DNA from: Alphaproteobacteria bacterium
Lineage (GTDB): Bacteria > Pseudomonadota > Alphaproteobacteria > Rhodospirillales > Rhodospirillaceae
DNA: 34,461 nucleotides
Assembly (NCBI GenBank): GCA_016869315.1
Contig: VGEM01000002.1
Location: 1 to 34,461 of the forward strand
Reading direction: 5' to 3'
In this document: positions 1 to 34,461 of the stretch, piece by piece
Position numbering within the stretch: the first letter of the stretch is position 1
Layout: each line of letters begins with the position of its first letter
Notes under the pieces: generated by a model
Database searches by the model: none
The model's input: only the letters and a program-made list of their open reading frames with translations
Told to the model about the DNA's origin: nothing
Position numbers and translations under genes: made by a program

Positions 1-1
1 C

Positions 2-724
2 AGGCTCGGCTTTGGCGGTTACGCCGACTATGCCATCAGCGGCGTCAAATTTCTGCTGGAGCTCGACCCGCGCATAGACCTCAAGACCGGATGCGTCTAT
101 CGCGGTTGTTCCTTTACGGCCTGGCACGGCCTGTTCAAGGCCGGCCGGTTGCAAAAAGGCGAGACGGTTCTGGTGCACTCGGCGGCCGGCGCGATCGGCA
201 TCATGGCAACTCAAATTGCCAAGAGTGCCGGGTGCAGCGTGATCGGGCTGTGCGGTGGCGCGGCCAAGATCGAATATGCCCGGCCCTTCGGCGCCGACGC
301 GCTTATCGACTACACAGCCCCTGGCTGGGGCTCGTGCGTGATGGATGCCACGGGCGGGCGCGGGTGCGACGTCATCCTTGATGGCAACGGCGGGCCCAAT
401 GCCGAGAAGAACATCTCGATCGCGGCCAAGCTCGGTCGGGTCGTTTACATCGGCGCTACCGCCGGGAGTTATCCACAGCCAACGCAGATCCCGACCCTGA
501 TCTTCAAGAACATCTCCATCGCCGGTATGAACCTGGCGCCGATCGAGGACCCGCCCGGCAGCTCTACGGATCGCGAGATCATCGATGCCATCGCCACCGG
601 GCGCTGGCAGGCACCGATTTCCGAGGTCGTCGACGTGGAAAACGTCGCCGATTTGCATCGTCGTCTTGAGGCAAGACGGGTGATGGGCCGCGCGGTGGTC
701 AGAGTCTGTGGCGACATCGGATAA
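2..724 (+). CDS. NADPH:quinone oxidoreductase / zinc-type alcohol dehydrogenase family, C-terminal part (5' end outside window)
   Basis: This is the C-terminal 240 residues of a medium-chain dehydrogenase/reductase of the quinone oxidoreductase type; the frame is already open at the window edge. The Rossmann nucleotide-binding loop is visible as SAAGAIGIMATQIAK, about 53 residues into the visible part. It follows the usual segment in which the substrate domain leads into the cofactor domain (TAWHGLFKAGRLQKGE). Such enzymes reduce quinones or activated double bonds with NADPH. No zinc-ligand cluster is visible in this part. The gene ends 75 bases before the probable start of the UreH-like membrane protein gene. 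The substrate cannot be told from sequence. Confidence 0.85.
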   Translation, partial: RLGFGGYADYAISGVKFLLELDPRIDLKTGCVYRGCSFTAWHGLFKAGRLQKGETVLVHSAAGAIGIMATQIAKSAGCSVIGLCGGAAKIEYARPFGADALIDYTAPGWGSCVMDATGGRGCDVILDGNGGPNAEKNISIAAKLGRVVYIGATAGSYPQPTQIPTLIFKNISIAGMNLAPIEDPPGSSTDREIIDAIATGRWQAPISEVVDVENVADLHRRLEARRVMGRAVVRVCGDIG

Positions 725-799
725 AGGGCGGTGCTGCTTGCGCGGTCACGCGAATCCCCTTACGTTCCGCGACAAAACAAGAGCACTTCGGGGACGCGT

Positions 800-1513
800 G
801 TGGAGTCGGAAGTTCTGATTTTAGCCGCGACGGCTGCGTCGATTGGCGTGGTCCACACGCTGCTCGGCCCCGACCATTATCTTCCGTTTATTGTGCTGGG
901 CCGCGCCCGGTCATGGAGCCGGACCAAAATCGCGGCTCTGACCATGGCCTGCGGTCTCGGCCATGTCGCGGGCTCAGTTCTGATCGGGGTTCTCGGCATC
1001 GTCTTCGGCATTGCTGTGTCCGATCTGACGCTGTTCGAGGGCGTGCGCGGTTCGATGGCCGCCTGGGCCGTGCTTGGCTTCGGGATCGCATATTTGATTT
1101 GGGGCCTGCGCCGCGCCGCGACCGGGACGCCGCACGTCCATTTGCATCGTCATGCCGACGGCACGTCACACGCGCATACCCACAGTCACCGCGATGCTCA
1201 CGCGCATGCTCACGAAGCGACGTCGGGCGTGTCGCTGACGCCGTGGGTTCTGTTAACCATCTTTGTGCTCGGCCCCTGCGAGCCTTTGATCCCGCTGTTG
1301 ATGGTTCCGGCCTCTGCCCACAGCTGGGGCGCCGTGGCTGCTGTCACCGCGGTTTTCGCTGTGGCGACATTGCTGACCATGATGGCGGTTGTGTTTGCCG
1401 GCGTTGCCGGGTTGAGCTTTGTGCCGTTGAGGAAAATCGAACGATTCTCTCACACTTTGGCCGGTGGCGCTGTCGCGACCTGCGGTGGGGCCATGGTTTT
1501 CCTGGGGGCTTGA
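800..1513 (+). CDS. UreH/NicO-like membrane protein with His-rich loop, probable metal transporter
   Basis: This is an integral membrane protein of about 237 residues with roughly six hydrophobic segments. The first segment ends in HTLLGPDHYLPF, a variant (H-X5-DH) of the H-X4-DH signature of nickel/cobalt permeases and related UreH/HupE/NicO proteins. The middle of the protein carries a long His-rich cytoplasmic or periplasmic loop (bases about 1130-1215) with many HxH pairs, typical of Ni/Co/Zn handling. I prefer the GTG at 800, because it puts the start just before the first hydrophobic segment. A GTG at 731 would add 23 polar residues with no obvious role. Nickel or cobalt is inferred from the family; the substrate is not shown by sequence. 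Confidence 0.7.
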   Translation: MESEVLILAATAASIGVVHTLLGPDHYLPFIVLGRARSWSRTKIAALTMACGLGHVAGSVLIGVLGIVFGIAVSDLTLFEGVRGSMAAWAVLGFGIAYLIWGLRRAATGTPHVHLHRHADGTSHAHTHSHRDAHAHAHEATSGVSLTPWVLLTIFVLGPCEPLIPLLMVPASAHSWGAVAAVTAVFAVATLLTMMAVVFAGVAGLSFVPLRKIERFSHTLAGGAVATCGGAMVFLGA

Positions 1514-1607
1514 AATCGGTATGGGTTGGCGGGGCGGGGCGTTATTTTTTCTGTGCTGCGCGGGTCCATAGGTTAAACTGCGAGAGACGACGAAACGGAG
1601 GTTACCA

Positions 1608-1886
1608 GTGACACTCGGAAGCACGACAATTCGGGGCAATCTGCGCCCCAAAATGACCAAAGACGAAGCGGCCTGGGTCAAGCAGGAGCTGGCGGAACAG
1701 ATCGACCGCTACAAGAAGATCGTCCAGGACATGGAGGCCCTCGCGCCGCAGCGCGAAAAGTGGGTCGCCGAGTTCCTGCACCGCATTCAAACCCGCGGCT
1801 TTCACGTGCATGCCGCGATCCGGCGCGTGATCCCGAAGAACGAAGTCCGGCCGCGCGACGGCCGCCCGATCCAGGTCGTGTTCTAG
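1608..1886 (+). CDS. small protein of unknown function, 92 aa
   Basis: The GTG start is supported by a strong GGAGG at 1597-1601 with a 6-base spacer. The product is charged and mostly helical in appearance: residues about 15-60 are rich in K, E, Q and R and could form a coiled coil. The C-terminal third is basic (IRRVIPKNEVRPRDGRP). There is no signal peptide, membrane segment or cysteine motif. The gene lies 37 bases upstream of the first bicupin gene, is on the same strand, and may share a transcript with it. I do not recognise the family. Confidence 0.65.
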   Translation: MTLGSTTIRGNLRPKMTKDEAAWVKQELAEQIDRYKKIVQDMEALAPQREKWVAEFLHRIQTRGFHVHAAIRRVIPKNEVRPRDGRPIQVVF

Positions 1887-1894
1887 ACACGCGC

Positions 1895-1914
1895 CCAATT
1901 TATTCTTCAATTGG
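1895..1914 (+). repeat. small inverted repeat overlapping the Shine-Dalgarno of the first bicupin gene
   Basis: CCAATT (1895-1900) and AATTGG (1909-1914) are perfect 6-base arms around an 8-base loop. The 3' arm contains the first two bases of the GGAG ribosome-binding site (1913-1916) for the ATG at 1924. It could partly mask that site in RNA. With only six base pairs, mostly A-T, any effect would be weak. Confidence 0.3.
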
Positions 1915-1923
1915 AGACTAGAG

Positions 1924-2922
1924 ATGCCTCGTCCACATATTGAGCCGTTTGTCGACCGCGATGTCGGCTTCAAGAAGATGACCCTGCCCGGGTTCAAGAA
2001 CGGCATTCAGTACAAGATGCTGTCGATCGACAAAGACTCCGGCGCCTGCACCATGACAGTGCAATACGAATCCGGTTTCAAGCAGCCGCCCGGCTTCAGC
2101 TACACCGAGATGGAATTGTTCGTCATGGACGGACATCTCATGATCGGCGGCAAGAAGTACGTCAAAGGCACTTACATTTTCGCGCCCTCAGGCACGCATC
2201 TGCCGGCGATGTCCACCGACGAAGGCGCGCTGTGCTTGGCGTTCTACAACTTCGGCCCGCCCACCTTTGAAGAATCCGACGCCGACCACGACAAGGCGGA
2301 CAAGAGCCAATCCCTCAAGATGCTGAACAGCTACGAGGGGCTCGACTGGCAGGTGCCGACGCTGTTCCCGCAGACGGCGCCCGGGTGCCTGCTCAAGATC
2401 TTGCATCTCGATCCCAAGACCTTCGGCATGACGTTTCTCTACTGCATGACGCCGGGGTTCTGGCAGGACAACATCAGCTATCACGATGTGGCCGAAGAGG
2501 CGTACCACATCTGGGGCACATCCTGGATGATGCAGTTCGGCGACTTGCCGACCGGCGGATATTTCTACCGCCCGGCCTACATCAACCACGGTTGCTTCAA
2601 GTCGGACCTCGGCATTCTCGCCATTGGCCGGACCGACGGCGATTTGCACAACTATTTCCACCACGATCCCTTCTCGACGCCGGAAGAAAACCACCACCGT
2701 GCCGCCGCCAAGCTCGCGCGCATGAAGCCGGCGCTCTACAAGTGGATTCTCACCAACGAGCACAACCACTTGCCGCACGACTTCGAATACCCGGACGATG
2801 CTTACAACACCGACGGCTACGATTCAGGCATTCACATGCACGAAGATGGCACGTCGCACAGTCACAAGTCGTCGGGCGCCCACAGCCACATCACGGCGCC
2901 GGCGAAAAAGAAGAAAAAATAG
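1924..2922 (+). CDS. bicupin-type protein with His/Lys-rich tail (copy 1)
   Basis: This 332-residue protein has two beta-rich halves, roughly residues 25-125 and 155-260, each looking like a cupin barrel. The second half carries YHDVAEEAYHIWG (H187, E191, E192, H195) and later INHG (H222), which are plausible metal ligands of cupin motifs 1 and 2. From about residue 300 the chain turns into a His-rich tail (HMHEDG, HSHKSSGAHSH) ending in five lysines. There is no signal peptide. GGAG at 1913-1916 supports the ATG. The next gene but one terminator downstream (3067-4038) is a close paralogue, about two thirds identical by eye. A DUF4437-like or ChrR-like cupin is my best guess; the reaction is unknown. 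Confidence 0.75.
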   Translation: MPRPHIEPFVDRDVGFKKMTLPGFKNGIQYKMLSIDKDSGACTMTVQYESGFKQPPGFSYTEMELFVMDGHLMIGGKKYVKGTYIFAPSGTHLPAMSTDEGALCLAFYNFGPPTFEESDADHDKADKSQSLKMLNSYEGLDWQVPTLFPQTAPGCLLKILHLDPKTFGMTFLYCMTPGFWQDNISYHDVAEEAYHIWGTSWMMQFGDLPTGGYFYRPAYINHGCFKSDLGILAIGRTDGDLHNYFHHDPFSTPEENHHRAAAKLARMKPALYKWILTNEHNHLPHDFEYPDDAYNTDGYDSGIHMHEDGTSHSHKSSGAHSHITAPAKKKKK

Positions 2923-2943
2923 CGATCTGAATTTTCAACGACG

Positions 2944-2976
2944 AAAGCCCGCCCCGCCGCAAGGCCGGGCGGCTTT
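2944..2976 (+). terminator. intrinsic terminator-like hairpin between the two bicupin genes
   Basis: AAAGCC (2944-2949) pairs with GGCTTT (2971-2976), and after a one-base bulge GCCC (2951-2954) pairs with GGGC (2967-2970). This gives about ten base pairs, closed by a GC-rich loop, with the T run at 2974-2977. It begins 21 bases after the stop codon of the first bicupin gene. The second copy would therefore need its own promoter or read-through. Confidence 0.6.
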
Positions 2977-3066
2977 TCTGTTTGGGATTTGGTGATGCGC
3001 GCCATTGACCGGCCTCAGGCGAAGGCTAGAGTCGGCTGATCACCGTTTCAGACGGAGTTTCGACAC

Positions 3067-4038
3067 ATGGCGCGTCCGCATATCGAGCCCTTCGTCGATC
3101 GCGATGTTGGCTTCAAGAAGTTCACCATGAAAGGCTTCAAGCCCGGCCTCCAGCATAAGACGCTGTCGATCGACAAGGACAACGGCGCCTGCACCATGAC
3201 CATCCAGTACGACAGCGGCTTCAAGCAGCCGCCGGGCTTCAGCTACTCCGAGTGCGAGATGCTGATCATGGAAGGCTCGCTCAAAGTCGGCGACAAGATG
3301 GCGCGCAAGGGCGCCTACTTTTTTGTGCCTGCCGGGGTGCATCTGCCTGCCATCAGCTCCGACGAAGGCGCCTTCGCGCTGATCTTCTACAATTTCGGCC
3401 CGCCGAGTTTCCAGGAGTCCGACCGCGATCACGATCAGGCCGATCGCACCGGCTTCAAGATCATCAACGCCTACGAGGATTTGGATTGGATCATGGTCGC
3501 CCGCCGCACGCCCGGCGTTGCGCCCGGGTGCTGCTCGAAGGTCCTGACCTTCGACGAGAAGACCGGCGCCTGCACTTTCCTTTACTGCATGGTGCCCGGC
3601 TTTTGGCAGGACAACATCAGCTATCACGACTGCGCCGAGGAGGCCTACCACATCTGGGGCACCAGCTGGATGATGCAGTTCGGCAATCTGCCGACCGGCG
3701 GATATTTCTGGCGGCCGGCCTACATCAATCACGGCTGTTTCGCCTCGCAAAACGGCATTCTCGCCATTGGCCGCACCGACGGCGATCTGCACAACCATTT
3801 CCATCACGATCCCTACTCGACGCCTGACGAAAACCAGGAGCGAGCGGCGCAGGTGTGGGCGCGGCAGCGGCCGACGACCTATAAGTGGATTCTCTCCAAC
3901 GGACACAATCACGGCCCGCACGATTTCGCCAACCCGAACGACCACTACGACCCGATCAAATACAACGTGGCCGACATCGCCGACGTGCATTCCCACGATT
4001 ACATGCACAGCCTCGGCATTCATCACGAGCACAAGTAA
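3067..4038 (+). CDS. bicupin-type protein with His-rich tail (copy 2)
   Basis: This is a 323-residue paralogue of the protein at 1924-2922, colinear over nearly its whole length. Shared blocks include the N-terminus RPHIEPFVDRDVGFKK, FKQPPGFSY, and the second-half block YHDCAEEAYHIWGTSWMMQF followed by RPAYINHG. The putative metal-binding His and Glu residues are the same. The tail differs: it is shorter, lacks the lysine run, and ends VHSHDYMHSLGIHHEHK. ACGGAG about nine bases upstream supports the ATG at 3067. The stop codon lies two bases before the ATG of the next gene, so the two are probably cotranscribed. Likely a metal-dependent cupin of unknown substrate. Confidence 0.75.
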   Translation: MARPHIEPFVDRDVGFKKFTMKGFKPGLQHKTLSIDKDNGACTMTIQYDSGFKQPPGFSYSECEMLIMEGSLKVGDKMARKGAYFFVPAGVHLPAISSDEGAFALIFYNFGPPSFQESDRDHDQADRTGFKIINAYEDLDWIMVARRTPGVAPGCCSKVLTFDEKTGACTFLYCMVPGFWQDNISYHDCAEEAYHIWGTSWMMQFGNLPTGGYFWRPAYINHGCFASQNGILAIGRTDGDLHNHFHHDPYSTPDENQERAAQVWARQRPTTYKWILSNGHNHGPHDFANPNDHYDPIKYNVADIADVHSHDYMHSLGIHHEHK

Positions 4039-4040
4039 AC

Positions 4041-4535
4041 ATGCGCGTCCCCGCGGTTGCTTTTGTCGGTTTCGCGGCCGCATCTCTGATCTGCGGCGAT
4101 TGCGACGTGCGGTGGATCACGGCAGCCGAGGCCCAGGAACAGAAAGCCGTCAACGAGGCGGGCGCACCCAAAGCCACCGATGCCGAGCCCGGTTATTGGA
4201 CCAATCTGTTCACCAACACGATGCGCTTCACGGTGATGCACCCGTCGGGCAAGCGGGTGGTCGATGTATTCTACAATCGCGACAAGTCGGTCACGACCAA
4301 CGCTGGCCTGATCGGCGCGTGGCGCACCGAGGGTGAGCCGGGCAAGGAAATGTTTTGCTATCAGCTCGGCGCATTTCCATCGGCGCCCGCCGATCTCGGC
4401 GAGTGCTTTCCGCTCCGACTCATGAACAATCCCCGCATCGGCGCCAAGTGGGGCGGCAAGATGAAACCCGATGTGAACTATCTGGCGGAAGTCGTCGCCG
4501 GCCGCGACACGGCGCCCGCGTCGACCACGCAGTAA
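4041..4535 (+). CDS. small exported protein of unknown function
   Basis: The ATG at 4041 follows the bicupin stop codon by two bases. The 164-residue product starts with a Sec-type signal (MRVPAVAFVGFAAASLI, with cleavage plausible after TAAEAQA-like residues around 30). The mature part has three cysteines (in MFCYQLG, GECFPL and one in the leader region) and ends with a low-complexity DTAPASTTQ tail. A cysteine in the leader is not in a proper lipobox. The gene sits between a bicupin and an amine oxidase and is likely part of the same transcript. I do not recognise a family. Confidence 0.65.
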   Translation: MRVPAVAFVGFAAASLICGDCDVRWITAAEAQEQKAVNEAGAPKATDAEPGYWTNLFTNTMRFTVMHPSGKRVVDVFYNRDKSVTTNAGLIGAWRTEGEPGKEMFCYQLGAFPSAPADLGECFPLRLMNNPRIGAKWGGKMKPDVNYLAEVVAGRDTAPASTTQ

Positions 4536-4542
4536 CGGGCAA

Positions 4543-6012
4543 ATGACCGCTGACCTCTCACGCCGTGCAGTCACCTTGTCCGGTATCGCCGCGCCGTTCG
4601 TTCGCACGAAGCGCGCCCAGGCCGCAGCGGCGGTCGATGTGGTTGTCATCGGCGCCGGGCTCTCCGGCCTCAATGCGGCGCGGATGCTGTCAGACGCCGG
4701 CTACGATGTGGCCGTGCTGGAGGGTTCTAAGCGCGTTGGCGGCCGCGCCTGGACCGCGCGCGAGGCGGAAGATCAGCCGGAGCTCGGCGCGAGCCAGGTC
4801 GGGCCGTCGTATGCCCGCGGGCTCGATATCATTCAGCGGCTTGGAATCAAATTGATCGCCGAAGACCGGCCGATCATGCCGTTTGCCTATCATCTGGGTG
4901 GGCAACTGATTGCCGGCAAGGACTGGTCCGCTCATCCGCTCAACAAGACGGTCGGCGACGAACGCAAGATGGGGCCGCAGGCCATCGGCAATGCCTTTAT
5001 TCATCGCTACAACGCGATGAAAGAGCTCGACGACTGGCTGTCGCCGGAATTGGCAACGGCAGACATCTCGGTTGCAGACTTCATGCGACGGCACGGTGCG
5101 TCAGCGGCGGCCATCAAGCTCGCCGGCATCGGCATGGACGTCGACGAAATTTCCGCGCTTGGGCTCATGCAAGAAGATTTTCGCGGCACCTTCGAGCAGC
5201 AGTTCAATAACCTTCGCCTCGATCCATCGAGTGAAGTCGGCGGGAATCCCGCGCAATGGCCCAAGAATATCGTCGGCGGGACGTCTGTCTTGCCTGAAGC
5301 GATGGCCGCTCGTCTCAACCGGCCGGTCATGTTCGGCAACCAGGCCATGACCATCGACATGGACGCGACCGGCGTCGATGTGCGTTGCCTCGATGGCACG
5401 GTTGTGCGGGGCAAGTTCGTCATCGCGGCAATTCCCTTTGCGCTGCTGCGCCAAATCGACATTTCGCCCAGGCCCGATGCGCTGCACAGTACCGCGATCG
5501 AGACCATCGGTTACCGCGACACCTCGTGGTACTTCGTCAAGATCAAGCAACCCTTCTGGCAGGCCGACGGGATGGAACCGTCGTTCTTCACCGACGGTGC
5601 CCTGCGCACCCTATGGGTGCTCGACAATCATTCGGGCGCGCCCAATGCGCCGACCAAAGGGCCGTTCAAGGGCATGTTCCTGGTGACAGGCCGCGCCGGC
5701 GAACGGTTGATGTCGATGCCGCCCGATCAAGCCGGCAAGTTTCTGATCGCAGAGTTGGAACGCATGCGCCCGGCATCCAGGGGCCAGGTCGAGGGCATCA
5801 AGTTTCACTCTTGGGGCCGCACCCCGCTGCAAAAGGGATGCCGGCACAATTTCAAGCCGGGCCAGATTGCGGCCTTCGCCGAAAAGATGATCGAGCCATG
5901 GCAAAGGCTTCATTTCTGCGGCGAACACACCCGGCGGCTGGAACAGGGCATGGAATCGGCCTTCGAGTCGGGCGAGCGTGCCGCCGGCGAAGTAATGGCG
6001 CATCTGTCATGA
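4543..6012 (+). CDS. FAD-dependent amine oxidase (monoamine oxidase family), Tat-like signal
   Basis: The 489-residue product has the FAD Rossmann loop VVVIGAGLSGLNAA at about residues 31-44, with the trailing VGGRAW (GG-R motif) typical of flavin amine oxidases and related desaturases. The C-terminal FAD-binding block is HFCGEHTRRLEQGMESAFES. It begins with LSRRAVTL followed by a hydrophobic stretch, a Tat-like twin-arginine leader that fits export of a folded flavoprotein. The ATG is eight bases after the upstream stop, and the stop codon overlaps the next ATG (ATGA at 6009-6012), so translation is probably coupled. The family oxidises amines, amino acids or related compounds to imines with release of H2O2. 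The substrate is not evident. Confidence 0.85.
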   Translation: MTADLSRRAVTLSGIAAPFVRTKRAQAAAAVDVVVIGAGLSGLNAARMLSDAGYDVAVLEGSKRVGGRAWTAREAEDQPELGASQVGPSYARGLDIIQRLGIKLIAEDRPIMPFAYHLGGQLIAGKDWSAHPLNKTVGDERKMGPQAIGNAFIHRYNAMKELDDWLSPELATADISVADFMRRHGASAAAIKLAGIGMDVDEISALGLMQEDFRGTFEQQFNNLRLDPSSEVGGNPAQWPKNIVGGTSVLPEAMAARLNRPVMFGNQAMTIDMDATGVDVRCLDGTVVRGKFVIAAIPFALLRQIDISPRPDALHSTAIETIGYRDTSWYFVKIKQPFWQADGMEPSFFTDGALRTLWVLDNHSGAPNAPTKGPFKGMFLVTGRAGERLMSMPPDQAGKFLIAELERMRPASRGQVEGIKFHSWGRTPLQKGCRHNFKPGQIAAFAEKMIEPWQRLHFCGEHTRRLEQGMESAFESGERAAGEVMAHLS

Positions 6013-6860
6013 TGGGCGCGACGCTCAGCCGGCGAGATCTCGGGGTCGTAACCGTCGGCGCTGGGCTGGCAGCGGTGACGCCACCGGCACGCGCTGCCGT
6101 GGCGCTCGACACACCTCAACAAATTCTCGATGCCCTGGTGCGCATGCGAGGGGCCGGCGAAGGGCGTGCCGCGTTCTGGTGGTTGACGGAGACGGTATAT
6201 GGCGTGGTCGGCAGCCAGATCACGCCGCTTTATGCCGGCCATGTTGGATCGATCGCGCGAACCACGCGAAACGCCGACGGCAGCCACTCACAGACCCAGC
6301 TAGAAACCGTGTTTTGGACCATGCTCGACGGTGCGCGCGAGCTGTCGGTCTTCAAGAATCCCTATACCGGCGCCGACAACCCGATGACGCCGCTGGTCAT
6401 GGGGCCGCATATGGTCAGGCTTACAACCTCCGGCACCGAGGCGCCCCCGAGCGCGCCTGGCGGCAAGATGGAATTCGCCTCAAGCCACGGGCCGGTGGTC
6501 CGGGTTGGCGACGATGTATTCATTTCATCCGACGTAATGGCGACGGTCACCTTCGATGACGTGGCGTTGCGGTCGCGTTCCGTCAACGATCTCGCCACCT
6601 ATCAGGCGCGCATGACCGATCTCGCGTCGGGTGCCGACTTTGTGCCCTCCTGGGTGACCTTTCAGAGCATCGCCAGCTGGCCATCGGCGCTCAATATGGG
6701 AAGCCGCGATGGGCACATGGTGGCCCGCGCGGCCGGCGCGAAAGTGAAGTCCATCGACGCTATGCCCAAGACGTGGCTGACGCTCGCTGAGCGCCATGCG
6801 CCGCATCTTCTCAACGACCCGATCGGTGCCTTGTCGAGGCCGCCGGCCAAGCTCGGGTGA
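6009..6860 (+). CDS. DUF1838 family protein, Tat-like signal (copy 1)
   Basis: The start overlaps the amine oxidase stop (ATGA at 6009-6012); a second ATG at 6012 is equally possible. The 283-residue product opens with LSRRDLGVVTVGAGLAAV, a twin-arginine leader. It then shows the DUF1838 pattern: QILDALVRMRGAGEGR, an FWW aromatic pair, ETVYGVVG and later NPYTG. The family is of unknown function and is often exported. A second DUF1838 gene lies at 7741-8577 with the same pattern; an alpha/beta hydrolase gene on the other strand separates them. Linkage to an amine oxidase suggests a role in the same periplasmic pathway, but that is inference. Confidence 0.75.
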   Translation: MMGATLSRRDLGVVTVGAGLAAVTPPARAAVALDTPQQILDALVRMRGAGEGRAAFWWLTETVYGVVGSQITPLYAGHVGSIARTTRNADGSHSQTQLETVFWTMLDGARELSVFKNPYTGADNPMTPLVMGPHMVRLTTSGTEAPPSAPGGKMEFASSHGPVVRVGDDVFISSDVMATVTFDDVALRSRSVNDLATYQARMTDLASGADFVPSWVTFQSIASWPSALNMGSRDGHMVARAAGAKVKSIDAMPKTWLTLAERHAPHLLNDPIGALSRPPAKLG

Positions 6861-6863
6861 TCG

Positions 6864-7664
6864 TCACGCGGCGCGCGCCGCGATGAACTCGGCAGTCCAG
6901 GCCGGGTCGGCATTCATCAAGTTGTGCGGACCCAGCTTCTCGATGTAGGTCCACGTTGGATCGTTCCTGACCTTGCCGATCTTAGTCTTGCCGACGTCCG
7001 ACATCTTTGCCGGATCGGCGCATTGAATGTATGTCCGCGGCACGCCCGCCGATCCGCCGTTCTTGAAATTCAGCGTGTCGATCCAGGTTTTCGCGAGGTG
7101 CTCGGTCAGGTGCGCCTTGAGCCACTTGTGCTCGGGCGAATTGGGATCGGGGAACCCGAGCCCCGCGACATTCATCGACACCAGGTAACCGTCCTTGAAC
7201 GCGCCGCCAAAACGCTTCTCGAGATCGGACATACTGGTAACGCCAGGAAACGCCGGCTCGCCATGCTCGGGGACGGCGCCGTCGATGATGATCATGAGCG
7301 CGATCCGCGGCTTGATCGCATCCACCACGCCGGTCACGACCATGCCGGCGTAGGAGTGGCCGACCAGGACGACATTCGAGAGCTCCTCGTATTCGATCAG
7401 GTTGACGACATCGGTGATATGGGTGGCGAGGCCAATGTCGCGACTGCGGAGATGAACGCGATCGCCGAGTCCGGTCAGCGTCGGCGTAAAGACTTCAAAA
7501 CCCCGCGCCTGCAGCAGGCGGCGGACATCGCGCCAGCACCAGCCGCCATGCCCCGCACCATGGACAAGAACCACGGGCTTTTTTGACCCTGCCTGGCCTC
7601 GCGCCGAAGAATTCGTAGCCGCCAAGATCATGCCTGTTGCCGTCAAGGCTTGCCGCCGTTCCAT
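6864..7664 (-). CDS. alpha/beta hydrolase, exported, plant-esterase-like
   Basis: The 266-residue protein has VLVHGAGHGGWCW (oxyanion hole, residues 33-44), the nucleophile elbow VGHSYAGM with Ser104, and a C-terminal GPHN with His247. This combination resembles the plant methyl esterase / hydroxynitrile lyase-like branch common in bacteria. The N-terminus MERRQALTATGMILAAT looks like a Tat leader with RR at positions 3-4. The gene is convergent with the upstream DUF1838 gene, leaving three bases between the stop codons, and diverges from the second DUF1838 gene. The likely reaction is ester or amide hydrolysis of a small substrate. Confidence 0.8.
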   Translation of the reverse strand: MERRQALTATGMILAATNSSARGQAGSKKPVVLVHGAGHGGWCWRDVRRLLQARGFEVFTPTLTGLGDRVHLRSRDIGLATHITDVVNLIEYEELSNVVLVGHSYAGMVVTGVVDAIKPRIALMIIIDGAVPEHGEPAFPGVTSMSDLEKRFGGAFKDGYLVSMNVAGLGFPDPNSPEHKWLKAHLTEHLAKTWIDTLNFKNGGSAGVPRTYIQCADPAKMSDVGKTKIGKVRNDPTWTYIEKLGPHNLMNADPAWTAEFIAARAA

Positions 7665-7740
7665 GTCGTCTCTCCCCAGAGGTCAGACAGGCATGTTAGC
7701 CTGGACTGTCCCGTTTCGCGATCAGGAGCTCGCGCGTCAC

Positions 7741-8577
7741 ATGTTTCGTTCGATCAGCCGTCGGTCCGGACTTGGTCTGTCGCTGGGCGCGCTCGTGATG
7801 CCCGGCTCGGCACGCGCGGCCGCGCCTTTCGAAACCCCGGCCGAAATTCTTCGTGCCTTCATTCGGCTGCGCGGCGCCCTCGACGAACGAGTCGTATACT
7901 GGTGGCTCGATGACGTGCGCTCTGCCATCGTCGGTACGAAAGTCTATCCGCTGTTCCGTGCGCGGGTCGGGACTTTTCTCAAGGTGCGTCAACTCGAACC
8001 CGACGCCTATGCCGTGACGTTCCTCGAAACCAGTTATTATGTCGACCTCAAGACCGACCAGCTTCTGACCGGCCTCAAGAATCCCGTCACTGGCGCCGAG
8101 ATGGAGATCAGTTCCGTGGTCTTGGGCCCAAGCACGTCGATCATGCGCGCCAGCGGCGAAGAGGCGCCCCGCCGGGCCCGCGGCGGTACGGTCACGTCGC
8201 GATCGACGCATGGGCCGGTGACGGTCGTCGGCGATGACGTGCTCATCACCGAAGACCGCTTCTCTCGCATCGACTTTCCCGATCCCGCGACGCCGCCCTA
8301 CAACACCAGCGAGCTCAACGTGTATCGCGGGCTGCTGACGGAACTGGAAGACCCGACCGCGCCCTATGTCAGGGCCTGGGTTTCCTATCAGAGCGTTTCG
8401 GCCTTCCAGCCGCGCCACAAAATGGACGGTGTCGACGGCCACATATCGGCGCGGGCGGTTGGCGCCAAAGTCCCGTCGCTCGAAGCCATGCCCGCCGCTT
8501 GGCGGGTCATCGCCGACCGCCAGAACCCTGATATCCTGGTGGATATTGCACGCGCGCTAGCAAAGGCCGGCGATTGA
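7741..8577 (+). CDS. DUF1838 family protein, Tat-like signal (copy 2)
   Basis: Starting at the ATG at 7741 gives 278 residues with an N-terminal ISRRSGLGLSLGALVMPGSA leader, which is twin-arginine type. In-frame ATG codons further upstream (7630, 7693) would bury the leader inside the chain, and the first would overlap the divergent hydrolase gene. The body follows the first DUF1838 copy: EILRAFIRLRGALDER, YWW, a GTKVYPLF segment, NPVTG and a C-terminal WRVIADRQNPD. Overall similarity is moderate, so the duplication is old. Function unknown. Confidence 0.75.
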   Translation: MFRSISRRSGLGLSLGALVMPGSARAAAPFETPAEILRAFIRLRGALDERVVYWWLDDVRSAIVGTKVYPLFRARVGTFLKVRQLEPDAYAVTFLETSYYVDLKTDQLLTGLKNPVTGAEMEISSVVLGPSTSIMRASGEEAPRRARGGTVTSRSTHGPVTVVGDDVLITEDRFSRIDFPDPATPPYNTSELNVYRGLLTELEDPTAPYVRAWVSYQSVSAFQPRHKMDGVDGHISARAVGAKVPSLEAMPAAWRVIADRQNPDILVDIARALAKAGD

Positions 8578-8730
8578 TCCGGAGATCGGTTTTTCCGCAT
8601 TGTTCTATTCGTCATACCCATTCAAGCCGGTCCTTCTGGTCATCGACACCTGAAGGGTTATCGCCGCCAACCCGGCGCTCGCGTCGTGGCGGGGCTAGGT
8701 CCGCGAGGCCCTCGCGCCGTCCGACACGAC

Positions 8731-10062
8731 TCAATCGGCGCGGGGGACCGACCTCAAACGATCGACGTCGAGCGCATAAAACCGCATGACAATTGCCGCA
8801 GCGGCGGCAAATACAGCGGGCGTGCACGAGAAGATGACGACGATTCCCCGTATCACGTCGGGCGATTGCGGCACAAAGCCCTCGGCGCTTTCGCGATAAC
8901 CGATTGCCTGCAGCGCAACCCCCGCCAGGAGCGCCCCGAACGCGAACGCCGTTTTATCCATCGCGCTCCAAATTCCCGAGAACATGCCCTCGCGATTGAG
9001 GCCCGTCGTCGCCGAATCGTGAGCGATGGTGTCGAGCAGCATGGAAAACGCGATCAGGCTAAAGCCGCAATTGAAGATACCGAGCATCGCGCACAGAAAG
9101 TAGACATAGAGATCGCCTTCCGGATCGGAACCCAGAAAGGAGAGGTATGAGCCGATGAACACGACGATCGAAAATATGAAGGTCGGTTTCTTGCCGAAGC
9201 GGCGCGCGCCGATAGTCCAAAGCGCCGGCGTGACGATCACCATGATCGCCATGATCAACGTCATCCGGCTGACAAAGGTGAAGTCCTTGCCGAGGTGATA
9301 GACGGTGAACAAGACGATCGTGGCGTAAGCTGCGGCCGAACCTACCAGCTGCAGAAAATTGCCGGCGACCAACAGCAGAAAAGGCCTGTTCTTCAACGCA
9401 AGTCGGAATTGCTCGATCAGCGCAACCTCGGGCTGCTCGGTTTCGCTCAGGCGCGCCCGACCAGTGCCAGCGAACGTCACGAACATCGTGACGCCGGTCA
9501 GCACGCCAAGGACGATGCCCATGAAGCTGAATCCCGATTCGCCTCCGCCGCCCCTGGCAACCAGCAGCATCGGCATAGCATTGCCAAGGATAAGGCCGCC
9601 GCCGAGCCCGACCTGGCGCCAGCTCATCACCACGGTTCGCTCATGAGGCGTCGCCGCCAATTCCGAGCCCATGGTGAGGTAGGGCACCGAGTAGATGCTA
9701 AACGCTGTTGAGGCGACCGTGTACATCGCGCCGACGTAGATGCCGCGCATCGTTCCGCTGTCGAATGCCGGGACGTTAAAAAGAAGGATGAAAGTCACGC
9801 CGCACAGGATCGAGCCCGCGAGCAGGAACGGACGGCGTCGACCCAATGAAGATCGGGTGCGGTCCGACCATAGGCCGACCATCGGGTCGCAGAAGACCAC
9901 CCACAGTTTGGGCACGAAGATCGAGGCGCCCGCCACCGCCGGTGGCACACCGAGCGCCGTGGTCATGAAAGTGAGCAGCAGCATCGCCGGCACGTCGCGG
10001 AACATCTGTCCGCCGATCCATCCGGTTCCGTAGGCGGCGAGGATCGACTTGGAATTTGGCAA
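8731..10062 (-). CDS. MFS transporter of the GPH (MelB-like sugar:cation symporter) type
   Basis: The 443-residue membrane protein has about 12 hydrophobic segments. The loop after the second segment reads DPMVGLWSDRTRSSLGRRRP, the signature of glycoside-pentoside-hexuronide:cation symporters. A second hallmark is GIWSAMDKTAFAFGALLAG in the tenth segment region. Members import sugars, glycosides or other organic solutes with H+ or Na+. The gene ends 153 bases from the convergent second DUF1838 gene, and nothing notable is seen in that gap. No sugar-degrading enzyme is adjacent, so the substrate is open. Confidence 0.8.
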   Translation of the reverse strand: MPNSKSILAAYGTGWIGGQMFRDVPAMLLLTFMTTALGVPPAVAGASIFVPKLWVVFCDPMVGLWSDRTRSSLGRRRPFLLAGSILCGVTFILLFNVPAFDSGTMRGIYVGAMYTVASTAFSIYSVPYLTMGSELAATPHERTVVMSWRQVGLGGGLILGNAMPMLLVARGGGGESGFSFMGIVLGVLTGVTMFVTFAGTGRARLSETEQPEVALIEQFRLALKNRPFLLLVAGNFLQLVGSAAAYATIVLFTVYHLGKDFTFVSRMTLIMAIMVIVTPALWTIGARRFGKKPTFIFSIVVFIGSYLSFLGSDPEGDLYVYFLCAMLGIFNCGFSLIAFSMLLDTIAHDSATTGLNREGMFSGIWSAMDKTAFAFGALLAGVALQAIGYRESAEGFVPQSPDVIRGIVVIFSCTPAVFAAAAAIVMRFYALDVDRLRSVPRAD

Positions 10063-10123
10063 GAGACATTCCGGCGTTTGGCGGGGCTAGCCTTTATCCG
10101 ATCTCGTCGCATGCACTACAAGA

Positions 10124-10156
10124 GAAAATGCCCAGCTGGCCGAGCTGGGCATTTTC
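10124..10156 (-). terminator. perfect 14-bp hairpin, intrinsic terminator-like
   Basis: GAAAATGCCCAGCT (10124-10137) and AGCTGGGCATTTTC (10143-10156) are perfect complements around a 5-base loop. On the minus strand the hairpin is followed by TTTTCTCTT, so it suits termination of the small-protein gene ending at 10260. It lies 61 bases upstream of the transporter start. The A/T ends of both arms could also let it act in the other direction. Confidence 0.65.
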
Positions 10157-10259
10157 CGAGGGACTCACGCTTTGGCATCCGAGATTTTGCCCCGCAATGC
10201 GCCACCGCTTGGGGCAGCGCGCCGGACCGACGTCCCGGTGACGTCGAAACCGCTGGCGC

Positions 10260-10646
10260 TCAGCGCTTGGCCATCAGCGCCTTTGCTTCGGCCTCGTCGA
10301 TGGTGACAATCTGATCGATCATGCAGATTGAGCCGATCGGCTCGAGAACATGCAATGCGTCGGACGTACAAAGCTGATTGATCGCGGTCGAGAACCCGAA
10401 GCCACCCTGCAGCTTGAGCCCCGAGCACTTGTTGACGAGATCAATCCGCTTAAAGCCCTTTGGTTTCATTTTGACCAGGATCGTCTTGTTGTCGATCACC
10501 GGCGTTTCGTCGATGTACTGGAGGCGAATGCATTGCTGAGTGTCGCCGATGTCATTGCCTGCAGCCCGCACCGACGATGCGGCCAGCACGCTAAGCGCCA
10601 GCACAGTGAAGGTCGCCATTAGGGTCGTCGTCATATGTGTCGTCAT
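10260..10646 (-). CDS. small exported Cys-containing protein (copy 1), DUF6491-like
   Basis: The 128-residue product starts with a clear Sec signal (about 29 residues, ending SSVRAAG). The mature part has CIRLQYIDE, then VIDNKTILVKM, RIDLVNKCSGL, NQLC and GSICMIDQ, giving four spaced cysteines. This pattern resembles DUF6491 proteins. AAAGGA eight bases upstream supports the ATG at 10646. The neighbour at 10692-11075 is a paralogue with the same IDN-TI, C-GLK and G-IC signposts. The function is unknown; a disulfide-stabilised periplasmic protein is likely. Confidence 0.75.
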   Translation of the reverse strand: MTTHMTTTLMATFTVLALSVLAASSVRAAGNDIGDTQQCIRLQYIDETPVIDNKTILVKMKPKGFKRIDLVNKCSGLKLQGGFGFSTAINQLCTSDALHVLEPIGSICMIDQIVTIDEAEAKALMAKR

Positions 10647-10691
10647 ATCGGTGTTCCTTTCACATCCAGTCTCAAACGTACGTGTCTATCC

Positions 10692-11075
10692 TTAATGCTT
10701 CGTGGCGCCGGTCGTTGCCGGTCGGCCGAGAAGCGACTTCGCTTCGTCTGCAGCCAATTCATCGATGGCCGCGACCGAACAAATCGTGCCCACCTTCATG
10801 ACCGTGATTGACGCGCCCCGGCATAACCGATTCTCAGAGGTCTCGAAGCTGCAGGCATTGTGGAACTTAAGTCCCCCGCAGGCCGAGGCTAAGCTGATCC
10901 GACGATATTGACCGCGGCCTTTGAGGGTTGCGATGATCGTTTCGTTGTCGATGGCGGTCGTTTTCTTGAGGCGGGTCAACGCGATGCAAGCGTTCGCCGC
11001 AGTCATGGCGCCGACAGGCGTCGCCGCCAAGGCAAGGCCGATCGCCACTCTGGTCAAAGGTCCGCTGCTGATCAT
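10692..11075 (-). CDS. small exported Cys-containing protein (copy 2), DUF6491-like
   Basis: The ATG at 11075 gives 127 residues with a leader (residues about 1-27, MISSGPLTRVAIGLALAATP). A longer frame reaches a TTG at 11174 but adds a basic stretch that would hide the leader, so I reject it. The mature part parallels the neighbouring protein: CIALTRL, AIDNETIIATL, RISLASACGGLK, NRLC, GTICSV and a final EAK-LL helix. The two genes are 45 bases apart on the same strand and probably form one transcript ending at the hairpin at 10124-10156. Confidence 0.7.
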   Translation of the reverse strand: MISSGPLTRVAIGLALAATPVGAMTAANACIALTRLKKTTAIDNETIIATLKGRGQYRRISLASACGGLKFHNACSFETSENRLCRGASITVMKVGTICSVAAIDELAADEAKSLLGRPATTGATKH

Positions 11076-11214
11076 CGTCCTGCTCGCTCGATTCGCCTGT
11101 CGCGTCCTCAGTCGATACCGCTCCAGCCCTACCAATCTCGGGTCTAATTGGGGCAATATTTTGATTGTTTTCAATAGTCTTAGGCCATCAACGAAAACCT
11201 GCGCGAATCAGGCC

Positions 11215-12513
11215 TCAATTGCCGGTCGGCCGCGCTCTGAGCCAGATGCAGCCGGGCGGCGGGTCCGAATCGGCGCCAACCCCATTGATCATCAGGTTGA
11301 GGACCTTGCGGTCGTCTTCGTACTGCGTGTGGGCCGCTTCGGGCGAGGCAAAGGTGGTGACCGCGAGGCTGATGTCACGGGCGACCTTGACGGTCACGTT
11401 GCTGGTCTCGGCACACAGCCGGCTGTCGAGATTTGCGGCAGCGAAGTCGGGAGGAATCTCATAACTCAAGAGATCGTTTGGGTCGCTAAAAGCAACCACC
11501 TCGAATTTCTCGAATCAACGGTCGGCCGCATTCGATGCGCCAGCGTCGCAATATCGGCGCGCTTGATGCGCAACGACCGGGCCTGGGCGACCGATCTGCA
11601 GCAAGGGGAGCTGGTTCGACAGCATGTAAAAGTCGACCGACTTGTCGCGAAAGGCGGTCAATGTCGGGTTCGACGCCGATCCCTTGGTGTCGCCGGCCGC
11701 GCCCAATGCCTCAAGGGCGTCCATGGCAATGCGGTTGCCAAGACTGTGGCTCGCGATCGCGAACGTATCACGCGCCACGATCGCGGGCGTCGTCGCCAGC
11801 CACTCGCAGCGCGCTTCGGCCAGGTCGGGATAGCCGGACCACTCGACCGTGGTTGCCCAGCAGATTGTTTGAACCACGGATTCGCGAATCGCATCGGCCT
11901 TGGCGCCGCGATAGGCGAGCGGGTCGGCGGCGCGTTTATTCATGAAATCCTTGAGCGTGGCATTGAGGCTGGCGCGCGTGCGCGCAACGGCGCCGACGCC
12001 ATCGAAATCCATGCTCTTGCGTTCGGCCTGCGTGATCGACGACCAGGTGACCTCGAACGTGATCAGGTCGCGATCGGCGCCATTGGTGAATCGGGCGAGT
12101 CGCAGTGTTCCCAGCGCCTCTGGTGTTGACGAAAAACGGCCACCGCGGATCGGTCCTTGCAGGATGATGGTCTTCACCTGTGGGTCGACGCCGTCGAGAC
12201 CGAGCCGATAGGCGAGGCTGCGTTGAAAGCGCTCTGAATGACCTGGCTGATGCTCGCCGATGCCATGGACGATCACCAGCCGGACGGTCTTCGCGCCAGC
12301 GGTCAATGCGCCTTCGAATCCCGCCTCGAGACCCTGAAATCCCGGGCCGGTGATCTCGCACAACTCTTCGTGCTTCTGAGGTTCGTCGCGCGTTTCGTCG
12401 ATCAGCGCCTTGGTCACGCCGCGGCCAAAACTTTGACAGCCGGCGAGAGCGAGCGAGCAACAGAGCGCGATGAGCGATGCCCGAATCATGTGCATGGATT
12501 TGAAAAACATCAT
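11215..12513 (-). pseudogene. lipase-like alpha/beta hydrolase lipoprotein, interrupted by in-frame TGA at 11515-11517
   Basis: The first part (12513-11515, 332 residues) has a lipoprotein leader ending LALAGC (Cys26), an oxyanion loop VHGIGEH (residues 82-88) and a nucleophile elbow ASHSLGN with Ser257. A TGA then stops it. The same frame stays open for another 99 codons to 11215 and reads FEKFE, VVAFSDPNDLLSYEIP, then a plausible C-terminal domain. That SDPNDLLSY block is what related hydrolases carry after the Ser region, so both parts were one protein of about 431 residues. Without the tail the catalytic His is probably lost. A GTG at 11499 could restart the tail but has no convincing ribosome-binding site. 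It could be a recent pseudogene, a sequencing error or a read-through gene. Confidence 0.8.
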
Positions 12514-12548
12514 GCTGGTCTAGCGCAAAAACGACCGGCGGGCCAAGG

Positions 12549-12584
12549 GTTGATGGTGCAGTCGATGGTGCGGTCGATGGTGCG
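12549..12584. repeat. 12-bp tandem repeat, three units
   Basis: Three consecutive 12-base units, consensus GTCGATGGTGCG, lie between the divergent lipoprotein and TPR genes. Units 2 and 3 are identical; unit 1 differs at two positions. Repeats like this can vary in copy number. It lies 70 bases upstream of the TPR gene start. Confidence 0.75.
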
Positions 12585-12653
12585 GCGTTGACCGGCCATC
12601 TTGGCCCGTTAGTCTTGCTGTCGGAACTCGATGACGCAATCTGGGAGGTCGCG

Positions 12654-14402
12654 ATGTTTCGATGTATCACCGGTGCACTGCTGGCTCTGTCCGTAGGTCA
12701 TACGAGCCCCGCCGCGGCGGACGTGTCCGAGCTGTTCGATCCCGCCGCCATCGCGCGCAACATGTGCGGGGGTGCCGGCGCCCGGGAATCGACGTTGTCA
12801 ACATTGGTGCAGGTCGCGCAGTCGCACCCGGCGCCCGCGCCAAAGGCGAGGCCTCCTCTTTTCGACAATCTCGGTTCGCATTCGTTCAAGGTCACGACCG
12901 CCAACACCGAGGCCCGCGCTTATTTCGATCAAGGACTGCGCCTCGCCTACGGCTTCAATCACGCCGAGGCGATCCGCGCGTTCAAAGCGGCGCAATCGAT
13001 CGATCCAACCTGCGCCATGTGCTTCTGGGGCGAAGCCTGGGCCCTCGGCCCCAATATCAATCTCCTGATGCCGAAGGGCGACACGGGAGCCGCAATCAGG
13101 GCCGCGCGACGCGCGAAAGATCTGGCGGTCGCAGCAAGCCCGCGCGAGCGCGCGCTCGCTGACGCTATTGCGTCGAGATACGCCGAAGATCCCGAGGCCG
13201 ATCGCAAGGCGCTCGACAAGGCCTATGCGGCGGCGATGTTCGCCGCGCATCGCCAATTTCCAGATGACCCCGATGTCGCCGTGCTTGCGGTCGAGGCGGC
13301 CATGGTCGCGACGCCTTGGGTGTATTGGCGCGACGGCGGGCGAGAGCCGGTCGCCGAAATGGCCGAGGCTCACCCGCTGCTCGAATCTGTTCTCAAGGGC
13401 CATCCACGTCACGCCGGCGCGATCCACTACTACATCCATGTGATGGAGAATTCCTTGTGGCCCGAAAAGGCCGAGCCGTACGCCGATTCGTTGGCGGCGC
13501 TGATGCCCGGCGCGGGGCACATGGTGCACATGCCGTCGCATACGTACTTCCAGATCGGAAGGTACAAGGACTCGCTTGACGCGAACGTCGCGGCGGTCGC
13601 CGCCGACGAGGCTTACTTCCGGGTCGCCGAGCCAAGCGCGATCTATCGCGCCGGGTACTATCCTCACAATATCCACTTCGCGCTCGAATCGGCGGCGATG
13701 GCAGGTGATGCCGACGGCGCACTGGTCCATGCCGATAAGCTCGCGGCCGCCATCCCAAAGGCTGCATTTCGTGACGTGGTGCAGGCGCAGCCGATTGGAC
13801 TCGCGCCGATGTTTGCGCAGTTGCGATTTGCCGAACCGGCGACGGTGTTGGCGCTTCCCGATCCTGGCGACGACGTGCCGTTCATGAAGGCGGCCTGGCA
13901 CTATGCCCGTGGAGTTGCGCACGTGATGGCGGGCGACCCCGCAATCGCGGACACGGAGCTAGCGGCGCTGATCGCGCTTCGCTCCAATGCCGACCTCGCC
14001 GTCCTCGAGCAGAATGCAATTCCCGCCGCCAACGTGCTCGACATCGCCGTCGCCGTTCTGCACGGCCGGATCGCCGGCGCGCGTGGCGACTGGACCTCCG
14101 CCGTTCAGCATTTCGACGCCGCGGCGAAGAAACAGGACGACCTCGCCTACATGGAGCCGCCCTATTGGTATTACCCGACCCGACAGAGCCTTGGCCACGC
14201 GCTGCTCAAAGCCGGCCGGCCGAAGGAAGCCGTCGATGCCCTGCGGATCAGCCTGCTCGATGCACCAAATAACGGTTGGGCCTTGTCCGTCTTGGCGGAC
14301 GCCGCCGCCGCGGCCGGCGATTCGGCAGGCGCTAGCGAATATCGCAAGTTGTACGAGAAAGCGTGGGTCGGTCGTCGCCCGCCCGATCCCCGCCGCCTCT
14401 GA
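12654..14402 (+). CDS. exported tetratricopeptide repeat protein
   Basis: GGGAGG at 12643-12648 with a 5-base spacer fixes the ATG at 12654. The 582-residue product has a Sec signal (about 22 residues) followed by TPR-like helices. The first clear unit is EARAYFDQGLRLAYGFNHAE with AIRAFKAAQSIDP, and others are spread to the C-terminus (QSLGHALLKAGRPKEAVDAL, then a final helix pair with GWALSVLADAAAAAG). A CAMCFWGEAWALGPN segment near residue 120 and HMVHMPSHTY in the middle are conserved in a family of secreted TPR proteins whose role is unknown to me. The two close cysteines of CAMC could bind metal or form a disulfide. Confidence 0.8.
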   Translation: MFRCITGALLALSVGHTSPAAADVSELFDPAAIARNMCGGAGARESTLSTLVQVAQSHPAPAPKARPPLFDNLGSHSFKVTTANTEARAYFDQGLRLAYGFNHAEAIRAFKAAQSIDPTCAMCFWGEAWALGPNINLLMPKGDTGAAIRAARRAKDLAVAASPRERALADAIASRYAEDPEADRKALDKAYAAAMFAAHRQFPDDPDVAVLAVEAAMVATPWVYWRDGGREPVAEMAEAHPLLESVLKGHPRHAGAIHYYIHVMENSLWPEKAEPYADSLAALMPGAGHMVHMPSHTYFQIGRYKDSLDANVAAVAADEAYFRVAEPSAIYRAGYYPHNIHFALESAAMAGDADGALVHADKLAAAIPKAAFRDVVQAQPIGLAPMFAQLRFAEPATVLALPDPGDDVPFMKAAWHYARGVAHVMAGDPAIADTELAALIALRSNADLAVLEQNAIPAANVLDIAVAVLHGRIAGARGDWTSAVQHFDAAAKKQDDLAYMEPPYWYYPTRQSLGHALLKAGRPKEAVDALRISLLDAPNNGWALSVLADAAAAAGDSAGASEYRKLYEKAWVGRRPPDPRRL

Positions 14403-14484
14403 TCAGGTTGCATGCCGGGTCGCGATTCGCGGGTGAACGTGATAGCCATCGAGATGTGAGTCTCGACAGGGAAGGGGTAGCCTG

Positions 14485-15162
14485 ATGACGAGATCATTTC
14501 GCGGCAAGATCAGTTACGTCAGCGACGAAACCGGCGAATTCGGGCGCGAGTATTTCTCGGTCACGGTTTTTCCCGACGGCACACGCACGTTGCGATGTCA
14601 GTGCGAGATGGATCACGTCAAGTTGACGCGCGACGTCACTTACACGGTCACGGCCGACTTCAAGCCGATCGATTGCTTCGTGCGGGTCATCAATCAAGAC
14701 ACATTCGTCGGTTCCGGCTGGTTCCGCTTCACCGAGACCTACGCCGAAGCCGAAGTGAACACCGCGATTGAAGGGCGCACGCGCCAGCGTCACGACACAC
14801 CCGGCCGCGTCAATCTGTATGGTTCGCATCCCATTGCCATTGATATCTGGAAATGCGCGCATACCAAATTGGCTGACCCTGGCCAGGTGCAACGGGTCGA
14901 CAACTGCATGTCGAGTTCGCCGGTCGAGAACGGCGCCTCGGGGCCGCTCCTGTTCCCGAAATTCTACGACATGATCTATCACGGCCCTGAGAAAGTGACG
15001 GTGAAGTCGGGTACCTACGATTGCCAGCACTTCTCATGGCTGACCGGCACCGGCCGGACGCTTGAGCTCTACACCGTTCCCGGCGACTTTTTGCCCGTGC
15101 GCACGGTGGTCCCCGAGCGCAAGCGCCGCTATGAGTTGGTCGAATTCGAGTCGATCCGGTAA
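14485..15162 (+). CDS. unknown protein, 225 aa, beta-rich
   Basis: GAAGGGG about nine bases upstream supports the ATG. The product has no signal peptide or membrane segment. It alternates short hydrophobic strands, and the C-terminal part (VKSGTYDCQHFSWL, LELYTVPGDFLPVRTVV) resembles the strand pattern of DUF3108-like beta-barrel proteins, although I cannot confirm membership. Five cysteines are scattered. The following GNAT gene begins 22 bases after its stop. Function unknown. Confidence 0.65.
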   Translation: MTRSFRGKISYVSDETGEFGREYFSVTVFPDGTRTLRCQCEMDHVKLTRDVTYTVTADFKPIDCFVRVINQDTFVGSGWFRFTETYAEAEVNTAIEGRTRQRHDTPGRVNLYGSHPIAIDIWKCAHTKLADPGQVQRVDNCMSSSPVENGASGPLLFPKFYDMIYHGPEKVTVKSGTYDCQHFSWLTGTGRTLELYTVPGDFLPVRTVVPERKRRYELVEFESIR

Positions 15163-15184
15163 ACGGCGGCGTACCGGGGTTGCC

Positions 15185-15691
15185 GTGGCGAAATCCCGAC
15201 AGCTGGCGAAGCGTGCGCAGCCAACCATCCGACGGTTGGCGGTCGGGGATTTCGATGCTTATACCGAGTTGGTGCGCGAGGCCGATGCGTTTCATCATCG
15301 GGCGCTTCCCCGGCTGATCCGAGCGCCAGCCCAGTCGCGACCCCGAAACAGCGAATTCCAGGCGGTCGTGCGCGACCCCGATCAGCGATTATTCGGCGCC
15401 GTGAACGACGGACGCGTCATTGGATTTGTTCATGCCCAGATTTTTCAGAATCCGGGAGGGCGCGCGCATAAGCCGTTCCGGTTCGTCTCGATCGAACTCA
15501 TTGCCGTGACCGCCGCCCATCAGCGTCGCGGGGTCGGTCGGGCCCTGATCGATGCCGTCAAGGATTGGGCGCGGTCGCGGAAGGCGCGGATAGTCCACCT
15601 TGGCGTCTACGAGTTCAACCAAGCCGCCATCGCGTTCTACGAAAAGATCGGATTCAAAGTCGGTATTCGCTATATGGAACTGACGCCGTGA
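15185..15691 (+). CDS. GNAT family N-acetyltransferase
   Basis: Starting from the GTG at 15185 the product is 168 residues. The acetyl-CoA-binding motif A reads VTAAHQRRGVGRALIDAV (R/Q-x-x-G-x-G/A type), preceded by a strand SIELIAV and followed by VYEFNQAAIAFYEKIGFK, the classical motif B. The family moves an acetyl group from acetyl-CoA to an amine, but the acceptor is unknown. The start is uncertain: no strong ribosome-binding site is visible and the frame is open farther upstream, overlapping the previous gene. It is convergent with the hydrolase gene at 15702. Confidence 0.8.
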   Translation: MAKSRQLAKRAQPTIRRLAVGDFDAYTELVREADAFHHRALPRLIRAPAQSRPRNSEFQAVVRDPDQRLFGAVNDGRVIGFVHAQIFQNPGGRAHKPFRFVSIELIAVTAAHQRRGVGRALIDAVKDWARSRKARIVHLGVYEFNQAAIAFYEKIGFKVGIRYMELTP

Positions 15692-15701
15692 GGTTTTCGA
15701 C

Positions 15702-16547
15702 TTAACCCTCCGCCAGGAAGCGGACGATCGCATCCGCCTTGCCAATGGCGCCGCCGGCCGTCGTGACAACCTTTGCACCAGCAACCAAGGCTGCCATGCC
15801 GGCGGCGGCGGCCTGGAGATGTGGCGGCTCGGTGTCGGCGGCAAGGAAAATGGAAGGCGCCTTGACGAGCGGCAACCGGGACGTGGGCGCATAGCGAAAC
15901 GCAGCGAGGTACGGCTTGTGGTACGTCGTCAATCCCTTGAGCACATCAATCACATGAAGGTGGAGGTCCGGGGTTGGGCGGACCGGCCCGGGCAGCCGGT
16001 GCGCGGGATCGCGCATGAAGTAAGGAAAATGGAACGACTGATCGCGCACGAAATTCCACGCCCAGATCAAGTGCTGGCCAAAATCCTGCGGCTGCATGGG
16101 CGGGGCGTAGTTTTCGAGGATCTGCCGTTTCAATTCGGCGTCGTATTCGACGATGCCGTCGAAGATGATTCGCCCAACCCGGTCGGGCGCGATCACGGCG
16201 AGCTCGGCGGCCGTCCGCGCGCCGGTATGGGCGCCGTAGACATCGACTTTGTCGATGTTGAGCGCATCCAAGACCCGACGTACGCTATCGGCAAAATAGG
16301 AGATGTCGGGGGCTTCGCCTTGAGGGGGCGCCGAGTCGCCATTGCCCAGGGTGTCCGGCGCCAGCATTCGCCGCGTGAAGCCCTTGGCGCGCAAGGTTTC
16401 CATCAGCGGCTCGAGGCCGCGGGCGGACGCCGGCGAGGCATGCATCAGACACAACGGCCGGCCCCCTGATGCCGAGGCGGGACAGTCGCGAACGTGGACC
16501 AAGCCTTCATTCAAGCGGACAAACAAACGATCTGGATCGAGCGCCAT
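15702..16547 (-). CDS. alpha/beta hydrolase with His in place of the nucleophile Ser
   Basis: The 281-residue chain follows the alpha/beta-hydrolase plan: CLMHASPASARG (oxyanion region, about residues 33-44), PDTLGNGDS, then the nucleophile elbow VYGAHTGARTAAELA at residues 103-117. In the G-x-S-x-G elbow the serine position is His107. The C-terminal region, where the catalytic His would be expected, reads VVTTAGGAIGKADAI and has no obvious histidine. It may be a lyase or dehalogenase-like variant or a non-catalytic binder. No signal peptide. Confidence 0.75.
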   Translation of the reverse strand: MALDPDRLFVRLNEGLVHVRDCPASASGGRPLCLMHASPASARGLEPLMETLRAKGFTRRMLAPDTLGNGDSAPPQGEAPDISYFADSVRRVLDALNIDKVDVYGAHTGARTAAELAVIAPDRVGRIIFDGIVEYDAELKRQILENYAPPMQPQDFGQHLIWAWNFVRDQSFHFPYFMRDPAHRLPGPVRPTPDLHLHVIDVLKGLTTYHKPYLAAFRYAPTSRLPLVKAPSIFLAADTEPPHLQAAAAGMAALVAGAKVVTTAGGAIGKADAIVRFLAEG

Positions 16548-16689
16548 GACGAGCTTCTCACCTGTTTCGATCGCAGCCTACCAGGAATCGGACGCTCGCT
16601 GGACGATTGTCTGCAAATCGAGCGGCTGGCATTGCGCGCGGCGTGGGAAGAGTCGAAGATAGTTCGGTCACTACTGCAAGTTCGGTGTC

Positions 16690-17133
16690 GTGGCTCCGTT
16701 TCAAACCGAGTCCTGTCGGACGTTTTTCGATCACTGGCATTCCCTCCGCCAGGATGGTCGGCTACCGCATACCAAGGATTTTCTCGATCGTGCACCCTCG
16801 GATCTGATACCTTTCGCGTTCATCCACGAGGTCGAGTCTTCAGGGCTGCTGGTGCGATTCATGCGCACGGGCTTGGTCCAGCGTTGGCGCCACGACTTGA
16901 CCGGGCATTACTTCGGCGAACATCTCGATTCTGACGCTCGCGAGAAATTACGCGGCACCATGGAATACTGCGTGCGAACGCCGTGCGGCATGCGTCAACT
17001 GGGCCGGATCGAGTCGTCGGCCGGCCGGGCTCTATCGTTCGAGGCGATCGTGTTACCGCTTGCGGTCGACGATGGGCGGTCGCCACGCGTGACGGCGTTC
17101 AGCCAGATTCTCGACCTAATTGGAGCGAGATGA
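16690..17133 (+). CDS. PAS domain protein (PAS_5 family)
   Basis: The 147-residue protein matches the alphaproteobacterial PAS_5 pattern: FFDHWHSLRQDGRLPHTKDF near the N-terminus, then DLIPFAFIHEVE, LLVRFMRTGLVQRW and DLTGHYFGE. It consists of the sensor domain only, with no output domain. GTG at 16690 is the only start in the frame after a TAG at 16660; no clear ribosome-binding site was seen. It diverges from the hydrolase gene at 16547. Proteins of this type are often thought to be signalling or regulatory adaptors; the ligand is unknown. Confidence 0.75.
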   Translation: MAPFQTESCRTFFDHWHSLRQDGRLPHTKDFLDRAPSDLIPFAFIHEVESSGLLVRFMRTGLVQRWRHDLTGHYFGEHLDSDAREKLRGTMEYCVRTPCGMRQLGRIESSAGRALSFEAIVLPLAVDDGRSPRVTAFSQILDLIGAR

Positions 17134-17224
17134 ACACTCGCGTGAATTCCGCCCCGCCGGAAAGAAGAGTTGGCTGGATCTCGGATGGAGCGTGCCGGCG
17201 ATTCCGCCGCCTTGAGCCGCCGGT

Positions 17225-17686
17225 TCACGAGTGCAGGAATCGTCCCTCGATGCTCTTGGTCAGCTGAAGCTCGACCTCGGGTGACATCTTGCGAAAGCCA
17301 AGGTGGGTCATGTCACCCACAGTGCCAAGCACAACGGACTCGATTTCTTCGGCGACGGATGGCAGCGACAGCCAAACCGGCTATTGCTTATCGAGTGGCA
17401 GGTCGGTCTCGATCAACGCGCCGCCGATCGAAATGTCGTGCAGCCCGCAGTCGAAGGCGTCGCCCGACGCCGTCCGGCCGGTCAGGACGCCGCCGAGCGG
17501 CACGCGCATCGCGGTCCGCTTGTCGCCGGCCACGGGCGCCAGCAGCGCAAGCCGCGTGTCCGACAACTCCATCAGCGCCATGGCGAGTTCGCGACGCAGC
17601 ACGTCGTCGCTGGTGCGTGATCTCACACTTTTCAAATGGTCTTCGAGGCCCGCAAGGCGCGAATCGACGGAACGGAGATCAGGCAT
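17225..17686 (-). pseudogene. PilZ-domain protein interrupted by in-frame TAG at 17381-17383
   Basis: The frame opening at the ATG at 17686 gives a helical N-terminus (residues 1-50), then the c-di-GMP-binding PilZ motifs: R57-T-A-M-R61 (RxxxR) and D84-I-S-I-G-G89 (D/N-x-S-x-x-G). After LPLDKQ a TAG ends it at residue 101. The same frame continues for 51 codons, reading PVWLSLPSVAEEIES, VVLGTVGDMTHLGFRKM and IEGRFLHS, which are exactly the remaining strands and C-terminal helix of a PilZ domain, before a TGA at 17225-17227. The intact protein would have been 153 residues. Truncation removes half of the barrel. Nonsense mutation, base error and read-through cannot be separated here. Confidence 0.8.
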
Positions 17687-17702
17687 GAGGATTCTCTCTC
17701 GG

Positions 17703-18413
17703 TTAGCGCGCCGCGTCCGGAATTTTGACCTCCGGATCGATGGCGTGATAAATCTTATTCTTGCATACTTCTGCGCTGATGCAGTCATTCGTAGCTCGGG
17801 CGAGACCCGTTCGTGTCACACCGCCGAATACGGACTGGTCTTCGAACATTCCCGTCCTCTCGGAAGCCCCGGGCTCCAGATTTCGAAGAACCGCATTGCG
17901 AATGATCGTATAGGTCACGCCGGAAGCCATGACATGGTTCTCGCCGGCCTCTTTGGCCAAGAGGGTTGCTTTCATCGCCTCCCATCGGTTCTTGGGATAA
18001 ATTGCCTTGCTGTCGCCGGCGCCGACCGAGCTGTGCAAGATGATGTGCTTGACCCCCGAGTCTTTGGCTGCGGCCGATATCAGTCTCTGGCTGACGTCGT
18101 AAAAGCTGGGGTCGGCCTTGCCGCGGGCGAGGGCGTCGACGACGACGTCGAATTTTCCTGGCGCTAGCGCGGAACGCACGTCTGCTTCGTTTAACACGTC
18201 GCCTTTTACCAGCTTGACATTATAGTCTTTCAATCGAGCGAGGTCGGAGCTCGGCCGAACAAACGCGGTGACATCATGCCCGCCGGCGGTCAGTGCGCGA
18301 ACGATTTCGGCGCCAAGCTGGCCCGACGCGCCAAATACCATCACCGATGCGGCCATGGCCGACGGGGCGACTGCAGACAGCAGGGCGAACAGCAACGGTA
18401 CGAAGACGCGCAT
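17703..18413 (-). CDS. NmrA-like NAD(P)-binding Rossmann protein with signal peptide
   Basis: The 236-residue product has a Sec-like signal (MRVFVPLLFALLSAVAPSAM, cleavage near residue 22) immediately followed by the dinucleotide-binding strand and loop VMVFGASGQLGAEIV. Later blocks are VKGDVLN, VDALARG and IILHSSVGAG, as in atypical SDR/NmrA-like NAD(P)-binding proteins. A signal peptide placed directly before the first Rossmann strand is unusual, since this class works in the cytosol. It ends 16 bases upstream of the interrupted PilZ gene start, on the same strand, so the two may be cotranscribed. Confidence 0.75.
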   Translation of the reverse strand: MRVFVPLLFALLSAVAPSAMAASVMVFGASGQLGAEIVRALTAGGHDVTAFVRPSSDLARLKDYNVKLVKGDVLNEADVRSALAPGKFDVVVDALARGKADPSFYDVSQRLISAAAKDSGVKHIILHSSVGAGDSKAIYPKNRWEAMKATLLAKEAGENHVMASGVTYTIIRNAVLRNLEPGASERTGMFEDQSVFGGVTRTGLARATNDCISAEVCKNKIYHAIDPEVKIPDAAR

Positions 18414-18580
18414 GGTGAGCCTCTCGTGACGGGGATCAGACAGCGGTGAGACAACCCTCTCGTGCCCAGGCGGTCAAGGGGAAAACGGGATGCGCGCCGC
18501 GCGCAATTTTCGTACACAAGTCCTGACGTACGTGGCCTTCCATCGGGCCAGGCGACGGGACCCGATCAGGAAGACCACTT

Positions 18581-19951
18581 ATGACTTCTGAACGTTTCTT
18601 CGGACTTCGATCCGAATTCAAACCTACCCTCAAGCTCGCGCTCCCATTAGCGCTCGGCCAGCTCGCGCAAATTGGCATGATGCTGACCGACACCATCATG
18701 TTGGGCGGCCTCGGCGGCGACGCGATCGCCGCCGGCGGTCTTGGCGGCTCATTGTACTTTACCCTGGCGATGATCTTGCAAGGTCCGGCCGGCAGCGTCG
18801 GCATTCTCGTTGCACACGCCCGTGGCGCCCAAGATCTTTCGCGGATTGCGCCGGCGATTCGCGGCGCTTTCCTGATCTCAACCCTCGCCCTGGTGCCGCT
18901 CGGTTTGATTCTATGGAACATCGAGCCGGTCCTGCTGGCGTTCGGCGAGCCACCGGCCCTCGCCGGCGATATCGGTGCGTTTGTCCGTGTCTTGCTGCTC
19001 GGCGCGCCGGCGGCGATGTGGCTGGGGACGCTGCGGCTCTACGCGGCGTCGATGAACTCGCCGCGCATGGTCATGATCGTTTCGTTCGGCGGCCTCGCCC
19101 TCAACGCGTTCCTGAACTACGGATTCATCTACGGCCACATGGGGTTTCCCGAATTCGGGATGGTGGGCTCTGCCATGGCGACAGCGGCGACGACGTGGGC
19201 GATGGCACTGGCGATTTACGCCTGGATCAAACTGGTTCCCGAATTGTCGCGCCATGTTGGATGGGGGTCCTTCGACTTCGCTGTCCTGCGCGAGCTCCTG
19301 ATTCTCGGATGGCCGATTGCGGTGACATTTGCAGTGGAAGCGCTGCTCTTCATGTCTTCGGGCCTGCTGATGGGCACGCTCGGCACGACGGCGCTTGCGG
19401 CGCATCAGGTGGCTCTCAGTGTGGCGTCCACCACTTTCATGATTCCGCTTGCGTGCAGTCAGGCCGTCAACGTTCGTGTCGGATATTGGGCCGGCGCAGC
19501 ACAACCGCGCGCGGCGCGCGACGCAGGCCTGGCGGCGTTCATCATTGGCGTTGGTTTCATGGCGTTTGCGGCCGTTGTCATGATTGTGGCGCCGCTTTGG
19601 ATCGTGTCGCTGTTCAATCTCGATGCGGCGGATCCCGCCGACGCGCCGGTGGTGTCGCTGTTTGTCAGTCTGATGGTGGTCGCGGCGTGCTTTCAGGTGT
19701 TCGACGGCGCCCAATGCATTGCCGTTGGGGCCTTGCGTGGCCTCAAGGACACCCGCATTCCCATGTGGCTCGCCGGCTTGAGTTACTGGGCGATCGGATT
19801 TCCGGCAGCCCTCGTTTTCGGGTTCGGTTTCGACGGCGGGGCCGAGGGGATCTGGTGGGGTCTTGCGCTCGGACTGGCAGCGGCGGCCATCGTCCTTCCG
19901 GCCAGATTCTGGTGTCTCAGCTCGAGACTCATTGTCGTGACCGCACGATGA
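18581..19951 (+). CDS. MATE family multidrug efflux protein
   Basis: This 456-residue membrane protein has about 12 hydrophobic segments in two related halves. The first half opens LALPLALGQLAQIGMMLTDT, the typical MATE TM1 with MLTDTIMLG, followed by a segment with LGGSLYFT. The second half begins LGWPIAVTFAVEALLF with LGTTALAAHQVALSV. Family members export cationic drugs or metabolites in exchange for Na+ or H+. The gene is divergent from the NmrA-like gene (167 bases between starts) and is followed 66 bases later by a peroxiredoxin gene on the same strand. Confidence 0.88.
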   Translation: MTSERFFGLRSEFKPTLKLALPLALGQLAQIGMMLTDTIMLGGLGGDAIAAGGLGGSLYFTLAMILQGPAGSVGILVAHARGAQDLSRIAPAIRGAFLISTLALVPLGLILWNIEPVLLAFGEPPALAGDIGAFVRVLLLGAPAAMWLGTLRLYAASMNSPRMVMIVSFGGLALNAFLNYGFIYGHMGFPEFGMVGSAMATAATTWAMALAIYAWIKLVPELSRHVGWGSFDFAVLRELLILGWPIAVTFAVEALLFMSSGLLMGTLGTTALAAHQVALSVASTTFMIPLACSQAVNVRVGYWAGAAQPRAARDAGLAAFIIGVGFMAFAAVVMIVAPLWIVSLFNLDAADPADAPVVSLFVSLMVVAACFQVFDGAQCIAVGALRGLKDTRIPMWLAGLSYWAIGFPAALVFGFGFDGGAEGIWWGLALGLAAAAIVLPARFWCLSSRLIVVTAR

Positions 19952-20017
19952 TGCTTCTCGGGCGCTGGCCGCCAGAGTATGGTTTTGCCAGCGACAACCA
20001 ATAGGGAAGGGACCCCC

Positions 20018-20617
20018 ATGACACGCTTTGTCACCGCACTCGCAATCTCAACAGCGCTTGCGCTGCCGGCTATTGCAGCACTCAAGCCGGGCGCGTCGGC
20101 GCCCGACTTCTCGGCCAAGGCTTCACTGGCCGGCAAGCCGGTCGATTTCTCGCTCAAGGACGCGCTCAAGAAAGGTCCGGTCGTGGTGTATTTCTATCCA
20201 GCGGCCTTCACCCAAGGATGCAATATCGAGGCCCATACCTTTGCTGAAAACAAAGAAAAGTTCGAAGCGGCGAACACCACCATCATCGGTGTGTCACGTG
20301 ACGGAGTCGAGCGCCTGAACGAATTCTCGGCCGATCCCGCTTACTGCGCCGGAAAATTCCCGGTGGCGTCCGATCCCGACGGGTCGATCGCCAAGTCGTT
20401 CGACCTCAACACCGTCGATACCTCGAAGTTCAAGGGCCCGATCAAGGATTCGAAGGGTCGTGAGGTCACGACTCAGCTCACCGAGCGCACGACATACGTG
20501 ATTACGCCCGACTCCAAGGTCGTCGCGACGTTGTCTTCGGCCGACGACAACGTCACGCCGGTCGAACATGTCGATAAGTCCCTGGCGATCGTTCAGGGCT
20601 TGATGGCGAAAAAGTAG
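20018..20617 (+). CDS. exported peroxiredoxin (AhpC/TSA, BCP-like)
   Basis: AGGGAAGGGA just upstream supports the ATG at 20018. The 199-residue product starts with a signal peptide (about 21 residues, ending PAIAA). Then come KPGASAPDFSAKA and VVVYFYPAAFTQGCNIEAHTF; the Cys in TQGC is the peroxidatic cysteine of the PxxxT-x-x-C motif. A second Cys (PAYCAGKF) lies further on and could be a resolving residue. It would reduce peroxides in the periplasm, perhaps relevant to H2O2 from flavin oxidases. The stop is 10 bases from the end of the convergent SDR gene. Confidence 0.85.
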   Translation: MTRFVTALAISTALALPAIAALKPGASAPDFSAKASLAGKPVDFSLKDALKKGPVVVYFYPAAFTQGCNIEAHTFAENKEKFEAANTTIIGVSRDGVERLNEFSADPAYCAGKFPVASDPDGSIAKSFDLNTVDTSKFKGPIKDSKGREVTTQLTERTTYVITPDSKVVATLSSADDNVTPVEHVDKSLAIVQGLMAKK

Positions 20618-20627
20618 CTGGGCCGAA

Positions 20628-21440
20628 TTACCAGGGGAGCGTCTTGCCGTCCCACTGGTGAAATTTGTCGATGTCGGCGACGGTGAGGCGATCGATCAAA
20701 TCGATCATGGCGCCGATCGCCGACCGCGGTGCCAGGACTTTCAGTTCGATCTGGCGGCGGTATCGCTCGGGCACTTTCGAGAGATCGGGCGCATCCATGT
20801 AATTGTGCACGTCGACCGTGCCGGGCGCGATCACCAGCACGGCAACGCCGCGGCCTTTGACCTCCTCGCCGTAAGCCCGCATCAACATGTTCACGGCAGC
20901 CTTGCTGGCGCGATAGGCAGGCGCCACCGAATTGCGCACGCCCGAGATTGAGCCGCCGACGGCGCTCATCACCGCGATCTTTTTCTGGCGGCTGGCCGCT
21001 ACGCTCTCAAGAAAGGCCTGCGCCACGTAAAGCTGCGCGGTCACGTTGGTCTTCAGCACGGTCTCAAGCCAGGCGTAGTCCATCTTGGCAAACGTCTCGG
21101 GTCCGACCCGGAACGAGTTGATCGCGCCGTTCAGGTTCAGCACGTCGATCGGTGTCGATTTGTACTTGGCGCCAAGGGCATCGACTTCCGCAAAATCGGT
21201 GATGTCGAGCTGCTCGATGACGATCTTGTCTTTGTAGCGCGCGGCAAGCGCGGCGAGATCCTTGGCGTTGGCGGGGTCGCGCGCGGTCGCGATGACACGC
21301 CAGCCACGAGCCGCATAATCCTCGACGAAGGCCAGGCCATGGCCTTGGGTGGCGCCGGTGACGAGCACGGTGTCGGCCCGCGCGCTCATGGTCAACAGCC
21401 CCGACAACAGCAGTGTTGCCGCCGCGATGAACTTGCTCAA
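20628..21440 (-). CDS. SDR family oxidoreductase with signal peptide
   Basis: I choose the TTG at 21440: it has GAGGA five bases upstream and starts 8 bases after the phaA stop, whereas an in-frame ATG at 21488 would overlap phaA by 41 bases. The 270-residue protein opens with a signal peptide (LSKFIAAATLLLSGLLTMSARA) followed directly by TVLVTGATQGHG, the SDR cofactor loop. The catalytic triad appears as Ser in VMSAVGGS and Y-x-x-x-K in AYRASKAAVN. The usual NNAG block reads NLNGAIN. It sits where phaB would be expected, but its leader and motifs do not match an acetoacetyl-CoA reductase. Function unknown. Confidence 0.75.
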   Translation of the reverse strand: MSKFIAAATLLLSGLLTMSARADTVLVTGATQGHGLAFVEDYAARGWRVIATARDPANAKDLAALAARYKDKIVIEQLDITDFAEVDALGAKYKSTPIDVLNLNGAINSFRVGPETFAKMDYAWLETVLKTNVTAQLYVAQAFLESVAASRQKKIAVMSAVGGSISGVRNSVAPAYRASKAAVNMLMRAYGEEVKGRGVAVLVIAPGTVDVHNYMDAPDLSKVPERYRRQIELKVLAPRSAIGAMIDLIDRLTVADIDKFHQWDGKTLPW

Positions 21441-21447
21441 AGTGTCC

Positions 21448-22623
21448 TCACAGTCCTTCGACGCACATTGAAATTCCCATTCCGCCACCGATACAGAGCG
21501 TCGCGAGGCCCTTCCTGGCGCTCCGCTTCTTCATTTCGTGGAGCAGCGTGACCAGCACGCGGCAGCCAGAGGCACCGATGGGATGGCCGAGCGCGATCGC
21601 GCCGCCATTCACGTTGGCCTTTGTTGGATCAAGTCCCAAGTCCTGACACACGGCAAGTGACTGTGCGGCAAAGGCCTCGTTGGCCTCGATCAAATCGAGA
21701 TCGCCGATCGACCATCCTGCTTTTTCGAGCGCCTTCCGTGATGCGGGGATCGGTCCCGTGCCCATGATGGCGGGATCGACGCCTGCTTGGGCCCAGCTCG
21801 CGATCCGCGCCAGCGGCACGAGGCCGCGCCGTTTGGCCTCGGCCTCTGTCATCAGCACAACCGCGGCGGCGCCATCGTTGAGGCCTGACGCATTGCCGGC
21901 CGTGACAGTGCCCTCTTTCGAGAATGCGGGTTTCAACTTGCCGAGCGCATCTTCGGTTGTGCCGGCACGCGGGTATTCGTCGGTATCGAAGTGCTTGGTC
22001 TCTTTCTTGACGAGAATCGGCACCGAAACGATCTCGTCCTTGAAGCGTCCGGCCTTAAGCGCGGCTTCCGCTTTCGCTTGCGATGCCGCGGCAAAAGCGT
22101 CCTGGCGGGCGCGGGTCAGCTGCCATTTCTCGGCAATGTTCTCGGCGGTCGTCCCCATATGATAGCCGTTGAAGGCGTCCCAGAGTCCATCGCGAATCAT
22201 GGTGTCGATCATCTGCGCATCGCCCATCTTCTGGCCGTTGCGAAGTGCGAGGCAGTGCGGCGACAGACTCATGTTCTCCTGGCCGCCGGCGACGACGATG
22301 GATGAATCGCCCGCGGTGATCGAAGACGCGCCGAGCGCCACGGCCTTGAGCCCTGAGCCGCAGACCTGATTGATGGTCATGGCCGGAACTTCTTTCGGGA
22401 CGCCCGCCTTGATGGACGCCTGGCGGGCCGGGTTTTGGCCGCACCCCGCGGCCAGCACCTGACCCATGATCACATCCGACACCTCGGTCGCGGCGACGCG
22501 GGCGCGTGTCAGCGCTTCGCCGATGACAACCTTGCCAAGTTCGGCGGCCGAGGTGTTTCCAAGTGATCCGCCAAAGGCGCCTATTGGCGTGCGGCAGGCG
22601 GAGGCAATCACGACATTCGACAT
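21448..22623 (-). CDS. phaA: acetyl-CoA C-acetyltransferase (beta-ketothiolase)
   Basis: The 391-residue protein starts [20 protein letters not shown], the standard thiolase N-terminus, and its length is that of biosynthetic thiolases. Catalytic residues are Cys88 ([10 protein letters not shown]), His347 ([10 protein letters not shown]) and Cys377 (LCIGGGMG). It condenses two acetyl-CoA to acetoacetyl-CoA, the first step of poly-3-hydroxybutyrate synthesis. A longer frame from a GTG at 22671 would add 16 residues not found in the family. It lies 87 bases downstream of the PhaC-like gene, on the same strand, with a PhaR-type palindrome in the gap. Confidence 0.93.
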
Positions 22624-22694
22624 GGGCGGCAGCTTTCGATCATTGGACGGCAGCGAAATTTGTAGGCCCACATGTTAGCAATCGCAATGAAAAT

Positions 22695-22709
22695 TGCTGC
22701 ATTGCAACA
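22695..22709. promoter_or_regulatory. candidate PhaR operator upstream of phaA
   Basis: TGCTGC-ATT-GCAACA is a near-perfect palindrome (five of six positions symmetric) with the TGC-N3-GCA core reported for PhaR binding sites (TGC-rich CTGC-N3-GCAG type in Paracoccus). It lies 72 bases upstream of the phaA start, just after the phaC-like stop codon. A second site of the same core lies at the phaR promoter. Confidence 0.5.
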
Positions 22710-22710
22710 G

Positions 22711-23967
22711 TCACCGGTTCGCGATCGCTTTCAACCAGTCGGTCAGGGGTTGGTACAGCAGGCGCGGCGCCGAACCGCCCGCCATCATGCCGATGTGGCC
22801 AAGGTCGAGCCGACGAATCTCAGCATCTCGAATATTTGTCGCAAGCGCCAGTGCCGAGGGCGGCGGTACGATTCTGTCGTTCGACGGGATTACGGCAAGC
22901 GTCGCGCATTTCACGAGCTCCGGAACAATCGGCTGCCCCTTGACCCGCCACTGTCGGCTTGCCGGGGCGTTGGCGCCGTACCAATCGAACAACGCTTCGC
23001 GTGCGACCGGGCCCGCAAGCGCGATGCCGTCGTTAAGCCAGTCTTCTAATTCGACGAAGCGTTTTGCCGCATCGGATGTCGGATCGAGCGCAGCGAAGCC
23101 GCGAAATTTCCGGCCGACCAATGTCGGATCGAGCGATGCGAACAATGCCTGCAATAGATCGATTGGCGCGCATCCGGCCGCGGCGATGATCGCTTCCAAT
23201 AGGGGCCGGCCCAGGTCGATCAATCGTCGCGAACTCTCGCTTTCGGCATGAAAGTCCCACGGCGCCGCAAGAAGGGCGAGGCCAGAGATCAGATCGGGCC
23301 TCAACACTGCAGGAGCCATCGCCAACGTGCCGCCCATGCAGTAGCCGACCAGAAGCGGACGACGGCCGCTTGTCGTCGCGACATGTTCGAGCGCGGGGAC
23401 GAGGACGCTGCAAACGTAATCCTCGATCGCAAAGGCCAACTCGGCCGCTCCCGGCTCGCCCCAATCAAGCAGATAGGCGTCAATTCCATGGTCGGACGCG
23501 TACCGCATCAGGCTTCGACCTTCCGCGAGATCGAGGATATCGGCGCGATTGATCAGGGATGGAACAAAGATCGCGGGCGGGCTTGATCCATCGGCGGTTT
23601 TGTAACGGCGGAGGGCCGCGGCGCCTCGTGACCAGCAGGCTTCGGCCGGAGGTCGGTCGCGGTGGAACGGATGGCGATGATAGGCGGCAACGCCAGACAG
23701 AAGGGTCTCGACTGACGCGGTCGTGACCCTGGTCAGGGCGTCAACGAACGCGGCTGGATCGAGCCCGCTTGGCCACCCGTTTGGTTGCTTTTGGCTTTCG
23801 AGCTTGAATTCGCCGAGCAGGCGCTCGAATGGCTTCGACAGCAGCGAGCCTTTGTTCAAGGGCATCAAGCCGGCGAAGCACAGCTGCGAGATTGTCGCTT
23901 CCACTGCGAGGTGTAGCGGAAGCGGGCGCGGACCCTGCCGCGGGCGAGGGGGACGAGGATCGGTCAT
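22711..23967 (-). CDS. PhaC-like polyhydroxyalkanoate synthase, short form
   Basis: The 418-residue protein has the synthase lipase-like box VGYCMGG with Cys210 as nucleophile, Asp364 in PSNDRIVPP and His391 in LGHIGMM. The spacing of these three residues matches class I PhaC enzymes. Class I PhaC is near 590 residues, so this one lacks much of the N-terminal domain and is closer in size to two-subunit synthases. It would polymerise hydroxyacyl-CoA in granules. The N-terminus GPRPLPLHLA looks conserved, which supports the ATG at 23967. This start overlaps the upstream gene by 227 bases; a later ATG at 23865 would shorten the overlap. Not certain to be an active synthase. Confidence 0.75.
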   Translation of the reverse strand: MTDPRPPRPRQGPRPLPLHLAVEATISQLCFAGLMPLNKGSLLSKPFERLLGEFKLESQKQPNGWPSGLDPAAFVDALTRVTTASVETLLSGVAAYHRHPFHRDRPPAEACWSRGAAALRRYKTADGSSPPAIFVPSLINRADILDLAEGRSLMRYASDHGIDAYLLDWGEPGAAELAFAIEDYVCSVLVPALEHVATTSGRRPLLVGYCMGGTLAMAPAVLRPDLISGLALLAAPWDFHAESESSRRLIDLGRPLLEAIIAAAGCAPIDLLQALFASLDPTLVGRKFRGFAALDPTSDAAKRFVELEDWLNDGIALAGPVAREALFDWYGANAPASRQWRVKGQPIVPELVKCATLAVIPSNDRIVPPPSALALATNIRDAEIRRLDLGHIGMMAGGSAPRLLYQPLTDWLKAIANR

Positions 23968-24175
23968 TGGTCTGATGTTGTGAGAAGGTGGCGTTCGATG
24001 CGGCGGCGCGAACCGACGTCGCAGCTTCCGATGCCGCGCGGGTCATATTTTGGAGGGCCGCCCCAACCCAAGCGAATGCGGCATCGGGATTTTGCGCCAG
24101 TTTGGCGATCTCATCCTGCCAAAGTCCGAGGTATCGTCGGGCCATGGCATCGTGGTCGGGCGGGGAACCGGTCAT
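23741..24175 (-). CDS. coiled-coil protein with basic tail, candidate PHA synthase partner
   Basis: From the ATG at 24175 the product is 144 residues. Residues 1-45 are helical (LGLWQDEIAKLAQNPDAAFA), residues about 70-95 are Ser/Pro/Ala-rich, residues about 98-118 form a heptad-like coiled coil (NLAAVLRRLDALEQRLAAVE), and the tail is Arg/Lys/Ala-rich like a DNA-binding tail. That order resembles PHA-granule proteins such as PhaM, or the C-terminus of PhaE. It precedes the PhaC-like gene and shares 227 bases with it in another frame; GC3 in the overlap favours the PhaC frame. It diverges from phaR. The role is inferred from context. Confidence 0.55.
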   Translation of the reverse strand: MTGSPPDHDAMARRYLGLWQDEIAKLAQNPDAAFAWVGAALQNMTRAASEAATSVRAAASNATFSQHQTNDRSSSPSPAAGSAPASATPRSGSDNLAAVLRRLDALEQRLAAVEAIRAPARRIQARKPKATKRVAKRARSSRVR

Positions 24176-24214
24176 GCCGGCACTATACGCCAGTGTTGGC
24201 CTTCCTGACTCGCT

Positions 24215-24243
24215 TTGACAGGTGGTGTTGTGCAGAGCACAAT
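24215..24243 (+). promoter_or_regulatory. phaR promoter
   Basis: TTGACA (24215-24220) is a perfect -35 box, followed after 17 bases by CACAAT (24238-24243), a 4-of-6 match to the -10 box. It lies 30 bases upstream of the phaR ATG at 24273. The palindrome at 24228-24242 overlaps the spacer and -10, so a bound repressor would block it. Confidence 0.55.
24228..24242. promoter_or_regulatory. candidate PhaR autoregulatory operator
   Basis: TTGTGC-AGA-GCACAA is a perfect palindrome with the TGC-N3-GCA core of known PhaR sites. It overlaps the phaR -10 box and lies between phaR and the divergent coiled-coil gene, so it could serve both. PhaR repressors are known to bind their own promoter and to release when PHA accumulates. 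Confidence 0.55.
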
Positions 24244-24272
24244 CGCCCTTCGCAGTTGCGGAGAAGGCAGCC

Positions 24273-24869
24273 ATGAACGACGCCACTTCGGGCCAGGCGC
24301 CGCCCGTGATCAACATCAAGAAGTATGCCAACCGGCGGCTCTACAACACCGCGACCTCGAGCTATGTCACGCTCGATAACCTGGCAGAGATGGTAAAGAC
24401 CGGTACCGATTTCATCGTCACCGATGCCAAGACCGGAGAAGACCTAACCCGCTCTGTCCTCACCCAGATCATCGTTGAGCAGGAAGGCAAGGGCCAATCC
24501 CTGCTGCCGATCAAATTCCTGCGGCAGATCATCGGGTTTTATGACGATTCCTTGGGGGGCGTCCTGCCGCGATATTTGGAAATGAGCATGGAATCGTTTG
24601 CCCAGAACGAATCCAACATGCGCAAATTGATGCAGGATGCCTTCAAAGGCATGTTCCCGTCACAGCGCATGGAAGAAATCGGCAAGCAGAATCTGGCGTT
24701 GTTCGAGAGCGCCATGAAGATGTTCAACCCGTTTGGCACCATGACCCGGCCCCAAGCCAACTCTGCACCCCAGCCAGGCCGTCCTGAAGCAAGCATCGAT
24801 GTGCAGTCGCTCAAGGCCGAGCTCGAGTCCCTTCAGGCCAAAATCGATCGCCTCGCTCGCGATCGCTAA
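24273..24869 (+). CDS. phaR: polyhydroxyalkanoate synthesis repressor PhaR
   Basis: GAGAAGG five bases upstream supports the ATG at 24273. The 198-residue product has the PhaR N-terminal DNA-binding block INIKKYANRRLYNT followed by VTLDNLAEMVKTG and LTQIIVEQEGKG, then the PHB-accumulation regulatory region (LRQIIGFYDDSL, SFAQNESNMRKLM, QNLALFESAMKMF). A C-terminal coiled coil (SLKAELESLQAKIDRL) closes it. PhaR represses phasin and often PHA genes, and senses PHA by binding granules. Its promoter carries a fitting operator, and the divergent and nearby genes are PHA genes, so local control is likely. Confidence 0.93.
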   Translation: MNDATSGQAPPVINIKKYANRRLYNTATSSYVTLDNLAEMVKTGTDFIVTDAKTGEDLTRSVLTQIIVEQEGKGQSLLPIKFLRQIIGFYDDSLGGVLPRYLEMSMESFAQNESNMRKLMQDAFKGMFPSQRMEEIGKQNLALFESAMKMFNPFGTMTRPQANSAPQPGRPEASIDVQSLKAELESLQAKIDRLARDR

Positions 24870-24930
24870 ATCCTCTCACCAACGCCAGGGTTGATCCCCG
24901 AGTCGCAAGTCGCCCCGGAACCCGAAATTT

Positions 24931-25130
24931 ATTCTCCTATTAGTTGATATAAGATTAAATTATTAATATTTATTGAAATCAAATATTATATAAATTTTTT
25001 ATATTAATAAAATAAATATATTAGCTTATATTGAGATTTTTATTACATTATATTATACAAATATTCCAATAAGTTTTGAGATAATATTTTTTATATCATT
25101 TTTATTTATATAATATTTTCAATAGATTCT
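24931..25130. other. extremely AT-rich intergenic island
   Basis: By direct count these 200 bases hold only 23 G or C (about 11-12%), in a window above 60%. The gene-free gap between phaR and the XRE gene runs 24870-25266; the composition drops sharply at about 24926 and recovers from about 25135. I see no open frame, no DnaA box, and no long T-tract hairpin. It contains many TATAAT-like strings, so promoters cannot be called. Possible roles are a binding zone for an AT-preferring nucleoid protein, or a remnant of foreign DNA. Confidence 0.9.
24971..25124. repeat. inverted repeat flanking the core of the AT-rich island
   Basis: AAATATTATATAAAT (24981-24995) is repeated as its exact reverse complement at 25104-25118. 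TATTGAAA (24971-24978) outside the left arm also matches the reverse complement at 25117-25124, if a few extra bases are allowed in the left arm. The arms enclose about 108 bases. In such AT-rich DNA a 15-base match is not rare by chance, so this is tentative. No target duplication was seen. Confidence 0.35.
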
Positions 25131-25266
25131 CATCAGCGAAAGGACTATCTTTTTCAGCGCATACGATGATATATATTCAACTATTAAGTTGCACAAAGCC
25201 GCTTCTTGATACTCGTAAAAGTTCATAATCGGCGGCAACCCATTGGCGAAAGATCTGGGGGATGTC

Positions 25267-25686
25267 ATGACGCAACTTGCAACGGGCGGCGACACGCCAA
25301 CTCAAATTCGGCCTGCCAGCGCATGTCCGGCGAATCGCGTCGGTAGTGTCGACAAGCACGTCGGTCAGCGGATTCGCGATCGTCGCGTGATGCTGGGTTT
25401 GAGCCAGCAGCAAATGGCCGAGATGATCGGCGTCACTTACCAACAAGCCCACAAATACGCGCGGGGCATCAATCGCATCTCGGCCGGCCGGCTCTTCGAA
25501 ATCGGTCGCGCATTGAGCGTGCCGATCGCCTTTTTCTACGAGGGCCTCGACGGCGCCGAGGATGAGACGTCCTCGCATCGTCATCGCATGTGCCTCGAAC
25601 TCGCGCGGAACTTCGCCAGCATCTCGAACGAGAAGCATCAGGAAGCGATTAGTCAGCTCGCTCGCACTTTGGCGGATCAACAGTAA
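25267..25686 (+). CDS. XRE-family helix-turn-helix regulator
   Basis: GGGGGA five bases upstream supports the ATG at 25267. The 139-residue protein has a lambda-repressor-type HTH at residues about 36-90: VGQRIRDRRVMLGLSQQQMA, IGVTYQQAHKYARGINRIS, then LFEIGRALSVPIAFFYEGL. The rest is helical and has no sensor domain. Short XRE proteins of this build are common in Alphaproteobacteria. It follows the AT-rich island, which contains its upstream region and may hold its operators. Its targets are unknown. It is convergent with the SUMF1-like gene, with 15 bases between stops. Confidence 0.85.
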   Translation: MTQLATGGDTPTQIRPASACPANRVGSVDKHVGQRIRDRRVMLGLSQQQMAEMIGVTYQQAHKYARGINRISAGRLFEIGRALSVPIAFFYEGLDGAEDETSSHRHRMCLELARNFASISNEKHQEAISQLARTLADQQ

Positions 25687-25701
25687 CTGAAGGCGCGCCG
25701 A

Positions 25702-26487
25702 TCACGGTCGACGTGCGCCGGCCTCGATCGTTCGCGCGACCCTGAAGCCGATCGTGTAGCTGGCAATCGATCCGACGTTGCCCATGCGCGCGGCTGAGGT
25801 CGCGAGCGCCGGGATGTAATACCAGTCGCCGCCTCGGGTAACCCGCCGCGGACATGCGGCATGATTCGCCTCCTCTCTTGCCGGATCGTGTCGCTCGCTC
25901 CAGCAATCGGCGACCCACTCCGAGACGTTGCCCGACATATCCCGAAGCCCGAACGGATTGGGAGGGAAACTTGCGACCGGTGCGGATTGATTTCCGCCAA
26001 ACGGGTCCGCGCCGCAACTGCGACAGTTCGCGTGCCCCACCCCCACGTCATCGCCCCAGCTATAAGCGGTCACGGTCCCGGCCCGGGCCGCATATTCCCA
26101 CTCGGCCTCCGTCGGCAATCGATACGCCTTGCCAGTGACCCGCGTCAGCCATGAGGCGTAGATATTGGCGTCGTCCCAATCGACGTTGATCACGGGTCGT
26201 GATCCACGGCCCCAGCCGTGGTCATCCTGGCCGCCCCGACACACACCAGCTTCGACACACAGCTGGTACTGATCGAATGTCGTCTCGGTTTCGGCGATCG
26301 CGAACGGACTCTCGATCGCGCGGTCGATCGCCGGTGCGAAGGCCGGTCGTTGACCTTCGGCGCCCATGATAAACCGCCCGGCCGGCAGCACGACCATGGT
26401 TGGGCAGATGTCGCAATCGCGGATGCGCGGCAACTCGGCGGCGACCGCGTGGCTCGCCAGCATTATTGCGAGCAACAGTTCGATCAT
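25702..26487 (-). CDS. exported SUMF1/formylglycine-generating-enzyme-like protein, catalytic Cys absent
   Basis: Start chosen at the ATG at 26487, which overlaps the queG stop (ATGA at 26487-26484); an ATG three codons upstream is also open. The 261-residue protein has a signal peptide ([17 protein letters not shown]), then the FGE-sulfatase fold marks: MVVLPAGRFIMGA, PVINVDWDDANIYASWL, YRLPTEAEWEYAARAG, DMSGNVSEWVAD and RVTRGGDWY with GFRVAR at the end. Real formylglycine-generating enzymes have two Cys shortly after the RV-x-x-GGS block. Here that stretch (YYIPALATSAARMG) has none. It is more likely a binding or structural member. Coupling to queG suggests cotranscription rather than shared function. 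Confidence 0.8.
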   Translation of the reverse strand: MIELLLAIMLASHAVAAELPRIRDCDICPTMVVLPAGRFIMGAEGQRPAFAPAIDRAIESPFAIAETETTFDQYQLCVEAGVCRGGQDDHGWGRGSRPVINVDWDDANIYASWLTRVTGKAYRLPTEAEWEYAARAGTVTAYSWGDDVGVGHANCRSCGADPFGGNQSAPVASFPPNPFGLRDMSGNVSEWVADCWSERHDPAREEANHAACPRRVTRGGDWYYIPALATSAARMGNVGSIASYTIGFRVARTIEAGARRP

Positions 26488-27590
26488 GGCGCCCATTCCG
26501 CCCTCACCGCGTCATCGACCTCTTGAGCACGATACTGCCGCGACAACGCGGCGAAATCGTGGGCATCGAGCAATCGTGACAAGGCCCAGATCGCTGCCGC
26601 CCGCACGATCGGCGAAGGGTCCTCGACGCGCGTGCGGGCGACGCCGGCCAATGAAGGTCGTTGACTATTGCCAATGGCAATCAAGACATTGCGGACAAAC
26701 CGATGGCGACCGATCCGCTTGATCGGCGATTTGCCGAAGAGCGCGCGGAAAGAACCATCGTCGAGCATCGCAAGATCGGCGAGACGTGGGGCCGTCAATT
26801 CGGCCCGCGGCAGAAAGTCGGGCTCCGTCGTCGTCCGCGCGAACTTGTTCCAGGGGCAAATGGCGAGGCAGGCGTCGCATCCGTAGATACGATTGCCGAT
26901 ACCTTCTCTCAGGTCTCGCGGAATATGGCTCTTATGTTCGATGGTCAGATACGAGATGCAGCGCCGGGGATCGATCCGGTAGGGACCGGTGAAGGCGCGA
27001 GTCGGGCATATGTCGAGGCATTGCCGGCATTCGCCGCAATGATCGGACTCCGATGGATCGGGCGCGATTTCAAGCGTGGTCAGTACTTCCGCCAAGAACA
27101 GCCACGACCCGAATTGACGAGAGACCAGGTTCGTATGTTTGCCCTGCCAGCCGAGCCCTGAGGCCTGGGCGAGCGGCTTCTCCAGCAGCGGCGCGGTGTC
27201 GACGAACACTTTGACATCGCCGCCATGGGTCGCCGTCAGCCAACGCGCAAAGGCCTTCAGCCGCTTTTTCAGCGTATCGTGGTAGTCGCGATTGCGGGCG
27301 TAGACGCTGATATCGCCGAGGTCCGCCGGCGTCGGCGCAACATCGGAAACGGGTCCGTAGTTGAGTGCAACCATGATCGCTGAACGTGCCTCCGGCCACA
27401 GCACGGAAACATCCGCGCGACGATCAGCGGTGTCGGTCAGCCAGGTCATGTCGCCGGCAAAATCGGCGGCGATAAAATCGCGGAACTCGTTTTGAGCGCG
27501 GTCGGGCGTTCGGGCTGCCGTGAAGCGGACGGCATCGAAGCCGAATGCCATGACTTCGCGGCGCAGCGATTCGCGATCAATCGTCGCCAT
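26484..27590 (-). CDS. queG: epoxyqueuosine reductase QueG
   Basis: The 368-residue product begins [20 protein letters not shown]. It carries [12 protein letters not shown] with Asp131, and two [4Fe-4S] motifs: C185, C188, C191 (CGECRQC) with C195, and C211 with C238, C241, C245 (CDACLAICP). The C-terminal third is HEAT-like ([14 protein letters not shown]). It reduces epoxyqueuosine to queuosine in tRNA, the last step of the pathway. Its start lies inside the tgt 3' end, a 14-base overlap, and its stop overlaps the SUMF1-like start. With queA and tgt it forms a compact queuosine operon. A frame 11 residues longer exists, but the family start is MAT. Confidence 0.92.
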
Positions 27591-28716
27591 CTTCAGACAC
27601 CTTGCCGCTCTGCCCCGCCGCAAACGCCTGCGCGAATGCGGCCAGGGAGCCCGTCGCGATCGCCGTGCGCATGTCGGCCATCAGTTTTTGATAGAAGGCG
27701 ACGTTGTGCCATGACAACAGCATCAGGCCGAGAATTTCGTCGCAGCGGACCAGATGGTGCAAGTAGGCGCGGCTGTAATTGCGGCTGGCCGGGCAATTGA
27801 CCGTCTCATCGAGTGGCCGTTGGTCTTCGGCGTGCTTCGCGTTGCGAAGATTGAGCGGGCCTTCTGCGGTGAAGGCCTGGGCCGTTCGGCCCGAGCGCGT
27901 CGGGATCACGCAGTCGAACATGTCGATGCCGCGCATCACCGCGCCGACAATGTCGAGCGGCTTGCCGACACCCATCAGATAGCGTGGCCGGTCCGCCGGC
28001 ATATGCGGCGTCAGGCCGTCCAAGGTCGAGAACATCAGGTCCTGGCCTTCGCCGACCGCAAGCCCGCCTATCGCGTATCCGTCGAAGCCGATGCGTTTCA
28101 GCGTGGTCGCCGATTCCTCGCGCAGGTCGGCATGAACGCCGCCCTGAACGATCCCGAAGAGCCCGTATCCCGGTTTCTCGACATAGGCCGTCCTCGATCG
28201 TTCCGCCCATCCCATGGAAAGGCGCATGCTGGCGGCGACATCGGCTTTCTCGGCCGGATAGGGCGTGCATTCGTCGAACGCCATGGTGATGGTGGCATCC
28301 AACAGCCGCTGGATCTCGATCGAACGCTCGGGCGACAAATAGTGGCGCGAGCCGTCGACGTGAGACTGGAACGTAACGCCGCCATCGTCGATCTTGCGAA
28401 GCTTCGCGAGCGACATGACCTGATAGCCGCCAGAGTCGGTCAAGATCGGGCCCTGCCACCCCATGAACGGGCGCACGCCGCCGAGCCGCGCGACGCGCTC
28501 CGCGCCCGGGCGCAGCATCAGATGGTAGGTGTTGGCAAGTATGATCTGCGCGCCTGTCGACGCCACCGTCTCGGGAAACATGGCTTTTACAGTTGCCGCC
28601 GTGCCGACCGGCATGAAGGCCGGCGTGTCAATCGCGCCGTGGGCTGTGACCAGCCGTCCGCGCCGGGCAGGGCCGTCGGTCGCGAGCAGGTCGAACGCGA
28701 GGCTCGGCGACGTCAC
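27577..28716 (-). CDS. tgt: tRNA-guanine transglycosylase
   Basis: The start is the GTG at 28716, which overlaps the queA stop as GTGA; the product is 379 residues. Asp94 (LTDSGGYQ) and Asp268 ([10 protein letters not shown]) are the catalytic residues, and FDECTPYP and GIVQGG bind the base. It swaps guanine-34 for preQ1 in tRNAs with GUN anticodons. The zinc site is odd: the usual C-x-C-x2-C before [10 protein letters not shown] reads VNCPAS, so two of three Cys are Val306 and Ser311, leaving Cys308 and His337. The rest of the enzyme looks intact. Alphaproteobacterial variants of this kind may exist. Confidence 0.92.
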
Positions 28717-29744
28717 TGGGGGCTCGCCCGATGCAGCCAGCACGCATCACCGTAGGAGTAGAAACGGTACCCGTTGGAGATCGCATGCCGGTAAGCGCCT
28801 TGCATACGATCGAGTCCGGCGAAGGCTGAGACCAGCATGAAAAGGGTCGATTTGGGCAGGTGGAAATTGGTCATCAGCACGTCGACGAGTTTGAAACGAT
28901 AACCGGGCATGATGAAGAGCGATGAGTCGTCCGCGAATCGGTCAATCGTGCCGTCTTTCTTGGCGGCCGTTTCGAGCAGCCGGGCCGACGTTGTCCCGAC
29001 CGCAATGACCCGCCCGCCTGCGGCGCGCGCGCGATTGATCGCGGTAGCGGCGGATTCACTGATCCAGCCATGTTCGGCGTGCATCCGATGCTGGCGAGGG
29101 TCGTCGGTCTTCACCGGCAGAAAGGTACCCGCGCCGACGTGCAGAGTCACATGGACGCGTGTCGCGCCCGCCGCGTCGATCCTATCGAGTAACGCCGGCG
29201 TGAAATGCAGTCCTGCCGTCGGAGCAGCGATTGCGCCGTCATGGACGGCATAGGCGGTTTGATAGTCGGTGCGATCGCGTGCGTCGTCGGGACGGTCGAT
29301 ATAGGGCGGCAACGGCACATGTCCGATCCGCTCGATCATTGCCATGAAGGCTGGGCCATGTACACGAAACTCAAGTTCGATCAGGCCGTCGTCTGTTTTG
29401 CCGACGACCCGAGCCGATAGATCTTCGGAGAACGTGACGGTCTGGTCCGGTTTGAGTCGCTTGGCCGGTCGCGCGAAGGCCAACCAGCGGCCCGGTGATC
29501 GCTCCTGATGCAGCAGACATTCGACCTCGACCTCGCCACGCCGACCCAACAGGCGTGCTGGGATGACTCGCGTATCGTTGAAAACCATGACGTCGCCCGG
29601 TCGGACGAGGGTTGGAATATCGCGGATCGTCCGATCGGCGAGGGTACCGGCAACCTCAAGCAATCGGGCGTGATCGCGCGGCACGGCCGGGCGATCGGCA
29701 ATCGCGGCCCGCGGTAGCTCGAAATCGAAATCCTCAGTACGCAT
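28713..29744 (-). CDS. queA: S-adenosylmethionine:tRNA ribosyltransferase-isomerase
   Basis: The 343-residue product begins [20 protein letters not shown], the QueA start. Conserved blocks are [36 protein letters not shown] with [32 protein letters not shown] and [13 protein letters not shown]. It moves the ribosyl part of SAM to preQ1 in tRNA, making epoxyqueuosine, which QueG reduces. The length is normal. The order queA-tgt-queG with overlapping stops and starts implies one transcript. An ATG at 29820 on the other strand starts a divergent gene. Confidence 0.93.
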
Positions 29745-29786
29745 GAGGTCCGTGCAAGGTCAGCATAGGGGAACGCGCCGACTATC

Positions 29787-29792
29787 TATAAT
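29787..29792 (+). promoter_or_regulatory. perfect -10 box upstream of the DUF2937 gene
   Basis: TATAAT at 29787-29792 touches a possible ATG at 29793. Transcription from it would begin near 29799, past that ATG, so it argues for the second ATG at 29820. No good -35 is seen at the right distance. The site lies in the gap between divergent queA and the DUF2937 gene. Confidence 0.4.
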
Positions 29793-29819
29793 ATGGTGTC
29801 GGGTGCAACGAGGGCGGAG

Positions 29820-30317
29820 ATGGCGGTGGAGTGGCTTTGGTCACGCATTGATCGTGGTCTTGGTGCTGTGACGGTTGCTGCCGGCGCTGTGTTGGGTTCG
29901 CAAATCGCCCCCCTGATTGCGCAATATCTTGCGCGAACCGGCGACCGGATCGCAAAAGCTCAGGCCCAGGTCCTGGCCATTCAAAGCAGTCTCAAGTTCC
30001 AGGTGATGTCCGAGACCGTGCGCGGCGAGCTGGCCAACGACGCCGCCCGCGAACTCTCTGCCGGCCGCGCGATCCACGACCCTATCGCGGCAGCAAATCT
30101 ATTCACCAAGCCGTTTTCGCTGTGGCGGAATGGCGACGTCAGCACCGTTGATTTGACCGTCGCGAGCTTCGTGCCCGCGCTTCCAACGACACCCGAAGCG
30201 ATTACCTATACCGTCGTCGGCGTTGCTCTCGGTTTCCTCGCTTACGAGATCTTGCGCTGGCCGGTCATGATCGTTTTGACCGGCCCACCCAAGCGGCGCT
30301 TCCCGCGCAAGGGATAG
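29820..30317 (+). CDS. DUF2937 family membrane protein
   Basis: I choose the ATG at 29820, preceded by GAGGG with a 6-base spacer and lying after the -10 box. The 165-residue protein has a first hydrophobic segment (AVTVAAGAVLGSQIAPLIA) followed by YLARTGDRIAKAQAQVL, a coiled region, and a second membrane segment (TYTVVGVALGFLAYEIL) before a basic tail. The GSQ-x-P-x-x-x-x-Q-YL pattern fits DUF2937. Function is unknown. It sits between queA and the ATP synthase operon; the 198 bases before atpH probably hold that operon's promoter. Confidence 0.65.
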   Translation: MAVEWLWSRIDRGLGAVTVAAGAVLGSQIAPLIAQYLARTGDRIAKAQAQVLAIQSSLKFQVMSETVRGELANDAARELSAGRAIHDPIAAANLFTKPFSLWRNGDVSTVDLTVASFVPALPTTPEAITYTVVGVALGFLAYEILRWPVMIVLTGPPKRRFPRKG

Positions 30318-30515
30318 CCGCGACCGCCGCTCTCTGTTGCAACGCACAGACCGGTATGCTACCACCCCGCCGGCGGTCGCGAGGGGTCCGGTCGGAACCC
30401 AAAAAATCGCTTTAAATTCAATATCTTAAGTCGGTTTCCCGACGCTCGTATCCGGCTGTTTTTCGGAGACGTTTTTTGGGAAGTCCTGGCTTTTTGTCGC
30501 GAAGGATTTTGATCG

Positions 30516-31076
30516 GTGGCGGCGGAAGCGGAAGGGGTCAGCGGAGTAGCGGCACGATATGCCGCAGCGCTTTATGACCTGGCGGACGAGCAAAGCGCGC
30601 TCGACGCGGTGGCGGCCGATCTCAAGGGCCTCAACGATCTGGTTGCCGATAGCGACGATTTCCGCCGATTCATCAAAAGCCCAGTCATGTCGCGGACCGA
30701 TCAGGGCAAGGGCATCGCCGCCATTGCCGATCGCGCCAAGCTCAATCCTCTCACCCGCAAATTTCTTGGACTGGTCGCCGCCAATCGGCGTTTGTTCGCA
30801 TTGCCTGGGATGATCTCCGGCTTCCTCGCCATTTTGGCCAAGCGTCGCGGCGAGGTGACGGCCGAGGTAACTTCGGCAGCCGCTCTTTCCGAAGCACAGG
30901 CCGCGTCGTTGGTCGCGTCGCTCAAACAAACCGTGGGCCGCGCCGTTGCGCTCACGTCCAAGGTTGATCCGTCGATCCTCGGCGGCCTGATCGTCAAGGT
31001 CGGCTCACGTATGGTCGACAGTTCGCTCAAATCCAAACTTCAGCGCCTGAAGCTCGTGATGAAAGGGGTCGGATAA
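30516..31076 (+). CDS. atpH: ATP synthase subunit delta
   Basis: The start is a GTG with AAGGA at 30502-30506. The 186-residue protein shows the OSCP/delta N-terminus (GVAARYAAALYDLADEQ) and C-terminal VDPSILGGLIVKVGSRMVDSSL, the conserved delta signature. It connects F1 to the peripheral stalk. The stop codon is directly followed by the atpA ATG. In Alphaproteobacteria atpH starts the F1 operon, and the F0 genes lie elsewhere, as the layout here suggests. Confidence 0.95.
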   Translation: MAAEAEGVSGVAARYAAALYDLADEQSALDAVAADLKGLNDLVADSDDFRRFIKSPVMSRTDQGKGIAAIADRAKLNPLTRKFLGLVAANRRLFALPGMISGFLAILAKRRGEVTAEVTSAAALSEAQAASLVASLKQTVGRAVALTSKVDPSILGGLIVKVGSRMVDSSLKSKLQRLKLVMKGVG

Positions 31077-32606
31077 ATGGACATCCGCGCCGCAGAAATT
31101 TCCAACATTCTCAAGCAGCAAATCGCCAATTTCGGCACCGAAGCCGAATCGGCCGAAGTGGGCCAAGTGCTCGCGGTTGGCGACGGCATCGCCCGCGTCT
31201 ACGGGCTCGACAACGTCCAGTCGGGCGAGATGGTCGAGTTTCCGGGCGGCCTCAAGGGCATGGCGCTCAATCTCGAAACCGACAACGTCGGCGTCGTGAT
31301 CTTCGGCGATGACTCGGGCATCAAGGAAGGCGACACCGTCAAGCGCACCGGCACCATCGTCGACGTTCCGGTCGGCAAAGGCCTGTTGGGTCGCGTCGTG
31401 GACGGCCTCGGCAATGCCATCGACGGCAAGGGCGAGATCAAGGCGACCGAACGCCGTTTGGCCGAACTCAAGGCCCCAGGCATCATTCCGCGCCGCTCGG
31501 TGCACGAGCCGATGCAGACCGGCATCAAGGCGATCGACGCGTTGATCCCGGTTGGTCGCGGTCAGCGCGAGCTGATCATCGGCGACCGGCAGACTGGAAA
31601 AACCGCCGTCATCCTCGACACGATCATCAACCAGAAGAAGGTGAATGCATCGGGGAACGAGAAGGAAAAGCTTTACTGCATCTATGTCGCCGTCGGTCAG
31701 AAACGCTCGACCGTGGCGCAGGTGATGAAGACGCTCGCCGACCAGGGCGCGCTCGAATACACCATCGTCGTTGCCGCCACCGCGTCGGACCCGGCGCCGA
31801 TGCAGTTCCTCGCGCCCTACACCGGCGCTGCCATGGGCGAATGGTTCCGCGACAACGGCATGCACGCCGTCATTTTCTACGACGATTTGTCGAAGCAGGC
31901 CGTCGCCTACCGCCAGATGTCGCTGCTGCTGCGCCGCCCGCCAGGCCGCGAAGCGTATCCGGGTGACGTGTTCTATCTCCACTCGCGTTTGCTCGAGCGC
32001 GCGGCGAAACTCAACGAGAAGAACGGCGCCGGCTCGCTGACCGCGTTGCCGGTGATCGAAACTCAAGCCGGTGACGTATCGGCCTATATTCCGACCAACG
32101 TGATCTCGATCACCGACGGTCAGATTTTTCTTGAAACGACGCTGTTCTATCAGGGCATCCGGCCCGCGCTGAACGTCGGCATCTCGGTGTCGCGCGTCGG
32201 CTCGGCCGCCCAGATCAAAGCGATGAAGCAAGTGTCGGGTTCGATGAAGCTCGAACTGGCCCAGTACCGTGAAATGCGCGCCTTCGCCCAGTTTGCCTCG
32301 GACCTCGACCCAGCCACGCAGAAACTGCTGTCGCGCGGCGAGCGCCTCACCGAACTGTTGAAACAGCCGCAATACAAGCCGGTTCCGGTCGAGGAACAGG
32401 TGGTGTCGATATTTGCCGGCACCGGCGGGTATCTCGACAAGATCGCAGTGAAGGACATCGGCCGTTTCGAGAGCTCGATGTTGGCGGCTCTGCGCGACAA
32501 GGGCGCCGACATTCTCACCGCGATTCGGAGCGAAAAAGCGCTGAGCGACGCCCTCCGGGCCAAGCTCAAGTCGTTCCTCGACGATTTCACCAAGTCCTTC
32601 GCCTAA
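31077..32606 (+). CDS. atpA: ATP synthase subunit alpha
   Basis: The 509-residue product starts [20 protein letters not shown]. The P-loop is GDRQTGKTA (residues 169-177), and the ATP-synthase signature block [20 protein letters not shown] is present with the alpha-specific arginine. Length and motifs are complete. It forms the non-catalytic nucleotide-binding part of the F1 hexamer. It begins right after atpH and lies 41 bases before atpG. Confidence 0.97.
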
Positions 32607-32647
32607 CGCCCACGCACGGTATCAGACACAGGCCCGCGTAGTCGCCC

Positions 32648-33517
32648 ATGCCCAGTCTCAAGGACTTCCGCGTCCGGATCGCGTCGGTGCAGTCGACGAA
32701 GAAGATCACCTCCGCCATGAAAATGGTGGCGGCGTCGAAACTGCGCCGCGCCCAGGAAGCGGCCGAGGCGGCCCGGCCTTACGCCGAACGCATGGAAAAG
32801 ATGCTGGGCAATCTGGCCGGTAGTTTCAAAGGTCAGGCCGGCGCGCCCAAGATGATGGCCGGCACAGGCAAGGACGACGTTCATCTGCTGCTGGTCATGA
32901 CCGCGAACCGCGGTTTGTGCGGCGGCTTCAACTCGAACATCATTCGTATGGCGCGCACGACGATTCGCGAGCTGCGCGATCAAGGAAAGACAGTAAAGGT
33001 GCTGTGCGTTGGCCGCCGAGGCCGCGACAACCTGCGCCGTGACTATTGCGATCTGATCGTCGACAGTTTCACCGAGTTCGGTCGCAAGACCGTCGCCCTC
33101 GTCGAGGCGGCCCAAGTCGCGACCAAAGTCACCGACATGTTCGAGGCAGGCCAGTTCGACGTCTGCACCATGATCTACTCGCGGTTCAAGTCGGCCATGA
33201 CGCAGATTCCGAGCCGCCAGCAGATCGTGCCGTTTCCGGCCCCGGCATCGGCAGCGCCTTCGGTGCCTTACGATTATGAACCGTCCGACAAAGAAATTCT
33301 GCAAGACCTGTTGCCGCGCAATCTCGCAATCCAGGTCTTCCGGTCGATGTTGGAAAACGCAGCGTCGTTCTACGGCGCGCAGATGACGGCGATGGACAGC
33401 GCGACCCGCAACGCCGGCGACATGATCAGAAACTTGACGCTCCGCTATAACCGCACGCGCCAGGCGATGATCACCAAGGAACTGATTGAAATCATCTCGG
33501 GGGCCGAGGCGGTCTAA
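32648..33517 (+). CDS. atpG: ATP synthase subunit gamma
   Basis: The 289-residue product opens [20 protein letters not shown] with [16 protein letters not shown], the gamma N-terminal helix. [15 protein letters not shown] marks the conserved centre, and the C-terminal helix has [20 protein letters not shown]. It is the rotating shaft of F1. The atpD ATG is 33 bases after its stop, with GGAG upstream. Confidence 0.96.

Positions 33518-34461
<944 letters not shown>

Follow-up and report, generated by a model that had tools for sequence, protein, structure and literature searches.

The intergenic gap between phaR and the gene for an XRE-type regulator contains an AT island that is real and one of a kind in its own genome. 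AT-rich 5' control regions are a known kind of element, of which this island is, overall, a striking variant. Our preferred reading, held tentatively and with a confidence that falls a little short of even, is that the island is the inner 5' control region of the XRE regulator, which in this lineage would have been rewired, a specific operator giving way to bulk AT-rich DNA that melts easily and that AT-binding proteins may bind. Neutral drift of the spacer is a serious alternative and the main rival to this reading.

Composition and rarity of the AT island

The window, by which we mean the whole stretch of DNA analysed, is the complete contig C2 (34,461 bp) of a 4.12-Mb genome assembly with 577 contigs, and the features of interest are collected in Table 1. 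An earlier note on this DNA had counted 23 G/C in the 200 bases from 24931 to 25130, and a direct recount gave exactly this number. The maximal-scoring AT segment, which defines the island in Table 1, is 89% A+T. Its GC content of 10.8% (95% CI 6.9-15.9%) may be compared with 61.6% for the whole contig, so that the AT content of this promoter region is far above the genome average. The island was correctly placed between phaR and the XRE gene; it begins 55 bp past the phaR stop and ends 138 bp ahead of the XRE start codon. It had also been described as having sharp borders. This is true of the left border, where the GC content falls from 65.5% to 10.8%, but the right border is graded, with 34% GC over the next 62 bp and then 50%. 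The 6-bp sequence ATTCTC is present at both borders.

Table 1. Features of the phaR-XRE region, in window coordinates
Feature	Coordinates	Strand	Basis and remarks
phaR, polyhydroxyalkanoate synthesis repressor	24273..24869	+	TIGR01848 143.5 bits, PF07879, PF05233; start 24273 chosen by homology
phaR-XRE intergenic gap, 397 bp	24870..25266	+	about 395 bp in the congener
AT island, 22 G/C in 204 bp (10.8%)	24925..25128	.	maximal-scoring AT segment; unique in genome; least stable 100-bp duplex of window
Expected place of the family-wide element TAACAATTTTTTACAA(TTCTC), degenerate here (TATATAATATTTTCAATAGATTCTCAT)	25107..25133	+	island's downstream edge; putative placement
XRE-type regulator, 139 aa, HTH_3, long branch in this lineage	25267..25686	+	Pfam HTH_3 (PF01381) E 3.8e-11
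FGE-sulfatase-domain protein, convergent downstream neighbour, syntenic in congener	25702..26496	-	PF03781 E 2.3e-50; 59% identical to congener's neighbour

Nothing else in the window rivals the island, as the earlier note had stated; the next-lowest 200-bp stretch has 50% GC. The claim of uniqueness in the genome as a whole is based on pattern searches and on a GC sample of 414 kb from 20 contigs of the same genome. In this sample the GC content of 200-bp stretches has a mean of 62.2% and a standard deviation of 4.5%, which places the island 11 SD low, and outside the island the minimum is 34%. A pattern of 30 W, 6 N and 20 W, with at most three mismatches, matched the 4.12-Mb genome 65 times, every time inside the island. 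There are six AT runs of at least 17 in the genome. Three of them are in the island, and near the remaining three the 200-bp GC content does not fall below 44-48%. A genome scan for similar islands had been proposed in the note, and in the 414 kb sampled its outcome leaves the island alone at the bottom of the scale. When at most two mismatches were allowed, 10 of the 59 family genomes yielded the same pattern, some of these genomes being strongly AT-rich; in the GC-richer members (G017, G029, G024 and G031) the matches sit at other loci. Rare as they are in the family, such AT islands have precedents, none of which lies ahead of the orthologue of this XRE gene. Two other family genomes have AT islands at unrelated loci (L149, about 1488-1690, and L146, about 1459-1660), with 13% and 17% GC over 200 bp, respectively, and the ORF that neighbours the L149 island looks by eye like a nucleotide-sugar epimerase/dehydratase.

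No other 100-bp duplex of the window comes close to the island in low stability (-0.92 kcal/mol per step, the mean being -1.57), and it is as a physical property only that the unwinding element suggested in the earlier note is borne out. Given this composition, A and T follow one another almost at random: there are 42 TpA steps, with no excess over the composition-based expectation, and homopolymers of A or T with at least four bases number only seven. Helical phasing of A-tracts (about 10.5 bp) is absent from the island, 56% of shuffles reaching its score. This lack of phasing led to the rejection of curvature and leaves the suggested DNA-bending element with no sign of intrinsic bending. A sigma-70 scan found two promoter-like matches, against a shuffle mean of 2.1, and a terminator scan of the island did no better than on shuffles. 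There are no ORFs of at least 60 aa within the island and no long terminal or element-like repeats were found at it. An Rfam search with E values up to 1 gave no match, and on this ground a structured or known RNA leader was rejected. One-mismatch matches to CtrA-like and IHF-like sites do occur, but such matches are expected in AT-rich DNA.

That the island is a replication origin or a DNA-unwinding element is highly improbable. Although it is the least stable duplex of the window and unique in the genome, the DnaA boxes amount to a single degenerate one with one mismatch (TTATACAAA) and no cluster, the orthologous gaps in relatives are not extreme, and the neighbouring genes are metabolic. 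GC skew is near zero across the window and flat in the 721-kb contig of a relative, a flatness that makes skew uninformative on this question.

The gap in related genomes

The comparison within the genus was made with one congener, G001, whose assembly is 66% complete. The gene order is identical there: phaR, the gap, XRE, an FGE-like gene, queG and tgt. The two gaps are nearly equal in length (Table 1) though the flanking proteins of the two species are only 59-78% identical, and that of the congener holds a 237-bp segment at 24.5% GC. The family, which includes Roseospira, shows low local GC upstream of the XRE orthologue in most of its other genera too, with 100-bp minima of 28-55%, and where relatives possess the conserved element described below, the minimum is centred on it. 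The gap is longer in this genus than in the other examined genera with close phaR-XRE linkage. The earlier note had regarded ordinary GC in relatives as a sign of an artefact; the answer is a graded one, since GC is very low in the congener and mildly low in most other genera. These comparisons show that the gap, together with its AT dip, predates the genus and that the extreme composition arose in the window's lineage.

This old position and AT tendency, seen in the congener and in the dip across the family, are hard to reconcile with either a recent insertion or an assembly error. We give almost no credence to an assembly or binning artefact: the assembly is indeed fragmented, but the independent congener assembly shows the same synteny and an AT-rich gap. 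It is also very unlikely that the island is a foreign remnant or an inserted element between phaR and XRE, as had been suggested. The sharp left border and the ATTCTC at both ends are compatible with such an origin, and the greater length of the gap in this genus would permit an insertion in the genus ancestor. However, the congener gap has the same length, is AT-rich throughout and has the ancestral element at its downstream end, and the island contains neither a reading frame nor long terminal repeats nor an Rfam match. A recent foreign insertion was rejected on the strength of the equal-length, AT-rich gap of the congener, which leaves the foreign remnant of the note unsupported.

Several further observations were made in these regions. 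A perfect inverted repeat of 10 bp (TTAAGTTTGG...CCAAACTTAA, L012:670-700) lies in the congener gap and has no conserved counterpart in the gap of the window. The congener has a second AT island (L078, about 1429-1628, in G001:C554), with 14% GC over 100 bp and, in its flanks, one ORF that resembles an ABC-transporter ATPase by eye. In the window, a queuosine cluster (queG, tgt, queA; 26484-29744) lies downstream of the XRE/FGE pair, and queG and tgt follow in the congener as well. Two minus-strand ORFs of the window, at 32603-34132 (509 aa) and 3040-4083 (347 aa), have no Pfam match. In a scan of the conserved collection the closest named relative was Roseospira, at 69-73%.

A conserved element and a fast-evolving regulator

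Most of the close phaR-linked relatives were found, on alignment of the gaps, to carry a block, TAACAATTTTTTACAA, inside the AT dip. In whole-genome searches the sequence AACAATTTTTTACAW was found exactly once per genome in 10 of the 59 family genomes, from five genera and with the congener included, and always in the phaR-XRE gap, 137-172 bp upstream of the aligned start of XRE. In the congener it lies at L012:840-854, at the downstream end of the gap, with a motif match of 15/16; the same element is present in nine other family genomes. A single copy per genome is what one expects of an operator or promoter element tied to one locus, and not of a site shared across a regulon, which makes AACAATTTTTTACAW a candidate for such an element. 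A whole-genome search of the window's own genome found no copy of AACAATTTTTTACAW, and the best motif matches in the window's gap are 10-12/16, no better than the AT background. The window's lineage has lost the operator-like element kept by ten relatives.

The XRE regulator is conserved and single-copy, and putatively PraR-like. Its protein is 64-78% identical to its family orthologues and its reading frame is intact, and among annotated plasmid sequences its closest homologues, 38-45% identical, are HTH proteins whose function is not named. It shares 72% identity with the congener's protein, whereas the latter shares 82-88% with those of many other genera. In the XRE tree, which does not resolve the two congeners as sisters, the tip branch is 0.75 for the window and 0.10 for the congener. 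The PhaR proteins of the two congeners, by comparison, are each other's closest (79%), with tip branches of 0.21 and 0.27, respectively. Relative-rate tests with six outgroups rejected equal rates for XRE (p 0.0002-0.03), and for PhaR equal rates were not rejected (p 0.47-1). Further, the recognition-helix motif KYERG is KYARG only in the window's XRE, the glutamate being kept in all 29 other orthologues. These comparisons indicate that the XRE protein evolved fast on the window's lineage while PhaR evolved at a normal rate. The possibility that a paralogue stands in place of the true XRE orthologue was rejected on the finding that the genome holds no second close XRE homologue, the next match being weaker than E 1e-21.

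Rewired control or neutral decay

Based on the following argument, we favor a functional reading of the island. PraR, a repressor, binds the promoter of its own gene, praR (PMC4149787, PMC5527310), and from its binding in rhizobia (PMC4149787) we infer that the ancestral circuit was probably autoregulatory, acting through a discrete operator in the AT dip. Like the praR promoters (PMC4149787, PMC5527310), the present locus has an XRE/HTH_3 regulator and, before the genes of relatives, a locus-specific conserved element. The size of the regulator, about 140 aa (139 aa), and its HTH_3 domain (PF01381, E 3.8e-11) are those of a PraR-type protein. The family element, AACAATTTTTTACAW, sets the locus apart from the praR promoters, and the PraR likeness of the regulator is itself putative. 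Of the PraR sites CAAC-N5-GTTG and TTGCAA, neither is found in the gap of the window or of the congener, where at most 6/8 positions match and TTGCAA is absent. In the window's lineage this circuit would have been rewired, with the operator lost and the regulator changed, and the gap would now be a bulk AT-rich, easily melted upstream region. MucR, GapR or the C-terminal domain of the RNA polymerase alpha subunit would bind there without a specific site and set the expression of XRE. MucR and GapR are both encoded in this genome, and GapR also in most of the relatives tested.

The alternative is neutral decay, in which selection on the regulator or on its autoregulation is relaxed, the operator is lost and the spacer drifts AT-ward under mutation bias, leaving an island with no function. 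We consider this quite possible, at a confidence well below even. The element was lost and the protein accelerated on the same lineage, and the acceleration of the XRE protein could equally fit relaxed constraint on the whole unit, which speaks against rewiring. The near-random order of A and T, with no phased tracts, TpA excess or motif density, is likewise as drift would leave it. Mutational-equilibrium GC has been estimated at about 19-34% in other bacteria (PMC2936535), and the 24.5% of the congener segment is within these published values. The 10.8% of the island, however, is under these estimates, no other gap in the 414 kb comes near it, the gap length is almost unchanged between species whose flanking proteins are so divergent, and the XRE frame is intact. 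A GC content that, with its confidence interval (6.9-15.9%), is at or below the equilibrium range, when nothing else in the sample is below 34%, suggests more than drift. Because the island is below the published equilibrium estimates and no gap of the sampled genome is comparable, the functional reading is favored, without certainty.

In a further reading, MucR (Ros family) would nucleate on the island, oligomerise and repress XRE. We think such a silencing platform quite unlikely. One gene for MucR (PF05443) is present in this genome and one in the congener. In alphaproteobacteria MucR plays an H-NS-like part, and the DNA it prefers is AT-rich with T-A steps (PMC5881533, PMC8857273). Like the regions described there, the island is AT-rich, non-coding and upstream of a regulator, with many T-A steps and few A-tracts. 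In contrast to them, it does not have the published periodic-T pattern (TT-N3-G-N3-T-N10-TT, 0 occurrences versus 0.48 in shuffles) and it precedes a core gene of the family, while recruitment has been reported mainly at strain-specific, recently acquired AT-rich genes. It is also more AT-rich and more continuous than the oligonucleotides of 40-73% AT described as MucR sites (PMC5881533). Further, G007 and other relatives that lack MucR keep the AT dip, and the dip is therefore independent of MucR. Thus the MucR/Ros docking put forward in the earlier note has the encoded protein in its favor and the missing flexible T-repeat pattern and unexceptional TpA frequency against it. For AT-binding proteins in general its proposal is plausible, given a dip conserved before the same gene and genes for MucR and GapR, but not for H-NS; the domain PF00816 was not found in the genome and an H-NS silencer was rejected on this basis. 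GapR binds AT-rich, overtwisted DNA (PMC8510090), AT-rich DNA being its preferred substrate, and it tracks positive supercoiling and the 3' ends of highly expressed genes; at the present locus GapR is a candidate binder. A docking or unwinding role for the island is plausible.

A more specific version of the rewiring reading holds that, within one genus, a composition-based control region, its AT content maintained by selection, took the place of a conserved autoregulatory operator that stood in single copy before the gene of a core regulator, and that the recognition helix of this regulator changed faster alongside. We regard this combination as unlikely. If selection does maintain the island, it would be a clean natural case of the passage from a specific operator to composition-driven control of a core regulator in a GC-rich bacterium, with the congener as an intermediate state. 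If the island is neutral, it would document, in a rare local case, the extent to which AT-biased mutation can shift an unused spacer in a GC-rich genome. Whichever reading of the island holds, AACAATTTTTTACAW (the AACAATTTTTTACAA site) is a concrete candidate binding site for an uncharacterised XRE core regulator.
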